Below are positions 1 to 64,000 of a stretch of 64,000 bases of DNA, in pieces (positions within the stretch are counted from its first letter, which is position 1; each line of letters begins with the position of its first letter). The stretch is from Streptomyces griseiscabiei (GTDB lineage Bacteria > Actinomycetota > Actinomycetes > Streptomycetales > Streptomycetaceae). The notes below the pieces were generated by a model that saw nothing but the letters and a program-made list of their open reading frames with translations, had not been told where the DNA came from and did not search any database. Location: positions 3,389,001 through 3,453,000 of the forward strand of contig NZ_JAGJBZ010000001.1 of assembly GCF_020010925.1 (NCBI RefSeq). The letters are read 5' to 3'. Made by a program: the position numbers and the translations under genes.

Positions 1-649
1 TGTCCTGCTCGGTCCCGGTCCAGTTGAAGTACTTCTTGGTCTCCTCGACCCCGAGCCGCTGCCACAACGCGATCGACAGCGCCTGGATGTCGAGGAGGGC
101 GACCCCCTCCTCCGCGGCGAGAGCGATCGCCGCTGCCGGATAGTCGCCGTGGGTCGCCACGGCGTTGCCGCTCGCGTCGAACTTTCTGCGCTCGACGGAG
201 GTGGCGAGCACCGGCCGGGCGCCGCGCGCCCGCGCGCCGTCGATGTACTGGCGCAGATGGTCCTGGTACGTCGTCCACGGCTCGGTGTACCGCGTGGGAT
301 CGGCGATCTTGGAGTCGTTGTGTCCGAACTGGACGACGAGGAAGTCCCCGGGCCGGATCGCCCCGAGGACGACGTCGAGCCGCCCCTCGTCGATGAAGCT
401 CTTCGAACTACGGCCGTTCACGGCGTGGTTGGAGACGGACAGCCCCTTCCCGAGAAAGAAGGGAAGCGCCATGCCCCACCCCGTCTCGGGCGCGGCGTCG
501 GCGTACTTCTGCGCGGCGGTGGAGTCACCGGCGATGTAGAGGGTGCGCCGACGCCGCGCCGACGCGGCGGAGGCGGTCCCGGTGGCGGCGGCACCGAGCG
601 GAACAGCGGCGAGAGCCGCACCGGCGACTTGTCTACGAGTGAGCGACAC
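1..649 (-). CDS. Rhamnogalacturonan acetylesterase-like SGNH hydrolase (3' end outside window)
   Basis: SGNH/GDSL-type esterase, probably removing acetyl groups from rhamnogalacturonan; expected to be secreted. Translation from a GTG at 649 gives 216 codons before the window edge. It begins with a twin-arginine-like signal (SLTRRQVAGAALAAVPLGAA, ending at an ASA cleavage site). The SGNH block I motif GDSTAA follows near residue 45, with the block II-like region NGRSSKSF and block III GHND. These are the blocks seen in the rhamnogalacturonan acetylesterase (RhgT/YesT) branch. The catalytic Asp-His block V lies outside the window. It is the last gene of the minus-strand pectin cluster, 135 nt after the binding-protein gene, which supports a pectin side-chain role. 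Exact substrate is inferred from family and context. Confidence 0.85.
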   Translation of the reverse strand, partial: MSLTRRQVAGAALAAVPLGAAATGTASAASARRRRTLYIAGDSTAAQKYADAAPETGWGMALPFFLGKGLSVSNHAVNGRSSKSFIDEGRLDVVLGAIRPGDFLVVQFGHNDSKIADPTRYTEPWTTYQDHLRQYIDGARARGARPVLATSVERRKFDASGNAVATHGDYPAAAIALAAEEGVALLDIQALSIALWQRLGVEETKKYFNWTGTEQD

Positions 650-784
650 GTGCGGGTGCCTTTCCAGGAGGCCCCGCGCCCCGTCTTCCAGGGGCGCGGG
701 GCGGTGACATGTGCGGCTCCGCCGCGTGGGCGCGACCGGCCGCACCGAATCCGCAGCCGGCCACGAACGAACCGGACCGAGCTG

Positions 785-2131
785 TTAGCCCTTCTTCTGC
801 TCACTCCACTCCGCCTGCGCCGTGTTCAGCTGCTCGGCAAGCGCGTCCAGGAATTCCTTCGCACTGCTCTGCCCGTCCATCACCTTCTGGAAGGCCGGCT
901 CGTTGTCGGCCTTCGAGATCGTGTTCCAGTCCGGCAGGTAGTACGGCAGCTGCACGATCGTCGTCGACCCGTCACCGAGCGCGGCGGCGGCCAGCTTCGT
1001 CGGCTCGGCCTCGGAGATCCACGCGTCCTTGGCCGCGTCGTTGTTCGACGGCACCTGCCCGGCGGACTTGTTGAACTTGGAGTTCTCCTCGTGCGAGGTC
1101 GCGAACTCGATGAACTTCCAGGCGGCTTCCTTGTTCTTCGAGCTCTTGAACATGCCGAGCCCGTCGACCGGGTTGGACACCTGCACCCGCTTGCCGCCGG
1201 GCCCGGTCGGCTGCGGGATGCCCCGGAACTTGTCGCCGAACGCCTTCACATGGTCCTGGTACGACCCCAGGTTGTGGTTGAGCATCCCGATCGTGCCGGA
1301 GTCGAACTGCGCGACCATCTTGGTGAAGTCGTTGTTGAGGTCGGCCGCGGGCGTGACCTTCTTGTACAGGCCGACGTACTTCTCCAGGGCAGCGATGTTC
1401 TTCGGGTCGTTGACGGTGGCCTTCTCCCCGCTCGCGTCCCAGAACGAGGTGATCCCGGACTGCCCGTACATCGCGTCCAGCGCCTGCGCGATGGACCCGG
1501 CGCCACCGCGGATGGTGTAGCCGAACTCGTTCTTGTCCTTGTCGGTGAGCTTCTCGGCCGCCGCGTAGAACTTGTCCCAGTCGGTCGGGTCGGCGAGGCC
1601 CGCCGCCTTGAACAGGTCGGTGCGGTAGTAGAGGACACCGTTGTTGGCGGAGGTGGGGATCGAGTACAGGGCGTCGCCGCCGCCGGCGGACTTCAGCGAC
1701 TCGACCATCGCCTCGTTGAGCTTGCCGTTCAGGGAGGACTTGGCGAGCCGGCCGTCCAGCGGCTCCAGCGCGCCCTGCGCGGCGAACCCGGCGGCCATGG
1801 CCGCGCCGACACCGCCGACGTCCGGGAGACCGCCGCCCTGGATGGAGGTGTCGACCTTGGACTGGTACTCGGTGGCGGCGATCCCGACGTACTCGACCTT
1901 GATGTCCGGGTTGGCCTTCTCGAAGTCGGCGATGATCTCCTTCCAGATGTCGGTGCGGACACCGCCGTTGTTGTCCCAGAAGAGAACCTTGCCCTTGCCG
2001 CTCCCCTCGGAGCCCTTGTCCCCGCCCGTGCCGCTGCCGTCGTCACCGCAGGCGGTGGCGGTCAGCGCGAGGACGGAACCCAGGGCGACGGCCGCGGCGG
2101 CACGCCTGCTTCTGCGATTGCTGATCTTCAT
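785..2131 (-). CDS. ABC transporter sugar-binding lipoprotein
   Basis: Extracellular solute-binding protein of carbohydrate ABC transporter family 1, 448 residues. The N terminus is a lipoprotein signal: basic MKISNRRSRR, a hydrophobic stretch, then lipobox LTATAC with the acylated Cys at about residue 28, followed by a Gly/Ser/Asp/Lys-rich linker. The body (WDNNGGVRTDIWKEI, DVGGVGAAM, NGVLYYRTDLFKAAG) is typical of oligosaccharide receptors. It sits between the pectinase fusion gene and the acetylesterase. The two permeases it should serve are more than 7 kb upstream at 9168-11023, so receptor and channel genes are separated by enzyme genes. Likely ligand is a pectin-derived oligosaccharide; this is inference from neighbours. 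Confidence 0.9.
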   Translation of the reverse strand: MKISNRRSRRAAAAVALGSVLALTATACGDDGSGTGGDKGSEGSGKGKVLFWDNNGGVRTDIWKEIIADFEKANPDIKVEYVGIAATEYQSKVDTSIQGGGLPDVGGVGAAMAAGFAAQGALEPLDGRLAKSSLNGKLNEAMVESLKSAGGGDALYSIPTSANNGVLYYRTDLFKAAGLADPTDWDKFYAAAEKLTDKDKNEFGYTIRGGAGSIAQALDAMYGQSGITSFWDASGEKATVNDPKNIAALEKYVGLYKKVTPAADLNNDFTKMVAQFDSGTIGMLNHNLGSYQDHVKAFGDKFRGIPQPTGPGGKRVQVSNPVDGLGMFKSSKNKEAAWKFIEFATSHEENSKFNKSAGQVPSNNDAAKDAWISEAEPTKLAAAALGDGSTTIVQLPYYLPDWNTISKADNEPAFQKVMDGQSSAKEFLDALAEQLNTAQAEWSEQKKG

Positions 2132-2203
2132 TGAACGGCTCTCTCTTCTGGATACGAGGGTTATGAAGTTGTGGGGGGTCTGTGCTGTCTCCGGGTACGG
2201 AAC

Positions 2204-4228
2204 TCAGCGGCCGGCGCCCGCGCCGACGCGCGTGCGATGCGGTGCCCAGCCGTCCGTCCCCGCGAGGTACTTGGTGACCGTGTACGTGCCGGCCTCGGCC
2301 GCCGGCAGCTGCGGCCGGTCGGCGGTGACCCCGGCTCCCGGCCCGTACGTCCGGTGCTCGGTGAACCGGGCGTCCTTCCACGAGAACCCGCTCATGTCCG
2401 TCCACGGCGAGGACTTGATCGCGGCGGGCAGCTCGGTGTCCCGGAAGAGCACCTGGGCGATCGCGTCCGGCTCGCCTCCCGGGTGCCAGGGCCGGCCGAG
2501 GTGGTACGTCCCGGCGGGCGCGTCGCTGACGACCTTCGACCGGGTGATCAGGAACCCGTAGGGGTTCTCCTTCCAGGTCGAGGCGGCCGTGATGTAGCCG
2601 TTGTTGCTGTCCGAGCCCCGGCTGAGCGCCTTGATCAGGGAGCGCTCGATCACCGTCGTGGCACGGCCGTAGATGAAGTCGACATCGCCCTCGATGTACG
2701 AGTCGCGGATGTAGACCCGGCTGATGACGTCGAGCCTCGGGCTGTCGGTCATCAGGGTGTCCTGGTTGCCCAGGAAGGCCGTGTCCTCGAAGACGATCCG
2801 GTCGCCGGTGGTCTTCACCGCCAGCGCCTGTTCGCCGTTGACCTCGTGCGCGGCCTCGTCGAAGTCGTTGCTGAAGGTGAGGTTGCGGGCGGTCACGTCA
2901 CTGGCGAGGATCCGCACGGTGGCGCTGCCGTTGGAACCGCCGTTCGCGGCGGGCGTGTCGAAGACGAGGACGGTGTCCGAGCGGTCCCGTCCGGTGCCCT
3001 GGAGCAGCAGGTTCGGCTTGTTCGCGGGGATCAGGACCTTCGCGCGGTAGGTGCCGGGGGCGATGCGGATCGTGACCGTGCCGTCGTTGCCGGCGGGTAC
3101 GGCGTCCACCGCGGCCTGCACGGTCGGGTGATCACCGGGGACGTTCAGCACGGTGTTCGTGCCGATGTCCTTCTGCGGGCCGGAGAACCGGGTGACCAGC
3201 GCGGGGACGGCGGCGGCCGGGTCGAGGCGGTAGCGGTAGAAGTCCCTCGGGTCGAAGGCCTCGCCCCAGCTCTCCCGTCGCCCGGTGACGTTCTTCAGGA
3301 TCGACCCGCGCTGCACCAGCTCGGCGGTGGCGTCGGCCTGGTAGGGGTGCTGGACCCCGTCGTAGTAGCTGTTCTCGATGACCATCCTGGTCCGGCCGCG
3401 CGCCCAGTTCCCGTACGTCCACACGGGGTCGCCGTCGGCCACCTGCGCCGAGAGGTAGTTGTTGTAGAGGTGGGCGTAGGCGCAGTTGTCGGCGGAGGGG
3501 TTGCGCTGTTTGGTGCCGGTGAACCAGTTGTGGTCGATGGTGATCTCGGTCTGGAGATTCGTCGTCCAGCCGATACCGAGGGCCTTGTTGTGGTTCCTGA
3601 ACTGGTTGTGGGAGACGGTGATGTACCGGCTGTCCTTGCGGATGTCGAGGAGTCCGTCGCCCATGTGCTCGAAGCGGTTGTGGTCGATCCAGACGTGGTC
3701 GACGGTGTCCATCTGGATGGCGTCGAAGTCGGTGGTCTTGCCGTCCCAGTCGCCCTCGACGTAGGAGTCCCGGATCGTCAGATTGCGGATGACGACGTTG
3801 CTGGTACCGGGGTTGAGATGCAGCTCGCCGTGGCCGATCTCGCCGGTGTCGCCGACGCCGACGATCGTCTTGTCCGAGGTCACGACGATGTCCGAGCCGA
3901 AGGGCTCGACGTCGATCGCCCCGGCCACCCGGATGACGTAGGGCTCCTCGGCGGACGCGTACCGCGCCAGCGAGGCCTGGTCGGTGACGGTCACCACCTT
4001 GCCGCCCGCGCCCCCGGTGGTGCCGCCGTCGAGGGAGGCGAAGCCGTGGGGGCGGTCGGTCCAGCGGGGTGCCGCGCCGTACCCGGCGGCGACGGCGTCG
4101 GCGGCCGGGGCGGGCTGCGCGGCCTCCGCCGGGGTGAACGCGCCGACGACGAACGAGGCGATCAGGGCGGTGACGGCGGCGGCCGTTCTCCCTCGGTGCG
4201 GCAAGCGCTTGCTACGGAGGTGCGTCAT
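2204..4228 (-). CDS. Secreted pectate lyase (PL1) - pectin methylesterase (CE8) fusion
   Basis: Predicted bifunctional pectinase, 674 residues. Residues 1-36 form a Sec-type signal ending TPAEA. Residues about 45-345 are a PL1 parallel beta-helix pectate lyase: VWIDHNRF (179-186), IDHNWF, the catalytic Arg region KQRNP (R242) and AHLYNNYL. Residues about 360-665 are a CE8 pectin methylesterase with the family signatures GNQD (Asp490), DFIYG (Asp517) and LGRPW (Arg579). Such a protein can demethylate homogalacturonan and cleave it by beta-elimination. Most family members carry only one of the two catalytic domains. The start at 4228 gives the signal peptide; a perfect 12-bp palindrome lies in codons 6-10. 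The next gene upstream (GH43) ends 32 nt before it. Confidence 0.92.
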   Translation of the reverse strand: MTHLRSKRLPHRGRTAAAVTALIASFVVGAFTPAEAAQPAPAADAVAAGYGAAPRWTDRPHGFASLDGGTTGGAGGKVVTVTDQASLARYASAEEPYVIRVAGAIDVEPFGSDIVVTSDKTIVGVGDTGEIGHGELHLNPGTSNVVIRNLTIRDSYVEGDWDGKTTDFDAIQMDTVDHVWIDHNRFEHMGDGLLDIRKDSRYITVSHNQFRNHNKALGIGWTTNLQTEITIDHNWFTGTKQRNPSADNCAYAHLYNNYLSAQVADGDPVWTYGNWARGRTRMVIENSYYDGVQHPYQADATAELVQRGSILKNVTGRRESWGEAFDPRDFYRYRLDPAAAVPALVTRFSGPQKDIGTNTVLNVPGDHPTVQAAVDAVPAGNDGTVTIRIAPGTYRAKVLIPANKPNLLLQGTGRDRSDTVLVFDTPAANGGSNGSATVRILASDVTARNLTFSNDFDEAAHEVNGEQALAVKTTGDRIVFEDTAFLGNQDTLMTDSPRLDVISRVYIRDSYIEGDVDFIYGRATTVIERSLIKALSRGSDSNNGYITAASTWKENPYGFLITRSKVVSDAPAGTYHLGRPWHPGGEPDAIAQVLFRDTELPAAIKSSPWTDMSGFSWKDARFTEHRTYGPGAGVTADRPQLPAAEAGTYTVTKYLAGTDGWAPHRTRVGAGAGR
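4201..4212. promoter_or_regulatory. Perfect 12-bp palindrome GCAAGCGCTTGC, LacI-type operator candidate
   Basis: Perfect dyad with the AAGCGCTT core typical of LacI-family operators (consensus-like GAAAGCGCTTTC). It lies inside the coding region, codons 6-10 of the pectinase fusion gene, where the protein reads SKRLP. A bound repressor here could act as a roadblock. Because it is coding sequence in a GC-rich genome, chance is a real alternative. Confidence 0.35.
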
Positions 4229-4260
4229 TGCGGCTCCCAACAGGCGTACGAAGACAGGGG

Positions 4261-5823
4261 TCAGGCGGTGGTGGCCCGCGCGGTGGTGATCCGGAACTCC
4301 CTGAACGTGGCCGCCCCGGCGTGTCCCCCGCCGGTGGGCGCGACCGCGAAGAGGCCGAGCAGGGCGCCGACCCAGCGCCAGGGGGTGGCGGCGAAGACCT
4401 GTCCCGAGGGCTCCCACCCCTCCCCCACGTCGTAGGAGAAGCGGCAGCGCGCCCCGGCCGAGGTCTCGATCCGCAGCCGGGCCCGCCCGCCGGGCGCCGG
4501 GCGCGGACGGTCGGCGTCCCGCTCGCGGTCGGCGACGGTCTCGGCGAACCGGTGGACCAGGTGCACGGTCCCGTCGGCACCCCGCTGGAGCCCGATCCAG
4601 CGGAACGCGTCCCCGAGCACCGCGAGCCCGGCCCGCGCCCCCGGCTCCTCACTGCCGAGGCTCAGCTCCACCTCGGTCACGGCCGGGATCCCCGGCAGCC
4701 GCTGTGTGAGCACATTCGCCAGTTTCCGCAGGTCGTGCGTGTGCACGGAGCGCACGCACGTGAGCCGCAGCCCGTCCCCGGAGTGCTGGGTGGCCCAGCC
4801 GTCCTGGGGGTTCGCGGTCCACTGCCACTGGCGTCCGAAGCGGCCGCCGGGGAAGTCGTCGTCGGTGGCGGGCGCGGCCGGCGGCTGCGGCGGCAGCTCC
4901 GGCTTGCGGTGCACGGCGACGGGGGCGCCCTCGTCCCCGAGCACCGGCCAGCCGTCGTCCGCCCAGCGCATCGGCTGGAGGTGGACGACCCTGCCGTACG
5001 CGCCGCGCTGCTGGAAGTGCAGGAACCAGTCCTCGCCGGCCGCCGTGCGCACCCAGCCGCCCTGGTGCGGCCCGTTGACGTCGGTGTCCCGCTGCTCCAG
5101 GACGATCCGCTCCTCGTACGGGCCGAAGAAGTCGCGGGAGCGCAGGGCTCCCTGCCAGCCGGTCTCCACGCCACCGGCGGGGGCGAAGATCCAGTACCAG
5201 CCGTCGTGGCGGTAGAGCTTGGGGCCCTCCAGGGTGAACCAGCCGGGGAGCCGGTCCGCGTCGACGATCACCTTGCCCTCGTCGAGCAGGCCCGTCCCGT
5301 CGGGTCGCATCCGGTGGCCGGTGAGCCGGTTCTTGACGCCGGAGCGGGACTTGGCCCAGGCGTGCACGAGGTACGCCTCGCCGGTCTCCTCGTCCCACAG
5401 CGGACAGGGGTCGATGAGTCCCTTGCCCTCCTTGACCAGGTGCGGGCGGGTCCAAGGGCCCCTGATCCCGGGGGCGTTGACCTGGAAGATGCCCTGGTCG
5501 GGGTCGCCCCAGAAGATCCAGAACCGGTCGTCGAAGTGCCGCAGCGAGGGCGCCCACACCCCGCAGTCGTGGCGCGGCGCCCTGAACTCGGCGGCAGGTT
5601 CGAGGAGTTGCAGCGCGTGGCCGACGAGCGTCCAGTTGACCAGGTCCCGGGAGTGCAGCAGGGGAAGGCCCGGGACCCGGCCGAAGCTGGAGGCGGTCAT
5701 GTAGAAGTCGTCGGCCACGCGCAGGACATCGGGGTCGGACCAGTCGGCGTCGAGGACCGGGTTGCGGTAGGTGCCGTCGCCCCGGTCGGCGGAGAAGGCG
5801 GGTGCGCTCACCGAGGTGGTCAC
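4261..5823 (-). CDS. Glycoside hydrolase family 43 protein
   Basis: Inverting glycosidase of the beta-xylosidase/alpha-L-arabinofuranosidase type, 520 residues. The N-terminal five-bladed propeller shows the expected acids: WSDPD (Asp30, base), GLIDPC (Asp138) and TLEGPKL (Glu199, acid). A C-terminal beta-sandwich of about 190 residues (from DDDFPGGRFG) resembles the accessory domain of GH43 enzymes. I see no signal peptide, so it probably acts inside the cell on imported oligosaccharides. The GTG start at 5823 overlaps the stop of the upstream PmoA-like gene as GTGA, indicating translational coupling. In this pectin cluster arabinan side chains are the most likely substrate; the linkage cannot be read from sequence. 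Confidence 0.88.
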   Translation of the reverse strand: MTTSVSAPAFSADRGDGTYRNPVLDADWSDPDVLRVADDFYMTASSFGRVPGLPLLHSRDLVNWTLVGHALQLLEPAAEFRAPRHDCGVWAPSLRHFDDRFWIFWGDPDQGIFQVNAPGIRGPWTRPHLVKEGKGLIDPCPLWDEETGEAYLVHAWAKSRSGVKNRLTGHRMRPDGTGLLDEGKVIVDADRLPGWFTLEGPKLYRHDGWYWIFAPAGGVETGWQGALRSRDFFGPYEERIVLEQRDTDVNGPHQGGWVRTAAGEDWFLHFQQRGAYGRVVHLQPMRWADDGWPVLGDEGAPVAVHRKPELPPQPPAAPATDDDFPGGRFGRQWQWTANPQDGWATQHSGDGLRLTCVRSVHTHDLRKLANVLTQRLPGIPAVTEVELSLGSEEPGARAGLAVLGDAFRWIGLQRGADGTVHLVHRFAETVADRERDADRPRPAPGGRARLRIETSAGARCRFSYDVGEGWEPSGQVFAATPWRWVGALLGLFAVAPTGGGHAGAATFREFRITTARATTA

Positions 5824-6668
5824 AGGCTCACCGCCTTGCGGACCAGGGCCGCCGCCTCGTCCCGGCCGAGGGTGCCGTCGGCGACGACGGTGACGATCCG
5901 GCGTACGGCCGTCTCCCCCGGCTCGATCGGGAGGCGCTCGGTGGCGGCGAGGGAGGAGCCGACGCCCGGGTACTCGTCGGCGCGGACGAACCACGGGTCG
6001 CGGCGGGTGGTCTCGGTGGCCCCGGCGAAGACGAGCGTCCAGGTGCCGCCGACGAGGGCGACCCAGTCGGCGCGGCCTCCGTGCACCTCGGCCTCACCCT
6101 CCGCCTCGGCGGTGAGGACCCGGGGTGCGGTGGCCTCCTTGCGGGCCCGCCAGAAGAAGCCGCCGTACGCGGCGCCGGGGCGGCCGTTGGTGGCGGGGCT
6201 GCCGATGGACACCGGGGCGCCGGTGATGTTGGTGAGCGAGAAGGTGAAGTCCAGCGCCCAGGCGGAGTCGGTGAGTTCGGTGGTCGCGACCGTACGGCGC
6301 TCCCGCAGTAACTCGGTGCCGGAGGCCACCCAGCGCAGTTCCTCGACGAAGCCGTCGGGGTCGCGCAGCTGGAAGGCGGTGTGGCGCTGGGAGCCGTGGT
6401 TGTCCAGCTCGGTCGGACCCCGGTCGCGGACGTAGGTGCGTCCGCCCCAGAAGTTGTGCCCCTCGACGTCGGGAACGGCGACACCGACGCCGAGGTGGTG
6501 GAGGTGGTCGGCGGGACTCAGTTCGGTGACCGCCGTACCGGACAGGGTGGTGACGGGATGCAGATAGGGGCGTGGGGAGAGCCGTTCGGGAAGTTCGGGC
6601 CGGGTGAGATAGCGGCCCACCGGACGGCCCGCCACCCGCAGGACGAGGGACGCGTCGGTCATCGTCAT
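5820..6668 (-). CDS. PmoA-like DUF6807 family protein
   Basis: 282-residue protein of the family annotated as methane oxygenase PmoA (DUF6807). The name comes from a database label; there is no reason to expect methane oxidation. Recognisable features are LHHLGVGVAVPDVEGHNFWGG in the middle, with a paired His, and RTVATTELTDSAWALDFTFSLTN, giving a beta-sandwich-like, galactose-mutarotase-like pattern. It overlaps the oxidoreductase gene upstream by ATGA and the GH43 gene downstream by GTGA, so all three are translated as a unit. Such proteins commonly accompany Gfo/Idh/MocA oxidoreductases in sugar clusters. Function is unproven; processing or epimerisation of an oxidised sugar is a guess. 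Confidence 0.75.
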   Translation of the reverse strand: MTMTDASLVLRVAGRPVGRYLTRPELPERLSPRPYLHPVTTLSGTAVTELSPADHLHHLGVGVAVPDVEGHNFWGGRTYVRDRGPTELDNHGSQRHTAFQLRDPDGFVEELRWVASGTELLRERRTVATTELTDSAWALDFTFSLTNITGAPVSIGSPATNGRPGAAYGGFFWRARKEATAPRVLTAEAEGEAEVHGGRADWVALVGGTWTLVFAGATETTRRDPWFVRADEYPGVGSSLAATERLPIEPGETAVRRIVTVVADGTLGRDEAAALVRKAVSL

Positions 6669-7840
6669 GTGCTCACCTCTTTCGCCGGTGGATCGGGGAG
6701 CGCCCAGGGGGCGCCGAGTTCGGAGTAGAGGGCGAGGTCGTCGGCGGCGGCCGTGACCAGGGCGTCGATGCCGTCGACGACCCGGCGGTCCTCGTCGGGC
6801 AGCAGGTGCCAGGCGTCCGCCGGGAGCGCGGCCGGGTCGGGGGCGGTGCGGATCGCCTCGACGACCTTCATGAACGCGCCGGTCACCTCCGGCGGGACCA
6901 GCAGCCCGGTGCCGTCGACGAGGTGGTCGACGAGGTTCTCCAGCAGGTCCGTGCGGCCGTACTCGATCTCCTCCGGGCCGTGTCCGGCCCGCTGGACGAG
7001 CACCCGGTCCTGCTTGTACCAGAAGGTGATCCGGCCGCTGGTGCCGTGCACGACGTTGTACGGCTCGCCCGGGTCCTCGGCGCAGAGGGTCGCGGCGACG
7101 GTGATCCGGCCGCCGTCGGCGGTGGTGATCCGGACACAGGAGGTGTCGTCGGACTCGATGTCGTTGGCGCGCAGCAGTTCGGTCTCGATGCCGGTGACGG
7201 CCTCGGCGCGGCCCGCGCCGGCGAGCGCGAGCCCGGTGGCGACGGCGTGCGCGAGGGGGTTGGTGAGCGCCCCGTCGATGACGTCCACGCCGTTCAGTCG
7301 CCGCTTGCCCGCCCAGGGCGCGCGCCGGTAGTACGCCTCGGCGCGGGCCCAGGCGCCCGCGCCGCCGATGCCGGTGACCTCGCCGATCAGGCCGTCGTCG
7401 ACCATGGTCCGGATCGCGGGCAGCGCGTGCGAGCCCAGCGACTGGAAGCCGATCTGGCAGACCGTCCCGGCCGCCGCGACCCCGTCGGCCATCCGGCGGA
7501 ACTCGGCGTACGACGGGGCCGGCGGCTTCTCCAGCAGGACGTGCACGCCCCGCCGGGCCGCCGTCAGGGCGAGGTCGGTGTGGGTGGGGATGGGCGTGCA
7601 GATCACGGCGATCGCGGCACCGGTCGAGTCGAGGAGCGCCCCGAAGTCGGCGGACTGCTCGGGTGTGCCGAGGCCGTCCGGGATCTCGTCCGCTCCCAGC
7701 GGCGTCAGTTCGCAGATCCCGGCGAGCCGGACGATCCCCTTGTCCGCCAGCCGCCGGATGTTCTCCAGGTGCCAGCGGCCGTGGCCCCGGGCCCCCGCGA
7801 GGACGAGCGGTAGCGGGTTCTCGTACGTCCTGGTGGTCAT
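6665..7840 (-). CDS. Gfo/Idh/MocA family oxidoreductase
   Basis: 391-residue NAD(P)-dependent sugar oxidoreductase. The N-terminal Rossmann fold is seen in LPLVLAGARGHGRWHLENI, followed by AVICTPIPTHTDLAL and the family's EKPPAP motif that carries the cofactor-contacting Lys. The C-terminal alpha/beta domain includes GAGAWARAEAYYRRAPWAGKR. No signal peptide, so cytoplasmic. It lies between a secreted pectate lyase gene (TGA/ATG overlap at 7837-7840) and the PmoA-like gene (ATGA overlap). Members of the family oxidise or epimerise free sugars and uronates. Within a pectin operon the substrate is plausibly a galacturonate, rhamnose or arabinose derivative, but this cannot be assigned. Confidence 0.85.
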   Translation of the reverse strand: MTTRTYENPLPLVLAGARGHGRWHLENIRRLADKGIVRLAGICELTPLGADEIPDGLGTPEQSADFGALLDSTGAAIAVICTPIPTHTDLALTAARRGVHVLLEKPPAPSYAEFRRMADGVAAAGTVCQIGFQSLGSHALPAIRTMVDDGLIGEVTGIGGAGAWARAEAYYRRAPWAGKRRLNGVDVIDGALTNPLAHAVATGLALAGAGRAEAVTGIETELLRANDIESDDTSCVRITTADGGRITVAATLCAEDPGEPYNVVHGTSGRITFWYKQDRVLVQRAGHGPEEIEYGRTDLLENLVDHLVDGTGLLVPPEVTGAFMKVVEAIRTAPDPAALPADAWHLLPDEDRRVVDGIDALVTAAADDLALYSELGAPWALPDPPAKEVST

Positions 7841-9171
7841 CGGATCCTCCCTGCGCCCGCGCCGCGGGCCACCTCTCGGTCGGCCCTCCCGGCGCTGTCG
7901 ATCTTTTGGTGCAGGGTAGGCGCCCAGCCGACGTCCGCCGTCAGATCACGCTCGCTGCCGGAGTTGTAGGCGTTGTGGATGGCCAGGAGATCCACCGGAT
8001 AGCCGTTGAAGAGGGTGCCCGTCTGGTGCAGGGCGGTGCCGTTCCAGCTCTTCACCAGATCGGCGACCTCGATGTGGCCGGGTGTGGTGAACGCGTTGTT
8101 CTCCGCGTACACGGCCGACTCGGTGGAGACGCCCAGGGAGTACCGGTGGTCGTGGGCGTCGGCCGGGACTGACATCACGTATCGGTTGTTGTAGAGGTGC
8201 ACCTGTCCGAAGCGGACGCGCGGCGCGCGCTGGACGACGTTCTCGAACTGGTTGTGGTGCAGCGTCACCCGCAGCTTGCCCCGGTCGCCGGTGGCGGTGT
8301 CCCCGTTGCCGATGAGGATGCCCTTGTCGTGGTCCTGGAAGCGGCTCCAGGAGACGGTGACCAGGTCGGCGGCGTTGGTGATGTCGAGCAGACCGTCGTG
8401 CCGCAGGTAGTTGCGGCCGAAGTGGGTCGGCTCGTCCTCGTCGGGGTGCCCCTTGTCGGAGACCGTGACGTGGTCGATCCAGACATGGCTCGCCCCGCGC
8501 ACCCAGATGTTGTCGTACGCCGTCTTCCAGTCGCCGAGGCCGCCGGTGTTGGGCTGCCAGACCGGGAAGCAGTCGTAGGCGTCGCGGAGTTCGAGGTTGC
8601 GGACGATCACGTTGTCCACGCCCTTGAGCTGGAGGCTCGCGCCCTTCAGCACGGCGCCTTGGAGGCCGACGATCGTGGTGTTGGAGCCGACGGCCAGCTC
8701 GATCCGCCCGGCCTGCTTCGCCGCCGACGCCTGGCGGGCCTCCTCCTGGGGGCCGCTCGGTTTGGCGGAGCCCCAGGTCCGCGGGTCGTACGCGGCCAGA
8801 TACGCCTTCAGGTCGTAGCCGTCGGTGGCGTAGTCCGCGCAGTCGAGCTTCTCGCCGTCGTCGGAGGTGTTGGCGTCGACGGTCCCCGCGATCCGGATGA
8901 TCTTCGGGGTGGCGCTGCCGCCGTCGAGCGCGCGGACCAGCTCGCTCCGGGTGCGTACGGTGAAGACATGGGCGTCGTCTGCGGTGGAACCCCCCGTGGT
9001 ACCACCGTCGGCGGCCGCCCAGCCGTCGTCCGCCGCGAGCGTGTCCCGGCCGATGTCCCGGCCGATGTCCCGGCCGGTGTTCCGGGGCTCGGCCCCGGCC
9101 GGGGTCGTGAGCATGGCGCCCAACACCCCGGCGAGGGCGATGAGTTGCAGCGGTCTCCGTCGTGGGTTCAC
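7837..9171 (-). CDS. Secreted pectate lyase, polysaccharide lyase family 1
   Basis: 444-residue pectate lyase that cleaves polygalacturonate by beta-elimination. The GTG start at 9171 overlaps the permease stop as GTGA and gives a signal peptide (NPRRRPLQLIALAGVLGAML, ending PAGA). A short linker contains DIGRDIGRD, encoded by a 12-nt tandem repeat. The catalytic domain begins WAAADGGTTGG and carries VWIDHVTVSD (230-239), the Ca-binding acid-rich region, and QRAPRVR (314-320) with the catalytic Arg318, followed by VHLYNNR. This is the canonical PL1 set. It lies directly after the two permease genes in the operon. Distinct from the PL1 domain in the fusion protein at 2204-4228, where the second Arg motif is degenerate (KQRNPSA). 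Confidence 0.92.
   Translation of the reverse strand: MNPRRRPLQLIALAGVLGAMLTTPAGAEPRNTGRDIGRDIGRDTLAADDGWAAADGGTTGGSTADDAHVFTVRTRSELVRALDGGSATPKIIRIAGTVDANTSDDGEKLDCADYATDGYDLKAYLAAYDPRTWGSAKPSGPQEEARQASAAKQAGRIELAVGSNTTIVGLQGAVLKGASLQLKGVDNVIVRNLELRDAYDCFPVWQPNTGGLGDWKTAYDNIWVRGASHVWIDHVTVSDKGHPDEDEPTHFGRNYLRHDGLLDITNAADLVTVSWSRFQDHDKGILIGNGDTATGDRGKLRVTLHHNQFENVVQRAPRVRFGQVHLYNNRYVMSVPADAHDHRYSLGVSTESAVYAENNAFTTPGHIEVADLVKSWNGTALHQTGTLFNGYPVDLLAIHNAYNSGSERDLTADVGWAPTLHQKIDSAGRADREVARGAGAGRIR
9043..9078 (-). repeat. 12-nt intragenic tandem repeat, three near-perfect units
   Basis: Three consecutive 12-nt units (plus strand gtcccggccgat, third unit with a changed end) encode repeated D-I-G-R in the linker after the signal peptide of the pectate lyase. 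Two units are identical. Copy number could vary by slippage without breaking the frame. Confidence 0.8.
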
Positions 9172-10070
9172 CCCTTCACCGCCCCCGCGCTGAAGCCCGT
9201 GATCAGCCACTTCTGGATGAAGGCGAAGACGATGACCACCGGGACGGCGGCGATGATGCCGCCGGCCGCCAGCGCGCCCAGGTCGACGCTGTCCGCGCTG
9301 AGCAGGGTGTTGAGGCCGACCGGGATGGTCTGCTTCTCCTGGTTGCTCAGGAACATCAGGGCGAACAGGAAGTGGTTCCAGGAGTGCACGAAGGCGAAGG
9401 AGCCGACGGCGATCAGACCGGGCCGCAGCAGCGGCAGCACGACGACCCGGAACGCGGTGAAACGGTTGCAGCCGTCGACCCAGGCGGCCTCCTCCAGGGA
9501 GTACGGCACGTTCTTGATGAAGTTGCTGATCAGGATGATCGACAGCGGCAGCTGGAAGACCGTCTCGGCGAGGATGACGCTGCCGAGCGAGTTGATCATC
9601 CGCAGCTCGGCGAAGATCTGGAACAGCGGGACCAGCAGCAGCGCGCCCGGTACGAACTGGGAGCACAGCAGCGCCAGCATGAACCCCTTTTTGATCTTGA
9701 AGTCGAAGCGGGCGAGGGCGTAGCCACCGGCCAGGGCGACGAGCGTGGTCATCAGCAGGGTGACGACACCGACGAGCACGCTGTTCTGGAAGTAGAGCCC
9801 GAAGCTGCGCTCGTTCCACACCTTCTCGAAGTGCTCGAAGGTCATGGGCCAGGGCACGAGCGAGGTCGAGCCGGGCTTGCGGAGGGCGAAGAGCAGGATC
9901 CAGTAGAAGGGGACGAGGGTGAAGACCAGATAGACCGACAGCGGAAGGTAGATCTGCCAGCGCGGTACCTCGTCCCAGGCGCGGTGGACCTTGCCCGGTC
10001 GCCGCGGAGGCTCCTCGGCCACGGGCGCGAGCCGCACGGGGGCGACCTTCTCGGCGTCCTGGGTGATCAC
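9168..10070 (-). CDS. Carbohydrate ABC transporter permease (MalG-type)
   Basis: 300-residue inner-membrane permease. Six hydrophobic segments can be read, starting with IYLPLSVYLVFTLVPFYWIL. The cytoplasmic EAA loop is present as EEAAWVDGCNRFTAFRVVVLPLLRPG, which contacts the ATPase. ATG at 10070 overlaps the stop of the MalF-type partner, and its own stop overlaps the pectate lyase GTG. No ATPase gene is in the cluster; streptomycetes commonly use one shared ATPase (MsiK) for several sugar importers, which probably applies here. With the partner permease it should import the ligand of the binding protein at 785-2131. Confidence 0.9.
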   Translation of the reverse strand: MITQDAEKVAPVRLAPVAEEPPRRPGKVHRAWDEVPRWQIYLPLSVYLVFTLVPFYWILLFALRKPGSTSLVPWPMTFEHFEKVWNERSFGLYFQNSVLVGVVTLLMTTLVALAGGYALARFDFKIKKGFMLALLCSQFVPGALLLVPLFQIFAELRMINSLGSVILAETVFQLPLSIILISNFIKNVPYSLEEAAWVDGCNRFTAFRVVVLPLLRPGLIAVGSFAFVHSWNHFLFALMFLSNQEKQTIPVGLNTLLSADSVDLGALAAGGIIAAVPVVIVFAFIQKWLITGFSAGAVKG

Positions 10071-11023
10071 TTGGACTCGCCTCCGAACTTGCTCAGCCGC
10101 AGATAGACCATCGAGCAGAAGAGCAGGATCACGAACGCGACCGTGGTCAGGGCGGACGCGTAGCCGAAGTTGTGGGCGTCGACGGAGGTGTTGGCGATGT
10201 AGAGCGGGAGAGTGGTCGTCTCACCCGCGGGTCCGCCGCCGGTCAGGGTGTAGAGGAGGTCGACGTTGTTGAACTCCCACACCGCGCGCAGCAGCGTGGA
10301 GAGGATGATCGCGTCCTTGAGGTGCGGCAGCGTGATGTGCAGGAACTGCCGGACGCGGCTGGCGCCGTCGACCTCGGCGGCCTCGTACAGGTCCTTCGAG
10401 ATGGACTGGAGGTCGGCGAGGATGAGGATCGCGAAGAAGGGGACACCGCGCCACAGGTCGGCGACGATCGCCGCCGAGAAGACGGTGGAGGTGTCGGAGA
10501 GCCAGCTGGTGCCGTACTCGCCGATGCCCATGTCCGCGAGGTACCGGGTGATGCCGGTCTGGGAGTTGTAGAGGAGCACCCAGATCGCGGAGGTCAGTAC
10601 GCCGGAGACGGCCCAGGGGGAGAAGACCAGGGCGCGGCCGAGGGAGCGCCCGACGAACGTCTGGTTGACGATCAGCGCGAGCGCCAGGCCGAACAGCAGC
10701 TGCAGCGAGACCTCGACGACCACCCACTTGGCACTGAAGACGAGGGTGTCCCAGAAGATGGGGTCCTCGGTGAAGGCGTGCACGAAGTTGTCGAAGCCGG
10801 CGAAGCCGTTCCGCCAGGGTTTCGTGGGGTTGTAGTGCTGCAGGCTGTAGTAGAAGACGCTGATGACCGGGTAGGCGATGAAGCCCAGCATGAGCAGGGC
10901 GGCCGGGGCGATCAGCAGGTACGGCAGCCTGCGCGGGGTCGCGGAGGCACGGCGCGTACGGCTCCGCGCACGGCTCCGCCGGGGCGGCGCGGGCGGCTTC
11001 GCCACGGCTGCGGCTTGGGCCAT
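10067..11023 (-). CDS. Carbohydrate ABC transporter permease (MalF-type)
   Basis: 318-residue permease, first gene of the pectin utilisation operon. An Arg/Ser/Ala-rich cytoplasmic N terminus precedes LLIAPAALLMLGFIAYPVIS and five further membrane segments. The EAA loop reads YEAAEVDGASRVRQFLHITLPHLKD. The MalG-type partner follows with a 4-nt ATGA overlap. Upstream, 219 nt hold a LacI-type palindrome, a 10-bp tandem repeat and a dispersed palindromic element, so transcription of the operon probably begins there. Substrate inferred from neighbours: pectic oligosaccharide. Confidence 0.9.
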   Translation of the reverse strand: MAQAAAVAKPPAPPRRSRARSRTRRASATPRRLPYLLIAPAALLMLGFIAYPVISVFYYSLQHYNPTKPWRNGFAGFDNFVHAFTEDPIFWDTLVFSAKWVVVEVSLQLLFGLALALIVNQTFVGRSLGRALVFSPWAVSGVLTSAIWVLLYNSQTGITRYLADMGIGEYGTSWLSDTSTVFSAAIVADLWRGVPFFAILILADLQSISKDLYEAAEVDGASRVRQFLHITLPHLKDAIILSTLLRAVWEFNNVDLLYTLTGGGPAGETTTLPLYIANTSVDAHNFGYASALTTVAFVILLFCSMVYLRLSKFGGESK

Positions 11024-11047
11024 GACTGGGGCTCCGTTTCTGGGTAC

Positions 11048-11087
11048 GTCGTGGTGCGTCGTGGTGCGTCGTGGTGCGTCGTGGTGC
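11048..11087. repeat. Four perfect tandem copies of a 10-bp unit (gtcgtggtgc)
   Basis: Four head-to-tail identical copies lie between the permease start codon (11023) and the palindrome at 11089. They would be transcribed in the 5' leader of the pectin operon if the promoter lies upstream. Perfect identity suggests either recent slippage or a multi-copy protein site. Confidence 0.9.
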
Positions 11088-11088
11088 A

Positions 11089-11100
11089 GGAAGCGCTTTC
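11089..11100. promoter_or_regulatory. LacI-family operator candidate GGAAGCGCTTTC
   Basis: Dyad with a perfect AAGCGCTT core and 5 of 6 matched arm positions, 66 nt upstream of the first permease gene. This is the usual form and place of a LacI-family sugar repressor site in actinobacteria. No LacI gene is in the window, so the regulator would be encoded elsewhere. Confidence 0.6.
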
Positions 11101-11160
11101 TCGATGGGCGTGGTGGGGTGGTTCGCGGTGCGCGGTTCGGGGTACGGCTTGCTGTGCGTC

Positions 11161-11232
11161 GGCGGGTGCGGGTGCGTTGTGGCTGGTCGCGCAGTTCCCC
11201 GCGCCCCTGAAAAACCCCGGGGCCCGGGTGGG
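11161..11232. repeat. Dispersed extragenic element with core GCGCAGTTCCCCGCGCCCC
   Basis: The 19-nt core at 11189-11207 recurs identically or nearly so at 33785-33802, inverted at 33870-33888, and at 60974-60992. Here it follows the stop codon of the sugar-acid dehydratase gene (11243, minus strand), with a GC-rich inverted repeat (ccccggggcccggg) between core and gene. It fits a 3'-end element or terminator of the kind scattered through Streptomyces genomes. Confidence 0.65.
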
Positions 11233-11242
11233 TCGAGAGCCG

Positions 11243-12985
11243 TTACCCCGCGTACGGGTCCGGGACCTTGCCCGGTCGGGCCAGGAACTCGAAGTCGCAG
11301 CCGGTGTCGGCCTGGGTGATCTGGTCGTTGTAGAGGGCGCCGTAGCCGCGTTCGTAGCGGGTGGGCGGTGGGGTCCAGTCGGCCCGGCGGCGCTCCAACT
11401 CCTCGTCGTCCACGTTGAGTTGAAGTGTGCGGGCCTCGACGTCGAGGGTGATCGTGTCGCCGGTGCGGACAAGGGCGAGGGGTCCGCCGACGTACGACTC
11501 CGGGGCCACGTGCAGCGCGCAGGCGCCGTAACTCGTGCCGCTCATCCGGGCGTCGGAGATCCGCACCATGTCCCGGACGCCCTGCTTCAGCAGATGGTCG
11601 GGGATGGGCAGCATCCCGTACTCGGGCATGCCCGGCCCGCCCTTGGGCCCGGAGTTGCGCAGCACCAGGACGGTGTCGGCGGTGATCCCGAGGGACGGGT
11701 CGTTGATGGTCCGCTGCATCGTCCGGTAGTCGTCGAAGACGACCGCCGGGCCGGTGTGCTTGAGCAGGTGCGGCTCGGCGGAGATGTGCTTGATGACCGC
11801 GCCGTCCGGGCAGAGGTTGCCGCGCAGGACGGCGACCCCGCCCTCGGTGACGACCGGGTTCTCACGGGTCCGGATCACGTCGTCGTCGTGCACGAGCGCC
11901 CCGTCGAGCTGCTCGCGCATCGTGTCGTACGAGACGGTCGGCCGGTCCAGGTGGAGCAGGTCGGTGATCCGGGAGAGGAAGCCCGGCAGGCCGCCCGCGA
12001 AGTGGAAGTCCTCCATCAGGTACCGCTGGCCGCCGGGCCGGACGTTGGCCAGCACCGGGACCGTACGGGCGACGCGGTCGAAGTCGTCGAGGGTGAGCGT
12101 GACACCCGCGCGGCCGGCCATGGCGATGAGGTGGATGACCGCGTTGGTGGAGCCGCCGAGCCCGAGGACGGTGGTGACGGCGTCCGCGAAGGCGTCGGCG
12201 GTGAGGATGTCGCTCAGCTTCCGGTCCCGGTGGACCAGTTCGACGATGCGCAGGCCCGCGGCGGCGGCCATGCGGTCATGGCCGGAGTCGACGGCCGGGA
12301 TGCTGGACGCGCCCGGGACCGTGACGCCGAGCGCCTCGGCGGCGGCGGTGAGCGTGGAGGCCGTCCCCATGGTCATGCAGTGGCCCGGCGAGCGGGCCAG
12401 ACCGGACTCCAGTTCGGTCATCTCGCAGTCGCCGATGAGCCCGGCGCGCTTGTCGTCCCAGTACTTCCACATGTCGGTGCCGGAGCCGAGGACCTCGTTG
12501 CGCCAGTGGCCCGGCAGCATCGGCCCGGCGGGCACGAAGACGGCCGGGAGGTCGACGGAGGCCGCGCCCATGAGCAGCGCGGGCGTCGACTTGTCGCAGC
12601 CGCCCATCAGGACGGCCCCGTCGACCGGGTAGGAGCGCAGCAGCTCCTCGGTCTCCATGGCGAGCATGTTGCGGTAGAGCATCGGGGTCGGCTTCTGGAA
12701 GGTCTCGGAGAGGGTCGAGACCGGGAACTCCAGCGGGAAACCGCCGGCCTGCCACACACCCCGCTTGACCGCCTGCGCACGATCCCGGAGGTGCACATGA
12801 CAGGGATTGATGTCCGACCAGGTGTTGAGGATCGCGATGACCGGCTTCCCGAGGTGCTCCTCGGGAAGGTAGCCGAGCTGGCGGGTGCGGGCCCGGTGGC
12901 TGAAGGAGCGCAGACCGTCCGTGCCGTACCACTGGTGGCTGCGGAGGTCCTCGGGACGCTTCGTCCGCCGCTGTGTCTGCTTCAC
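11243..12985 (-). CDS. IlvD/Edd family sugar-acid dehydratase
   Basis: 580-residue iron-sulfur dehydratase that converts an aldonic or aldaric acid to its 2-keto-3-deoxy form. Cluster and active-site Cys motifs are visible: SDINPCHVH, MGGCDKSTPALLMG, GDCEM and GHCMTMGTAST, plus GGSTNAVIHL. The GTG start at 12985 (VKQTQRRTKRPED) overlaps the stop of the lyase gene by 4 nt; an upstream in-frame extension into the lyase gene is less likely. Length and sequence suit the sugar-acid branch (L-arabonate, xylonate, gluconate) more than branched-chain amino-acid synthesis. Paired with a DHDPS-family lyase and a GntR regulator, it probably feeds a 2-keto-3-deoxy acid to that lyase. L-arabonate from arabinan, or galactarate, are candidate substrates. 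Confidence 0.88.
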   Translation of the reverse strand: MKQTQRRTKRPEDLRSHQWYGTDGLRSFSHRARTRQLGYLPEEHLGKPVIAILNTWSDINPCHVHLRDRAQAVKRGVWQAGGFPLEFPVSTLSETFQKPTPMLYRNMLAMETEELLRSYPVDGAVLMGGCDKSTPALLMGAASVDLPAVFVPAGPMLPGHWRNEVLGSGTDMWKYWDDKRAGLIGDCEMTELESGLARSPGHCMTMGTASTLTAAAEALGVTVPGASSIPAVDSGHDRMAAAAGLRIVELVHRDRKLSDILTADAFADAVTTVLGLGGSTNAVIHLIAMAGRAGVTLTLDDFDRVARTVPVLANVRPGGQRYLMEDFHFAGGLPGFLSRITDLLHLDRPTVSYDTMREQLDGALVHDDDVIRTRENPVVTEGGVAVLRGNLCPDGAVIKHISAEPHLLKHTGPAVVFDDYRTMQRTINDPSLGITADTVLVLRNSGPKGGPGMPEYGMLPIPDHLLKQGVRDMVRISDARMSGTSYGACALHVAPESYVGGPLALVRTGDTITLDVEARTLQLNVDDEELERRRADWTPPPTRYERGYGALYNDQITQADTGCDFEFLARPGKVPDPYAG

Positions 12986-13893
12986 ATCGACCACCCGGCG
13001 GCTATCGCGGCGACCTCGGCGCGTTCGGTCTCGGGCAGTTCCCTGCTGGGGGCCCGGACGTCGCGGCGGCACAGGCCGAGGGCGGCGAGGGCCTCCTTGA
13101 CGACGGTCACGTTGTTGGCGGAGCCGTTGGCGGCGCGCAGCTCCTCGAAGCGGCGGATCTGCTCCCAGACCTTCATGGCGGCCGGGAAGTCGCCCGACCG
13201 AAGCGCTTCGATCATGTTCAGCGAGACGGCCGGGGCGACGTTCACCAGCCCCGAGGTGAAGCCGGTGGCACCGGCCGAGAAGTAGGAGGGCGCGTACGGC
13301 TCGGCGAGCCCCGCGACCCAGACGAAGCGCTCCAGGCCGGCGTCGCGGGCGAAGGCGGCGAAGCGGGCGGCGTCCGGGACGGCGTACTTGACCCCGATGA
13401 CGTTCGGGCAGGTGTCGGCGAGTTCGGCGAGCCGTTCACCGGTGAGCTGGGCGTTGCGGATGTAGGGCACGACGCCCAGCTCGGGCACGGCCTGCGCGAT
13501 CGCCCGGTGGTAGTCGACCCAGCCGCTCTGCGAGACATAGGGGTGGACCGGCTGATGGACCATCACCATCTGCGCCCCGAGCGCGCGGGCGTGCTCGGCG
13601 GAGGCGATCGCGGTCGGGACGTCGTGGCCGACGCCGACCAGGATCACCGCGCGGTCGCCGACCTCGTCCATGGTCAGCTCGGTGACGAGGCGGCGCTCCT
13701 CGGGGGTGAGGGCGTAGAACTCGCCGGTGTTGCCGTTGGGGGTGAGGGTGGTGATGCCGCCGTCCAGCAGCCGACGCAGCAGGGCCCGGTGGGCGACCTG
13801 GTCGACGGTGCCGTCCTCGGCGAACGGAGTCACCGGGATGGCCACCACGTCGGCCAGAGCCGTCCGTTGGGTCTCGAACGTCACGCTGCTCAT
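12982..13893 (-). CDS. DHDPS/KDG-aldolase superfamily lyase or dehydratase
   Basis: 303-residue class I TIM-barrel enzyme of the dihydrodipicolinate synthase family. The Schiff-base Lys is K169 in GVKYAVPD and the conserved Tyr is Y144 in PYIRN. The substrate loop near residue 53 reads NGNTGEF rather than the GTTGE of lysine biosynthesis. A strong ribosome site (AGGAAGG, 7 nt from ATG) precedes it. Its stop overlaps the GTG of the IlvD/Edd dehydratase. Together they form a two-step route: dehydratase makes a 2-keto-3-deoxy acid, this enzyme cleaves or dehydrates it. It is clearly different from the two other DHDPS-family genes at 18217 and 42136. Confidence 0.85.
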   Translation of the reverse strand: MSSVTFETQRTALADVVAIPVTPFAEDGTVDQVAHRALLRRLLDGGITTLTPNGNTGEFYALTPEERRLVTELTMDEVGDRAVILVGVGHDVPTAIASAEHARALGAQMVMVHQPVHPYVSQSGWVDYHRAIAQAVPELGVVPYIRNAQLTGERLAELADTCPNVIGVKYAVPDAARFAAFARDAGLERFVWVAGLAEPYAPSYFSAGATGFTSGLVNVAPAVSLNMIEALRSGDFPAAMKVWEQIRRFEELRAANGSANNVTVVKEALAALGLCRRDVRAPSRELPETERAEVAAIAAGWSM

Positions 13894-13945
13894 GGATGAC
13901 CTTCCTCTGCAAGGAGTTCTTGGAGGACTGCGGAGGGCGGGCGGG

Positions 13946-13962
13946 GCCGCCGCGTCGGCGGC
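13946..13962. terminator. GC hairpin between GntR and lyase genes
   Basis: GCCGCC, five-base loop, GGCGGC. It lies 28 nt after the GntR stop (13990, minus strand). There is no T run, as is usual in this genus; partial termination or processing between regulator and enzyme genes is possible. Confidence 0.4.
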
Positions 13963-13989
13963 TCCACCGTGCCTCGTGGACTCGGGGGC

Positions 13990-14655
13990 TTACCGGGCCG
14001 GCGGGCCCTGCGCTTCGACTCGGGCCTCCGGGAAGGCCCGTTCGACGAACGAGGCGATGTGCGCGTACAGGGCGGCCGCCGCGCCGTCCGCGTCGCCGTC
14101 GAGGGCGAGCCGCAGGATCTCCCGGTGCTCGGCGGCCTCCCGTTCCCAGGAGGGGTCGGCGGCCCAGGCGACGGCCGAGACCAGCGCGGCCTGGTCGCGC
14201 ACCTCGTCGAGCATCCGGCCGAGCAGCGGGTTGCCGCACGGCACGTACAGCGCGCGGTGGAACTCCCGGTTGGCCAGCGACCGTTCGGCGGTGTCCGAGG
14301 CCTCGTCGGCCCTGGTCAGCGCGGCGCTCGCCGCGTCCCACGGGACGTCGCGCCGCACCGAGCGGCGCAGCGCCTCCGGCTCCAGGAGCAGCCGTACGTC
14401 GTAGACCTCGCGCGCCATGTCCGCGTCCACCATGCGCACCGTGACGCCCTTGTACTGGTTCATCACGACGAGCCCGGTCCCGGCCAGCGTCTTCAGCGCC
14501 TCGCGCACGGGCGTCTTGGACACGCCGAACTGCGCGGCCAGTTCGGTCTCGACCAGGGCCTGACCGGGCGTCAGCTGTCCGGTGAGGATGCGGTGCTTGA
14601 TCCCCTCCAGCACGAACTGCGTGCGGGACGGGATCGGCGTGGGCACAGAGGTCAT
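13990..14655 (-). CDS. GntR-family regulator with FCD domain
   Basis: 221-residue FadR-subfamily repressor. The N-terminal winged helix spans about 15-75 (ILTGQLTPGQALVETELAAQ, then FGVSKTPVREALKTLAGTG). The all-helical FCD ligand domain spans about 85-210, with the metal-binding pattern of Asp/His residues (YDVRLLLEP, EFHRALY, EHREILRL). It is transcribed toward the lyase and dehydratase genes 96 nt downstream and likely controls them in response to a sugar acid. Its own upstream region contains a good promoter and several dyads and repeats, so autoregulation is likely. Confidence 0.9.
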   Translation of the reverse strand: MTSVPTPIPSRTQFVLEGIKHRILTGQLTPGQALVETELAAQFGVSKTPVREALKTLAGTGLVVMNQYKGVTVRMVDADMAREVYDVRLLLEPEALRRSVRRDVPWDAASAALTRADEASDTAERSLANREFHRALYVPCGNPLLGRMLDEVRDQAALVSAVAWAADPSWEREAAEHREILRLALDGDADGAAAALYAHIASFVERAFPEARVEAQGPPAR

Positions 14656-14679
14656 GCGCGCCTCTCGGATCTTCCGTGC

Positions 14680-14736
14680 GGGATCTCACGTATGGGATCT
14701 CACGTATCGCGTCTCATATATGACGTACGAAGTACG
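14680..14736. promoter_or_regulatory. Operator region of the GntR gene: tandem 14-mer plus two dyads
   Basis: Two adjacent identical 14-mers (gggatctcacgtat) at 14680-14693 and 14694-14707 are followed by the perfect palindrome TCATATATGA (14714-14723) and CGTAC-GAA-GTACG (14724-14736). All lie between the promoter at 14745-14773 and the GntR start at 14655, the usual position for repressor binding. Confidence 0.6.
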
Positions 14737-14744
14737 ACGCGTTG

Positions 14745-14773
14745 AAGGTAGGAGGGGGCCCGGGTTTCGTCAA
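14745..14773 (-). promoter_or_regulatory. Promoter of the GntR-lyase-dehydratase unit
   Basis: On the minus strand TTGACG (14773-14768), a 17-nt spacer and TACCTT (14750-14745). This is a good match to the vegetative (HrdB-type) consensus of streptomycetes. Transcription would start near 14738, inside the dyad region. Confidence 0.65.
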
Positions 14774-14803
14774 CGGTTCGGACAGAAAAAGATGTGCCCG
14801 CTG

Positions 14804-15553
14804 TCACACGATCTTGGTGTCGCCCTCACGCGCGCTCTCGGTCGGGCCGCCGAAGACGACGGCCGCCCGGCCGGTCGCTCCCTCGGGGGTGAGCGTGGGC
14901 CCCACATGGGTGATCAGCAGCCGGCTCGCGCCCTTGGCGTACGTCCCGGCCTCCTCCGGCGTGAGATGCACCCGGGGTTCGCCTTCGCGATGGGTGTCGG
15001 TGTCCGCCTCGCACAGGAACAGGTCGGCGCTGCCCGCCAGCCGGCCCAGCGCGTCGCACGGGCCGCTGTCCCCGGAGTACGCGAAGACCCGGCCCTGGCA
15101 CTCGGCGCGCAGCCCGTACGCCTCCACGTCGTGGACGACGGCGTGGGCGGTGAGGGTGAGGTTCCAGTGCCGGACGCTGTGCCCGTCGTACAGGGGGCGG
15201 AAGTCGAACACCCCGCTCAGGAAGGAGGGGTCCGACTGCCCGAAGAACCCCGCGAGCCGCGCGGCGCAGTCGCCGGGCGCGTAGACCGGCAGCGGCGCGG
15301 GCAGGGTGAGGCCGCCGTACGCGTACCCGTAGGTCGCGGCCACCAGATCCGCGCTGTGGTCCGCGTGCAGATGGGAGATCCAGATCGCCGTGAGCCGGGT
15401 GGGATCCGTGTGCCGCTGCAACTCGGCGAACGTACCGAACCCCGCGTCCACCCATATCTCGGCGCCCCCGCCGCGCAGCAGATACCCGGACGCGGGGCGG
15501 CCCGGGCGGGGGTGAGGTGAGGCGGTGCCGAGGACGGTGAGGCTCAGGGGCAT
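14804..15553 (-). CDS. MBL-fold metal-dependent hydrolase (RNase Z/phosphodiesterase-like)
   Basis: 249-residue metallo-beta-lactamase-fold protein. The metal motif HLHADH is at residues 61-66 (ISHLHADHSADL). Further ligands are SGDSGPCDAL and the C-terminal LLITHVGPTL. It lacks a signal peptide. The start at 15553 gives MPLSLTVLGTASPHPRPG, typical of the ElaC/RNase Z-like branch; the longer reading frame upstream is low quality and without a ribosome site. It is convergent with nothing and sits apart from the sugar genes in function. Substrate unknown; cyclic nucleotide or phosphodiester hydrolysis is common in this branch. Confidence 0.85.
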   Translation of the reverse strand: MPLSLTVLGTASPHPRPGRPASGYLLRGGGAEIWVDAGFGTFAELQRHTDPTRLTAIWISHLHADHSADLVAATYGYAYGGLTLPAPLPVYAPGDCAARLAGFFGQSDPSFLSGVFDFRPLYDGHSVRHWNLTLTAHAVVHDVEAYGLRAECQGRVFAYSGDSGPCDALGRLAGSADLFLCEADTDTHREGEPRVHLTPEEAGTYAKGASRLLITHVGPTLTPEGATGRAAVVFGGPTESAREGDTKIV

Positions 15554-15632
15554 GTTCGGGAGCGTACGGAGGCGGACGGGGGCGCGCGCCGGGTTTGTGC
15601 GTTCTTTCGTCGGGTTGCCCGGCGGACTGGCC

Positions 15633-16247
15633 TTATGGCTTCCACATCGGATCACGTCCGCTCAAGCCGATCACACGGTCGAGCAGCGGCGCGTCGTCCG
15701 GGACGGGCACCACGGGGCCGAAGATCTCGCCGCGCGACGGGTCGTCGGCGGAGGCGGCGAGGAAGGAGTGGGCGGCGGCGAGGGCCGCGGGGTCGGGTTC
15801 GTACGTCTGGCCGGTGGCCCGGGCGAGGTCCCAGCCGTGCACGACCAGCTCGTCCGCCGCGACGGCCGCGGCGATCGCGCCCGGCAGCGGCACCCCGCCC
15901 GCGCGGGTCTCCCCCGCCCAGGCGGCCGGGTCGCGCCAGGCTTCCGCCAGCTCGTCGAGCACCTGAGGGAACGCCTCGCGCCAGCCCGGCCCGAGGTCGG
16001 GCAGCGCGGACTGCGGGCCGGTGTCGGTCGTGGGCCCGAGGTCCTTCCGCCCCGCGTCCCGGAAGGCACCGGCGAGGTGGAACAGATGCCCGAGGAGGTG
16101 GTGCACGGCGTACTCCGGACAGGGCGTGGGACCGGAGAGCCGGTCGTCACCGACCGCCGCGACGAGCCGGGCGACGATCCGGGTCTGGGGGCCGAGGTCG
16201 AGGGGGACGGGGGCGTGGTCGGTCGTGGTGGAACCGTGGTCGGTCAT
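15633..16247 (-). CDS. TIGR03086-type DinB/maleylpyruvate isomerase-like protein
   Basis: 204-residue protein of the actinobacterial mycothiol-dependent-enzyme-like family (maleylpyruvate isomerase N-terminal, TIGR03086). Signature regions are PLDLGPQTRIVARLVAAVGD, SGPTPCPEYAVHHLLGHL (with the metal-type His residues near residue 52) and ADELVVHGWDLARATGQ. The function is not established for most members. The ATG at 16247 follows a stretch shared with the divergent gene at 16419; 171 nt separate them. The much longer reading frame extending to 17465 runs antisense through that gene and is not real. Confidence 0.82.
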   Translation of the reverse strand: MTDHGSTTTDHAPVPLDLGPQTRIVARLVAAVGDDRLSGPTPCPEYAVHHLLGHLFHLAGAFRDAGRKDLGPTTDTGPQSALPDLGPGWREAFPQVLDELAEAWRDPAAWAGETRAGGVPLPGAIAAAVAADELVVHGWDLARATGQTYEPDPAALAAAHSFLAASADDPSRGEIFGPVVPVPDDAPLLDRVIGLSGRDPMWKP

Positions 16248-16418
16248 CGGTGCTGCTCCTTGGTGGCGTTCCGGCGGGCGATGAGATCTTTCCCGGTAAC
16301 GAGTCATGCCTCGTGCCGAGGTCTTCCTCTGTTCGGTAGACCCCCGACGCCGCGAGAACTCATCGCACACCCCGCGCGCACCCGGCGCCGCCGCCGACGA
16401 ATAGGAGACCCTCTCCCC

Positions 16419-17027
16419 ATGGGCAAAGTGATCTGCGACATCACCGTGTCGGTCGACGGGTACTCGGCCGGGCACCACCAGACGGAGGAACGCCCGTTCG
16501 GTGACGACGGCGGCGACGGTTCGGGCGGCGGGCTGCACGCCTGGATGTTCGACACCCCGGAGGAGAACCGGGCCGAGATCGACCGGCTGAACACCGCCGG
16601 GGCCTTCGTCATGGGGCGCAATATGTTCGGCCCGGTGCGCGGCCCGTGGGACCGGCGGTGGAACGGCTGGTGGGGCGACGATCCGCCGTTCCACGCCCCG
16701 GTGTTCGTGCTCACGCATCACGCGCGCGATCCCCAGCCGATGGACGGCGGCACGACCTACCGCTTCGTCACGGACGGGATCGCCGCCGCGCTGGAGCGGG
16801 CCCGCGCGGCGGCCGGTGACGGCGATGTCACGGTCCTCGGCGGCGCGACCACCGTCAACCAGTACCTCACCGCCGGTCTGATCGACGAACTGCGCCTGCA
16901 CATCGCCCCGTTCACCCTCGGCGCGGGCACCCGTCTCTTCGAGGGCGTCCCACCGCTGCGGCTGGAGCAACTGACCTCGCGTGCCGCGAGCCGGGTGACG
17001 CACGTGACGTACCGCGTGCTGTCCTGA
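16419..17027 (+). CDS. Dihydrofolate reductase-like (RibD C-terminal domain) protein
   Basis: 202-residue RibD C-terminal/dihydrofolate reductase-like protein, probably an NADPH-dependent oxidoreductase. Visible features: MGKVICDITVSVDGYSAG at the N terminus, FVMGRNMFGPVRGPW, VFVLTHHARDP, VTVLGGATTVNQYL (nucleotide-binding Gly motif) and DELRLHIAPFTLGAGTRLFEG. It has a ribosome site (AGGAGA, 7-8 nt from ATG). It is divergent from the TIGR03086 gene and ends 26 nt before the stop of the unknown minus-strand gene. Not a folate-pathway enzyme by length or motifs; substrate unknown. Confidence 0.85.
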   Translation: MGKVICDITVSVDGYSAGHHQTEERPFGDDGGDGSGGGLHAWMFDTPEENRAEIDRLNTAGAFVMGRNMFGPVRGPWDRRWNGWWGDDPPFHAPVFVLTHHARDPQPMDGGTTYRFVTDGIAAALERARAAAGDGDVTVLGGATTVNQYLTAGLIDELRLHIAPFTLGAGTRLFEGVPPLRLEQLTSRAASRVTHVTYRVLS

Positions 17028-17053
17028 GCCGCGGGGCGGTCGTCGCCCCGGGG

Positions 17054-18220
17054 TCACCGCACCGCCGTCAGCGCCTCCCGTACCGCCGTCAGATCCTGGT
17101 CCGAGGCCAACCCCGCGTGGTACAGCCGGAGTTCCGTCGCTCCCAGCTCCGCCGCGCGGGCCGCGTCCTCGGCCAGGGTGACCGGGCTGCCGCCCATGCC
17201 GGAGACGATGCCGAAGTTGGCGGCCAGGACGGCGCCCTCGGTGCCGGTCTCCGCGAAGGCGGGCAGCAGACCGGGGCCGCCCGCGCAGGGGACGACGACG
17301 CCGTCGGCCACACCCAGGATGTGCGCGGGGTCGACGCCGGGGTTGGCTCCGCAGTGGTAGGTCACCGGGTCCGCGTGCAGCAGGATCTGGAAGCCCGCGG
17401 GCGCGGCGGAGCGCACGGCCGTGACGGCCGTCTCCTGGAGGGAGCGCGCGATCGCGTCGCGCCACGCCCGGGTGGCCGCCGCCGGCTCCGCGCCGAGGAG
17501 TTTCTCGACGGCCGGCCAGCCCTCGTCGACGGCCTCACCGCGCCACAGCGGCTCCAGTCCGTCGCGGACGGCCGCCGCCAGGTCGTCGGGGTCCTGGCCC
17601 GCTCCCGCGTAGCCGTCGCGGCAGGTCGGGCAGAAGCAGAGGGACATCAGATACTGCCCGGCGTCCCCGAGGCCCACCCCGGCCGTCTTGTCGTGGGCGT
17701 GCAGATGGGAGATGCCGTACCAGCCGAGCGACTCCAGCTCCGTGCCGCGCGCGCCCGGGCGGACCGCCGCCTCCACGGCCAGGTCGACGAGGTACTCGCG
17801 GACCGCCTCCTGTGCGACGCACGGCGCCCACGGATAGCGGTCGCCGTACGCGTTGACCACGGAGGTCGAGGGGTGCTCGGCGCCCAGGCGGGAGTTGTGC
17901 GCGAGCACGACCCAGGTGTGCACCTCCAGACCGGCGTGCGCCAGCGCGGTCGCCGCCTCGCCGAACGCGTCGCCGGGCGCCCACTGCCCCGCCGCGTACG
18001 GCCGCAGCGTACGGCCCTCCCAGCGCACGCCCGGCGGATACAGCACGGCCGCATGCTCGGCGGTGACGATGCGCTGCCGGGGGTGGCGGGGGGTGAGCGC
18101 GCGAGTGGAGTGGTACGCGGAGGCGAGCGTCACCTGCCCCACGCCCAGCCCCGCGACGCGCTCCGCGGCGGCGGGGTCCCCGTTGACGTCCCACGGGTAG
18201 ACGAACGTCGACGCCTTCAC
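17054..18220 (-). CDS. Uncharacterised protein coupled to the glucarate dehydratase gene
   Basis: 388 residues, no signal peptide or membrane segment; I cannot name the family. It starts at GTG 18220, overlapping the stop of the upstream gene as GTGA with AGGAGG four nt before it. Visible features: KASTFVYPWDVNGDP, a long middle with repeated aromatic and His residues (GWYGISHLHAHDKT), a Cys cluster LCFCPTCRDGY (CxCxxC) near residue 190, and HADPVTYHCGANPGVD. The strand/helix alternation and CFCPxC motif recall TIM-barrel hydrolase-like proteins of unknown activity. Coupled expression with 5-dehydro-4-deoxyglucarate dehydratase suggests a step in uronate or aldarate use, for example lactone opening or dehydration. 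This is inference. Confidence 0.8.
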   Translation of the reverse strand: MKASTFVYPWDVNGDPAAAERVAGLGVGQVTLASAYHSTRALTPRHPRQRIVTAEHAAVLYPPGVRWEGRTLRPYAAGQWAPGDAFGEAATALAHAGLEVHTWVVLAHNSRLGAEHPSTSVVNAYGDRYPWAPCVAQEAVREYLVDLAVEAAVRPGARGTELESLGWYGISHLHAHDKTAGVGLGDAGQYLMSLCFCPTCRDGYAGAGQDPDDLAAAVRDGLEPLWRGEAVDEGWPAVEKLLGAEPAAATRAWRDAIARSLQETAVTAVRSAAPAGFQILLHADPVTYHCGANPGVDPAHILGVADGVVVPCAGGPGLLPAFAETGTEGAVLAANFGIVSGMGGSPVTLAEDAARAAELGATELRLYHAGLASDQDLTAVREALTAVR

Positions 18221-19167
18221 TTGTCCTCCTGGCACTCTTCCAGCAGCGCGTACCCGCGCTCGATCAACTGACCCAGCTGCTTGACGTGTTCCTCGGCCGG
18301 CGCGTGCAGCGGCGGCCGTACCTCTCCCACGTCCAGCCCCCGTAGCCGTACCCCAGCCTTGACCAGTGACACGGCATAGCCGCGGCCGAGGGCGCGGAGT
18401 TCGACGAAGGGGCGGTAGAACCCGTCGAGCAGCCGCTCCACCGTCGTACGGTCACCGGCTTCGAGCGCCCGGTGGAAGGCGAGGGCGATCTCCGGGACGA
18501 AACAGAAGACGGCCGAGGAGTACAGGGGGACGCCGACGGCCCGGTAGGCGGGCTGGGTCAGCTCGGCGGTCGGCAGTCCGTTGAAGTACAGGAAGTCACG
18601 CGGTGCCCCGTCGCGGACCGCGCTGACGATCCGGGTCATCAGGTCGAGGTCGCCGACGCCGTCCTTCAGGCCGACGATCCCTTCGGTGCGGGCCAGTTCG
18701 ACGACGGTCCCGGGGGTGAAGACCGCGTTGTCGCGCTGGTAGACGACGACCGGGAGGGAGGTCGCCGCGGCCAGTTCCCGGTAGTGGCGCAGCAGCCCTT
18801 CCTGGGCCGCGACCACGAGGTAGGGCGGCAGGGCGAGCAGACCGTCGGCGCCGGCCTCCTCGGCGAGGCGCGCGTAGCGCACGGCGAGGGCGGTGCCGTA
18901 GCCCGCGCCGGCCACCACCGGCACCCGGCCGGCCGTCTCCTCGACGGCCGCGCGCACGCACTCCTGGAACTCCTCGGGGGTGAGCGCGTGGAACTCACCG
19001 GTGCCGCAGCAGACGAAGACCGCGGCGGCCCCGGCCTCCACGCCCCGGCGGACATGCGCGCGACAGACGTCGAGGTCGACCGCGCCGTCCGGTCCGTACG
19101 CCGTCACGGGGAAGAACAGCGGCCCGCTGGGGATCCGGAGCCGGGCGGCGAGAGGGGCTGACGTCAC
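18217..19167 (-). CDS. Probable 5-dehydro-4-deoxyglucarate dehydratase
   Basis: 316-residue DHDPS-family enzyme. It is expected to decarboxylate and dehydrate 5-keto-4-deoxyglucarate to 2-oxoglutarate semialdehyde (EC 4.2.1.41). Features of that branch: SGPLFFPVTAYGPDG at the N terminus, CCGTGEFHALTPEE, VVYQRDNAVFTP with Tyr143, and the Schiff-base Lys168 in IVGLKDGVGD. GTG start at 19167. It shares an intergenic region with uronate dehydrogenase, whose product pathway leads to this substrate, and is translationally coupled to the unknown gene downstream. Two promoters of matching design drive the divergent pair. Assignment rests on motifs plus the adjacent udh; assay would settle it. Confidence 0.85.
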   Translation of the reverse strand: MTSAPLAARLRIPSGPLFFPVTAYGPDGAVDLDVCRAHVRRGVEAGAAAVFVCCGTGEFHALTPEEFQECVRAAVEETAGRVPVVAGAGYGTALAVRYARLAEEAGADGLLALPPYLVVAAQEGLLRHYRELAAATSLPVVVYQRDNAVFTPGTVVELARTEGIVGLKDGVGDLDLMTRIVSAVRDGAPRDFLYFNGLPTAELTQPAYRAVGVPLYSSAVFCFVPEIALAFHRALEAGDRTTVERLLDGFYRPFVELRALGRGYAVSLVKAGVRLRGLDVGEVRPPLHAPAEEHVKQLGQLIERGYALLEECQEDK

Positions 19168-19196
19168 GGGCGCTCCCAGTCCATGTCACTGATCGA

Positions 19197-19214
19197 TGTT
19201 TACATTTCTGAACA
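19197..19214. promoter_or_regulatory. Imperfect dyad TGTTTACATTTCTGAACA, operator candidate
   Basis: TGTT...AACA arms in AT-rich sequence, directly downstream of the minus-strand promoter -10 box and upstream of the GTG at 19167. A partly similar AT-rich block (gaatgtgaatg, 19346-19356) lies at the mirrored place for the plus-strand promoter. Likely binding site of the regulator of galacturonate genes. Confidence 0.4.
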
Positions 19215-19219
19215 GAAGC

Positions 19220-19249
19220 ACGCTAAGGCGCCCCCGCGGGGCCGGTCAA
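19220..19249 (-). promoter_or_regulatory. Promoter of the glucarate dehydratase gene
   Basis: Minus strand TTGACC (19249-19244), 18-nt spacer, TAGCGT (19225-19220). Spacing and -10 are the same as in the divergent udh promoter. Strong vegetative-type match for this genus. Confidence 0.7.
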
Positions 19250-19309
19250 GGCGCGCAACCCGCACCGCACCAGCGATTTCCCGCCTCCGCCCCGCACCTC
19301 GCGGCACAC

Positions 19310-19339
19310 TTGACGCACACGGACCGCACTCCTTAGCGT
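19310..19339 (+). promoter_or_regulatory. Promoter of uronate dehydrogenase
   Basis: TTGACG (19310-19315), 18-nt spacer, TAGCGT (19334-19339). The 10-mer ccttagcgtg around the -10 box is repeated as an exact inverted copy at 19219-19228, the divergent promoter. Confidence 0.7.
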
Positions 19340-19406
19340 GTCCATGAATGTGAATGTCGGACGCCCATGTGCACAGCTGGCGATGGCGATGCAAGGAGAT
19401 CCACGG

Positions 19407-20216
19407 ATGCCCGCTCCCCGCACCGTTCTGCTCACCGGCGCCGCCGGTGGCCTCGGCACCCTGATGCGGGAGCTGCTCCCGGCACACGGCTACGAGCTGC
19501 GCCTGCTGGACCTGCTCCCCGTCGAGGGCGCCCCGGACGCGATCACGGCCGACCTCGCCGACCGGGAGGCCCTGCGCGAGGCCGTACGGGGCGTCGACGC
19601 GATCATCCACCTCGCGGGCATCTCCCTGGAAGCCTCCTTCGAGAAGATCCTCCGGGCGAACATCGAGGGGACGTACAACCTGTACGAGGCGGCCCGCGCG
19701 GAGGGCGTCCCCCGGATCGTCTTCGCCTCCTCCAACCACGCGGTGGGCTTCACCCCCCGCCCCCGGGCCGGGGACCCGCTGATCCCGATCGGGGCCCCGC
19801 ACCGCCCCGACACCTTCTACGGCCTGTCCAAGTCCTTCGGCGAGGACCTGGCCCAGCTCTACTGGGACAAGCACGGCCTGGAGACGGTCTCCGTACGCAT
19901 CGGCTCCTGTTTCCCCGAGCCCACCAGCGTCCGCATGCTCTCCCTCTGGATGAGCCCGGCCGACGGCGCCCGCCTCTTCCACGCGGCCCTGACCGCCGAG
20001 GACGTCGGCCACACCATCGTCTACGGCTCCTCCGCCAACACCCGGCTGTGGTGGGACCTCTCCACCGCCCGCGCCCTCGGCTACGCACCGCGGGACGACT
20101 CCGAGCCGTACGCCGAGAAGCTGATCGCCGAGCACGGCGAACTGGACCCGGACGACGTGGCCCACGCCCACCTGGGCGGCCACTTCGTGAGCGACCCGCC
20201 GATCTGGCCGTACTGA
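19407..20216 (+). CDS. udh: Uronate dehydrogenase
   Basis: 269-residue short-chain/extended-type NAD-dependent dehydrogenase. It should oxidise D-galacturonate (and glucuronate) to the aldaro-lactone, the first step of the oxidative pathway. Features: nucleotide-binding TGAAGGLGTLMRELL near residue 10, LAGISLEASFEKILRANI, catalytic Ser in FASSNHAVGF, and the Tyr138-Lys142 pair in FYGLSKSFGED. C terminus SDPPIWPY. The ATG at 19407 has AAGGAGA 9-10 nt before it; the longer in-frame start at 19338 overlaps the promoter. Its product enters the pathway completed by the divergent dehydratase. Terminated by a long hairpin at 20286. Confidence 0.9.
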   Translation: MPAPRTVLLTGAAGGLGTLMRELLPAHGYELRLLDLLPVEGAPDAITADLADREALREAVRGVDAIIHLAGISLEASFEKILRANIEGTYNLYEAARAEGVPRIVFASSNHAVGFTPRPRAGDPLIPIGAPHRPDTFYGLSKSFGEDLAQLYWDKHGLETVSVRIGSCFPEPTSVRMLSLWMSPADGARLFHAALTAEDVGHTIVYGSSANTRLWWDLSTARALGYAPRDDSEPYAEKLIAEHGELDPDDVAHAHLGGHFVSDPPIWPY

Positions 20217-20285
20217 CACCCGGGCCCGGGCGGGCACCACGGATCCGTACGCCGTGCGGGAAACGAGGGCCGGACGGCGTACGAG

Positions 20286-20324
20286 CGGGAGCGGGCGGGC
20301 AGCGAACGGGCCCGCCCGCTCCCG
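20286..20324. terminator. Strong hairpin after udh
   Basis: 15-bp perfect arms (CGGGAGCGGGCGGGC at 20286-20300 and its complement at 20310-20324) with a 9-nt loop. A second smaller inverted repeat (cgtacgccgt / acggcgtacg) precedes it within 20240-20285. Factor-independent terminator of streptomycete type, no T run. Confidence 0.75.
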
Positions 20325-20515
20325 TGTTCGGGCACGCCCGCTGCCCGATCCCCCGTCCGCCGCAGGTCCGCGACGGGCCCCGGCGCGGTGAAACGGTCAG
20401 GGACGGGCATCATCGGTCGCGCAACAGGCCTGGTCGGCGCCGCGCACCGGCTGTAGAACTTCCCCCAAGGCCCGCACCGGGCCCGAACGGGCAGTGCCAC
20501 GGTGAGGGAGAGCGG

Positions 20516-21286
20516 GTGTCGGCCATGAACGCGGAGGAAAGGCAACGCGAGATCGTCCGGGCCGCCCGCCGCACGGGCGCGGTCGACGTCGCCGAACTCG
20601 CCGGCGTGCTGGGCGTCGCCAAGGAGACCGTACGGCGTGATCTGCGCGCCCTGGAGGACCACGGACTGGTCCGCAGGACGCACGGCGGGGCGTATCCCGT
20701 GGAGAGCGCCGGGTTCGAGACGACGCTCGCCTTCCGCGCCACCAGCCAGGTGCCCGAGAAGCGCCGGATCGCCGCCGCGGCGGCCGAACTGCTCGGCGAC
20801 GCGGAGACGGTCTTCGTCGACGAGGGCTTCACCCCGCAGCTCATCGCCGAGGCACTGCCCCGGGACCGGCCGCTGACCGTGGTCACCGCCTCGCTCGCCA
20901 CCGCGGGCGCCCTCGCCGAGGCAGGCAACACCACCGTGCTGCTGCTCGGCGGCCGGGTGCGCCCCGGCACCCTCGCGACCGTGGACCACTGGACGACGAG
21001 GATGCTGGCCGGTTTCGTCATCGACCTGGCGTACATCGGCGCCAACGGCATCACCCGCGAGCACGGCCTCACCACCCCCGACCCGGCCGTCAGCGAGGTC
21101 AAGGCCCAGGCGATCCGCGCCTCCCGGCGCACGGTCTTCGCGGGCGTCCACACCAAGTTCGGCGCGGTCAGCTTCTGCCGGTTCGCCGAGGTCGGCGACC
21201 TGGACGCGATCGTCACCAGCACCCTGCTCCCGGCCTCGGAGGCCCACCGCTACTCGATGCAGGGCCCCCAGGTCACCCGAGTCTGA
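20516..21286 (+). CDS. DeoR-family transcriptional regulator
   Basis: 256-residue DeoR/GlpR repressor. The N-terminal helix-turn-helix is at about 15-60 (VDVAELAGVLGVAKETVRRD, then RTHGGAYPV). The C-terminal DeoRC sugar-phosphate sensor contains VFVDEGFTPQLIAEAL, the LLGGRVRPGTLATVD loop and YIGANGITREHGLTTPD. I chose GTG 20516 because GGGAG lies 6 nt before it; the alternative ATG at 20525 is 15 nt away. It heads a co-directional group with binding protein, permeases and dehydrogenase, with a 97-nt gap, and probably represses it. Confidence 0.88.
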   Translation: MSAMNAEERQREIVRAARRTGAVDVAELAGVLGVAKETVRRDLRALEDHGLVRRTHGGAYPVESAGFETTLAFRATSQVPEKRRIAAAAAELLGDAETVFVDEGFTPQLIAEALPRDRPLTVVTASLATAGALAEAGNTTVLLLGGRVRPGTLATVDHWTTRMLAGFVIDLAYIGANGITREHGLTTPDPAVSEVKAQAIRASRRTVFAGVHTKFGAVSFCRFAEVGDLDAIVTSTLLPASEAHRYSMQGPQVTRV

Positions 21287-21383
21287 CCACCCCACCGACC
21301 GACTCCACGCGCCTTCCGAGCCCTCCCCCACCCCCACACACCTCAGAGCATCCCTTATCTCCCCATACGTCCAGGAGCGATCC

Positions 21384-22751
21384 ATGCGAATCCCGAGCCG
21401 ACGGAGGCCGCGCGCACTCGCCGCGGCCGCCGCAGGGACGCTGCTCGCCCCGCTTCTCTCCGGCTGCTGGACCGGAGCGGGCGGGGCGGGATCCGGCGGC
21501 GACGCCATCAACGTACTGATGGTCAACAACCCCCAGATGCAGGAGCTGCAGAAGCTCACGGCCGCGCACTTCACCAAGGAGACCGGCATCAGGGTGAACT
21601 TCACCGTGCTGCCGGAGAACGACGTCCGCGACAAGATCAGCCAGGACTTCGCCAACCAGGCCGGCCAGTACGACGTGGCGACACTGAGCAACTACGAGAT
21701 ACCGATCTACGCCCGCAACGGCTGGCTGGAGGAGCTGGACGGGTATGTCGCGAAGGACCCGGCCTTCGACCAGCAGGACATCCTGAAGCCGATGCGCCAG
21801 TCCCTCACCGGCGACGACGGCAAGCTCTACGGGGAGCCGTTCTACGGCGAGTCGTCCTTCCTGATGTACCGCAAGGACGTCTTCGCCGAGCGGGGCCTCA
21901 CCATGCCCGAACACCCCACCTGGCGGCAGGTCGCCGACCTCGCCGCGAAGGCGGACGGCGCCGAGGACGGCATGAAGGGCATCTGTCTGCGCGGACTGCC
22001 CGGCTGGGGCGAGGTCATGGCCCCCCTCACCACCGTCGTGAACACCTTCGGCGGCACCTGGTTCGACAAGGACTGGAAGGCCCGGCTCGACTCCCCCGAG
22101 TTCGAGAAGGCGACCAGGTTCTACGTCGACCTCGTCCGCGAGCACGGTGAATCCGGCGCCGCCCAGGCCGGCTTCGCCGAATGCCTCAACAACATGACCC
22201 AGGGCAAGACCGCCATGTGGTACGACGCCACCTCCGCCGCCGGCTCACTGGAGGCGGCCGACTCCCCCGTGAAGGGGAAGATCGGCTACGCACCCGCGCC
22301 GGTCGAGCGGACCGAGTCGTCCGGCTGGCTCTACACCTGGGCCTGGGGCATCCAGCAGGCCTCCCGCAACCCCGACAAGGCCTGGAAGTTCGTCTCCTGG
22401 GCCTCGGGCAAGGAGTACGAGGAACTGGTCGGCGAACAGATCGGCTGGTCCAACGTGCCCGCGGGCAAACGGGAGTCGACGTACGCCAACCCCGACTACC
22501 GCGAGGAGGCAGCCGCCTTCCAGGAGATGACCCGCGAGGCCATCGAGGGCGCCCGGCCCACCGACCCCGGGGTGCAGCCGCGACCCGCGCCCGGCATCCA
22601 GTTCGTCGGCATCCCCGAGTTCACCGACCTCGGCACCAAGGTCTCCCTGGAGATCAGCGCGGCCATCGCCGGACGCCAGTCCGTCGCCTCGGCCCTGAGG
22701 AAGTCGCAGGAACTCGCCGAGCAGATCTCCGAGGAGTACGAGGGACGATGA
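21384..22751 (+). CDS. Polyol/sugar ABC transporter binding lipoprotein
   Basis: 455-residue solute-binding protein. Signal: basic MRIPSRRRPR, hydrophobic stretch, lipobox LLSGC with Cys at about residue 28. The mature part (NPQMQELQKLTAAHFTKETG, VATLSNYEIPIYARNGWLEEL, PFYGESSFLMYRKDVFAERG, GRPTDPG-like tail) is typical of the sorbitol/mannitol/arabitol receptor group. Ribosome site AGGAG 8 nt before ATG. The permease gene overlaps its stop by ATGA. Together with a polyol-type zinc dehydrogenase downstream this suggests a sugar alcohol as ligand; the identity is not readable. Confidence 0.88.
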   Translation: MRIPSRRRPRALAAAAAGTLLAPLLSGCWTGAGGAGSGGDAINVLMVNNPQMQELQKLTAAHFTKETGIRVNFTVLPENDVRDKISQDFANQAGQYDVATLSNYEIPIYARNGWLEELDGYVAKDPAFDQQDILKPMRQSLTGDDGKLYGEPFYGESSFLMYRKDVFAERGLTMPEHPTWRQVADLAAKADGAEDGMKGICLRGLPGWGEVMAPLTTVVNTFGGTWFDKDWKARLDSPEFEKATRFYVDLVREHGESGAAQAGFAECLNNMTQGKTAMWYDATSAAGSLEAADSPVKGKIGYAPAPVERTESSGWLYTWAWGIQQASRNPDKAWKFVSWASGKEYEELVGEQIGWSNVPAGKRESTYANPDYREEAAAFQEMTREAIEGARPTDPGVQPRPAPGIQFVGIPEFTDLGTKVSLEISAAIAGRQSVASALRKSQELAEQISEEYEGR

Positions 22752-23686
22752 CCGCGACCACGACAGCGCCGAGGGCGGCGACCCCCGTACGCGTCCAGGG
22801 CCCACCGAACGCCCGGCTGCGCGCCTGGGCGACCCGTGCCCCGCTCCTGCCCGCCCTGATCTTCATGATCGCCGTGACCCAACTGCCCTTCGTGGCCACG
22901 CTGGTGATCTCCTTCTTCGACTGGAACTCCCTCTACCCCGACGCCCGCGCCTTCGCCGGGTTCGCCAACTACGGCGAGGTCCTCACCGACCCCGACCTGC
23001 GCCGCTCGGTGTGGACGACGATCCTGCTGACGGTCGCCGTGGTGTTGGCCAGCCTGGTCCTCGGCCTGGTGCTGGCCCTGCTCCTCGACCGGAGGTTCCG
23101 GGGCCGGGGCGTCGTCCGCACCCTGCTCATCGCCCCCTTCCTGGTGGTCCCGGTGGCGGCGGCCCTCCTCTGGAAGCATGTGCTCTACAACCCCGAATAC
23201 GGCCTGTTCAACGGCCTGTTGCACTACGTGGGCGGCCCCCAGCCCGACTGGATCTCCGAGACCCCGCTGCTCGCGGTCGAGGCCTCCCTGGTCTGGCAGT
23301 GGACGCCGTTCATGATGCTGATCCTGCTCGCCGGACTGCAGTCCCGGGACCACCAGCAGATCGAGGCGGCCCGCGTCGACGGCGCGAGCGACTGGCAGAT
23401 CTTCCGCCATCTGACGCTGCCGCATCTGCGCCGCTACCTCGAACTGGGCGCGCTGCTGGGCTCGATCTACATCGTCCAGAACTTCGACGCGGTCTTCACG
23501 ATCACCTCCGGCGGCCTCGGCACCGCGAACCTGCCGTACACCGTCTACCAGACCTTCTACCAGGCCCACGAGAACGGTCTCGCCTCGGCCGCCGGTGTCC
23601 TGGTCGTCATCGGTTCGATCATCATCGCGACGTTCGCCCTGCGCGTGGTCTCGTCGCTGTTCCGTGAGGAGGCGGGCCGGTCATGA
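22748..23686 (+). CDS. Polyol/sugar ABC transporter permease (MalF-type)
   Basis: 312-residue inner-membrane permease. Membrane segments begin with APLLPALIFMIAVTQLPFVATLVISFF. The EAA loop is QIEAARVDGASDWQIFRHLTLPHLRR. ATGA overlaps on both sides couple it to the receptor gene and the second permease. No ATPase gene follows, as in the pectin transporter. Confidence 0.9.
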   Translation: MTATTTAPRAATPVRVQGPPNARLRAWATRAPLLPALIFMIAVTQLPFVATLVISFFDWNSLYPDARAFAGFANYGEVLTDPDLRRSVWTTILLTVAVVLASLVLGLVLALLLDRRFRGRGVVRTLLIAPFLVVPVAAALLWKHVLYNPEYGLFNGLLHYVGGPQPDWISETPLLAVEASLVWQWTPFMMLILLAGLQSRDHQQIEAARVDGASDWQIFRHLTLPHLRRYLELGALLGSIYIVQNFDAVFTITSGGLGTANLPYTVYQTFYQAHENGLASAAGVLVVIGSIIIATFALRVVSSLFREEAGRS

Positions 23687-24519
23687 GGCCGACTGCCGTG
23701 CGTCGCAAGGGACTCGGCCTGGGCCTGGTGGCCTGGCTGCTGGGGATCCTGTTCTTCCTGCCCATCGCCTGGATGGCCCTGACCTCACTGCACTCCGAAC
23801 CGGACGCGGCGACCAACCCCCCGTCCTGGGCGGCGTCCCTCACCCTCGACGGCTACCGCGAGTTCTTCGGCGTCGACGGCGGGGCCAGCCCCTGGCCGGC
23901 CCTGGTCAACTCGACGGTGGCGTCCCTGGCCTCGACCCTGCTCGTCCTGCTCCTCGCCTTCCCGGCGGCGTACGCGCTGTCGATCAGGCCGGTGAAGAAG
24001 TGGACGGACGTCCTGTTCTTCTTCCTCTCCACCAAGATGCTGCCGGTGGTGGCGGGCCTGCTCCCCCTCTACCTCTTCGCGAAGAACACGGGCCTGCTGG
24101 ACAACATCTGGCTCCTCGTCCTCCTCTACACCTCCATGAACCTGCCGATCGCCGTCTGGATGATGCAGTCCTTCCTCGCGGAGGTCCCGGTGGCGGTGAT
24201 CGAGGCCGCGCACCTGGACGGCGCCCGGCTGCCGACCGTGCTGACGCGTGTGGTGGCCCCGATAGCCCTGCCCGGTATCGCCGCCACCGCCCTGATCTGC
24301 TTCATCTTCAGCTGGAACGAACTGCTGTTCGCGAGGGTGCTGACGGGTGTGGTCGCCGAGACGGCCCCCGTCTTCCTGACCGGCTTCATCACCAGCCAGG
24401 GCCTGTTCCTGGCCAAGGTGTGCGCCGCGTCGCTCGTGATCTCCCTGCCGGTGCTCGCCGCGGGGTTCGCCGCCCAGGACAAACTGGTCCAGGGCCTCTC
24501 CCTGGGAGCCGTCAAATGA
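23683..24519 (+). CDS. Polyol/sugar ABC transporter permease (MalG-type)
   Basis: 278-residue permease with six hydrophobic segments (GLVAWLLGILFFLPIAWMAL first). The EAA loop reads AVIEAAHLDGARLPTVLTRVVAPIALPG. Partner of the preceding permease. Overlaps the dehydrogenase gene by ATGA-type coupling (start at 24516, stop 24517-24519). Confidence 0.9.
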   Translation: MRPTAVRRKGLGLGLVAWLLGILFFLPIAWMALTSLHSEPDAATNPPSWAASLTLDGYREFFGVDGGASPWPALVNSTVASLASTLLVLLLAFPAAYALSIRPVKKWTDVLFFFLSTKMLPVVAGLLPLYLFAKNTGLLDNIWLLVLLYTSMNLPIAVWMMQSFLAEVPVAVIEAAHLDGARLPTVLTRVVAPIALPGIAATALICFIFSWNELLFARVLTGVVAETAPVFLTGFITSQGLFLAKVCAASLVISLPVLAAGFAAQDKLVQGLSLGAVK

Positions 24520-25505
24520 AGGCCGCCGTCATCGAGTCCGTGGGCAAGGCCGTCGTCACCGAGGTCCCGGACCCGACGCCGGGTCCCCGGGACGTCGTCG
24601 TCGAGGTCGCCGCGTGCGGACTGTGCGGGACCGATCTGCACATCCTCCAGGGCGAGTTCGCCCCGAGCCTGCCGATCGTGCCGGGGCACGAGTTCGCGGG
24701 CGAGGTGGTGGGCGTCGGCGGCCGGGTCACCGAACTGTCCGTCGGCGACCGGGTGGCCGTCGACCCCTCCCTGTACTGCCACGAGTGCCGCTACTGCCGG
24801 ACCGGCCACAACAACCTCTGCGAACGCTGGGCCGCGATCGGCGTCACCACGGCCGGCGGCGCCGCCCAGTACGCGGTGGCGCCGGTCGCCAACTGCGTAC
24901 GGCTGCCGGACCACGTCCGCACCCAGGACGCGGCGCTCGTGGAACCGCTGTCCTGCGCGATACGGGGCTACGACGTCCTCCGCACCCGCCTCGGCGCCCA
25001 TGTCCTGATCTACGGCTCGGGGACGATGGGCCTGATGATGCTGGAGCTGGCGAAACGCACCGGCGCGGCCGGCGTCGACATCGTCGATGTGAACCCCGCC
25101 CGGCTGGAGACGGCACGGCGGCTCGGCGTCACGGGGTCCGCCGCCAACGCCGACGAGCTGGAACGGCCCCAGGGCTGGGACCTGGTGATCGACGCCACCG
25201 GCAACGCGGCGGCCATCCAGGACGGGCTGGACCGGGTGGCCAAGGCCGGCACGTTCCTCCAGTTCGGGGTGGCCGACTACGCGACCCGGGTCACCATCGA
25301 CCCGTACCGCGTCTACAACCAGGAGATCACCATCACCGGCTCCATGGCCGTCCTCCACAGCTTCGAACGCGCGGCGGAGCTCTTCGCAGGCGGCGTCCTC
25401 GACCCCGACGTCTTCATCAGCGACCGTCTGCCGCTGGAGCGGTACCCACAGGCACTGGAGCAGTTCGCGTCAGGGGTGGGGAGGAAGATCGTCGTGGTGC
25501 CGTGA
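24516..25505 (+). CDS. Zinc-dependent polyol/sorbitol-type dehydrogenase
   Basis: 329-residue medium-chain dehydrogenase. Catalytic zinc ligands: Cys in ACGLCGTDLH and GHE in VPGHEFAGEVVG. Structural zinc lobe: CHECRYCRTGHNNLC. NAD-binding Gly motif: YGSGTMGLMMLELAKR, followed by an acidic residue (VDIVDVN) that favours NAD. It oxidises a sugar alcohol to a ketose in this context. Last gene of the DeoR operon, closed by a hairpin at 25511. Substrate might be D-arabitol, sorbitol or a related polyol. Confidence 0.88.
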   Translation: MKAAVIESVGKAVVTEVPDPTPGPRDVVVEVAACGLCGTDLHILQGEFAPSLPIVPGHEFAGEVVGVGGRVTELSVGDRVAVDPSLYCHECRYCRTGHNNLCERWAAIGVTTAGGAAQYAVAPVANCVRLPDHVRTQDAALVEPLSCAIRGYDVLRTRLGAHVLIYGSGTMGLMMLELAKRTGAAGVDIVDVNPARLETARRLGVTGSAANADELERPQGWDLVIDATGNAAAIQDGLDRVAKAGTFLQFGVADYATRVTIDPYRVYNQEITITGSMAVLHSFERAAELFAGGVLDPDVFISDRLPLERYPQALEQFASGVGRKIVVVP

Positions 25506-25510
25506 CACCG

Positions 25511-25538
25511 GCCGAACAGGGTGTCTCACCCGTTCGGC
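25511..25538. terminator. Hairpin after the polyol operon
   Basis: GCCGAAC-A-GGGTG and CACCC-GTTCGGC, 12 bp with one bulged A and a TCT loop, directly after the dehydrogenase stop. Confidence 0.75.
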
Positions 25539-25593
25539 TGATCGACAAGCCGATGCCCCACCTGCTCCCGGCCACCGGCCAAGACTGACGGCC

Positions 25594-26382
25594 ATGGAAC
25601 TCTGGCTGCTCAACAGCTTCGGCCCGCTCACCCTGACCGTGCTCATGGCCGGGAGCGTCATCGTCTTCGCGGCCCTGGGCAGCCTGGTGGTCCGCCGCAG
25701 GCTCCCCCAGCTCCTGAACGGCGCGCAGAACGACATGGTCGGCGTCCTGCTCGGGATGTACGGCGCCATCTACGGCATCTTCCTGGCCTTCGTGGTGGTC
25801 GCCGAGTGGGAGGGCATCGGGGTCGCGGAGACCGTCGTCGCCTCCGAGGCCACCCACTGCGCCGAGATCGTGCGCGACGCCGACGCGTTCCCGGAGCCGG
25901 TCCGGCGGGAGGTGTCCGAGGCCGTCGGCACATATGTCCAGGCGGTGGTGAACGACCAGTGGCCCCGGATGCGCGCCGGCCGGCCCTCCTCCGAGTCCAC
26001 CGAGCCGGCCATCCGCGCCGTGTACCGGGCGCTCCAGTCCTACGAGCCGACCACCGAGTCCCAGAAGACGTACTACGCCCAGGCCGTGGCCCACCTCGAC
26101 GGGGTGGTCGCGGAACGCCGCGCGCGGCTGACCCTGGCCCAGTCGTCCCTCCCGACCCTGCTGAAGCTGCTGGTCTACGGGGGCGCGCTGGTGATGATCC
26201 CGATGTCCCTCCTCTACGGCATCAGGAGCTTCAAGGCCCACCTGACGTTCGTCACCCTCATCGCCCTGCTCATCGGGCTGAGCCTGCTGCTCACCATGAG
26301 CCTGGACCGCCCCTTCTCCGGCGAACTGAGCGTGTCGCCCGCCCCGTACAAGGAAGGGGCTCTGGCGCGCTTCTGGGAGTGA
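25594..26382 (+). CDS. DUF4239 (bestrophin-like) membrane protein
   Basis: 262-residue integral membrane protein. Two hydrophobic segments lie at the N terminus (TLTVLMAGSVIVFAALGSLV and VGVLLGMYGAIYGIFLAFVV) and two at the C terminus (LLKLLVYGGALVMIPMSLLY and HLTFVTLIALLIGLSLLLTM), with a soluble helical middle. This arrangement and length match the DUF4239 family, distantly related to bestrophin-like channels. Physiological role unknown. Single gene between the polyol operon terminator and a small gene; I see no sign of linkage. Confidence 0.8.
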   Translation: MELWLLNSFGPLTLTVLMAGSVIVFAALGSLVVRRRLPQLLNGAQNDMVGVLLGMYGAIYGIFLAFVVVAEWEGIGVAETVVASEATHCAEIVRDADAFPEPVRREVSEAVGTYVQAVVNDQWPRMRAGRPSSESTEPAIRAVYRALQSYEPTTESQKTYYAQAVAHLDGVVAERRARLTLAQSSLPTLLKLLVYGGALVMIPMSLLYGIRSFKAHLTFVTLIALLIGLSLLLTMSLDRPFSGELSVSPAPYKEGALARFWE

Positions 26383-26471
26383 GGTGCCGGGGGGGCGGGC
26401 CCTTGTACGGCCGGGCCGGGCGGCCGATATTCGGTGGGCCGCCCGCCCACCGCGCGCCTACGATCCGGGGC

Positions 26472-26693
26472 ATGCCACGTCCCCATGGATTCGCCTTCAC
26501 CGAGCACGCCGACGGCACGGTGACGATCGACCACCACGGCCGTGCGGCCACGACGCTGCGCGGGCCGCGGGCCGCCCGGTTCCTCGCCGAGGCGGCGGCG
26601 GGCGACCCGCAGCTGGTGATGGCCCGCTGGACCGGGAACTACCGGCGGGGCAACGAGCGCACGGCCCGGGAGCACCCCCGCAACCGCCGCTGA
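26472..26693 (+). CDS. Small basic protein of unknown function
   Basis: 73 residues (MPRPHGFAFTEHADGTVTID start, RTAREHPRNRR end), rich in Arg and His, without membrane segment. Small proteins of this kind are common in Streptomyces genomes; I do not recognise a characterised family. ATG at 26472 and stop at 26693 keep good third-position GC. It ends 65 nt before the TerD gene. Confidence 0.7.
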   Translation: MPRPHGFAFTEHADGTVTIDHHGRAATTLRGPRAARFLAEAAAGDPQLVMARWTGNYRRGNERTAREHPRNRR

Positions 26694-26758
26694 CCCGAAC
26701 GGCCGCCGGACGCGCGCGGGTAAGGGAACGGTAAAGCGGCCCGGATCGTTCACCCGGC

Positions 26759-27967
26759 ATGACCGCTATGACCCCCGGCTCGAACATCCCGCTGCCCGTC
26801 ACCCACGTCGCGGTGGACGTCGCCGCACCCGTGCGGCTCGACGTATCGGGCCTGCTGCTCACCGCCGACGGCAAGGTGCGCTCGGACGACGACTTCATCT
26901 TCTACAACCAGCCGACCGGCCCGGGAGTGACGTACCGCTCCGGCGGCGGCGCGGCCCCCGACTCGATCACGGTGGACACCACGGCCGTCCCGCCGGACAT
27001 CGAGAAGATCGTCGTCACGGCCAGCCCGGACGCGGCGGGCCAGTCGTTCCAGGGCATCGAGCCGACGGCGACGATCCGCAACGCGGCGGACGGCTCGGTG
27101 ATCTCCACGTTCACCCCGCCGCGCCTCGGCCCCGAGACGGCCCTGGTGATCGTGGAGATTTATCTGCGCAACGGCGCGTGGAAGGCCCGCGCGGTGGGCC
27201 AGGGCTACGCGAACGGCCTCGCGGGCATCGCCACGGACTACGGCGTCACGGTGGAGGACCCCGCCCCGACCCCCGCCCCGACCCCGACTCCGGCCCCCGC
27301 CCAGGTACGGCCCGTCACCCCGCCCCCGGCCCCGCAGGTCACCCCACCCCCGGTCCCCGCGACCCCTCCCGCCCCCGCCCCCGGCGCCGGCAAGATCAAC
27401 CTGGACAAGGGCCGCGTCAGCCTCCAGAAGAACCAGACGGTCTCCCTGGTCAAGGGCGGCCGCCCACTTCTCTCCCAGGTCAAGATGGGCCTCGGCTGGG
27501 AGCCCGCGTACCGGGGCAAGGACATCGACCTGGACGCGTCGGTCATCGCGTACGGCCCGCAGCGCAACCACATCGACAGCTGCTACTTCGGCAAGCTCTC
27601 GATCGTCAACGGCGCGATCAAGCACTCCGGTGACAACCTCACGGGCGAGGGCGGAGGCGACGACGAGGTGATCGTGGTCGACCTCGGACGGCTCCCCCAG
27701 GAGGTCACCGGCCTGGTCTTCACCGTCAACTCCTTCTCCGGCCAGAAGTTCACCGAGGTCGCCAAGGCCTACTGCCGCCTCCTGGACGCCGCCTCCGGCG
27801 AGGAACTGGTCCGCTTCGACCTCACCAACGCCGAGGCCCAGACCGGCGTGATGATGGCCAAGCTGATCAAGCAGTTCACCGGTGAGTGGGAGATGACCGC
27901 GATGGGCGACTTCGTGAAGTCCCGCACGGTCAGGGGGATGGTGAAGCCGGCGGCCCAGGCACTCTGA
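26759..27967 (+). CDS. TerD-family protein with two TerD-like domains
   Basis: 402 residues. Residues about 1-165 form a first TerD-like domain (RLDVSGLLLTADGKVRSDDDFIFYNQP, then VIVEIYLRNGAWKARAVGQGY). A Pro/Ala/Thr-rich linker of about 45 residues follows (170-215), then a second TerD domain (220-400) with VSLVKGGRPLLSQVKMGLGWEP, DIDLDASVIAYG, HSGDNLTGEGGGDDEVIVVDL. The acidic DDD/DLDAS and GDNxTGEGxGDDE motifs are the Ca-binding sites of TerD. The family belongs to tellurite and stress-response systems with unclear biochemistry. No other ter genes are adjacent. Confidence 0.87.
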   Translation: MTAMTPGSNIPLPVTHVAVDVAAPVRLDVSGLLLTADGKVRSDDDFIFYNQPTGPGVTYRSGGGAAPDSITVDTTAVPPDIEKIVVTASPDAAGQSFQGIEPTATIRNAADGSVISTFTPPRLGPETALVIVEIYLRNGAWKARAVGQGYANGLAGIATDYGVTVEDPAPTPAPTPTPAPAQVRPVTPPPAPQVTPPPVPATPPAPAPGAGKINLDKGRVSLQKNQTVSLVKGGRPLLSQVKMGLGWEPAYRGKDIDLDASVIAYGPQRNHIDSCYFGKLSIVNGAIKHSGDNLTGEGGGDDEVIVVDLGRLPQEVTGLVFTVNSFSGQKFTEVAKAYCRLLDAASGEELVRFDLTNAEAQTGVMMAKLIKQFTGEWEMTAMGDFVKSRTVRGMVKPAAQAL

Positions 27968-28045
27968 CCGCACGGGCACGGGCGGGTGCGGACGGCCGCA
28001 CCCGCCCGGCCCCGGTCGATCAGCCCCGGAGGGCCGCGCCCGGAG

Positions 28046-29065
28046 TCACTGGATGACGCCGCTGTACGCGTTCAGCGCGGGCTGCCCGCCGAGGTGGGCG
28101 TACAGGACCGTGGAGTCCGGACCGATCTCGCCGCGCTCGATCAGATCGACCATCCCGGCCATGGACTTGCCCTCGTAGACAGGGTCGGTGATCATGCCCT
28201 CGGTGCGGGCGGCCAGCTGCATGGCGACGAGGGTGGCGTCGTCCGGGACACCGTAGATCCCGCCGTGGTACCGCTCGTCCAGCTCCACATCGGCGACGGT
28301 CAACTCCCGCTTGAGGCCGATGAGCCGCCCGGTGTTGTGGGCGATGCGGGCGACCTGCTCACGGGTGGAGTCCGGCTTGGCCGAGGCGTCGATGCCGATC
28401 ACCCGGCGCGGCCGTCCACCCGCCTCCTCCAGCGCGGCGAACCCCGCGACCATGCCGGCCTGGGTGGAGCCGGTCACCGAGCACACGATCACCGTGTCGA
28501 AGAAGACGTCCAGCTCCCGCTCCTGCTCGGCGACCTCGTACGCCCAGCCGGCAAAGCCCAGACCGCCGAGGGGGTGGTCGGAGGCACCGGCCGGGATGGC
28601 GTACGGCTTGCCGCCGCCCTCCTCGACCTCCCTGAGCGCCAGCTCCCAGCTCTCCTTGAAGCCGATGCCGAATCCGGCCCGGACGAGCCGTACGTCGGCT
28701 CCGGCCAACCGGCTGATCAGGATGTTGCCGACCTTGTCGTACACGGCGTCCGGCCAGTCGACCCAACTCTCCTGCACGAGCACGCACTTGAGCCCGGCGC
28801 GGGCGGCGACGGCGGCGACCTGACGGGTGTGGTTGGACTGCACACCGCCGATGGAGACAAGGGTGTCGCAGCCTTGGGCGAGCGCGTCGGCGACCAGGTA
28901 CTCCAGCTTGCGGGTCTTGTTGCCGCCGTACGCGATACCGGAGTTGCAGTCCTCGCGCTTGGCCCAGACGGAGGCGCCGCCGAGGTGGGCGGTCAGCCGC
29001 TCCAGCCGGTGGACCGGCGAGGGCCCGAAGAGGAGCGGGTAGCGCTCGAAGGAAGAAAGGGACAC
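28046..29065 (-). CDS. acdS: 1-aminocyclopropane-1-carboxylate deaminase
   Basis: 339-residue PLP enzyme of the tryptophan-synthase-beta fold, converting ACC (the ethylene precursor) to 2-oxobutyrate and ammonia. PLP Lys is K50 in [10 protein letters not shown]; nucleophile Ser77 lies in [11 protein letters not shown]. The two positions that separate true ACC deaminases from D-cysteine desulfhydrases are Glu298 (VYEGKS) and Leu325 (YAHLGGQ), both of the deaminase type. GTG start with GGGAGG 6 nt before. The GntR gene lies upstream on the same strand and ends 77 nt before it; no operon overlap. Fits a soil or plant-associated lifestyle. Confidence 0.92.
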
Positions 29066-29142
29066 GGGTCCTCCCGGGTGCGGTGGGGCGGGGATGCGCT
29101 GGGGTGGAGTGGGGTGGGGCGAGACGGACGGGTGGAGCCGGG

Positions 29143-29976
29143 TCAGTGGTTCGCTTCGGGGGCAGGGGCCGGGGCCGGGACATCGACGGAGTGGGGGTCG
29201 TCGACGGGGAGGGGGTCGTCCACGGGGTGCGGGGCGGGCCGGTCGTGGGCCGCCCCCGCGGATTCCCCGGGCGACGTATGGGACGCCCCGTCGCCCGGCT
29301 CATGCGCGGGCCCACCGCTCGGCTCCCCGTCCGGCTCGTCGGCGAGCGCGGCCAGGCCGTGCCAGATCTCCGCCGTGACGCGGACCGCCTCGTCCGTGTC
29401 GCCGACCGCGCAGGCCGCGATCAACTGCTCGTGCAGTCCGGCCGAACGGCAGTTGCCGCCCTCGCCGAAACGCCGGCGCTCCAGACGCCGGATGAGCGGG
29501 GTGTAGCGGGCGATCGTGGCGGCGGCGGCGCGGTTGCCGCTCACCCGGACGAGGACGTCGTGGAGTTCGTCGTCGGCGACCAGGGCGGCGTCGACGTCGC
29601 CCGAGCCGACGGCCGCGGCGAACCGCTCGTTGGCCGAGCGCATCGTCTCCACGTCCGCCGCGAACAGCCGGGGCACGGCGGTGCGGGTGGCCAGCTCGTG
29701 CATCGCGCCGACCACGGCGGCGGCGTCCCGCACATCGGCGGCCACGACGGGCGTGACCCGGGTGTAGCTCTGCGGCTTGCTCTCCAGCAGCCCCTCGTCC
29801 ACCAGCCGCGAGAACGCCTCCCGCACCGGTGCCCGCGACAGCCCCAGCAGTTCGGCGAACTCGGCGTCGCGCACCACCGCGCCGGGCTCGATCTCCCCGG
29901 CCACGATGGCGTCCCGGATGGCTTGGTAGGCACGGTCCCTGAGCAGGGTGCGGCCGACCGGTCGTATGGCCTCCAT
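29143..29976 (-). CDS. GntR-family regulator with FCD domain and acidic/Pro tail
   Basis: 277-residue FadR-type regulator. Winged helix at about 10-75 ([40 protein letters not shown]). FCD domain 85-220 with DDELHDVLV and [12 protein letters not shown]. The C-terminal 50 residues are low-complexity Pro/Asp/His/Ala ([18 protein letters not shown]), unusual for the family. It precedes the ACC deaminase gene and likely controls it. The ATG follows a dyad and -10-like box so closely (8 nt) that the transcript may be leaderless. Confidence 0.88.
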
Positions 29977-29978
29977 GG

Positions 29979-29999
29979 ACTGAAATGTTAGATGTCAGT
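29979..29999 (-). promoter_or_regulatory. Dyad and -10 region upstream of the second GntR gene
   Basis: ACTGA...TCAGT arms flank an AT-rich centre. On the minus strand TTGTTC (30014-30009), an 18-nt spacer and TAACAT (29990-29985) can be read as promoter boxes, with the dyad covering the -10 box. Suggests autorepression. Confidence 0.45.
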
Positions 30000-30016
30000 G
30001 CGTGGGCCGAACAAGG

Positions 30017-30052
30017 GTGTGGCCCGTACCCCCACTGGGATACGGGCCACAC
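30017..30052. terminator. Terminator after rsr
   Basis: Perfect 12-bp arms GTGTGGCCCGTA and TACGGGCCACAC, 12-nt loop, 40 nt after the rsr stop (30092, minus strand). The plus strand has no gene to terminate here. Confidence 0.8.
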
Positions 30053-30091
30053 TCACCCCCGTCGTTCACCGCCGACCGCCAGCCCCGTCCG

Positions 30092-31684
30092 TCAGCCCCG
30101 TCCGTGGGCCCACGGCCAGTCGGCGTCCCGGGCCGCCTCCAGCAGCGGCACCGTCCGGAAGGCCGCGTCCGAGAGGCCGCCGAAGGTGTGGCGGTTCCGG
30201 CTGCCGGAGTGGCCGTGACCCGCCCGGTAGCCGGCCAGGTTCCAGGTGTAGACGGGTACACCGGCCGGGATCTGCGCGGTCGGGTCGCCGTAGTGGCTGT
30301 AGGTGGCCTGCTCGTCGGTGACGATCAGCACCCGGTCGTGCTTGCGGTAGTGGCGGCGGACGGCCTCGGTGGTGTCGGTGCCGCCCAGGTCGCCGAACCG
30401 CTGGATGATCTTCAGCACGGACTCGCCCGTGCCGTACTTCACCGCCCGGCTCGTGCTCCCGAACTCGACGAGGTCCGCGTCCGCCGCCCGCAGCGCGAGC
30501 GCCGTGCCGAAGATCGCCGCCGCGTCCGCGTAGGTGAGCGAGGAGCGGTCGGTCAGCCGGGAGTGGAACATCGAGCCCGAGCGGTCGACCAGGACCAGGG
30601 TCCGGCCGGGCAGCGCGGGCACGTTGGCCAGCGAGTGACCGAGCGCCTGCTCCAGCGGGTACGCCCAGCGCAGCGAGGGCGCGTGGCGGTAGGCCGAGAG
30701 GTAGCGGAACGGGAACTGCCGCGACCGCGCGACCTCCGCCGGGTCACTGATCCGCGCCGCCACCCGGGCCGCGACCTCGTCGGAGACACCCGCCTCGTCG
30801 AAGTTGCGCAGGTTGCGGACGAGGGCCATGGCACCCATGGACGGAATGACCGCCTCCCACGCCGCCTGGTCCATCGGCCCCTGCAGCCAGCCCGCCAGCG
30901 CCTCCCAGGTGATCCCCGCGTCCGCGAGGCGCCGGGAGCCGCCCGCACCGGTCACGACCTTGCGCCGCTTGGCGGGCCGCAGCTCCATCAGGTCGCGGTG
31001 GGCCGCGAGCATGGGCAGCGACCTGGGCACGACGGCCGTGTCCGGGTTGTGGCGCCGGTCGAGGGCGTACTGGAACAGGTCCCCCTGCCACGGCTTGTCC
31101 GGGTCCGGCGCGGCGTGCACCAGGTTCAGGATGTCGCCGAAGCGGTAGCCCTTGGACGCGGTGTCGTACTTCAGCAGCGACCTGGGGCTGTAGAGGCGTC
31201 GTACGGCGTCGGCGACACCGCGCTTCACCGGCTTGGGGAGGTTGCGCCCGTACCGCGAGGTCCAGTAGGCCAGCAGCTCACCGGGCTCGTCCGGGCGCCG
31301 CAGCACCGAGTCGACGACCTGACGGTTGGTGGGCCCGTCGGTGACGCCCGCGTCGAGACGCGCCTTCACGTACTCGGCGGCGCCCACGATGGAGGCCGTA
31401 CGGAGGTTGCCCTCGCCGCGCAGCCAGCCGAGCAGGCCGGCCGTCCACTCCGGGTCGGTGACGGCGAGCCGGCGCACGAGCGCGACGAACCGGTCGTCGC
31501 GGTCCTCGCCGCTCTCGTAGAAGGTCTTCTGCGCGACGAAGTTGGCGATCGACAGCAGGAACAGCTCAGAGCGCTCGTCCCGCTCACGGCCCCGGCCGCC
31601 CTCGTACGTACGAAGCACCTGCCCTGTCGAGGTGACCCGCGAGGTGGGCCGCGCCTTTCCTGCCTTCGTGTTGAATCGCGCCAT
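30092..31684 (-). CDS. rsr: Rsr, Ro60/TROVE-domain RNA-binding protein
   Basis: 530-residue bacterial orthologue of the Ro60 autoantigen. Residues about 20-350 form the HEAT-like TROVE ring (QVLRTYEGGRGRERDERSEL, LGWLRGEGNLRTASIVGAAE, PKPVKRGVADAVRRLYSPRS). The C-terminal von Willebrand A domain has a MIDAS motif DRSGSM at 367-372. Known bacterial Rsr proteins bind Y RNAs and act in RNA quality control with PNPase or other nucleases after stress. Two Y-RNA-like genes lie just upstream on the same strand. ATG 31684 has GGGGG 8 nt before it, but that sequence is locked in a hairpin. An in-frame upstream ATG at 31705 would add seven residues. Confidence 0.93.
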   Translation of the reverse strand: MARFNTKAGKARPTSRVTSTGQVLRTYEGGRGRERDERSELFLLSIANFVAQKTFYESGEDRDDRFVALVRRLAVTDPEWTAGLLGWLRGEGNLRTASIVGAAEYVKARLDAGVTDGPTNRQVVDSVLRRPDEPGELLAYWTSRYGRNLPKPVKRGVADAVRRLYSPRSLLKYDTASKGYRFGDILNLVHAAPDPDKPWQGDLFQYALDRRHNPDTAVVPRSLPMLAAHRDLMELRPAKRRKVVTGAGGSRRLADAGITWEALAGWLQGPMDQAAWEAVIPSMGAMALVRNLRNFDEAGVSDEVAARVAARISDPAEVARSRQFPFRYLSAYRHAPSLRWAYPLEQALGHSLANVPALPGRTLVLVDRSGSMFHSRLTDRSSLTYADAAAIFGTALALRAADADLVEFGSTSRAVKYGTGESVLKIIQRFGDLGGTDTTEAVRRHYRKHDRVLIVTDEQATYSHYGDPTAQIPAGVPVYTWNLAGYRAGHGHSGSRNRHTFGGLSDAAFRTVPLLEAARDADWPWAHGRG

Positions 31685-31692
31685 GATGAATT

Positions 31693-31720
31693 CCCCCGAA
31701 TACATGGGTATTTCGGAGGG
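31693..31720 (-). promoter_or_regulatory. Hairpin sequestering the rsr ribosome binding site
   Basis: In the rsr leader CCCTCCGAAATAC (31720-31708) pairs with GTATTCGGGGG (31703-31693): about 11 bp with one bulged A and a CCAT tetraloop. The GGGGG is the only good Shine-Dalgarno sequence for ATG 31684. Pairing would reduce translation until opened. It could also mark the 3' boundary of the upstream RNA. Confidence 0.65.
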
Positions 31721-31736
31721 AGGCACGGCAGCTGGA

Positions 31737-31888
31737 GGGTGACCGAGGTCGAATTCGGCGGCGGTGCTATGACTGGCGCGTCTTCCGTTCCGCCACACCG
31801 ACCCTGAGTCGATCACGGGATTCGAACCCGCACGGGGTTTTCTCCCCACCAGTTCCCGAAGTATCCGCTGCCTGCGCACCGGGCACCC
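31737..31888 (-). ncRNA. Y RNA (YrlA-like) copy 2 with permuted class II tRNA-like module
   Basis: Read 5' to 3' on the minus strand (152 nt). Outer stem: GGGTGCCCGG (31888-31879) with TCGGTCACCC (31746-31737). Inner stem: GGCAGCGG (31872-31865) with CCGCCGCC (31764-31757), one A-C mismatch. Anticodon-stem-like ACTGG (31853-31849) with CCAGT (31776-31772). Long variable arm GGGG-AGAAAA-CCCC (31847-31834). T arm with TTCGAAT loop (31831-31815). Acceptor 3' strand GATCGAC (31814-31808), 5-nt loop, acceptor 5' strand GTCGGTG (31802-31796). D arm GCG...CGC. The tRNA is thus opened at the anticodon and closed at the acceptor end. The long variable arm and GGCGGAACGGAAGACGC D region look leucine-tRNA-like. 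Known bacterial Y RNAs have this layout; the assignment here rests on hand folding. Confidence 0.82.
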
Positions 31889-31901
31889 ACCATCTGCCGC
31901 G

Positions 31902-31935
31902 CCTCCCGAGATAGACGAGCGCACCGGGAGGTGCG
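31902..31935 (-). terminator. Competing hairpins between the two Y-RNA units
   Basis: CGCACC-TCCC-GGTGCG (31935-31920) is a perfect 6-bp tetraloop hairpin. CCTCCCG (31931-31925) can instead pair with CGGGAGG (31908-31902). Either could terminate or help process copy 1; the alternatives are mutually exclusive. Confidence 0.45.
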
Positions 31936-31947
31936 TAAAGCCTTGGG

Positions 31948-32089
31948 TGTCCAGAGATCGAATTCGGCGGAACCGACGTAGGTGCTCTAACCAACTGAGC
32001 TACACCGGCGTGTTGGTACCGGTGGCGGGACTCGAACCCGCGGCCTCCCCATTATAAGTGGAAGTAGGTCCTGCCTTCGCACCTGGACA
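31948..32089 (-). ncRNA. Y RNA (YrlA-like) copy 1 with permuted class I tRNA-like module
   Basis: 142 nt on the minus strand. Outer stem: perfect TGTCCAG (32089-32083) with CTGGACA (31954-31948). Inner stem: GGCAGGACC (32075-32067) with GGTTCCGCC (31974-31966), with an A-C mismatch at the same place as in copy 2. T arm GCGGG-TTCGAGT-CCCGC (32041-32025). Acceptor 3' strand CACCGGT (32024-32018) followed by ACCA, short loop, acceptor 5' strand GCCGGTG (32009-32003). D arm GCTC-AGTTGGTTA-GAGC (32000-31984) with the GG needed for D-T loop contact. A further small hairpin (TTCCA-CTTATAA-TGGGG) fills the anticodon side. A TAGAGT box ends exactly where a start at 32089 predicts. Encoded directly upstream of rsr. 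Confidence 0.85.
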
Positions 32090-32095
32090 GGCATC

Positions 32096-32101
32096 ACTCT
32101 A
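32096..32101 (-). promoter_or_regulatory. -10 box TAGAGT for the Y-RNA/rsr unit
   Basis: TAGAGT fits the TAGPuPuT form of streptomycete -10 boxes. Six nt downstream, the first base of the outer stem of Y RNA copy 1 is reached. No clear TTGAC -35 box is seen 17-18 nt upstream, so strength or sigma type is uncertain. Confidence 0.5.
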
Positions 32102-32134
32102 GGAGGCGTGCCACGGGACGGGCGAGCGAATTAA

Positions 32135-33616
32135 CTACCGCTTCTGCCGCTTCCACGGCCCCGTGATGGCGAGCAGGATTCCCGGGGTCTGGATATTGGC
32201 GTACAGGGTCCTGCCGTCGGGCGAGAAGGTGACGCCGGCGAACTCGCTGTATTCCGGCTCGTCGTCGGTGCCGATGTTGAGGTCGTTGCGGGCGATCGGG
32301 TACGTGCGACCGCTGTCGGTGGCGCCGAAGAGGTGCGAGACGCCCTCGCCGTCCTCGGCGAGGACGATGCCGCCGTACGGGGAGACCGTGATGTTGTCGG
32401 GGCCGTCGAGGGCGCCGTCGGCGGACGGGTCCGGGTTGACGCCGAGCAGGACCTTCAGGGTGAGGGTGCGGCGCTTGGGGTCGTAGAACCAGACCTGGCC
32501 GTCGTGCTGTTCGGGGCTCTCGTCACGGGCGTAGGAGGAGACGATGTACGCGCCGCCGTCGCCCCACCACATGCCCTCCAGTTTGCGGGCGCGGGTGATC
32601 TCGGTGTCGGTGAACTGCTTGCGCACGGCGACGGTCCTCGCGTCGCGGTCGGGGACGTCGAGCCAGTCGACCCCGTACACCGTGCCGATCCTCGTGGCGC
32701 GGGAGAGGTCGTCGACGAACCGGCCGCCGGAGTCGTAGCAGCGGGGCGCCTGCAGGACGCCCGCGTCGTCGGCGAGGGTACGGAACCTCCCGGGGCCGTG
32801 GGCGAATCCCTTGGGCGGGGTCCAGCGGAAGAAGAGGCCGTTGGGGGCCGCCGCGTCCTCGGTGAGGTAGGCGTGGCCGCGCCTGGGGTCGATGACGACG
32901 GCCTCGTGGTCGTAGCGGCCGAAGAACTTCAGCGGCTTCGGGGCGCGGTTGGCGCGGCGGTCGCAGGGGTCGACCTCGAAGACGTAGCCATGGTCCTTGG
33001 TCATGCCGTTGACGCCGGCCCGGTCGGAGTTCTCCTCGCAGGTGAGCCAGGTGTTCCAGGGGGTGCTGCCGCCCGCGCAGTTGGTGGAGGTGCCCGCGAT
33101 GCCGACCCACTCGGCGACGCGTCCGTCCGGCCGGACCTCGACGACGGTGCAGCCGCCGGCCGCGGCGGGGTCGTAGACGAGCCCCTCGGTGAGCGGCACC
33201 GGGAACTCCCAGTTGGCCCGGGGGCCCTTCAGTTCGTGGTTGTTGACGAGGAGGGTGGTGCCGCGGGGGCCGGGGAAGGCGGCGGTGCCGTCGTGCTTGC
33301 CGGGGGTGAACTCGCCCGACTCCAGCTTGGTCCTCCCGCTGTGCGCGATGATCCGGTACGTGAAGCCGGCGGGCAGCGCCAGGATGCCCCGGGGGTCGGG
33401 GACGAGCGGGCCGTAGCCGACGCCGGCGCGACGGTCCGCCCCGCGCGCGCTGCCGTCGCCGTCGTGGGCCGCGTCGTCACCGGCCGAGTCGGTGTCCGTG
33501 TCCGTCGACGCGAGGGCGTTCGGTGCGGTGGCGAGTGCGCCCACGCTGCCGGCCAGCGCGACACCGGCTCCGGTGACCGCGGATCGTCTGGCGAAGTCCC
33601 TGCGGGTGAGCGGCAT
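32135..33616 (-). CDS. PhoX-type phosphatase (DUF839), Tat-exported
   Basis: 493-residue secreted PhoX-family protein, a Ca/Fe-dependent alkaline phosphatase type. Twin-arginine signal: TRRDFARRSAVTGAGVALAG. After an Asp-rich stretch (about 40-60) the propeller has LLVNNHELKGPRANWEFPVPL, STPWNTWLTCEENSDRAG (Fe-ligand Cys), YVFEVDP, YDHEAVVIDPRRGHAYLTEDA, LDGPDNITVSPYGGIVLAEDG and FAGVTFSPDGRTLYANIQTPG. These blocks are typical of PhoX/DUF839. ATG 33616 was chosen because longer readings enter a repeat region. Stop lies 34 nt before the Y-RNA promoter. Phosphate control is possible but I see no clear PHO box. Confidence 0.9.
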   Translation of the reverse strand: MPLTRRDFARRSAVTGAGVALAGSVGALATAPNALASTDTDTDSAGDDAAHDGDGSARGADRRAGVGYGPLVPDPRGILALPAGFTYRIIAHSGRTKLESGEFTPGKHDGTAAFPGPRGTTLLVNNHELKGPRANWEFPVPLTEGLVYDPAAAGGCTVVEVRPDGRVAEWVGIAGTSTNCAGGSTPWNTWLTCEENSDRAGVNGMTKDHGYVFEVDPCDRRANRAPKPLKFFGRYDHEAVVIDPRRGHAYLTEDAAAPNGLFFRWTPPKGFAHGPGRFRTLADDAGVLQAPRCYDSGGRFVDDLSRATRIGTVYGVDWLDVPDRDARTVAVRKQFTDTEITRARKLEGMWWGDGGAYIVSSYARDESPEQHDGQVWFYDPKRRTLTLKVLLGVNPDPSADGALDGPDNITVSPYGGIVLAEDGEGVSHLFGATDSGRTYPIARNDLNIGTDDEPEYSEFAGVTFSPDGRTLYANIQTPGILLAITGPWKRQKR

Positions 33617-33747
33617 GCTGTCTCCTGCGTGGCGGGGGCTGACCGTGGGGGCGGACCCTGAGTTGTTCGCGCCATACGGTCGCGCTCCCGCCTGAACACC
33701 GCTTGAACACGCGGTGGCTCGGGGGTGCCTTGGCGTGGGCGGGTGGG

Positions 33748-33925
33748 GTGCGTTGCCGGGTGCGGGTCCGGTGGGGGCTGGTCGCGCAGTTCCCCGCGCC
33801 CCCGAAAGCCCAGGGCGCCGCCGACCGGCGGCGGGGCTGAAAAGCACGGGGCGCAGCCCCTGCTTTTCAGGGGCGCGGGGAACTGCGCGAGAAGCCCCAC
33901 CGGAGCCGCACCCGCCAACGAACCC
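33748..33925. repeat. 178-bp palindromic element with 55-bp imperfect arms
   Basis: Left arm about 33748-33802 and right arm 33870-33925 are near-perfect inverted copies containing the core GCGCAGTTCCCCGCGCCCC. Between them are two more hairpins: CGCCGCC-ga-..GGCGGCG (33816-33833) and CTGAAAAGCA...TGCTTTTCAG (33838-33870) enclosing GGGGC-GCA-GCCCC. It fills the space between PhoX and the 495-residue gene and follows the latter's stop codon. Single half-copies occur at 11161 and 60940. Looks like a paired dispersed extragenic palindrome; terminator or mobile (MITE-like) origin cannot be told apart here. Confidence 0.75.
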
Positions 33926-33960
33926 GCGCCCCCACCCCAATAGGCGCCCCCCTCAACCCA

Positions 33961-35448
33961 CTACGCCCCCGGCCCCTTCTGCGACCGCGCCTTGAACGCC
34001 GCCTTACGGGCCTCCTTCGCCACCCTCTTGTCGGGGTGGATCCTCCCCATCGCCTCCAGCACATCCGGCGTGGCAGGGTGATCCACCCGCCACGCCGCCG
34101 CGAAGAACGACCCGTGCTGCGCCGCGAGCCCCTCCACCAGCGCCCGCAGCTCCGCGGAGTTCCCCTCGGCCGCCAGCTGCGCGGCCACCGTGTCGATGGT
34201 CAGCCAGAAGACCATCGCCTCGGACGGCGCGGGCACATCGGCGGCACCCCGCTCAGTGAGCCACACCCGGGCGAGCCCGCCCAGTTCGGGATCGTCGAGC
34301 ACCTCGCGGAGCGCCGGCTCGGCCACCGCGCCCACCAGCGACAGCGCCTGCTGGCAGCGGAGCCGCCGCAGCGGGGCGCCCGCGTCGGAGCCGCGCGCCG
34401 CCGCGAGCAGCTCGCGCGCCGCGTCCAGCGACTCCCGGCGCGCGAGCCACTGCTCGGTCTCCGCCTGCGCCGCCGCCGGCGGGAACCCGGCGGTGCCGTC
34501 CAGCAGCGCGTCCGCGCCCTTGTCGACGAGGTCCCCGACCGCCGGCGCGGGCACGCCCGCCTCCTGGAGCCGGGCCCGCATGCCGTACAGCCCGAGCGGG
34601 GTGAGCCGGACCATGCCGTACCGGGTGACATCGGTGTCGTCGACCACCGGAGCGCCCGGCGCGCCCGGAGCCTCGGCGGCGGCCACCGCCTCCTCCGCGT
34701 CCGTCATCAGGGCCTCGTCCACGGGCTGGTACTCCACCAGCCCGACCGGCTCCAGCACGCGGAACTGGTCGTCGAGCCGCATCATCGCGTCCGAGACCTG
34801 TTCCAGGACGTCGTTGGTGGGCTCCCCCATGTCGTCCGGGACGATCATCGACGCGGCCAGCGCGGGCAGCGGCACCGGCCCGTCGGGGCCTTCCTCGCTG
34901 ACGGTGAGGAGGTAGAGGTTGCCGAGGACGCCGTCGAGGAAGTCCGCCTCGGCGTCGGGGTCCCAGTCCAGCTGGGAGAAGTCGATCTCGCCGCCGGAGT
35001 CCATGGCGTCGACCAGACCGTCGAGGTCGGGCACGCTGGCGTCGGCGAGCGCGGTCTCCAGGGCGGTGAGCCAGATGCCGAGCACGTCCTGCGGGCCACC
35101 GGAGGTGAGGAGCGCGAGTTCCTCGCCCGTGGCGACCGTCCCCGCCTCCTCGTCCACGATCTCGACGAGCCCCGTGTCCATGGCCACCCGCCACGCCTCA
35201 CTGGCCAGGGCCGCCGCGTCGTCACCGGCGCCGTCCGCGTCCGCGTCCGCGCCCACGAGCCCGAGCGCCTCTGCGGCGGCGGACAGTTGCTCGTCGGCGA
35301 GTTCACCCCCGGCGCCCACCCGTGTGTCCGGCCCGGCCCAGCGGGCGAGCCGCGCGGCGCGCGAGAGCAGCGGTGTGGCGAGCGCCTCCCGCGCCAGCTC
35401 GGCTTCGGGGAGGAGCCGCACCGGCGGCAGTGGCGAGCTGTCTGACAT
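33961..35448 (-). CDS. Large acidic protein of unknown function
   Basis: 495 residues; no signal peptide, membrane segment or motif I recognise. The first half is rich in Asp, Glu and Ala (ADADADGAGDDAAALASEAW, DLDGLVDAMDSGGEIDFSQLDWDPDAEADFLDG), the middle has winged-helix-like TRYGMVRLTPLGLYGMRARL, and the C terminus is basic (HPDKRVAKEARKAAFKARSQ). HEAT-like helical pairs are plausible in the last 150 residues (LRRLRCQQALSLVGAVAEPA, LEAMGRIHPDKRVAKEARKA). ATG 35448; the in-frame reading continues upstream to 36021 but crosses the divergent nuclease gene. Streptomycetes often carry such conserved hypothetical proteins. Confidence 0.8.
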   Translation of the reverse strand: MSDSSPLPPVRLLPEAELAREALATPLLSRAARLARWAGPDTRVGAGGELADEQLSAAAEALGLVGADADADGAGDDAAALASEAWRVAMDTGLVEIVDEEAGTVATGEELALLTSGGPQDVLGIWLTALETALADASVPDLDGLVDAMDSGGEIDFSQLDWDPDAEADFLDGVLGNLYLLTVSEEGPDGPVPLPALAASMIVPDDMGEPTNDVLEQVSDAMMRLDDQFRVLEPVGLVEYQPVDEALMTDAEEAVAAAEAPGAPGAPVVDDTDVTRYGMVRLTPLGLYGMRARLQEAGVPAPAVGDLVDKGADALLDGTAGFPPAAAQAETEQWLARRESLDAARELLAAARGSDAGAPLRRLRCQQALSLVGAVAEPALREVLDDPELGGLARVWLTERGAADVPAPSEAMVFWLTIDTVAAQLAAEGNSAELRALVEGLAAQHGSFFAAAWRVDHPATPDVLEAMGRIHPDKRVAKEARKAAFKARSQKGPGA

Positions 35449-35824
35449 CGGCGGGGATCTCCTCGGAGCGAGCGGTGACGAGCGACGCGGGCGGTCCCTG
35501 GCCGGGGCGCCCGTGAGCGATACGCGTACGAGTACGCAGCCGCTCAGCCTAGACGGATTTGGACCCATGCCGCCCGGTTCATGTACCTGCCAGGAGTCGG
35601 GTGTGGCTGAAACCTTGACAACTGGCCTGAGCAGGCAGGAGATTGACGCGCGTAGAAACTCGCGGGTAGCCCTGGGGTGATTCCGGGGCCGTCCACCGCC
35701 ACGACCATCGGCGCCCATCCGGGTTCTACGCGCGTCGCACCGCCCCACCGGTCGCAGGCCACCCACGTTCCGCCCCTCGTCCGCTCTCGTCCCGGCGCCC
35801 ACGTACGCCCCCGGAGGGATCCCC
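35449..35824. promoter_or_regulatory. Divergent intergenic region with 13-bp inverted repeat
   Basis: 376 nt without a gene. GACGCGCGTAGAA (35645-35657) recurs exactly inverted at 35724-35736. TTGACG (35644-35649), an 18-nt spacer and TAGCCC (35668-35673) may form the nuclease promoter, the left repeat lying in its spacer. An alternative -35 TTGACA lies at 35617-35622. The right repeat falls in the nuclease leader. Confidence 0.45.
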
Positions 35825-37648
35825 TTGCCGAGCAAGAGAACCGCGCGCATCGGCGCGCTGACCGTCGCCACCATCTGCTCCACCGTGTCCGCCGTGGTCC
35901 TGACCTCGCCCGCAGAGGCGGACTCCATCCGCATCCACGACATCCAGGGCACCACCCGGACGTCCCCGCTCGTCGGCCAGCAGGTCGCCGGGGTGCAGGG
36001 CATCGTCACCGGCGTGCGCACCTACGGTTCGCGCGGCTTCTGGATCCAGGACCCCCAGGCGGACACCAACCCCGCCACGAGCGAGGGTGTCTTCGTCTTC
36101 ACCAGCTCCCGGCCGACGGTCTCGGTGGGCGACGCGGTGACGGTCGCGGGCACGGTCGGCGAGTTCATACCGGGCGGCACTTCGTCCGGAAACCAGTCTG
36201 TGACGCAGATCTCCCGCCCGACGATCACGGTCGTCTCCACGGGCAACGCCGTCCCGGCCGCGACCGTCATCGACCACAAGTCCGTGCCGAAGAAGTACGC
36301 CCCGGTCGGTGACCCGGCCGCCGCCGGCTCGGTCAACGGCCTCACGCTCGCCCCGGACACGTACGCCCTGGACTACTACGAGTCCCTGGAGGGCATGAAC
36401 GTCCAGGTCGCCGACACCCGCGTGGTCGGCGCCACCGACCCGTTCACCGAGCTGTGGGTCACGGTGAAGCCCCGGGAGAACGACAGCCGCCGCGGCGGCA
36501 CGGTCTACGACTCCTACACCTCGCAGAACACCGGCCGGATCCAGATCCAGTCCCTCGGCGCGGTCGCCGACTTCCCGAAGGCGAACGTCGGCGACACCCT
36601 GGAGGGCACCACGGCCGGTCCGCTGGACTACAACCAGTTCGGCGGCTACACCCTCGTCGCCAACCAGCTCGGCACCCTGAAGCAGGGCGGTCTGGAGCGC
36701 GAGACGACCCAGAAGCAGGAGCGCGGCGAGCTGGCCGTGGCGACCTACAACGTCGAGAACCTGGACCCCTCGGACGCCTCCTTCGCGGACCACGCGGCGG
36801 CGATCGTGCACAACCTGCAGTCGCCCGACATCGTGGCCCTGGAGGAGATCCAGGACAACAACGGCGCCACCAACGACGGTACGGTCGCCGCCGACCGGAC
36901 GGTGAAGAAGCTGATCGACGCGATCACGGCGGCGGGCGGCCCGGCGTACGACTGGCGCTCCATCGACCCGGTGAACCTCGCGGACGGCGGTGAGCCCGGC
37001 GGCAACATCCGCCAGGTCTTCCTGTTCAACCCCGAGCGGGTCTCCTTCACCGACCGTGCGGGCGGCGACGCCACGACGGCCGTCGGCGTGACGCAGGAGG
37101 ACGGCGAGGCCCGGCTGACGGTCTCCCCCGGCCGTGTCGACCCGGCGAACGCCGCCTGGACGAACAGCCGCAAGCCGCTGGTCGGCGAATTCTCCTTCCG
37201 CGGCAAGTCCGTCTTCGTGATCGCGAACCACTTCGCGTCCAAGGGCGGCGACCAGGCGCTGCACTCGGAGTTCCAGCCGCCGAAGCGCTCCTCGGAGACC
37301 CAGCGCCACCTCCAGGCGACCGCCGTGAACGGCTTCGTGAAGCAGATCCTCGCGAAGGACAAGAAGGCGGCCGTCATCGCCCTCGGCGACATCAACGACT
37401 TCGAGTTCTCCGACACCACGGAGCTGCTGGAGGACGGCGGCGCCCTGTGGTCGGCGGTCAAGTCGCTGCCGAAGTACGAGCGCTACTCGTACGTCTTCCA
37501 GGGCAACACCCAGGTCCTCGACCAGATCCTGGTCAGCCGGTCGATCCGGCGCGCCGACGGATTCGCGTACGACAGTGTGCACACGAACGCGGAGTTCAAC
37601 GACCAGATCAGCGACCACGACCCGCAGGTGCTGCGCTTCGAGCCGTAG
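35825..37648 (+). CDS. Secreted endonuclease/exonuclease/phosphatase-family protein (ExeM/NucH-like)
   Basis: 607-residue extracellular nuclease-like protein. TTG start at 35825 is supported by GGAGGG 5-6 nt before it and by the signal peptide that follows (SKRTARIGALTVATICSTVS, cleavage near SPAEA). An N-terminal OB-like region (SIRIHDIQGTTRTSPLVGQQ, GVFVFTSSRPTVSVGDAVTV) covers 35-290. The catalytic EEP domain covers 300-605: VATYNVENLDP, PDIVALEEIQDNNG, VIANHFASKGGD, IALGDINDFEFS and ISDHDPQVL. These carry the metal and catalytic His/Asp residues of DNase I-like enzymes. Probably degrades extracellular DNA for nutrients; phosphodiester specificity untested. Confidence 0.9.
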   Translation: MPSKRTARIGALTVATICSTVSAVVLTSPAEADSIRIHDIQGTTRTSPLVGQQVAGVQGIVTGVRTYGSRGFWIQDPQADTNPATSEGVFVFTSSRPTVSVGDAVTVAGTVGEFIPGGTSSGNQSVTQISRPTITVVSTGNAVPAATVIDHKSVPKKYAPVGDPAAAGSVNGLTLAPDTYALDYYESLEGMNVQVADTRVVGATDPFTELWVTVKPRENDSRRGGTVYDSYTSQNTGRIQIQSLGAVADFPKANVGDTLEGTTAGPLDYNQFGGYTLVANQLGTLKQGGLERETTQKQERGELAVATYNVENLDPSDASFADHAAAIVHNLQSPDIVALEEIQDNNGATNDGTVAADRTVKKLIDAITAAGGPAYDWRSIDPVNLADGGEPGGNIRQVFLFNPERVSFTDRAGGDATTAVGVTQEDGEARLTVSPGRVDPANAAWTNSRKPLVGEFSFRGKSVFVIANHFASKGGDQALHSEFQPPKRSSETQRHLQATAVNGFVKQILAKDKKAAVIALGDINDFEFSDTTELLEDGGALWSAVKSLPKYERYSYVFQGNTQVLDQILVSRSIRRADGFAYDSVHTNAEFNDQISDHDPQVLRFEP

Positions 37649-37703
37649 CCGAAGCCGAAGCCGAAGCCGCTGCCCCTGCCGTCAGCGGCGACGACGGTCG
37701 TTC

Positions 37704-38447
37704 TCAGGGCTGGCTGAACACCCCGTTCAGCCAGCCCTGCCACGCGTTCTCGTCGGCCTTCGCGTCGGCGCCCGGCGCGAAGTCGTGGACGCTCATGCCG
37801 ACGCGGTGGCCCCAGTGGTTGCGGCCGAAGAAGCGGAGGAGGGCGTCGTCGGTGCGCAGACCGATGAAGTACGGGTTCCGGTAGTCGACGACGGCGTCGA
37901 GGAGCCGCCCGTCGGGGCCCTCGGCCTGGACGCGGGCCCCGGCGGCGGTGTCGTCCGCGAGGCCGAGCGCCCGCCCGACGACGGTGAGCGCGTCGGCGCC
38001 GCCGGCCGTCTCGGGCCCGTCGAAGGTGGCGAACGCGGTGACCGTACGGCCCGCGAAGCGCGTCAGATACTGGCGCAGGGTGTGCAGATAGAACTCGGTG
38101 TGCTTGGCGGCGCCGTCGTACTGGTTGTCCCAGTCGTCGACGAAGACACCACTGTGCACGTACCGCACCCAGGCCCGTCGGCCGTCGTCGCGCGGCTCGA
38201 TCGTGTAGTCGAGCTGGTTGGCGGTCTGCTCGGAGATCCCCTCGACGTCCTCGACGCGGTTGCTGTACCGGTGGGGCGGCTCCCAGGCGATGACCTCGGA
38301 GCCGAACGGCCCTCTGCCGCCGATCCTCGGCTCGGGCGTCTCCATCGGCCACAGCCACCCACCGGTCCCGGCGGTGACCGCCTCCCACACCTCCTCGGGC
38401 GTGGCATCGACCTCGAACTCCCGGGCGATCTCGAATTCCTTGGGCAT
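37704..38447 (-). CDS. SRPBCC/AHSA1-domain protein
   Basis: 247-residue protein with an Activator-of-Hsp90-ATPase-like START fold in its first 150 residues (MPKEFEIAREFEVDATPEEV, WEAVTAGTGGWLWPMETPEP, VSNRVEDVEGISEQ-like middle), followed by a second helix-grip-like region (AVVDYRNPYFIGLRTDDALL). It lies 20 nt after the ArsR-type gene on the same strand; such ArsR-SRPBCC pairs are common and the regulator normally controls its partner. Ligand unknown. Confidence 0.82.
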   Translation of the reverse strand: MPKEFEIAREFEVDATPEEVWEAVTAGTGGWLWPMETPEPRIGGRGPFGSEVIAWEPPHRYSNRVEDVEGISEQTANQLDYTIEPRDDGRRAWVRYVHSGVFVDDWDNQYDGAAKHTEFYLHTLRQYLTRFAGRTVTAFATFDGPETAGGADALTVVGRALGLADDTAAGARVQAEGPDGRLLDAVVDYRNPYFIGLRTDDALLRFFGRNHWGHRVGMSVHDFAPGADAKADENAWQGWLNGVFSQP

Positions 38448-38467
38448 GACGTTCTCCTCAACGGGTC

Positions 38468-39112
38468 TTACTGAGCGGGTGGTTCCGGCTGCACCGGGAG
38501 GGCGGACGGGTCGGGCTCGTCGGCGGGCCGCGGCTTGAGTGTCGGGTGGACGGCCACGACGATCCGGTGACCCCGGCCGCCCTGGGTGTCGGGGGCGTCG
38601 TACTTGCGGACGAGCGCGCTCACCCCGGCCGTCAGCTCCTGGACGAACGCGGCCCGGTCGGCGGCCGAGGCGAAGGTGACCTCGCCGTCGAGCGCGTAGG
38701 TCGCGAGGCGCTTGCGGGCCTTGGCCGCGCCGGTGATCAGCGATCCGACGTCCCGGACCAGCCGGGCCCCGAGCGCCAGCAGCCACCGCGCGGAGAGCTG
38801 GTCACGGAAACGGTCCGGATCCGGCTGCACGGCGGCGAGCGCGAGCGGTGAGATCACATACGACGCGGCGGTGGCGCGCATCAGCCGCTCGGTGACATTG
38901 CCCTTGCGGCGCTCCCCCGCCAGCTCGACCAGGCCGTGCTTCTCCAGCGCCTTCAGGTGGTAGTTCACCTTCTGCCTCGGCAGCCCGACCTTCCCGGCCA
39001 GCATGGCCGCGGACGCGGGCCCGGCCGCCAGCTCGGCGAGCAGCCGGGCGCGTATGGGGTCCAGCGAGACCGCCGCTGCCTCGGGGTCCTCGATCACGGT
39101 GACGTCCAACAT
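38468..39112 (-). CDS. ArsR-type winged-helix regulator
   Basis: 214 residues. The winged helix covers about 18-80 (DPIRARLLAELAAGPASAAM, LAGKVGLPRQKVNYHLKALE, KHGLVELAGERRKGNVTERL). No metal-binding Cys pair is seen, so it probably senses something other than metal or acts by protein contact. The C-terminal 120 residues are helical (FRDQLSARWLLALGARLVRD) with a Pro-rich end. First gene of a two-gene unit with the SRPBCC protein. A 10-bp inverted repeat in its upstream region is the likely operator. Confidence 0.85.
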   Translation of the reverse strand: MLDVTVIEDPEAAAVSLDPIRARLLAELAAGPASAAMLAGKVGLPRQKVNYHLKALEKHGLVELAGERRKGNVTERLMRATAASYVISPLALAAVQPDPDRFRDQLSARWLLALGARLVRDVGSLITGAAKARKRLATYALDGEVTFASAADRAAFVQELTAGVSALVRKYDAPDTQGGRGHRIVVAVHPTLKPRPADEPDPSALPVQPEPPAQ

Positions 39113-39125
39113 GACTCCACCGTCT

Positions 39126-39167
39126 CACCGAAAACTTTTTTTGTCCAGACGGTTCTAGTTTTCGGTG
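39126..39167. promoter_or_regulatory. Inverted repeat CACCGAAAAC...GTTTTCGGTG upstream of the ArsR gene
   Basis: Perfect 10-bp arms at 39126-39135 and 39158-39167, 22 nt apart, 14 nt upstream of the ATG. The spacing of about three helical turns centre to centre and the location suit autoregulation. It could also form a leader hairpin. Confidence 0.6.
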
Positions 39168-39242
39168 GTGGCCGGCACCGGCACCAGAACGGCACCGACA
39201 CCGACACCGGGAGTCGACCGGTGAACGGGACAGCCGCCGACC

Positions 39243-39953
39243 TCAGCCGGGGACCAGGCCGAGGGCGTACTCGTACCGCTTGACCGAGCCGGTCTTCAGC
39301 AGGCCGGGCCAGGTCTGTACGCGCTCCCAGAGCGGCGAGGGCGAGCCGATGCCGGCACCGGGTGCGGCCAGGGCGTCGATGTGATGGCGGGCGGTCTCCC
39401 ACTCGGCGTAGTTGAGGACGCGGGTGCCGTCGGTGCTGAGGTGGAAGTGGGCGGAGATGCCGCCGGCGCGCGCGTCCGGCTCGGCGGCGAGCGCCTCCTC
39501 CACGGCATCCACCCAGGCCCGCTGCCGCGCCGGGTCCGGCCCGTCGAACTCGACATCGACGATCACCACACACCCCGGCACGCGCACGGCCCGTCCCTCG
39601 CCGCCCGTGATGCCGCGGTACCACCGATACCGTTCGAGCCCCACCCGCTCGATCCCGGGGACGGCGGTGTCGACGGCGTCGTTGCGCTCCTGCCGATGCG
39701 TCTTGACGAAGGCCTCGTACGCCTGTTCGTCGGCCCACTGCGAATGGTGCAGCAGACCGGAGCCGTCCTCGGCGGTGTAGACGAAGTACCCCGACAGCCC
39801 CGCCGTCGGCCACGGCCGCCGCTCCCAGGTGTCGGCGATGGCCTCGACGGTCCGGCGTTGCCGCTCGGGGGTGCCCACCTCCCAGGTGCTGAAGAAGGAC
39901 GCCCCGACATCGGGGCGGTCGAGGACGGGGTGGAGGTCCGTACGACGGGTCAT
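39243..39953 (-). CDS. Antibiotic biosynthesis monooxygenase-like (ABM) protein
   Basis: 236 residues with two ferredoxin-like repeats: first around GASFFSTWEVGTPERQRRTV to HHSQWADEQAYEAFVKTHR, second around GCVVIVDVEFDGPDPARQRAW to LNYAEWETARHHIDAL. This doubled dimeric alpha/beta-barrel pattern is typical of ABM/heme-degrading-type families. GGGAGAG lies 4 nt before ATG 39953. No neighbours point to a pathway; it may be a stand-alone quinol monooxygenase-like protein. Confidence 0.78.
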   Translation of the reverse strand: MTRRTDLHPVLDRPDVGASFFSTWEVGTPERQRRTVEAIADTWERRPWPTAGLSGYFVYTAEDGSGLLHHSQWADEQAYEAFVKTHRQERNDAVDTAVPGIERVGLERYRWYRGITGGEGRAVRVPGCVVIVDVEFDGPDPARQRAWVDAVEEALAAEPDARAGGISAHFHLSTDGTRVLNYAEWETARHHIDALAAPGAGIGSPSPLWERVQTWPGLLKTGSVKRYEYALGLVPG

Positions 39954-39973
39954 GCCGCTCTCCCATGATCGGT

Positions 39974-40008
39974 AGTCGGTAGCCGGCAGTCGGTAGCCGG
40001 CAGTCGGT
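39974..40008. repeat. 14-bp tandem repeat, 2.5 copies
   Basis: agtcggtagccggc at 39974-39987 and 39988-40001, then a half copy. Lies in the leader of the monooxygenase gene, between two divergent promoters. Function unknown; slippage is the simple explanation. Confidence 0.85.
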
Positions 40009-40100
40009 GATCGGTGCCGACACCGACCACCCTCCAACCTCAACCAAGATTCAGGTCAAGTGGGCGGTTCACGGGCCGAATCGGGGAGACCCGCCCGGTC

Positions 40101-41174
40101 ATGGACGAGAAGCGGCCGGAGGCCGGACGGGTGGGCGGGGAACCGGAGACCGAGCGGGCGCCTGGCGCGGACAGCCCCGCCGGACTGCCGAGGCGTTCGT
40201 GGTGGGCGGTGGTGCGGCGCACGGCCAAGGAGTTCCAGGACGACGAACTCGCCGACCGGGCGGCCGCGTTGACGTACTACGGCGTCCTGTCGATGTTCCC
40301 CGCGCTGCTGGTGCTGGTGTCGACGCTCGGCGTCGTGGGACAGCGCGCGACCGACAGGATCCTGGACAACATCGGCGACCTGGCCCCGGGCCCCGCGCGG
40401 GACATCCTGCGGGACGCGGTCGTCCAGCTGGGCCAGAGCGGCGGGACGGGCGGGGTGCTGGCGATCGCCGGCCTGCTGGCGGCGGTGTGGTCGGCCTCGG
40501 GATATGTGGCCGCGTTCATCCGTACGTCCAACGCGGTGTACGACCTGCCGGAGGGCCGCCCGGTGTGGAAGCTGACGCCGCTGCGGATCGCCCTGACCCT
40601 GGTGCTGATGGTGATGCTGGCGGTGAGCGCGCTGATCGTCGTCTTCACGGGCCCGCTGGCCGAGCGCGCGGGCACCACGATCGGGCTCGGCGACGCGGCG
40701 ATCGCGGTGTGGGACATCGTCAAGTGGCCCGTGCTGCTGGTGCTGGTGACGCTGATGATCGCGCTGCTGTACTGGGCCGCGCCCAACGTCCGCGGCCGGG
40801 GCTTCCGCCGGGTCAGCCCCGGCGGGGTCCTCGCCACCCTCGTCTGGCTGGCCGCGTCCGCCGGTTTCGCCGTCTACGCGGCCAACTTCGGCTCCTACAA
40901 CAAGACCTACGGCACCCTCGCCGGAGCCGTCGTCTTCCTCGTCTGGCTCTGGCTCACCAACCTGGCCATCCTCCTGGGCCTCGAATTCGACGCGGAACTC
41001 TCCCGGGAACGCGCCATCACCGAGGGCCACGCCCCCACGGACGAGCCCTACGCCGAACCCCGGGACACCCGCACCTGGCCACCTCACCTGCAGGCCCTCC
41101 ACGAGGCCCACGCGCGCACCACGAACACCCGCACCACCACGAACGGCGACTCGGGCTCGGCGGACAAGGACTGA
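40101..41174 (+). CDS. YihY/BrkB-family membrane protein
   Basis: 357-residue inner-membrane protein. Six hydrophobic segments in the middle (AAALTYYGVLSMFPALLVLV, GVLAIAGLLAAVWSASGYVA, LRIALTLVLMVMLAVSALIV, VKWPVLLVLVTLMIALLYWA, ATLVWLAASAGFAVYAANFG, GAVVFLVWLWLTNLAILLGL) and the conserved SYNKTYGTLAG stretch identify the family once misnamed ribonuclease BN. Soluble tails on both ends, the last one rich in Thr and His. Function unknown; possibly envelope or transport related. Convergent with the DUF3618 gene. Confidence 0.88.
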   Translation: MDEKRPEAGRVGGEPETERAPGADSPAGLPRRSWWAVVRRTAKEFQDDELADRAAALTYYGVLSMFPALLVLVSTLGVVGQRATDRILDNIGDLAPGPARDILRDAVVQLGQSGGTGGVLAIAGLLAAVWSASGYVAAFIRTSNAVYDLPEGRPVWKLTPLRIALTLVLMVMLAVSALIVVFTGPLAERAGTTIGLGDAAIAVWDIVKWPVLLVLVTLMIALLYWAAPNVRGRGFRRVSPGGVLATLVWLAASAGFAVYAANFGSYNKTYGTLAGAVVFLVWLWLTNLAILLGLEFDAELSRERAITEGHAPTDEPYAEPRDTRTWPPHLQALHEAHARTTNTRTTTNGDSGSADKD

Positions 41175-41259
41175 GACCCGGCTGCGCCCCGGCGAACGCC
41201 TCGCGTCCGTGGCCGTCTCGCGTCCGTGGCCGTCTCGCGTCCGTGGTGGTCCGAGGCCG

Positions 41260-41517
41260 TCAGTGGTAGTGGCGCCAGAGGAGCACCCCGGCCGTGGCCG
41301 CCACGGCGACACCCGCGCCGCCGACGACGACCGCCTCCCGGGGCACGCGTTCCCACGCCGAGTGCATCCTCGCCTTCACATCGGCCTTGGCGGCCAGTTC
41401 CTCGACCGTGTCGCCGAGCTGGGCCCGGGTCGCCTCGATCTGCCGACGGAGTTCGTCGGGGCCCTTGGCGCCCACGCCACCGTTCGATCGGCTCGTCCTG
41501 CCGGATGCGTGCGTCAT
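41260..41517 (-). CDS. DUF3618-type small membrane-anchored protein
   Basis: 85 residues. Middle helix GPDELRRQIEATRAQLGDTV, EELAAKADVKARMHSAWERV is the DUF3618 signature; the end AVVVGGAGVAVAATAGVLLW is one membrane segment. Overlaps the holin-family gene by ATGA. Such pairs are conserved in actinobacteria and probably act together at the membrane. Confidence 0.85.
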   Translation of the reverse strand: MTHASGRTSRSNGGVGAKGPDELRRQIEATRAQLGDTVEELAAKADVKARMHSAWERVPREAVVVGGAGVAVAATAGVLLWRHYH

Positions 41518-41996
41518 CGCCCGGCCCTCCCCTTGATCTCGTCCATGTCCGCCTTGACGCTGTCGAGCGCCAGCTCCGGCCTGGGCGGGGTCGCCCTCCG
41601 CAGCTGCCCGCGTCCCACCATCGCCAGCACCGCCGCGATCACGAACAGCACGGCCATCACGACGAGGGCTGCCGCCCACACGTCCAGCACCAGGGAGAGC
41701 GCCGCGGCCCCGGCCCCGGCCAGCGTCATGAACCCCACGTACGCGACCGCGCCGGCCGCGCCCAGGAGCCCTCCGCCGCGCCCCGCGCGCCGCCCCTTCT
41801 CGGCCAGCTCCTGCTTCGCGAGCGCGACCTCCTGTCGTACGAGCAGGGAGAGCTGTTCGGTGGCCTGCCCGACCAGCTCGCCCACGGAGTGGTGGTCGTG
41901 TTCGCCCGGCCCCGGACGCGCGGTTTGCGCGGAGCGCGCGGACCGCAGGGAGCGCGCGATCCGCTGGGGCCTGGTCTCGGTCGTACTGGTCGCCAT
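41514..41996 (-). CDS. Phage holin family (superfamily III, DUF1469) protein
   Basis: 160 residues. The soluble N terminus has VGELVGQATEQLSLLVRQEV, ALAKQELAEKGRRAG, followed by two membrane helices (GAAGAVAYVGFMTLAGAGAA, VWAAALVVMAVLFVIAAVLA). This matches the actinobacterial putative Actinobacterial Holin-X family. It is not evidence of a prophage: the gene is chromosomal and pairs with DUF3618. Role unknown. Confidence 0.85.
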   Translation of the reverse strand: MATSTTETRPQRIARSLRSARSAQTARPGPGEHDHHSVGELVGQATEQLSLLVRQEVALAKQELAEKGRRAGRGGGLLGAAGAVAYVGFMTLAGAGAAALSLVLDVWAAALVVMAVLFVIAAVLAMVGRGQLRRATPPRPELALDSVKADMDEIKGRAGR

Positions 41997-42135
41997 GTCC
42001 CGCCTCCTCCACCTGTAGGAAGGCCCGAGTACCCGGCCCGGCTCCCGCTACCCCCACATCATCGTAGAAACGCTTCCCTATATCCCGTAGCAGAATTAAG
42101 TGGAGCTTCACAGTGGCCGCCCCGAGACTACCCCC

Positions 42136-43071
42136 ATGACCACCACTCACCACGCCCACCGCACGCACCGCACCCACCGCCCCACTCCCTTCGGCCGTGC
42201 CCTCTGCGCGATGGTCACGCCCTTCACCGCGTCCGGGGCGCTCGACCTCGACGGGGCCCAGCGGCTGGCCGACCGGCTGGTGACGGAGGGGTGCGACGGT
42301 CTTGTGCTCTCCGGTACGACGGGCGAGTCACCGACGACGACGGACACGGAGAAGGCGGAGCTGATCCGCGCGGTGCGCGCGGCGGTCGGCGACCGGGCGG
42401 TGATCGTGGCCGGGGTGGGCACCGCCGACACCCGGCACACCGTGGAACTGGCGCTGGCCGCCGAGAAGGCGGGCGCGGACGGCCTCCTGGCGGTCACGCC
42501 GTACTACAGCAGGCCCCCGCAGGACGCGGTCGAGGCGCACTTCCGCGACCTCGCCGACGCCTCGGGGCTGCCGCTCGCCCTGTACGACATCCCCGGCCGC
42601 ACCGGCACCCGCATCGAACCCGAGACGATGATCCGGCTGGCGGCCCACCCCCGGATCGTGGCGGTGAAGGACTGCGCGTACGACCTCCTCGGCACCCAGC
42701 GGGTGCTGGCCGAGACGGAGCTGGCGTACTACACGGGCTGCGACGAGTACGCCCTCGCGCTGTACGCGCTCGGCGGGTCCGGCTTCATCGGCACGGTCGC
42801 GAACGCGGCGCCGGGCCCCTTCCGGGCGGTCCTCGACGCCTTCGACGCGGGGGACACCGCCGGGGCGGCCCGCCTCCAGCGCCGGACGATCCCGCTCACC
42901 GGGCTGATGATGTCCTCGGGTCTGCCCGGCACCGTCACGGCGAAGGCGCTCCTGAACCGCCTCGGCCTCCCCGCCGGCCCGGTCCGCGCACCGCTGCGGC
43001 CCGCCGGTCAGGAGGTGACCGACGGGCTGCTGGCTGCGTACGAGGAACTGGTCAGCTCCAGCGTTCGGTGA
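42136..43071 (+). CDS. dapA: 4-hydroxy-tetrahydrodipicolinate synthase homologue
   Basis: 311-residue DapA-type enzyme condensing aspartate semialdehyde and pyruvate in lysine/diaminopimelate synthesis. Hallmarks: GTTGESPT (60-67), Tyr150 in LYDIPGRTGT, Schiff-base Lys178 in IVAVKDCAYD, and VTPYYSRPP. A His-rich N-terminal extension (HHAHRTHRTHR) is unusual. dapD lies 2.3 kb away at 45336, consistent with lysine synthesis. Streptomycetes usually have more than one dapA-like gene, so this may be a second copy. ATG 42136 chosen over 42100 to match family length. Its 3' end overlaps the convergent gene by 20 nt. Confidence 0.87.
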   Translation: MTTTHHAHRTHRTHRPTPFGRALCAMVTPFTASGALDLDGAQRLADRLVTEGCDGLVLSGTTGESPTTTDTEKAELIRAVRAAVGDRAVIVAGVGTADTRHTVELALAAEKAGADGLLAVTPYYSRPPQDAVEAHFRDLADASGLPLALYDIPGRTGTRIEPETMIRLAAHPRIVAVKDCAYDLLGTQRVLAETELAYYTGCDEYALALYALGGSGFIGTVANAAPGPFRAVLDAFDAGDTAGAARLQRRTIPLTGLMMSSGLPGTVTAKALLNRLGLPAGPVRAPLRPAGQEVTDGLLAAYEELVSSSVR

Positions 43072-44278
43072 ACACCGGGATCCAGCGGCCGGGGTAGTCG
43101 GCGGACGCCTTGCGGAAGCCGCTGAGCTGGACGACCTTGTCGCTGCCGACGGTGAGAAGGATGAGCTGGTTGCGGAACTCGCCCTTGCCGCTGCACCTCT
43201 TGGGGTCGCAGCCCCAGGCGATGACCCGCTCGTCGTCCGCCCAGGCCAGGAGTTGCTGACCCGGTACCGTCGTGACCCTCTTACCGGTGCCCGCGTCGAC
43301 GATCTCGGAGGAGATCTCTTCCCCGTCCCCGGCGAACTCGCCCCCGATCAGCTTCCCGTCGGGCGACAGACCGGCCTCCGCGTAGCTCACGTACTTCTCG
43401 GACGCGGGTACGCCGATCTTGTCGCCGTTCAGGTCGTAGTACTGCCGGTACGGCTTCTCCCCGGTGCGCGAGAAGACGGACCGGCCGTCGTGGCTCCATT
43501 CCACGTCGTCCCGGCTGTTGTAGACGTAGCCCCACTCGTCCTTCCACTGCGGTGCCTTGTGCCAGGTCGCCTCACCCGAGTCCACGTCCACGACGGAGAA
43601 CCCCGTACGGCTGGGCACGGGGCCCGGTACCTCCTTGCCGTTGACGTTCTGCGGATGGTCGGCGAAGTCGCGATCGGGGTTCTTGGAGTAGGTGGTCGCG
43701 ACCAGCTTGGTGCCGTCCGGGGAGAATTCGACCGACGCGACGCCGTGGTCCACGGGGATCCAGCGGTCCACCTTGCCTGTGATCATGTCGAGCAGCCCGA
43801 TCCGCCTGGCGGGCAGTTCACCCTCCAGCACGGCGGCGGTGCGCATACCGGGTGCGACGTCCAGGAACGCCCACCTGGTCTTGCGGTATTCGGCCGTCTT
43901 CTGGTCGAGAAGGCCGTACACGCGGGTGTTGACGATGTCGCCGCCCGGCTGCTTGACCGCCTTGCGCACATAGAACGCGGAGAGCGCGGTGTCCCCCGCC
44001 GCGATCATGTTCCTCGGCGGCGACTGGTCGGGGTGACCGATGATGTCGCTCCTGTTCATCTCGCTGGCGGGACGCACCTCGTCCCCGCCACCGGTCAGCA
44101 GGGGCACACCCACCGCGACGGCCACGACCGCGGCCGTGGCGGCGGCGGTGCCCGCGAGCGTACGGCTGCGGCGCCGACGCCGTACGGTCAGCACCCGGTC
44201 GGCGAAATCCCGGGCCAGGGGCGGCTGTTCGGCGGCCTGCTCCCGCAGGGAGGCACGCACCAGTTCATCGACGTTCAC
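43052..44278 (-). CDS. Membrane-anchored beta-propeller-like partner of a SigE-family sigma factor
   Basis: 408 residues. N terminus: NVDELVRASLREQAAEQPPL (cytoplasmic), basic RRRRRSR, then one membrane segment (LAGTAAATAAVVAVAVGVPL, about 40-62). The rest is an extracellular WD40/TolB-like propeller with repeated motifs: VASVEFSPDGTKLVATTYSK, DVEWSHDGRSVFSRTG, AEAGLSPDGKLIGGEF. Starts 4 nt inside the sigma-factor gene's end (ATGA overlap). Such membrane proteins behind ECF-like sigma genes often act as anti-sigma factors or sensors, but a zinc-binding anti-sigma motif is not visible. Its stop lies within the dapA-like gene. Confidence 0.82.
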   Translation of the reverse strand: MNVDELVRASLREQAAEQPPLARDFADRVLTVRRRRRSRTLAGTAAATAAVVAVAVGVPLLTGGGDEVRPASEMNRSDIIGHPDQSPPRNMIAAGDTALSAFYVRKAVKQPGGDIVNTRVYGLLDQKTAEYRKTRWAFLDVAPGMRTAAVLEGELPARRIGLLDMITGKVDRWIPVDHGVASVEFSPDGTKLVATTYSKNPDRDFADHPQNVNGKEVPGPVPSRTGFSVVDVDSGEATWHKAPQWKDEWGYVYNSRDDVEWSHDGRSVFSRTGEKPYRQYYDLNGDKIGVPASEKYVSYAEAGLSPDGKLIGGEFAGDGEEISSEIVDAGTGKRVTTVPGQQLLAWADDERVIAWGCDPKRCSGKGEFRNQLILLTVGSDKVVQLSGFRKASADYPGRWIPVFTERWS

Positions 44279-44832
44279 GGACGCACCTCCACGGGCGACA
44301 AGTCACGGGACGGCTCCTGCTCGGCCGCCGCGGGCCCGAGCGCGGCCAGTTCGGGCGCGAGTTCGCGCAGCCGGGCGAGCGAGCGGTGGGTGGTGGACCG
44401 GACGGTCCCGACGGAGCACCCGAGGATCCGGGCCACCTCGCCCTCGGGCAGGTCCTCGAAGTACCGCAGCACCAGCACGGTCCGCTGCCGGTCGGTGAGC
44501 CGGGCCAGCGCCCCGCGCATCACGAGCCGCAGCTCGACCCCCGCGGCACCGTCCGCGGCACCGGCGCTCTCGGGCGGCTCGGCGACGGTCAGCTCGCGGC
44601 GCCGCCACTTCAGCCGCCACCGGCTGACCTGCTGCCGGTAGAGGATCCGCCGTACGTACGCCTCGGGCTCGTCGATCCGCTGCCAGCGCCCGGCGGCCTT
44701 GATCAGCGCGTTCTGCAGCAGGTCCTCGGCGGCGTGCCGGTCGCCGCCGCTCAGCAGCACGGCCGTCCTCAGCAGGGCCGACGACCGCCCGGCCACGAAT
44801 TCCCGGAAACTCTCCTGCCCCGCGGCATCCAT
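44275..44832 (-). CDS. SigE-family ECF-type RNA polymerase sigma factor
   Basis: 185 residues. Region 2: FREFVAGRSSALLRTAVLLS, HAAEDLLQNALIKAAGRWQR. Region 4: LARLTDRQRTVLVLRYFEDL, PEGEVARILGCSVGTVRSTT, HRSLARLREL. The actinobacterial SigE-family (TIGR02983) shows the same FxxFVxxRxxxLLRTA start. It is followed by the propeller protein gene with an ATGA overlap, making a regulator pair. Target promoters unknown. Confidence 0.9.
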   Translation of the reverse strand: MDAAGQESFREFVAGRSSALLRTAVLLSGGDRHAAEDLLQNALIKAAGRWQRIDEPEAYVRRILYRQQVSRWRLKWRRRELTVAEPPESAGAADGAAGVELRLVMRGALARLTDRQRTVLVLRYFEDLPEGEVARILGCSVGTVRSTTHRSLARLRELAPELAALGPAAAEQEPSRDLSPVEVRP

Positions 44833-44941
44833 CGTCACCTTCTCTTCTCCGGCGGACTCCGTGTCCCGCCCCTGTGTTCCCTGTGACGCGCGGACCGGCC
44901 CGCGGCTATGCCGTCCCGCCGATAACGGTCCGGAAAACGGT

Positions 44942-44978
44942 CGGGGCCCGCACGCGCGTGCAGCGCGTGCGGGCCCCG
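44942..44978. terminator. Strong hairpin after the small secreted protein gene
   Basis: 16-bp perfect arms (CGGGGCCCGCACGCGC and complement) around a 5-nt loop, 18 nt past the stop at 44996. Confidence 0.8.
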
Positions 44979-44995
44979 TTCGGCGGACCCGGAGG

Positions 44996-45220
44996 TCAGC
45001 CCCAGCGGTACCCGTCACCGAACAGCAGGGTGTGCTCCAGCACGTCCTCCATCGGGTCGTCGACCTGACCGACGTTGACGAGCCCGATCCGGGGACCGTT
45101 GTGCGAGGCCCTGTTGGTCTCGTCGGCGTGCGCGGCTCCCGCCGCCACCCCGCACAGCAGCACCGTGGCCAGCCCTGCCACGGCCGCTCGCGCCACGGTC
45201 CTCGCCCGGTCGTTCCTCAT
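44996..45220 (-). CDS. Small secreted protein
   Basis: 74 residues: signal peptide RARTVARAAVAGLATVLLCG, cleavage near AHA, and a mature part of about 40 residues ending DVLEHTLLFGDGYRWG with NRASHNGPRIGLVNVGQVDDP. Only one Cys, in the signal. Small secreted proteins of this form recur in Streptomyces; some lie near spore-surface genes, but I cannot assign one. Start at 45220 chosen; 45235 is possible. Flanked by a strong terminator. Confidence 0.72.
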   Translation of the reverse strand: MRNDRARTVARAAVAGLATVLLCGVAAGAAHADETNRASHNGPRIGLVNVGQVDDPMEDVLEHTLLFGDGYRWG

Positions 45221-45335
45221 GCCTCGGTCCCTCATCTCATCGGTTCGGCCACTGATAGGACACTGCGTCCGACAGTTCATCTGCCTGCACCACGAGGAGG
45301 TCACGCCGAGCAACCCTTATGGGGTGTGCCGGTGG

Positions 45336-46325
45336 TCAGTTGTGGCTGTGCAGGATCTCGTTGAGGCCGCCCCAGACCGCGTTGTTCGGGCGGGCCTCGA
45401 CCGTGCCGGTGACCGAGTTGCGGCGGAAGAGGATGTTCGAGGCGCCGGAGAGGTCGCGGGCCTTGACGACCTGGCCGTCGGGCATGGTGACACGGGTGCC
45501 GGCGGTGACGTAGAGGCCGGCCTCGACGACGCACTCGTCGCCCAGCGCGATGCCGACGCCCGCCTCGGCGCCGATCAGGCAGCGCTCGCCGATGGAGATG
45601 ATGACGTTGCCGCCGCCGGAGAGCGTGCCCATGGTGGAGGCGCCGCCGCCGATGTCCGAGCCGTCGCCGACGACGACACCGGCGGAGATCCGGCCCTCGA
45701 CCATCGACGTGCCGAGAGTGCCCGCGTTGAAGTTGACGAAGCCCTCGTGCATGACCGTGGTGCCCTCGGCGAGGTGCGCGCCGAGGCGGACCCGGTCGGC
45801 GTCGGCGATCCGGACGCCCTTGGGGGCCACGTAGTCCGTCATGCGCGGGAACTTGTCGATCGAGGTGACCTGGAGGTGCAGGCCCTCGGCGCGGGCGTTG
45901 AGGCGGACCTTCTCGATGTCGTCGACGGCGACCGGGCCGAGCGAGGTCCAGGCGACGTTGGCGAGGAGGCCGAAGACGCCGTCCAGGCTCTGGCCGTGCG
46001 GCTTCACCAGACGGTGGGAGAGCAGGTGCAGGCGCAGGTAGGCGTCGTGCGTGTCGATCGGCTTCTCGTCGAGCGAGGAGATGACCGTGCGGACCGCGAC
46101 GACCTCGACGCCCCGGCGCGCGTCCTGACCGATCGCGGCGGTCGCGCCACCGCCCAGCAGCTCCGCGGCGCGCCCGGCGGTCAGCCGCTCGGTGCCGGAG
46201 GGGCCCGGCTCGGACTTGAGTTCGGGCGCGGGGAACCAGGTGTCGAGGACGGTGCCGTCGGCGGCGATCGTGGCGAGGCCGGCGGCCACGGCGCCGGTGG
46301 TACGAGGAGCAGTCGTATCGGTCAT
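45336..46325 (-). CDS. dapD: 2,3,4,5-tetrahydropyridine-2,6-dicarboxylate N-succinyltransferase
   Basis: 329-residue DapD of the actinobacterial long form, catalysing succinylation in the lysine/meso-DAP pathway. N-terminal domain to residue 170, then left-handed beta-helix hexapeptide repeats ([60 protein letters not shown]). Conserved [10 protein letters not shown] and [14 protein letters not shown] bind substrate and CoA. C terminus [12 protein letters not shown]. Monocistronic by spacing: 115 nt to the next gene downstream, 304 nt upstream. Confidence 0.93.
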
Positions 46326-46629
46326 GAGGGCAACCTAACCGCCCGAAGCCGGTACGGGCCAACCCGCGCTGCGGGCGTCTCAGGTGCCGGGCACGATACG
46401 GACATACTGGGCCGGAGGACCCGCGCGGCGTCGCACACGCCGTCGTCATCTCCATCGCCGTCGTCATCGCCGCCGTGACGGACGACGACGGCCCGGTACC
46501 CGGCGGCGGCCTCGACCAGATGATCGACCGGCGTGAGACCGGCGTGAGACCGGACAGCGCGCCGGGCGCGCGAAGAACCCGCGGCGCTCCCGCCCGCCAC
46601 CACCGCTCCCCTCCCCGGAGCGAGCCCCC
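46326..46629. other. 304-nt intergenic stretch
   Basis: Between the dapD start and the TetR stop. Holds the presumed dapD promoter, not clearly readable. A short direct repeat (cggcgtgagac twice at about 46530-46553) and cgtcatc/cgtcgtc triplet runs occur. No coding frame shows protein-like composition. Confidence 0.6.
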
Positions 46630-47166
46630 TCACGGGATCACCCGGGCCAGCACCTCCCGTGTGTACTCCTCGTCGTACGGCGCCCCGGTGAGCAGGACCT
46701 GGAGGAAGATCCCGTCGAGCAGCGCGACGAGGGCGCGCGCGGTCACCGGGTCGGTGCGGCCGGCGAGGCAGTCGGCGAAGCCCCGGCCCCACTCGTCGGC
46801 GACGGGCCGCAGGGCGGGCCTGCGCAGCGCGGCGAGGTACAGCTCGTACTCGACCTCCAGGCCCGTACGGTCGCCGGCGAGCCAGTCGCCGCCGAGTGCG
46901 GCCAGTTCGGTGGCGAGGTCGGTGCCGGGGTCGCGCAGCGCCTCGCGCGCGGCGACGGTCCTCGCGAAGCCGTCGTTGGCCTGCCGCAGCGCGGCCACCA
47001 TCAGATCGTCGAGGGTCTTGAAGTGGTACGTCGTCGAGCCGAGCGGTACGTCCGCCTCGGCGGCCACGCTCCGGTGGCTCAGCCCGGCGATGCCCTTGTC
47101 CCCCACGACCCGGATCGCGGCGTCGATGATCCGCTGCCGTCGCTCGGGGTCATAGCGCCGGGCCAT
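46630..47166 (-). CDS. TetR-family regulator
   Basis: 178 residues. N-terminal helix-turn-helix: RRYDPERRQRIIDAAIRVVG, GLSHRSVAAEADVPLGSTTYHF. C-terminal ligand domain helical. It overlaps the SMR efflux gene by TGATG, so regulator and pump are co-translated. The three dyads over the pump start are likely its operators. Confidence 0.9.
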   Translation of the reverse strand: MARRYDPERRQRIIDAAIRVVGDKGIAGLSHRSVAAEADVPLGSTTYHFKTLDDLMVAALRQANDGFARTVAAREALRDPGTDLATELAALGGDWLAGDRTGLEVEYELYLAALRRPALRPVADEWGRGFADCLAGRTDPVTARALVALLDGIFLQVLLTGAPYDEEYTREVLARVIP

Positions 47167-47486
47167 CAGTGGGCGCCTCCCAGGTTCAGCACCACGACTC
47201 CCGCGATGATCAGCGCGATTCCGGCGACCTTGGAGACGCTCAGGCCCTCCCCGAAGAGCACCAGCCCGAGCGCGGCGACGGTCGCGGTGCCGACGCCGGC
47301 CCAGATCGCGTACGCCGTGCCGATCGACATCGTCTTGAGCGCCTGGGCGAGCAGGACGAAGGAGACGACGTACCCCACACCGGTGACCAGTGACGGCCAC
47401 AGCCTGCTGAAGCCCTCGCTGTACTTCATGGCGGTGGTGGCGGCCACCTCGGCGGCTATGGCGCCGGCGAGCAACAGATATCCCAT
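47166..47486 (-). CDS. Small multidrug resistance (SMR/EmrE-type) transporter
   Basis: 106 residues, four membrane helices. The signature Glu14-type residue lies in the first helix (GYLLLAGAIAAEVAATTAMK), followed by YSEGFSRLWPSLVTGVGYVV, GTAYAIWAGVGTATVAALGL (W motif) and VAGIALIIAGVVVLNLGGA. Family members exchange protons for quaternary amines or guanidinium; half of them act as dimers. ATG 47486 lies inside a dyad. The longer frame from 47555 lacks support. Confidence 0.9.
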   Translation of the reverse strand: MGYLLLAGAIAAEVAATTAMKYSEGFSRLWPSLVTGVGYVVSFVLLAQALKTMSIGTAYAIWAGVGTATVAALGLVLFGEGLSVSKVAGIALIIAGVVVLNLGGAH

Positions 47487-47535
47487 GTGTACGAGCGTAC
47501 ACATGATGCGTACGGCTGTACACATCACACGTGTG
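47484..47535. promoter_or_regulatory. Three clustered dyads over the SMR gene start
   Basis: CATGTGTACG-AG-CGTACACATG (47484-47505, includes the start codon), TGATGCGTACGGCTGTACACATCA-type dyad (47504-47527) and CACACGTGTG (47526-47535). The shared GTAC half-sites suggest one repressor, most likely the TetR protein encoded downstream. Confidence 0.7.
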
Positions 47536-47634
47536 AGCACACATCGCGCGCACATCGTGCGGACAGGCCTGCTTATGGGCCGAATTGAGCCACACCGACC
47601 CTCAAGAGGCCCCCCTTTCGGGGCCGTTCCGTTA

Positions 47635-47648
47635 TGGAAGCGCTCACT
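47635..47648. promoter_or_regulatory. LacI/CebR-like box TGGAAGCGCTCACT
   Basis: Resembles the CebR consensus TGGGAGCGCTCCCA with 12 of 14 positions. Lies 161 nt upstream of the AbfB-domain gene. The rest of 47487-47808 has no gene. Confidence 0.3.
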
Positions 47649-47808
47649 GAAAGGGGTCCCCGGGCGTCACTCGGTCCACTAATGTTTCAACGGTCAAGCT
47701 CCCGAATGTGATGATCTTGAAAATCTCGCATACCGGGTCGCGTCTGGCTCCTCCCTGTCAACCCATGACGATTCGCGTCCGCACCTGGCGACGCTGAAGG
47801 AACCGCGC

Positions 47809-48735
47809 ATGCCGCCACAGAAGCCCGGACCTGATCCGGACCAGAACACGCCCCACCTTCCGGTGCTCAGATCCGCGAAGGTGTGGGAGACGGGTGTCGC
47901 CCCGAACGACACCCGAATACCCGGCACCCGCCGCCTCTGGCTGGCCGGTGCCCTCGCCCTGGCCGTGGTCTCCTCCTGCGTGACCGCGATCACCTTGCAG
48001 GGCTCGGGACCTGACGACTCGTCGGAGCGCAACGGCACCACCACCGCCGCCGACGACCGGATCCTCCCCTCCCTCTCCCTCCCGCCCACCTCGCCCCCGG
48101 CGACCTCGGCGCCGGACGGCAAGAGCGGGCTGTCGGAGCCCCAGGGCTCCGAGGGCGACGCGACGGGCGACGGGGGCAAGGACGAGGGCAAGGGCTCCGC
48201 CGGCTCCAAGGACTCCGACTCGTCCGACGACAAGCAGCAGGGCGGCTCCAAGCCGACCGCCAAGCCGTCGAAGACGACGTCGCCTCCGAAGAAGCCGCCG
48301 TCCACCTCGACCACGCGCAAGTCCGTCCGGTCCGCCAACTACCCGGACCGCTACTGGCACTTGCGCAACGGCGTGATCCAGCTGGACCAGGTCAGCTCCC
48401 GCAGCGGCAGCGAGACCAAGGACGACTCCTCCTTCAAGGTGGTCTCCGGCCTCGCCAACTCCTCCTGCTACTCGTTCCGTATGGCGGACGGCCGCTACGT
48501 GCGCCACCAGAACTTCGTGCTCCGCGCGTCCGGCAACGACGGCTCACAGCTGTTCAAGCAGGACGCCACCTTCTGCCCCCGTTCCGGCTACTCGGGCTCG
48601 GTCATGCTGGAGTCGGTGAACTACCGCGGCTACTACGTCCGCCACCGCAACTTCCAGCTCCGCCTGGAGCGCGCGGAATACGGCGGCCAGTTCTACGCGG
48701 ACGCGACGTTCAACCTGGTGAAGGGCTTCTCCTGA
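47809..48735 (+). CDS. Membrane-anchored AbfB (arabinofuranose-binding) domain protein
   Basis: 308 residues. Cytoplasmic N terminus about 40 residues, one membrane segment (RRLWLAGALALAVVSSCVTA), a long low-complexity extracellular linker (70-170, rich in Ser, Lys, Asp, Gly, Pro), then an AbfB/CBM42 beta-trefoil (175-308): VRSANYPDRYWHLRNGVIQL, SFRMADGRYVRHQNFVLRAS, DATFCPRSGYSGSVMLESVN, YRGYYVRHRNFQLRLERAEY. The YVRHxN repeats bind arabinofuranose side chains in known domains. No catalytic domain is present. It may hold cells or an enzyme on arabinan-containing material. GAAGGAA before ATG. Confidence 0.88.
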   Translation: MPPQKPGPDPDQNTPHLPVLRSAKVWETGVAPNDTRIPGTRRLWLAGALALAVVSSCVTAITLQGSGPDDSSERNGTTTAADDRILPSLSLPPTSPPATSAPDGKSGLSEPQGSEGDATGDGGKDEGKGSAGSKDSDSSDDKQQGGSKPTAKPSKTTSPPKKPPSTSTTRKSVRSANYPDRYWHLRNGVIQLDQVSSRSGSETKDDSSFKVVSGLANSSCYSFRMADGRYVRHQNFVLRASGNDGSQLFKQDATFCPRSGYSGSVMLESVNYRGYYVRHRNFQLRLERAEYGGQFYADATFNLVKGFS

Positions 48736-48750
48736 GCGGAGCCACCACCG

Positions 48751-48801
48751 CGCGTATGAGTGTGGCCCCCGGCGATGCGCCGGGGGCCACACTCATACGC
48801 G
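48751..48801. terminator. Bidirectional terminator, 24-bp perfect hairpin
   Basis: Arms 48751-48774 and 48778-48801 are perfectly complementary around ATG as a 3-nt loop. Lies between convergent genes (stop 48735 plus, stop 48809 minus), the longest perfect hairpin in the window. Confidence 0.9.
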
Positions 48802-48808
48802 TCGTCGC

Positions 48809-49141
48809 TCAGACGTTGAACCCGAGCGCCCTGAGCTGCTCGCGACCGTCGTCGGTGATCTTGTCGGGGCCCCACGGGGGCATCCAGACCCAGTTGATAC
48901 GGAGTTCGTTGACGATGCCGTCCGTGGCGGACTTCGCCTGGTCCTCGATGACATCCGTCAGCGGGCAGGCCGCGGAGGTCAGGGTCATGTCGATCGTCGC
49001 GATGTTCGCGTCGTCGATGTGGATGCCGTAGATCAGGCCGAGGTTGACGACATCGATGCCCAGCTCGGGGTCGACGACGTCGTACAGGGCCTCGCGGACC
49101 TCCTCCTCGGAGGCCGGCTTCATCTCCAGGGTCTCGCTCAT
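48809..49141 (-). CDS. DUF59 metal-sulfur cluster assembly factor (SufT-like)
   Basis: 110-residue MIP18/DUF59 protein: VREALYDVVDPELGIDVVNL, GLIYGI, ATIDMTLTSAACPLTDVIED with the conserved Cys. C terminus VWMPPWGPDKITDDGREQLRAL is typical. Last gene of the suf operon; ATGA overlap with sufU. Family members help deliver clusters to target proteins. Confidence 0.9.
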   Translation of the reverse strand: MSETLEMKPASEEEVREALYDVVDPELGIDVVNLGLIYGIHIDDANIATIDMTLTSAACPLTDVIEDQAKSATDGIVNELRINWVWMPPWGPDKITDDGREQLRALGFNV

Positions 49142-49608
49142 GCCGTCTTCCTTTCGGCGTCGGCGTCGGCGCCCAGCGCCTGGGCCGTCGCGTCCTTCCA
49201 CGCCATCCAGCTGAGGAGGGCGCACTTGACCCGTGCCGGGTACTTGGAGACACCGGCGAACGCGACCGCGTCCTCCAGCACCTCCTCCATCGCGTCGTCG
49301 GGCTCGATCTTCCCCTTGGACTGCATCAGCTCCAGGAAGGTCTCCTGGATCTTCCGCGCGTCGGCGAGGTCCTTGCCGACGAGGAGGTCGTTCAGCACGG
49401 AGGCCGACGCCTGGCTGATCGAGCAGCCCTGGCCCTCGTACGACACGTCCTCGACGGTCGTGCCGTCGTACTTCACTCGCAGGGTGATCTCGTCGCCGCA
49501 CGTCGGGTTCACGTGGTGCACCTCGGCGTCGCCATCCCGCAAGCCCCGCCCGTGCGGGTGCTTGTAGTGGTCCAGGATGACTTCCTGGTACATCGAGTCC
49601 AGCTTCAC
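49138..49608 (-). CDS. sufU: SufU, sulfur acceptor for iron-sulfur assembly
   Basis: 156 residues. Zn/active-site ligands Cys37 (NPTCGDE) with Asp39, Cys62 (GQGCSIS) and Cys129 (VKCALLSW). The insertion typical of SufU (not IscU) is present (residues 75-105). It accepts sulfur from SufS, encoded just upstream with an 18-nt gap. Confidence 0.93.
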   Translation of the reverse strand: MKLDSMYQEVILDHYKHPHGRGLRDGDAEVHHVNPTCGDEITLRVKYDGTTVEDVSYEGQGCSISQASASVLNDLLVGKDLADARKIQETFLELMQSKGKIEPDDAMEEVLEDAVAFAGVSKYPARVKCALLSWMAWKDATAQALGADADAERKTA

Positions 49609-49626
49609 GGTCTCAGCTCACGCCCT

Positions 49627-50883
49627 TCAGCCGAAGAAGTTCCGTACGTGCTCCAGGCCGTCGACCAGTGCGTCGATCTCGGCCGGCGTGGAGTACAGAT
49701 AGAACGACGCCCTGGTGGTCGCGGGAATTCCGTACCGCAGGCAGACGGGGCGGGCGCAGTGGTGGCCGACCCGGACCGCGATGCCCTGCTCGTCGAGGAC
49801 CTGGCCCACGTCGTGCGGGTGGATGTCACCGAGCGTGAAGGAGATCGCCGCGCCCCGGTCCTCGGCCGTGGCGGGGCCGATGATCCTGAGGTCCGGGACC
49901 TCCGTCAGCCGCTTCACCGCGTACTCGGTGATCGCGTGCTCATGGGCGAGGACCTTGTCCATGCCGATGGAGTTCAGATAGTCGATCGCCGCGCCCAGAC
50001 CGACCGCCTGCGCGATCGGCGGGGTGCCCGCCTCGAACTTGTGCGGGGCGGGAGCGTACGTCGACGAGTGCATCGACACCGTCTCGATCATCTCGCCGCC
50101 GCCGAGGAACGGAGGCAGGTCCTCCAGCAGCTCCTGGCGGCCCCAGAGCACACCGATGCCGGTCGGACCGCACATCTTGTGGCCGGTGAAGGCCACGAAG
50201 TCGGCCTGGAGGGCCTGGACGTCCAGCGGCATGTGCGGCGCGGCCTGCGAGGCGTCGATGCAGACCAGGGCGCCGACCTCCTGCGCCCGGCGCACTATCG
50301 CCTCGACGGGGTTGACCGTGCCGAGGATGTTGGAGACCAGCACGAAGGAGACGATCTTCGTCTTCTCCGTGATGATCTCGTCGATGTTGGAGAGGTCGAG
50401 GCGGCCGTCGTCGGTCAGCCCGAACCACTTCAGCTTCGCGCCCGTGCGCTGCGAGAGCAGCTGCCACGGCACGATGTTGGAGTGGTGCTCCATCTCCGTG
50501 ATGACGATCTCGGTCTCGGAGTCCACCCGGTAGGGCTCGTCGGCCCAGCCGAGCATGTTCGCCACGAGGTTCAGCGACTCGGAGGCGTTCTTGGTGAAGA
50601 TCACCTCGTCGCGGCTGGGCGCGTTGACGAAGGCGGCGACCTTGTCACGCGCGCCTTCGTACAGTGCCGTGGCCTCCTCGGCGAGCACATGCACACCGCG
50701 GTGGACGTTGGCGTTGTAGCGCTCGTAGTACTCGCTCAGGGCGTCCAGCACCTGGCGCGGCTTCTGCGAGGTCGCCGCGTTGTCCAGGTACACGAGCTTC
50801 CGGCCGTCGTGGACCTGGCGGTCCAGGATGGGGAAGTCCTTGCGGATCGCCTCGGTGTCGAGGAGGCCCGGCAGCTGTGTCAC
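49627..50883 (-). CDS. sufS: SufS cysteine desulfurase
   Basis: 418-residue PLP enzyme taking sulfur from cysteine. PLP Lys236 in FTGHKMCGPTG, active-site Cys376 in VRVGHHCARP, and LDNAATSQKPRQVLDAL near residue 33 mark a group II desulfurase. GTG 50883 overlaps the SufC stop as GTGA. Confidence 0.94.
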   Translation of the reverse strand: MTQLPGLLDTEAIRKDFPILDRQVHDGRKLVYLDNAATSQKPRQVLDALSEYYERYNANVHRGVHVLAEEATALYEGARDKVAAFVNAPSRDEVIFTKNASESLNLVANMLGWADEPYRVDSETEIVITEMEHHSNIVPWQLLSQRTGAKLKWFGLTDDGRLDLSNIDEIITEKTKIVSFVLVSNILGTVNPVEAIVRRAQEVGALVCIDASQAAPHMPLDVQALQADFVAFTGHKMCGPTGIGVLWGRQELLEDLPPFLGGGEMIETVSMHSSTYAPAPHKFEAGTPPIAQAVGLGAAIDYLNSIGMDKVLAHEHAITEYAVKRLTEVPDLRIIGPATAEDRGAAISFTLGDIHPHDVGQVLDEQGIAVRVGHHCARPVCLRYGIPATTRASFYLYSTPAEIDALVDGLEHVRNFFG

Positions 50884-51644
50884 GCGGATGCGCCACCCTT
50901 CACGTACTTGTCGTAGCCCTCGGCCTCGAGCTGGTCGGCGAGCTCCGGGCCGCCCGACTCGGCGATCCGGCCGTTCGCGAACACATGCACGTGGTCGGGC
51001 TTGATGTAGCGCAGGATGCGCGTGTAGTGGGTGATCAGCAGGGTGCCGACCTCGCCGGTCTCGCGGACGCGGTTGACGCCCTCGGAGACGATACGAAGGG
51101 CGTCGACGTCCAGACCGGAGTCCGTCTCGTCGAGGATCGCGACCTTCGGCTTGAGCAGCTCCAGCTGAAGGATCTCGTGGCGCTTCTTCTCACCGCCGGA
51201 GAAGCCCTCGTTGACGTTGCGCTCGGCGAAGGAGGGGTCCATGTTGAGGCGCGTCATGGCCTCCTTGACCTCCTTGACCCAGGTGCGCAGCTTGGGGGCC
51301 TCGCCGCGGATGGCGGTGGCGGAGGTGCGCAGGAAGTTGGAGACCGAGACGCCGGGGACCTCGACCGGGTACTGCATCGCCAGGAACAGGCCCGCGCGGG
51401 CGCGCTCGTCGACGGACATCTCCAGGACGTCCTCGCCGTCGAGCAGCACGGTGCCGCCGGTGATCGTGTACTTCGGGTGACCCGCGAGGGAGTAGGCGAG
51501 GGTCGACTTGCCGGAGCCGTTGGGGCCCATGATGGCGTGCGTCTCGCCCTGCTTCACGGTGAGGTCGACGCCCTTGAGGATCTCCTTCGTGGCGTTGTCG
51601 GCCTCGACGGTGACGTGCAGGTCTCGGATTTCAAGCGTTGCCAT
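50880..51644 (-). CDS. sufC: SufC ATPase
   Basis: 254-residue ABC-type ATPase of the SufBCD scaffold. Walker A GPNGSGKST (about 40-48), signature FSGGEKKRHE, Walker B VAILDETDSGLD, switch His in LLITHYTR. Drives conformational change of SufB-SufD during cluster build-up. Confidence 0.95.
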   Translation of the reverse strand: MATLEIRDLHVTVEADNATKEILKGVDLTVKQGETHAIMGPNGSGKSTLAYSLAGHPKYTITGGTVLLDGEDVLEMSVDERARAGLFLAMQYPVEVPGVSVSNFLRTSATAIRGEAPKLRTWVKEVKEAMTRLNMDPSFAERNVNEGFSGGEKKRHEILQLELLKPKVAILDETDSGLDVDALRIVSEGVNRVRETGEVGTLLITHYTRILRYIKPDHVHVFANGRIAESGGPELADQLEAEGYDKYVKGGASA

Positions 51645-51651
51645 GGGTGCC

Positions 51652-51987
51652 TCAGGACTCCTGGGTGAGGGAGACGAGCACGTCGTCCCCTTCGATCTTT
51701 ACGGGGTATACGGGGACGGGGCGCGTCGCGGGAAGGCCGGACGGCTTGCCGGTTCTGAGGTCGAACGCGGAGCCGTGCAGCCAGCACTCGATCTGGCAGT
51801 CCTCCACCTCGCCCTCGGAGAGCGAGACGTTCGCGTGCGAGCAGATGTCGTGGATGGCGAACACCTCGCCCTCGGTCTGTACGACCGAGACCGGCGTGCC
51901 GTCGAGTTCCACCCGCTTGGGGGTGTCCTCCTCCAGCTCGCTCAGTCCACAGGCCCGTACGAAACGGGCATGGTCGACGGTGGTCAT
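51652..51987 (-). CDS. Rieske-type [2Fe-2S] ferredoxin in the suf operon
   Basis: 111-residue Rieske-domain protein. Ligands Cys49/His51 (DICSHANV) and Cys68/His71 (ECWLHGSAF). ATGA overlap with sufD. Probably gives electrons for cluster assembly or repair; similar genes sit at this place in other actinobacterial suf operons. Also classed as bifunctional non-heme ferredoxin in some annotations. Confidence 0.9.
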   Translation of the reverse strand: MTTVDHARFVRACGLSELEEDTPKRVELDGTPVSVVQTEGEVFAIHDICSHANVSLSEGEVEDCQIECWLHGSAFDLRTGKPSGLPATRPVPVYPVKIEGDDVLVSLTQES

Positions 51988-53213
51988 CGGCCCGATCCAG
52001 ACACGGTCTCCAGCTCCTCGTCGATCTTCGCGAGGAGGCGGTCCTGGATGTCGTCCACACCGATCTGCTGGACCAGTTCGGCGAAGAAGCCGCGGACGAC
52101 CAGCCGGCGGGCCTCGTCGGCCGGGATGCCGCGGGCCATCAGGTAGAAGAGCTGCTCGTCGTCGAAGCGGCCGGTCGCGGAGGCGTGTCCGGCGCCGACG
52201 ATCTCGCCGGTCTCGATCTCCAGGTTCGGCACCGAGTCGACCCGGGCGCCGTCCGTGAGGACGAGGTTCCGGTTCATCTCGTAGGTGTCGGTGCCCTCGG
52301 CCTTGGCCTCGATCAGCACGTCGCCGATCCACACGGCGTGGGCGCCCTCGCCCTGGAGCGCGCCCTTGTAGACGACGTTGGACTTGCAGTGCGGGACGTT
52401 GTGGTCGACCAGGAGGCGGTGCTCCTGGTGCTGGCCGGCGTCCGTGAAGTACAGCCCGAACAGCTCGGCCTCGCCGCCGGTGCCGGCGTAGGAGACGCGC
52501 GGGTGGAGGCGTACGACGTCGCCGCCGAAGGTGACCACGACGGACTTGAAGCTCGCGTCCCGGCCGATGAGGGCGTTGTGCTGGGCCACGTGCACGGCCG
52601 TGTCGTCCCAGTCCTGGACGGAGACGACGGTCAGCTTGGCGCCGTCGCCGAGGACAAAGTCGACGTTGGCGGCGACGACCGCGTCACCGGTGTGGTCCAT
52701 GACCACGACGGCCTCGGCGAAGTCGCCCAGCTCGATCAGCTGGTGCCCGTAGGCAACGCCGCCCTCGCCGTGCACGGCGATCCGGATCGGCTCGGTGAGG
52801 ACCGTCTCCTTGGGGACGGAGACGACACCGGCCCGCTCGAAGGCCGAGTACGCCTGGGCGGCGACGCGGTCCACGGGGGTGCCGGCCCGGCCGAGGCGCG
52901 GGTCGTCCCGGCCGACGAGTTCCTCGGTGACGCCTTCGGGCACCTGGATGTCGACCTTCAGGCCGGGGCCGTCGGCGACGGCGGTGCCGTCGTGCAGCCC
53001 GCGCAGCCGCGCCAGCGGGGTGAACCGCCACTCCTCCTCACGGCCGTGCGGGACCGGGAAGTCCGCCACGTCGAAGGACGGGGGCGCGCTCATGCGCGTG
53101 GCGACGGTCGACTCGGCGGCAACGGCCACCGCGCCGGCGGTGGTGGACCCCATCGGTGGGGGTCCCCCCGCCCGAGTGGATTCGAGGGTGGGGGCGTTCT
53201 GAGCCTCAGCCAT
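51984..53213 (-). CDS. sufD: SufD scaffold subunit
   Basis: 409 residues. The beta-helix core shows FVLGDGAKLTVVSVQDWDDT, VTFGGDVVRLHPRVSYAGTG, HRLLVDHNVPHCKSNVVYKG and GHASATGRFDDEQLFYLMAR. The conserved His in the last strands and the C-terminal helices match SufD. Partner of SufB and SufC. Confidence 0.94.
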   Translation of the reverse strand: MAEAQNAPTLESTRAGGPPPMGSTTAGAVAVAAESTVATRMSAPPSFDVADFPVPHGREEEWRFTPLARLRGLHDGTAVADGPGLKVDIQVPEGVTEELVGRDDPRLGRAGTPVDRVAAQAYSAFERAGVVSVPKETVLTEPIRIAVHGEGGVAYGHQLIELGDFAEAVVVMDHTGDAVVAANVDFVLGDGAKLTVVSVQDWDDTAVHVAQHNALIGRDASFKSVVVTFGGDVVRLHPRVSYAGTGGEAELFGLYFTDAGQHQEHRLLVDHNVPHCKSNVVYKGALQGEGAHAVWIGDVLIEAKAEGTDTYEMNRNLVLTDGARVDSVPNLEIETGEIVGAGHASATGRFDDEQLFYLMARGIPADEARRLVVRGFFAELVQQIGVDDIQDRLLAKIDEELETVSGSGR

Positions 53214-53267
53214 GGCTGTCGGTCTGCTCTCTTCCTACGTAAGTGACTTGACGGAGACGGCGGTCGC

Positions 53268-54692
53268 TTAGCCGACCGCGCCTTCCATCTGCAGCTCGAT
53301 CAGGCGGTTGAGCTCCAGCGCGTACTCCATGGGCAGCTCCTTCGCGATCGGCTCGACGAAGCCGCGCACGATCATCGCCATCGCCTCGAACTCGCTGAGG
53401 CCGCGGCTCATCAGGTAGAAGAGCTGGTCCTCGGAGACCTTGGAGACGGTCGCCTCGTGGCCCATGGACACGTCGTCCTCACGGACGTCGACGTACGGGT
53501 AGGTGTCCGAGCGGGAGATGGTGTCGACGAGCAGAGCGTCGCACAGCACGTTCGACTTGGAGCCGGGCGCGCCCTCGCCGATCTCGACCAGACCGCGGTA
53601 GGACGTACGGCCGCCACCCCGGGCCACGGACTTCGACACGATGTTCGAGGAGGTGTTCGGCGCCATGTGGACCATCTTGGAGCCGGCGTCCTGGTGCTGC
53701 CCCTCGCCCGCGAAGGCGATGGAGAGGGTCTCGCCCTTGGCGTGCTCGCCCATCAGGTAGACGGCCGGGTACTTCATGGTGACCTTGGAGCCGATGTTGC
53801 CGTCGATCCACTCCATGGTCGCGCCCTCGTACGCCACGGCGCGCTTGGTGACCAGGTTGTAGACGTTGTTCGACCAGTTCTGGATGGTCGTGTAGCGGCA
53901 GCGGGCGCCCTTCTTGACGATGATCTCGACGACCGCGGAGTGCAGCGAGTCCGACTTGTAGATCGGGGCGGTGCAGCCCTCGACGTAGTGGACGTAGGCG
54001 TCCTCGTCGACGATGATCAGCGTCCGCTCGAACTGGCCCATGTTCTCCGTGTTGATACGGAAGTAGGCCTGGAGCGGGATCTCGACGTGCACGCCCTTCG
54101 GCACGTAGATGAAGGAGCCGCCGGACCACACCGCGGTGTTCAGTGACGCGAACTTGTTGTCGCCGACGGGGATGACGGTGCCGAAGTACTCCTTGAAGAG
54201 CTCCGGGTGCTCCTTGAGGGCGGTGTCGGTGTCGAGGAAGATGACGCCCTGCTCCTCCAGGTCCTCACGGATCTGGTGGTAGACGACCTCGGACTCGTAC
54301 TGGGCCGCGACGCCCGCGACGAGGCGCTGCTTCTCCGCCTCGGGGATGCCGAGCTTGTCGTACGTGTTCTTGATGTCCTCGGGCAGGTCCTCCCAGGACT
54401 CCGCCTGCTTCTCCGTGGAGCGCACGAAGTACTTGATGTTGTCGAAGTCGATGCCCGACAGGTCCGAGCCCCAGTTCGGCATGGGCTTCTTCTCGAACAG
54501 GCGCAGGCCCTTGAGGCGGAGCTTGGTCATCCACTCCGGCTCGTTCTTCTTGGCGGAGATGTCCCGGACGACGTCCTCGTTGATGCCACGCTTGGCAGAG
54601 GCGCCGGCCTCGTCGGAGTCCGCCCAGCCGTATTCGTAATTACCCAGGCCCTCGAGCTCGGGGTGGGCTGTCTCCTCGATGGGGAGAGTCAT
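53268..54692 (-). CDS. sufB: SufB scaffold subunit
   Basis: 474 residues. Hallmarks: [13 protein letters not shown] motif ([20 protein letters not shown]), [40 protein letters not shown] with the conserved Cys, and [20 protein letters not shown]. Assembles nascent [4Fe-4S] clusters with SufC and SufD. ATGA overlap with sufR upstream; 54 nt to sufD. Confidence 0.95.
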
Positions 54693-55429
54693 GCGGGGTT
54701 CCTCCCGGCCGTGCTTGCGGATGCGTTGGTGGCTGACTTGGAAACTCTGGGGATGAACGTCGTGCAGACGCCGTCGCCGTGGGCGATGGTGGCCAGCCGC
54801 TGGACGTGCGTACCGAGCAGTTCGGCGAAGAGCTCGGTCTCGGCCTCGCAGAGCTGCGGGAACTGCTCGGCCACATGGGCCACCGGGCAGTGGTGCTGGC
54901 AGAGCTGCTCACCCTGGTGGGGGTGGGGGGCACTGCGTGCCGTAGCAGCGTACCCGTCGGCGCTCAGGGCCTTGGCCAGGGCTTCGGTCTTCTGTTCGGG
55001 GTCGGCGGCCTCGACGGCCGCGCGGTAGGCGCCGGACTCGGCGGCGACCCGGGCGCGGGCGAAGGCGGCGACCGCCTGCTCCCCGCCCTCCCGGTCCGCG
55101 ATCCAGCGGAGCGCGTCCACGGCCAGCTTGTCGTACGACTGGTCGAAGGCGTCCCGTCCGCAGTCCGTCAGGGCGAACACCTTGGCGGGTCGCCCGCGCG
55201 TACGCGCGCCGTAGACGCGCTGCTCACGGGGCTGTACGACGTCGTCGCCGACGAGCGAGTCGAGATGCCGGCGGACGGCCGCCTGGGTGAGCCCGAGACG
55301 CCCGGCGAGGTCGGCCACGGTCGAGGGACCGTGGGACAGGATGGAGCGCGCGACCCGGTTGCGTGTGGACCGGTCCGACCGCAACCCTGCCGCGAGTTCC
55401 TCCTGCGGAGCCTCGCCAACGTTTTTCAC
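54689..55429 (-). CDS. sufR: SufR-type iron-sulfur repressor of the suf operon
   Basis: 246 residues from GTG 55429. Winged helix at about 20-75 ([38 protein letters not shown]). C-terminal cluster ligands in [20 protein letters not shown], a CxxxC...C set as in SufR regulators, which repress suf genes when carrying a cluster. ATGA overlap with sufB confirms the operon. The start is uncertain: a frame extends to 55501, but a TTGCCC/-10-like pair would give a transcript beginning about at this GTG (leaderless), and the operator sits over it. Confidence 0.9.
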
Positions 55430-55442
55430 AACGCCATTGTTG
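55429..55442. promoter_or_regulatory. SufR operator CAAC-N6-GTTG
   Basis: Exact CAACGCCATTGTTG-type perfect dyad with the CAAC-N6-GTTG form known for SufR sites. It overlaps the predicted -10 region and touches the GTG start codon, so bound repressor would block polymerase. Confidence 0.8.
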
Positions 55443-55500
55443 CGTAATTCCTCAGACAGGGGCAAGCCGCGTCCGGCCGGGCGGGCGGTGCCGTACATCA

Positions 55501-55516
55501 CTTAGGTAAACCTAAG
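55501..55516. promoter_or_regulatory. Iron-box-like palindrome CTTAGGT-AA-ACCTAAG
   Basis: Perfect 7-bp arms around AA, upstream of sufR and 224 nt before the divergent ABC gene. TTAGGT...ACCTAA half-sites resemble DtxR/IdeR boxes, though the spacing is shorter than their 19-bp consensus. The rest of 55430-55739 has no gene. Confidence 0.45.
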
Positions 55517-55739
55517 CTGACCTGCGGAAACGATCACTGATCGATCAAACCGGCGGTGCCCCGAGGGCCGCCCCGGAACACTGCCACACCCGGCCGGCAC
55601 CCCCTCCCACCGGCACTGACAGGGGCGCGCCCCGCGGTCCCGCACGCCGAGCGCCCGCTTCCGTCACGCCGTCCCCGTGCGGAGGAGATCTCCGGACCCG
55701 CCCGACTCGGCACCCGGCCGCGTACCTAGACTCGGGCGC

Positions 55740-56663
55740 ATGCGAAGTGACCCCGTGGTCCAGGTCCGGTCCCTGGTGAAACGCTACGGCGACAAGAGCG
55801 CGGTGGACGGACTCGACCTCACGGCGGGAGCGGGCGTCACCGCCGTGCTCGGCCCCAACGGGGCGGGCAAGACCACCACGATCGAGACCTGCGAGGGCTA
55901 CCGCCGACCGGACTCCGGCTCGGTGTCCGTGCTCGGCCTCGACCCGGTCCGCGAGAGCGCCGCGCTGCGCCCCCGGATAGGTGTGATGCTCCAGTCCGGC
56001 GGCGTCTACTCCGGCGCCCGCGCCGACGAGATGCTCCGCCATGTGGCCAGGCTGCACGCCCACCCGCTCGACGTGGACGCCCTGATCGAGCGCCTGGGTC
56101 TCGGCGGCTGCGGCCGTACGACGTACCGGCGGCTCTCCGGCGGCCAGCAGCAGCGGCTCGCCCTGGCGATGGCCGTGGTCGGCCGCCCCGAGCTGGTCTT
56201 CCTCGACGAGCCGACCGCCGGCCTCGACCCGCAGGCCCGCCGGGCCACCTGGGAACTGGTGCGCGACCTGCGCTCGGACGGTGTCTCGGTCATCCTCACC
56301 ACGCACTACATGGACGAGGCCGAACAGCTCGCGGACGATGTCGCGATCATCGACGCGGGCCGGGTCGTCGCCCAGGGCACGCCCGAGGACCTGTGCCGCG
56401 GCGGCGCCGAGAACACCCTGCGCTTCACCGGCCGCCCGGCCCTCGACGTCAGCTCCCTGCTGAAGGCCCTCCCGGCGGACTCCACCGCCGCCGAGCTGAC
56501 GCCGGGTGTGTACCGGGTGACCGGCAAGATCGACCCGCAGCTCCTCGCGACCGTCACCTCCTGGTGCGCCCAGCACGGGGTGATGCCGGACCGGATCTCG
56601 GTGGAACGGCACACTCTCGAAGACGTGTTCCTCGAACTGACGGGCAAGGAGCTGCGTTCATGA
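55740..56663 (+). CDS. ABC transporter ATP-binding protein (drug/DrrA-type exporter)
   Basis: 307 residues. Walker A GPNGAGKTT (about 40-48), Q-loop in VMLQSGGVYSGARADE, signature LSGGQQQRLALAMA, Walker B LVFLDEPTAGLD, His switch ILTTHYMDEA. C-terminal extension 230-307 typical of DrrA/CcmA-like exporters. Permease follows with ATGA overlap. In streptomycetes an ABC exporter often lies between suf and ctaA; cargo unknown. Confidence 0.9.
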   Translation: MRSDPVVQVRSLVKRYGDKSAVDGLDLTAGAGVTAVLGPNGAGKTTTIETCEGYRRPDSGSVSVLGLDPVRESAALRPRIGVMLQSGGVYSGARADEMLRHVARLHAHPLDVDALIERLGLGGCGRTTYRRLSGGQQQRLALAMAVVGRPELVFLDEPTAGLDPQARRATWELVRDLRSDGVSVILTTHYMDEAEQLADDVAIIDAGRVVAQGTPEDLCRGGAENTLRFTGRPALDVSSLLKALPADSTAAELTPGVYRVTGKIDPQLLATVTSWCAQHGVMPDRISVERHTLEDVFLELTGKELRS

Positions 56664-57463
56664 GCGCGAGCACGAGTACGGGCACCGGCACGGACACGAG
56701 CACGGGGGCGTACGCGCCGAGGCCCGGGGCCGCACCCCTGTCCCGCATGATCGGGGCGCAGACGGCCCTGGAGACCAGGATGCTGCTGCGCAACGGCGAG
56801 CAGCTGCTGCTGACGGTCGTCATCCCGACGCTGCTGCTGGTGCTGTTCGGCTCGGTCGACATCGTCGACACGGGCGAGGGGAAGGCGGTCGACTTCCTGG
56901 CCCCCGGCATCCTCGCGCTGGCCGTGATGTCGACGGCGTTCACCGGCCAGGCGATCGCCACCGGCTTCGAGCGCCGCTACGGCGTGCTCAAGCGGCTCGC
57001 GGTCTCGCCGCTCCCCCGCTGGGGCCTGATGACCGCGAAGACGCTGTCCGTGCTGGTCACGGAGATCCTCCAGGTCGTCCTGGTCACGGTGATCGCCTTC
57101 GCGATGGGCTGGAACCCGCACGGCAACCCCTTCGCCGTGCTGCTCCTGCTGATCGCCGGAACAGCGGCCTTCTCGGGTCTCGGACTGCTGATGGCGGGCA
57201 CGCTGAAGGCGGAGGCCACGCTCGCGGCGGCCAATCTGGTCTTCCTGCTGCTGCTCGTCGGCGGTGGGGTCGTCGTCCCGCTGGACAAGTTCCCCGACGC
57301 GGCGCAGAGCGTGCTCGGACTGCTGCCGATCTCGGCGCTGTCGGACGGGCTGCGGGACGTCCTCCAGCACGGCGCGGGCATGCCGTGGGGCGACCTCGGC
57401 GTTCTCGCCGGGTGGGCGGTCCTCGGGCTGGGCGCGGCGGCCCGCTTCTTCCGCTGGGAATAA
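56660..57463 (+). CDS. ABC-2 type exporter permease
   Basis: 267 residues with six membrane segments (LLLTVVIPTLLLVLFGSVDI, FLAPGILALAVMSTAFTGQA, LQVVLVTVIAFAMGWNPHGN, AVLLLLIAGTAAFSGLGLLM, AANLVFLLLLVGGGVVVPLD, LGVLAGWAVLGLGAAARFFR) and the ABC-2 motif FERRYGVLKRLAVSPLPRWG. Thr/Gly/Ser-rich N terminus. Partner of the preceding ATPase. Confidence 0.9.
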   Translation: MSASTSTGTGTDTSTGAYAPRPGAAPLSRMIGAQTALETRMLLRNGEQLLLTVVIPTLLLVLFGSVDIVDTGEGKAVDFLAPGILALAVMSTAFTGQAIATGFERRYGVLKRLAVSPLPRWGLMTAKTLSVLVTEILQVVLVTVIAFAMGWNPHGNPFAVLLLLIAGTAAFSGLGLLMAGTLKAEATLAAANLVFLLLLVGGGVVVPLDKFPDAAQSVLGLLPISALSDGLRDVLQHGAGMPWGDLGVLAGWAVLGLGAAARFFRWE

Positions 57464-57533
57464 CCGCAGGTCGCGGGCGGGACGGCCGGAATCGTCCCCC
57501 CTCGTGAATACGTGCACAAGCGGCGGGCCTACG

Positions 57534-58544
57534 ATGGTGCGCGTGCCGAAACCGACCCGTGACGACCTCGTCTCCGCCGCGCGCAACCCGCTCGCCTTCA
57601 TCGCCGAACGCTGGACCCCGGACCCCCGGACGGTCCGGCGGGCGGCCCTCGCCGCCCTTGTCATGGCGGTGGTCATCGTGGTGACCGGCGGTGCCGTACG
57701 GCTCACCGGGTCGGGCCTCGGCTGCCCGACCTGGCCCAAGTGCACCGACGACTCGCTCACCGCGACCCGTGCGATGGGTGTGCACGGCGCCATCGAGTTC
57801 GGCAACCGCATGCTGACGTACGTGCTGTGCGCGGCGGTCGGCTGGGCCATCGTCGCCGCACGCTCCCAGAAGCCGTACCGGCGCAGCCTCACCCGGCTGG
57901 GCTGGACGCAGTTCTGGGTGGTCATGAGCAACGCGGTGCTCGGCGGCATCGTCGTCCTGGTGGGCCTCAACCCGTACACGGTGGCCGCCCACTTCATGCT
58001 CTCCACCGCGCTGATCGCGGTCGCCGCCGTGATGTGGCACCGCACCGGCGAGGGCGACACTTCGCCGCGTCCGCTGGTCGGCAAGGCCGTCCGGCAGCTG
58101 GTGTGGGTGCTGGTGGGCGTCACCCTGCTGCTGATCGCCGTGGGCACGGTCGTCACCGGCGCCGGTCCGCACGCCGGTGACTCCAGCGAGGTCGAGCGCA
58201 TCCCGTTGAACTGGGAGAACGTCACCAAGCTGCACGCCGTCCTGGCCTGGATCGTGGTGACGCTGACCTTCGCCCTGTGGTTCGTCCTGAAGGCGGTCGA
58301 CGCCCCGCGCGACCCGCTGAACCGCACCCGCGATCTGTTCCTGGTGCTGCTGGCCCAGGGTGCGATCGGGTACGTGCAGTACTTCACCGACCTCCCCGAG
58401 ATCCTGGTCGGCGCCCATATGTTCGGCTCGTGCCTGGTGTGGATCGCCACCCTCCGGGTGCTGCTGGCGCTGCGCGAACGACCGGCCGACGAGGTCGATC
58501 CGCCCGCTCCGGCGGCGCAGACCCCGGTCGCCGCGCGCGGCTGA
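57534..58544 (+). CDS. ctaA: Heme A synthase (CtaA/COX15)
   Basis: 336 residues, eight membrane helices. Features: VVTGGAVRLTGSGLGCPTWP with the loop Cys pair, HGAIEFGNRMLTYVLCAAVG, and paired His in VAAHFMLSTALIAVAAVMWH and KLHAVLAWIVVTLTF, LVGAHMFGSCLVW. Oxidises heme O to heme A for aa3 oxidase. Heme O synthase ctaB lies 2.5 kb downstream. Confidence 0.93.
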   Translation: MVRVPKPTRDDLVSAARNPLAFIAERWTPDPRTVRRAALAALVMAVVIVVTGGAVRLTGSGLGCPTWPKCTDDSLTATRAMGVHGAIEFGNRMLTYVLCAAVGWAIVAARSQKPYRRSLTRLGWTQFWVVMSNAVLGGIVVLVGLNPYTVAAHFMLSTALIAVAAVMWHRTGEGDTSPRPLVGKAVRQLVWVLVGVTLLLIAVGTVVTGAGPHAGDSSEVERIPLNWENVTKLHAVLAWIVVTLTFALWFVLKAVDAPRDPLNRTRDLFLVLLAQGAIGYVQYFTDLPEILVGAHMFGSCLVWIATLRVLLALRERPADEVDPPAPAAQTPVAARG

Positions 58545-58545
58545 G

Positions 58546-59313
58546 TCAGCCGTAGGCCGCCACGAGGCCGTCGATCGCGGGGCCCAGGAACAGCCGGGTC
58601 AGCTCACCCCGGTACGGCACCGCCTCGGCCCGTTCGCCGTACCGGCGCCGCCGGACGTCCTCGACGACCTCGGCCGGGGCGCCCAGTGTGGGCAACAGGT
58701 CCAGGGCCTCGCGCTTGGTGATCAGCCGGCCGTCGCGCAGGGTGGCGGTGGCGCGGGCGAAGGTGAGCAGACCGAGGTCGACCCAGACGTCCCGCTCCCA
58801 CAGGTGGGCCCGGTCGACCACCGGGCGCCAGAACTCCTTCTGGTCGCGGACCACGAAGGCGTCCAGCTCGATGTCGGAGACCGGCGGCAGCAGCGCCTTG
58901 GGCGGCTCGCCGTGCAGGACGAGACCGAAGGTGTGCAGTTCGCGCCGGGTGACCGGGGTGACCGTCCGGCGGAAGAGCTGCCCGTGCGCCCAGGTCAGGT
59001 GTCTGCGCTCGGCGCCGGCCGTGGTCCCGGCCGTGAGATAGGTGCAGTGCAGGAGGGGCGCGAGCGGTTCGTGGCGCAGCCGGGCGTGCAGCCGGCCCGC
59101 CCGCCAGACCGTGCGGGTGGTGACCGGACCGTCCAGCACGGCGATCAGGTCCAGGTCGCTGCGGCCCTCCTGGTAGTCGCCGCCGCCCAGGGAACCGTGG
59201 GCCCAGACGGCGAGCGGGGCGGGTTCCCCCAGTTCGTCGAGGAAGCGTTCGAGCAGGGCCGCGGTGGCGGCGGCCTCGCCGGGTAAGAGGGCGGTCGCGT
59301 CGCTGCGTGTCAT
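58546..59313 (-). CDS. Nucleotidyltransferase-domain protein
   Basis: 255 residues. Polymerase-beta-type motif AVWAHGSLGGGDYQEGRSDLDLIAV (GSxxxGxxxxxSDLDL; DLD metal site). The C-terminal region resembles aminoglycoside-modifying adenylyltransferases (KALLPPVSDIEL, YRGELTRLFLGPAIDGLVA). Could modify an antibiotic or a small molecule; untested. Convergent with ctaA, stops 2 nt apart. Confidence 0.82.
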   Translation of the reverse strand: MTRSDATALLPGEAAATAALLERFLDELGEPAPLAVWAHGSLGGGDYQEGRSDLDLIAVLDGPVTTRTVWRAGRLHARLRHEPLAPLLHCTYLTAGTTAGAERRHLTWAHGQLFRRTVTPVTRRELHTFGLVLHGEPPKALLPPVSDIELDAFVVRDQKEFWRPVVDRAHLWERDVWVDLGLLTFARATATLRDGRLITKREALDLLPTLGAPAEVVEDVRRRRYGERAEAVPYRGELTRLFLGPAIDGLVAAYG

Positions 59314-59331
59314 GCGGTCAGTCTCTCCGGC

Positions 59332-60438
59332 TCACTCCAGCCCGTACACCCGCCGGGCGTTCCCCGCCGCGATCAGCCCCGCCACGCGCTGGGCGTCCGT
59401 CAGGGACCAGGCGCCCTCGGCCACCCAGGTGCCCAGCACCCGGGCCAGCGCCTCGCGGAACAGCCGGGCGCCGACCACGTGCAGCTCGGGCAGGCCGTGG
59501 CCGCCGCTGGAGAAGAGGAGCTTGCCGAAGGGGGCGAGTTCGAGGACCTCGGCGAGTACGGCGGTGGCGCGGGCGCCGGTGCGGACCAGTTCGGCGCCCA
59601 GGTCGGCGTAGACGTGCGGGAAGACACCGGCGAGGTGGGCGGCGTGGCGGTGGTAGGGGTAGCCGTGGAGCAGGATCAGGTCGGTGCCGAGCCCGGCCGT
59701 GGCGCGGGCGAAGTCGGTGAGCAGGACGGGGTCGGTGGCGTCGATGCGCAGGCCCGGTTCGCCGAGACCGGCGTGGAGTTGGAGGGGGCGGCCGGAGGCG
59801 ACGGCGATCCACAGCAGATGGCGCAGCAGGACCGGGTCGGTGAGCGCGCCGCCGACCGGCCGGTGTGCGAGCCAGCGGCCCACCGCGCCCCGCACCTCCC
59901 CGGGTCCGGGCGGCTCCGGCGCGAACGCCAGGCCGTGCCGTACGCCGGCGACCGAGGCGAAGGCGACGGCGTTCTCGGCGGCCGCGTGCATCGACTCGGC
60001 GAGATTGGCCAGGAACGACTCGACGGTGCCGGAGGTGTCGGCGACCTGTTCCGCGAGGAGTTCGAGGCGGACGATCTCATGGGTGGCCGCGCCCGAGGCG
60101 GCGGCCATCTCACCGGGCCCGGTGAGGTCGCCCGGCAGGCCGGTGTCCACGAGGTAGGTGGTGATGCCGCTGCCGCGCAGGAGTCTGCGGCCCGCCTCCA
60201 GTACGCCCAGTTCGCGGCGCCGGGCCAGATAGCGGGCCGGCGGGCAGTGCGGTTCCAGGCCCAGCAGGGGCGGGCACCAGCGGCGTACGGCGAAGCCCGT
60301 CTGGGTGTCGAAGAAGGTGGTGCCGGGCGCGGGCGGGCCCTCGCTGCGGGCGAGGTGGGCCTCGAAGGTACCGAGGCCCAGCTCCGTGCGCAGTACGCCG
60401 TGGCAGTACTGGTCCACGAGGGACGGCGTCTCGATCAT
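59332..60438 (-). CDS. Amidohydrolase-superfamily protein (FluG N-terminal-like)
   Basis: 368 residues, amidohydrolase_2-type TIM barrel. DQYCHGV near the start takes the place of the usual HxH. Other blocks: PLQLHAGLGEPGLRIDATDP, LLHGYPYHRHAAHLAGVFPH, VYADLGAEL, FGKLLFSSGGHGLPELHVVG. Such proteins occur alone or fused to glutamine-synthetase-like domains (FluG). Substrate unknown. Separated from the nucleotidyltransferase by 18 nt and probably co-transcribed. Confidence 0.8.
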   Translation of the reverse strand: MIETPSLVDQYCHGVLRTELGLGTFEAHLARSEGPPAPGTTFFDTQTGFAVRRWCPPLLGLEPHCPPARYLARRRELGVLEAGRRLLRGSGITTYLVDTGLPGDLTGPGEMAAASGAATHEIVRLELLAEQVADTSGTVESFLANLAESMHAAAENAVAFASVAGVRHGLAFAPEPPGPGEVRGAVGRWLAHRPVGGALTDPVLLRHLLWIAVASGRPLQLHAGLGEPGLRIDATDPVLLTDFARATAGLGTDLILLHGYPYHRHAAHLAGVFPHVYADLGAELVRTGARATAVLAEVLELAPFGKLLFSSGGHGLPELHVVGARLFREALARVLGTWVAEGAWSLTDAQRVAGLIAAGNARRVYGLE

Positions 60439-60495
60439 CGGGCTCCCCGGGGCTGGACCTGTGAACTCCCACAGGTCCTAACGGGTGAGCCGGGC

Positions 60496-60858
60496 TCAGG
60501 TGTTGCTGTTGCTCGGGCCGCCGACCTGGATTCCCGCCATCCGTGTCCACTCGTACGGGCCGGTGGTGACCTTGGCGGCGAACTCGCCGTCGAAGTCCTC
60601 GTGGACGGTGACGCCGGCCTTGGCGACGGCCGCCTCGGCGATCGCGTACGAGGGTGCCACCAGGTCGCCCCAGCCGCCGTCCTCACCGACGAGGACGATG
60701 CGGGCGCCCTGCTCGCCGATGTAGGCGACCTGGGCCTCGGCGCCGCCGTGGGCCTTGGCGAAGGCGCCGATCTGCTTCGCCAGCCTGGCCGCCCTGCGGT
60801 CGGCCTTCGCGGCGGCCTTGGCTTCCTTGGCCTCGTCTGCCTGCTTGGTGTCTGCCAT
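60496..60858 (-). CDS. Conserved hypothetical protein with Lys/Ala-rich N terminus
   Basis: 120 residues. N-terminal coiled helix KQADEAKEAKAAAKADRRAA, then a small alpha/beta domain (AEAQVAYIGEQGARIVLVGE, YAIAEAAVAKAGVTVHEDFD). I do not recognise a characterised family; homologues are expected in other streptomycetes. Good GC3 and ATG start. 57 nt upstream of the amidohydrolase gene. Confidence 0.75.
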   Translation of the reverse strand: MADTKQADEAKEAKAAAKADRRAARLAKQIGAFAKAHGGAEAQVAYIGEQGARIVLVGEDGGWGDLVAPSYAIAEAAVAKAGVTVHEDFDGEFAAKVTTGPYEWTRMAGIQVGGPSNSNT

Positions 60859-60939
60859 GGTCAGGATGCTACCGATGGGTAGGGCGGGCGGCGACGGTGG
60901 CCCGAGTGGGCTTCACCACTCGCCGTTGTGCGTCGCGGG

Positions 60940-61008
60940 CGAGTGGGTGCGTGCACGTGCGTCGTGGTTGCTCGCGCAGTTCCCCGCGCCCCTTTCGGGG
61001 CACGGGCC
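60940..61008. repeat. Third copy of the GCGCAGTTCCCCGCGCCCC element, with terminator hairpin
   Basis: Core at 60974-60992. GCCCC-TTTC-GGGGC (60988-61001) forms a hairpin directly after the ctaB stop (61010, minus strand). Confidence 0.7.
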
Positions 61009-61009
61009 C

Positions 61010-61966
61010 TCAGCGCAGGAAGGGGTCCACCGCCACCGCCACGAAGAGCAGGGAGACGTAGGTGATCGACCAGTGGAACAGGCGCATTTCCTTGAGCTTG
61101 CCGCCGGTCGCGCCGTTCTTCGCGCGGTTCTGGAGGGCGTGGGCCTCCCAGAGCCACCAGCCGCCGGTCACCAGGGCGACCGAGGTGTAGAACCAGCCGG
61201 TGTAGCCGAGCGGGGTCAGCATCAGGGAGACGGCGACCATGACCCAGCTGTAGAGGACGATCTGCCGGGCGACCACCTTGTTGGAGGCGACCACCGGGAG
61301 CATCGGGACGCCGACGCGGGCGTAGTCGTCCTTCACCTTCATGGACAGGGGCCAGTAGTGCGGCGGGGTCCAGAAGAAGATGACGAGGAAGAGGATGACC
61401 GCGGCCCACGACATCGAGTTCGTCACCGCGGACCAGCCGATGAGGACCGGCATACAGCCGGCGATCCCGCCCCAGACGATGTTCTGGGACGTACGCCGTT
61501 TGAGGATCATCGTGTAGACGACGACGTAGAAGAGGAGCGCCCCGAGCGACAGCCAGGCGGACAGCCAGTTGACCAGGAGACCGAACCAGGCGGTGGAGAC
61601 GGCGGCGAGGGCGAGGCCGAAGACGAGGCCCTCACGCGGGGTGACCATGCCGGTGACCAGCGGACGCTGCGAGGTGCGCTCCATGAGCGCGTCGATGTCG
61701 CGGTCGATGTACATGTTGAGCGCGTTGGCGCCGCCCGCCGAGAGGTAGCCGCCGATACAGGTGGCGAGGACCAGCCAGAGGTCCGGGACACCCTGCTCGG
61801 CCAGGAACATCACCGGAACGGTGGTGATCAGCAGCAGTTCGATGATCCGAGGCTTCGTGAGCGCCACGAACGCCTTGACTCGGGCCCCGATCGGCCGCTG
61901 ACCCCGGCTGCTGCTCGTGCTGCTCGCGCCAAGCACTCCCGGTGGACGGGATTCGACGGCCGTCAC
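61010..61966 (-). CDS. ctaB: Heme O synthase (protoheme IX farnesyltransferase)
   Basis: 318 residues, membrane prenyltransferase. Motifs: [37 protein letters not shown] (DxxxD) and [20 protein letters not shown]. Nine hydrophobic segments. Attaches farnesyl to heme B; product feeds CtaA. GTG 61966 (AGGGG five nt before) chosen over GTG 61972. Divergent from transketolase. Confidence 0.93.
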
Positions 61967-62340
61967 GCACACCCCTGACAGAGACTCCTCAGCAAGCCTC
62001 CGGTTGTGAACTCCCCGTAACGGCTCGCGCGTACCACGCCACTGTAGACGTTGCCCAGAGCCAGCCTTTCAAGGGGGTGGGGTCGTGTTGGCGGGCACCT
62101 CCCGGCGAGCCGGACACACTTCCGTTGAGCAGTCGGATGAGCGGCTCCGTATTCAGATGTCGAACAGCGGAACCCCCAGGTCTCAGCATGCGGAACACCG
62201 GTCGGGAGGCGGACCGGACCCTGTCCCGGCAGTCTGGAATGACTCGAAAAAACGCGCGTTCCTACGGGGGTAGGCTCGACAACGGCCGGTGCCGTGAAGA
62301 ACACCGGCACGAGACATGTGGAGAGGAGCCCTGACCCAGG
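61967..62340. promoter_or_regulatory. Divergent ctaB/transketolase intergenic region
   Basis: 374 nt without a gene. TAGGCT (62271-62276) is a good -10 for the transketolase gene, though no clear -35 is seen. On the minus strand TTGAAA (62070-62065) and TACAGT (62044-62039) may serve ctaB, with a long 20-nt spacer. Confidence 0.4.
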
Positions 62341-64000
62341 GTGAGCACCAAGCCGACCACTACAGACCTCGCGTGGACCGAATCGGACCAGCGCGCCGTC
62401 GACACCGCCCGAGTCCTGGCAGCCGACGCCGTACAGAAGGTCGGCAACGGCCATCCGGGTACGGCGATGAGCCTCGCGCCCGCCGCGTACACCCTCTTCC
62501 AGAAGGTGATGCGCCACGACCCCGCCGACCCCGACTGGGTGGGCCGTGACAGGTTCGTCCTGTCCGCCGGCCACTCCTCCTTGACCCTCTACATCCAGCT
62601 GTACCTGGGTGGTTTCGGCCTGGAGCTGGCGGACCTGGAGTCCTTCCGCACCTGGGGTTCGAAGACCCCGGGCCACCCCGAGTACGGGCACACCAAGGGC
62701 GTCGAGACGACGACCGGGCCGCTCGGCCAGGGTGTCGCCAACGCCGTGGGCATGGCGATGGCCGCGCGCTACGAGCGCGGTCTGTTCGACCCGCAGACCG
62801 CTGTCGGCGAGTCCCCGTTCGACCACCACATCTTCGTGATCGCCGGTGACGGCTGCCTCCAGGAGGGCATCTCCGCCGAGGCGTCCTCGCTCGCCGGTCA
62901 CCAGAAGCTCGGCAACCTCGTGCTGCTGTGGGACGACAACCACATCTCCATCGAGGGCGACACCGAGACGGCCGTCTCCGAGGACACCGCGAAGCGGTAC
63001 GAGGCGTACGGCTGGCATGTGCAGCGGGTGGAGCCGAAGGAGAACGGCGACCTCGACCCGGCCGCGCTGTACGCGGCGATCGAGGCGGCGAAGGCGGTCA
63101 CCGACCGGCCGTCGTTCATCGCGATGCGTTCGATCATCGCCTGGCCCGCCCCGAACGCGCAGAACACCGAGGCCGCGCACGGCTCGGCGCTCGGCGCGGA
63201 CGAGGTCGCCGCCACCAAGCGCGTCCTCGGCTTCGACCCGGAGAAGGACTTCGAGGTCTCCGACGAGGTCATCGCGCACACCCGTGCCCTCGGCGAGCGC
63301 GGCCGTGAGGCCCGTGCCGTCTGGGAGAAGCAGTTCCAGGAGTGGCGCGACGGCAACGCCGAGCGGGCCGCCGAGTTCGACCGGATCAGCGCGGGCGAGC
63401 TGCCCGAGGGCTGGGAGTCGCACCTGCCGGAGTTCGAGACGGGCAAGGGTGTCGCGACGCGTGCCGCGTCCGGCAAGGTGCTCCAGGCGCTCGGCGCGGT
63501 GCTCCCCGAGCTGTGGGGCGGCTCCGCCGACCTCGCCGGTTCGAACAACACGACGATCGACAAGACGTCGTCCTTCCTCCCGGCGGACAACCCGCTGCCG
63601 GAGGCGAACCCCTACGGCCGCACGATCCACTTCGGTATCCGCGAGCACGCCATGGCCGCGGAGATGAACGGCATCGCGCTGCACGGCAACACCCGTATCT
63701 TCGGCGGCACGTTCCTCGTGTTCTCCGACTACATGCGCAACGCCGTGCGCCTGTCCGCGCTGATGCACCTGCCGGTGACATACGTGTGGACGCACGACTC
63801 CATCGGTCTCGGCGAGGACGGCCCGACGCACCAGCCGGTCGAGCACCTGGCCGCGCTGCGGGCGATCCCGGGTCTGAACGTGGTCCGCCCGGCCGACGCC
63901 AACGAGACGGCGATCGCCTGGCGCGAGATCCTCAAGCGCTACACCAAGGAGTTCGGCAAGGGCGCCCCGCACGGCCTCGCGCTGACCCGCCAGGGTGTGC
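62341..64000 (+). CDS. tkt: Transketolase (3' end outside window)
   Basis: First 553 codons of a TPP-dependent transketolase of the pentose phosphate pathway. GTG 62341 gives STKPTTTDLAWTESDQRAVD. Motifs: GNGHPGTAMSLAP, HPEYGHTKGVETTTGPLGQG, TPP/Mg motif VIAGDGCLQEGISAEASSLA, DDNHISIEGDTE, then the Pyr domain with HFGIREHAMAAEMNGIALHG (catalytic Glu) and TYVWTHDSIGLGEDGPTHQP. The frame stays open to the window end; full enzymes are about 690-700 residues. Confidence 0.95.
   Translation, partial: MSTKPTTTDLAWTESDQRAVDTARVLAADAVQKVGNGHPGTAMSLAPAAYTLFQKVMRHDPADPDWVGRDRFVLSAGHSSLTLYIQLYLGGFGLELADLESFRTWGSKTPGHPEYGHTKGVETTTGPLGQGVANAVGMAMAARYERGLFDPQTAVGESPFDHHIFVIAGDGCLQEGISAEASSLAGHQKLGNLVLLWDDNHISIEGDTETAVSEDTAKRYEAYGWHVQRVEPKENGDLDPAALYAAIEAAKAVTDRPSFIAMRSIIAWPAPNAQNTEAAHGSALGADEVAATKRVLGFDPEKDFEVSDEVIAHTRALGERGREARAVWEKQFQEWRDGNAERAAEFDRISAGELPEGWESHLPEFETGKGVATRAASGKVLQALGAVLPELWGGSADLAGSNNTTIDKTSSFLPADNPLPEANPYGRTIHFGIREHAMAAEMNGIALHGNTRIFGGTFLVFSDYMRNAVRLSALMHLPVTYVWTHDSIGLGEDGPTHQPVEHLAALRAIPGLNVVRPADANETAIAWREILKRYTKEFGKGAPHGLALTRQGV

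Follow-up and report, generated by a model that had tools for sequence, protein, structure and literature searches.

Immediately upstream of rsr in Streptomyces griseiscabiei, a gene for a TROVE/Ro60-like protein, lie two tandem structured RNAs on the same strand with a short hairpin between them (Table 1). All are in the middle of the window, by which we mean the whole 64,000-nt stretch of DNA analysed. This cassette of RNAs ends 53 nt from the rsr start codon, and a PhoX-type phosphatase gene precedes it in the same direction. With rsr queries taken as 30092-31672, i.e. without the first four residues, Rsr matches the Pfam TROVE family at 50.3 bits, limited to residues 269-328, and the TROVE proteins 9l5y and 9kop in the PDB at E about 4e-29. 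The inverted repeat directly 5' of rsr has, by eye, a resemblance in several relatives. The original prediction had placed two tandem units here on the minus strand, and on rechecking their coordinates hold, as do the T loops TTCGAGT and TTCGAAT and the GG of both D loops. The acceptor pairing is likewise present, with seven of seven pairs in unit 1 (CACCGGT/GCCGGTG) and six of seven in unit 2 (GATCGAC/GTCGGTG), where the outermost pair is G-G. Elsewhere in the window are an ACC deaminase gene (28046-29065; NCBIfam TIGR01274, 554.7 bits) adjoined by a GntR/FCD regulator gene (29143-29976), a gene for a TerD-domain protein (26759-27967), and one for an ExeM/NucH-like extracellular nuclease that scores under its NCBIfam cut-off (35825-37648).

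Table 1. Features of the Y RNA cassette and rsr; positions are those of the window.
Feature	Position	Strand	Sequence or remarks
Y RNA unit 1	32088-31949	minus	140 nt; R2 match 129.4 bits, with covariation
Unit 1 basal Ro60-type stem			GTCCAG/CTGGAC; conserved internal loop GGTGCGA..GATCTC; class I tRNA within, complete and circularly permuted, with the opening at 26/27
Unit 1 anticodon arm	32047..32063	minus	TTCCA-CTTATAA-TGGGG; positions 27-43, 7-nt loop, anticodon TAT
Unit 1 T arm	32025..32041	minus	GCGGGTTCGAGTCCCGC
Unit 1 acceptor stem	32003..32024	minus	CACCGGT / GCCGGTG; closing loop ACCAACAC
Unit 1 D arm	31984..32000	minus	GCTC-AGTTGGTTA-GAGC
Shortened mini-Y hairpin	31902..31931	minus	CCTCCCGGTGCGC...ATCTCGGGAGG; between units 1 and 2
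Y RNA unit 2	31887-31738	minus	150 nt; R2 match 113.9 bits, with covariation
Unit 2 basal stem			GGTG.CCG/CGG.CACC; class II (Leu-like) tRNA within, with the opening in the anticodon loop
Unit 2 positions 39-43	31849..31853	minus	ACTGG; pairs with 27-31 CCAGT at 31776-31772
Unit 2 long variable arm	31832..31848	minus	TGGGGAGAAAACCCCGT
Unit 2 T arm	31815..31831	minus	GCGGGTTCGAATCCCGT
Unit 2 D arm	31778..31793	minus	GCGG-AACGGAAG-ACGC; Leu-like
-10-like element	32096..32101	minus	TAGAGT; ends 7 nt 5' of unit 1
Inverted repeat	31693..31720	minus	CCCTCCGAA...TTCGGGGG; directly 5' of rsr, overlaps likely Shine-Dalgarno GGGGGAA; read from sequence
rsr	30092..31684	minus	TROVE/Ro60-like protein, 530 aa; ATG at 31684

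From its 5' end, unit 1 runs through the basal stem and then, at canonical lengths, the anticodon arm, a variable loop AGGCC (positions 44-48) and the T arm, and back through the loop-closed acceptor stem, U8, A9, the D arm and A26 to the returning strand of the basal stem. Unit 1 thus contains every arm of a tRNA, four in all, in permuted order, the break lying between positions 26 and 27. Positions 8-26 are identical, at 20 of 20 nt, to the corresponding part of a tRNA-Lys(CTT) of the same genome. Among the 46 unit 1 orthologues of two-unit cassettes, taken unfiltered, the anticodon arm forms all five pairs at fixed geometry in 44. A repeat count of the loops in these cassettes, without the class A filter described below, finds four loop bases (C32, U33, U36 and A38) each retained by 45 of 46 sequences and A37 by 41, while positions 34 and 35 vary. 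Covariation of the anticodon helix is modest: both partners differ in two of its five pairs, one going from C-G to G-C (6 of 52 rows) and the other from A-U to G-C (1 row). Paralogues elsewhere carry other anticodons, and 19 different ones occur among 71 class A loops, a set defined by U33, a purine at 37 and at least four pairs, in which the counts at 33 and 37 are partly by construction; it is what remains of 72 rows after removal of L139, a class II RNA that had been misparsed. Y RNAs with a Glu-like D arm (L062-L064, L097, L099, L109, L116, L118, L121, L128, L133 and L138) also have a complete anticodon arm, and are sited away from the rsr matches of their genomes.

When put back into conventional order, 73 of 73 such RNAs (the 72 class A rows including L139, plus L128) are called as tRNAs by ARAGORN, as against none of 1460 dinucleotide shuffles; without re-ordering, a tRNA is called in 14 of the 73. 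Because 1252 of 1460 sequences still pass when the anticodon arm alone is shuffled, ARAGORN is uninformative on that arm, which is supported instead by the conserved loop and by covariation. It had been thought likely that tRNA gene finders would miss both units; ARAGORN is indeed silent at unit 2, but at unit 1 it reports a 'tRNA-Ile(tat)' at 32092-32014, the 5' part of the unit taken as an ordinary tRNA. To accept that call at face value, as an ordinary tRNA-Ile(tat) gene beside unrelated sequence, would almost certainly be a mistake, for the pairing that covaries is the permuted one, and three annotated phage tRNAs by Ro-like genes (see below) show the same kind of overlap with full-length Y RNA matches.

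A related reading takes unit 1 as a permuted gene for a working tRNA, whose ends are joined or trimmed to give a chargeable molecule. The four arms of canonical length and the ARAGORN calls on re-ordered sequences would suit such a product, as would the acceptor loop in the window, which starts ACCA. Against it, anticodon positions 34-35 differ between orthologues, acceptor loops vary and often read TTCGG or another sequence without CCA, the Ro60-type stem is conserved, and none of the 71 matches of the Rfam tRNA family in the genome falls at this locus. We consider this reading very improbable. The unprocessed RNA, whose acceptor end is capped by a short loop, is not expected to accept an amino acid.

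Unit 2 is built differently. The CCAGT that follows its D arm pairs with the ACTGG that precedes the variable region, and the opening lies in the anticodon loop. The claim that the tRNA was opened at the anticodon consequently fits unit 2, with its paired positions 27-31 and 39-43, but not unit 1, which keeps positions 27-43 intact and is opened at 26/27. By its predicted pairing, unit 2 imitates a Leu-like tRNA of class II, long variable arm included. Its 5' half is nearest to tRNA-Leu(gag) (identity 0.85 vs 0.77 for the next kind), and since 3' halves indicate no single tRNA, we do not claim descent from a named tRNA gene. The 46 unit 2 copies are mixed in this respect: 17 carry a class II D arm, 15 of these together with a long variable arm; in 24 the D arm is of class I (TA-GCTC), one of them scored as long, and the other 5 are of other form or misparsed. 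Among opened RNAs more generally, a long variable arm was scored in 21 of 25 with a class II-type D arm vs 7 of 67 others, some of these probably parser errors. In six genomic loci (L080, L122, L139, L141, L148 and L149) a further Y RNA with a class II-type D arm lies directly downstream of a metK-like gene, which we take to be metK from a MetK motif found in 6 of 6; a shorter Y-like match lies ahead of this RNA in four of the six (L080, L122, L139, L148).

The paired structure is supported by compensatory change. In an alignment of 32 relatives (18 unit 1 copies and 14 unit 2 copies), standard pairs fill 95.5% of 862 cells, 13 of 29 pairs change on both sides, and none of 500 shuffled controls reaches any of five measures. 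The order described for YrlA (T arm, acceptor 3' strand, loop, acceptor 5' strand, D arm) is present here, and the basal helix is 99.5-100% paired with changes on both sides. Six of the seven acceptor pairs of unit 1 change on both sides in a set of 52 rows, in which the D helix is invariant; the latter varies only in the alignment of 32 relatives. Unit 1, the mini-Y and unit 2 all have the basal stem, its internal loop (GGTGCG.A ... GATCTC) and the sequence UACUUC or one close to it. The layout originally proposed is thus upheld as to its pairing by these compensatory changes, but it had missed the anticodon arm of unit 1, the anticodon stem and long variable arm of unit 2, and the hairpin at 31931-31902.

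In tRNA, position 15 of the D loop and position 48, before the T stem, form the Levitt pair. Among 160 of 165 parsed RNAs, all mutually related and with five excluded for want of A14 or for a D stem of fewer than three pairs, 15-48 is G-C in 101, A-U in 57 and another combination in 2, and in none is it A-C or G-U. Within class A there are 68 G-C and 4 A-U, and within class B, the opened RNAs, 30 G-C and 53 A-U. The D-loop GG occurs in 161 of the 165, found with a parser that favoured GG and demanded T54, C56 and A58. All counts are raw, over relatives that are not independent, so that a Fisher value computed for the 15-48 pairs is no true probability. Single-sequence energy models give a different picture. 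The fold drawn for unit 1 lies 10.6 kcal/mol above the energy optimum, which retains the basal, T, acceptor and D helices but replaces the anticodon hairpin by one with a 6-nt loop and pairs the internal loop; a slightly longer stretch has a folding z of -2.44. The fold drawn for unit 2 is 14.5 kcal/mol above an optimum that is not tRNA-like, with a z of -0.25 over 148 nt. Such models disfavour the drawn folds, which, if correct, must be stabilised by protein or by tertiary contacts.

No Rfam family matches in the window at its gathering threshold. Below it, YrlA (RF02553) matches unit 1 at 39 bits (E 5e-7; gathering 69) over model positions 24-84, and does not match unit 2 even at E 10. The RNAs are therefore 'YrlA type', as first described, in a broad sense, with unit 1 under the cut-off of that covariance model and unit 2 beyond its reach. 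The unit 1 orthologue of another genome (G013) gives 31.5 bits, again over model positions 24-84, while three opened (class B) relatives match YrlA from end to end at 41, 49 and 56 bits, also under the cut-off. An Rfam model without a counterpart to the unit 1 anticodon arm would be expected to give this pattern. None of 149 genomes drawn from the phylum has a match passing the 69-bit cut-off, and yrlA has been described as predicted in some mycobacteria (PMC9569102).

We searched 61 genomes for the rsr protein and read the upstream DNA at the 30 loci returned; a scan with a T-arm pattern, in which some loci were read on the wrong strand, marks unit 1 at 16 of the 30 and unit 2 at 15. A covariance model, R2, gave a sharper result. 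With matches counted from at least 60 bits, it finds the RNAs in every one of the 33 genomes whose rsr is clear (E below 1e-100) vs none of 27 others, which lack rsr or have weak TROVE-like matches alone (3 of 27). One genome counted apart (G045) has a divergent TROVE gene and a 61.6-bit R2 match. In 150 genomes of the genus, matches at E 1e-9 or better occur in 74 of 81 with rsr vs 1 of 69 without. The sole rsr-less exception, G149 (L240, L135), has its Y RNA beside a decayed rsr, of which fragments of residues 55-139 and 443-499 are left. Among the seven rsr genomes without a full-length match, six (L227-L232) have a short Y-like match (E below 1e-3) within about 1 kb upstream of rsr, and one (L233) has no Y-like match in that interval. 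All 80 named Streptomyces rsr loci kept from 259 relatives found have a full-length match, some with one unit. Streptomyces coelicoflavus NBRC 15399 (L302) and S. tendae (L305) have the two-unit cassette, with the anticodon arm present in unit 1. Background matches of R2 at about 42-49 bits (model positions 30-119) occur in most Streptomyces searched and were set aside; those of the window's genome span two tandem tRNA genes. A second rsr lineage, 64-70% identical, is found beside the first or alone (G013, G016, G063, G125, G134, G158 and others), with short Y-like matches upstream in most cases searched.

Covariation, co-occurrence with rsr in both genome sets and the sub-threshold YrlA match of unit 1 together bear out the central claim, that tandem Y RNAs with permuted tRNA-like modules precede rsr. 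Judged from sequence, these are almost certainly Rsr-linked Y RNAs, and a Y RNA cassette serving the Ro60-like protein Rsr is, with good probability, the best explanation of the stretch as a whole.

The hairpin between the units is a shortened form of a third RNA. A full-length mini-Y of 67-76 nt, without a tRNA module, lies between the units in 41 of 46 cassettes; its stem is the same Ro60-type stem, with UACUUC or a near variant, and its outer seven pairs are kept in 39-41 of 41. It is shortened in 4 of 46 (the window, L113, L145 and L146) and absent in one (L093). All 46 cassettes have a -10-like TANNNT 6-8 nt upstream of unit 1; none has it at that spacing upstream of unit 2 (0 of 46) or of the mini-Y (0 of 45). 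We infer a single transcript start at unit 1 and a precursor that extends into rsr and is then processed. Most likely, a single promoter would set the start at about the first base of unit 1, transcription would run through the mini-Y and unit 2 into rsr, and the precursor would be cut into separate RNAs.

Such an arrangement also brings to mind a mainly cis-acting leader, in which Rsr would bind the leader of its own mRNA and repress rsr, with the tRNA modules there to help the leader fold. The short distance from the cassette to the start codon and the inverted repeat covering the likely Shine-Dalgarno would fit this, as would the short Y-like stems that also precede the second rsr lineage. 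We nevertheless hold it to be quite unlikely as the main role, because full-length Y RNAs also occur far from rsr, e.g. after metK, and there at least should act in trans.

For the Y RNA cassette, the working parts can be proposed by analogy. YrlA is described as bound at its stem by Rsr and at its tRNA-like domain by PNPase (PMC8394870; PMC4726728). Here, the basal stem with its conserved internal loop would be the Rsr binding site in each RNA, and the tRNA modules of units 1 and 2 would recruit a tRNA-binding partner. The likeliest use, by homology, would be that of the published model, in which the Y RNA tethers Rsr to the exonuclease PNPase and so guides the decay of structured RNA; whether the cassette tethers Rsr to PNPase or another tRNA-binding enzyme we would put at about even chances. 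The conservation of the 15-48 pair, of the form of the anticodon loop and even of class II variable arms suggests that tRNA mimicry by Y RNAs is not limited to the T, D and acceptor arms. Which tRNA-binding protein reads these features, and what purpose the anticodon has, are the questions that follow.

Some jumbo phages are described as encoding a TROVE protein (PMC7824862). All 17 viral contigs carry such RNAs (two contigs having identical ones), as do all five phage loci examined of 94 records matched, and at these five loci tRNA genes are annotated near the Ro-like gene. Some of the phage Y RNAs have an anticodon arm (e.g. L339, L342). Beside Ro-like genes, the annotated tRNA-Ser(gct) of phage Alone3 (L339:2762-2835), tRNA-Pro(tgg) of Frankenweenie (L341:2733-2823) and tRNA-Arg(tct) of VanLee (L342:2581-2652) each overlap a full-length Y RNA match, and are probably the 5' parts of permuted Y RNAs mis-called. 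R2 finds actinobacterial and phage Y RNAs that fall under the Rfam cut-off and that tRNA finders can mis-label as tRNAs. The 15-48 counts in phages (G-C 22, A-U 10, A-A 2, A-C 1) are less clean than the bacterial ones, from a parser that misreads some phage RNAs (39 distinct sequences, 1 unparsed and 2 without class). The presence of tRNA genes together with such RNAs near Ro-like genes would fit a possible part in tRNA damage and repair.

One could go further and suppose that unit 1 and RNAs like it act as decoys or sensors of anticodon nucleases: their complete anticodon loop, held by Rsr, would lure tRNA-cutting RNases in stress or phage attack. The loop retains its tRNA form (CU-NNN-AA, 7 nt, on a 5-bp stem) though the RNA should not decode, 19 anticodons are spread over the class A loops, and Y RNAs, some with an anticodon arm, also lie where phages have a Ro-like gene next to tRNA genes. 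A role of YrlA as a competitive inhibitor has been raised by Hughes et al. 2020, in whose account YrlA itself is not a substrate of an anticodon nuclease (PMC7790460). However, U36 is fixed in 45 of 46 unit 1 orthologues, so that these loops are not free to match any target, and unit 2 has no closed anticodon loop. We rate such a role for unit 1 as unlikely. The same low weight attaches to a broader speculation, that actinomycetes and their phages keep Rsr-bound RNAs presenting whole tRNAs, both class I with an anticodon arm and class II, and that Rsr complexes may act as decoys, sensors or repair platforms against tRNA-cutting toxins with the anticodon arm as bait.

That Y RNAs mimic tRNAs in permuted form is already known, since the solved Y RNA 6CU1 is described as superposing on tRNAs with circular permutation (PMC11472068). 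By title and abstract opening, we found in the open-licence literature no Streptomyces Y RNAs or Y RNA with an anticodon arm, and neither the class II form nor the three-RNA cassette; these features may, tentatively, be additions to what is known. Among other systems with rearranged or imitated tRNAs, the permuted tRNA genes of algae and archaea likewise place the 3' half before the 5' half and join the acceptor ends by a short spacer. These yield working tRNAs, whereas here the conserved element is a stem of protein-binding type, and neither the anticodon nor CCA stays constant. The tRNA mimicry of tmRNA (RF00023) is reflected in a weak match to unit 1 (20.9 bits vs gathering 47, under the cut-off), but here the arms are permuted and the RNA gene is linked to rsr. 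With YrlA of Salmonella and others (structure 6CU1) the cassette shares the Ro60-type stem, the permuted T arm, acceptor stem and D arm, and a gene adjoining rsr; it differs in the whole anticodon arm of unit 1, such an arm being absent from the Rfam consensus as read off the alignment, and in the class II long variable arm and Leu-type D arm of unit 2. The Deinococcus complex of Y RNA, Rsr and PNPase (RYPER), as described in PMC8394870 and PMC4726728, suggests the likely architecture, an Rsr ring on the stem with an effector at the far end, although here there is a cassette of two tRNA-like RNAs and a mini-Y, and contact with PNPase would follow by homology.
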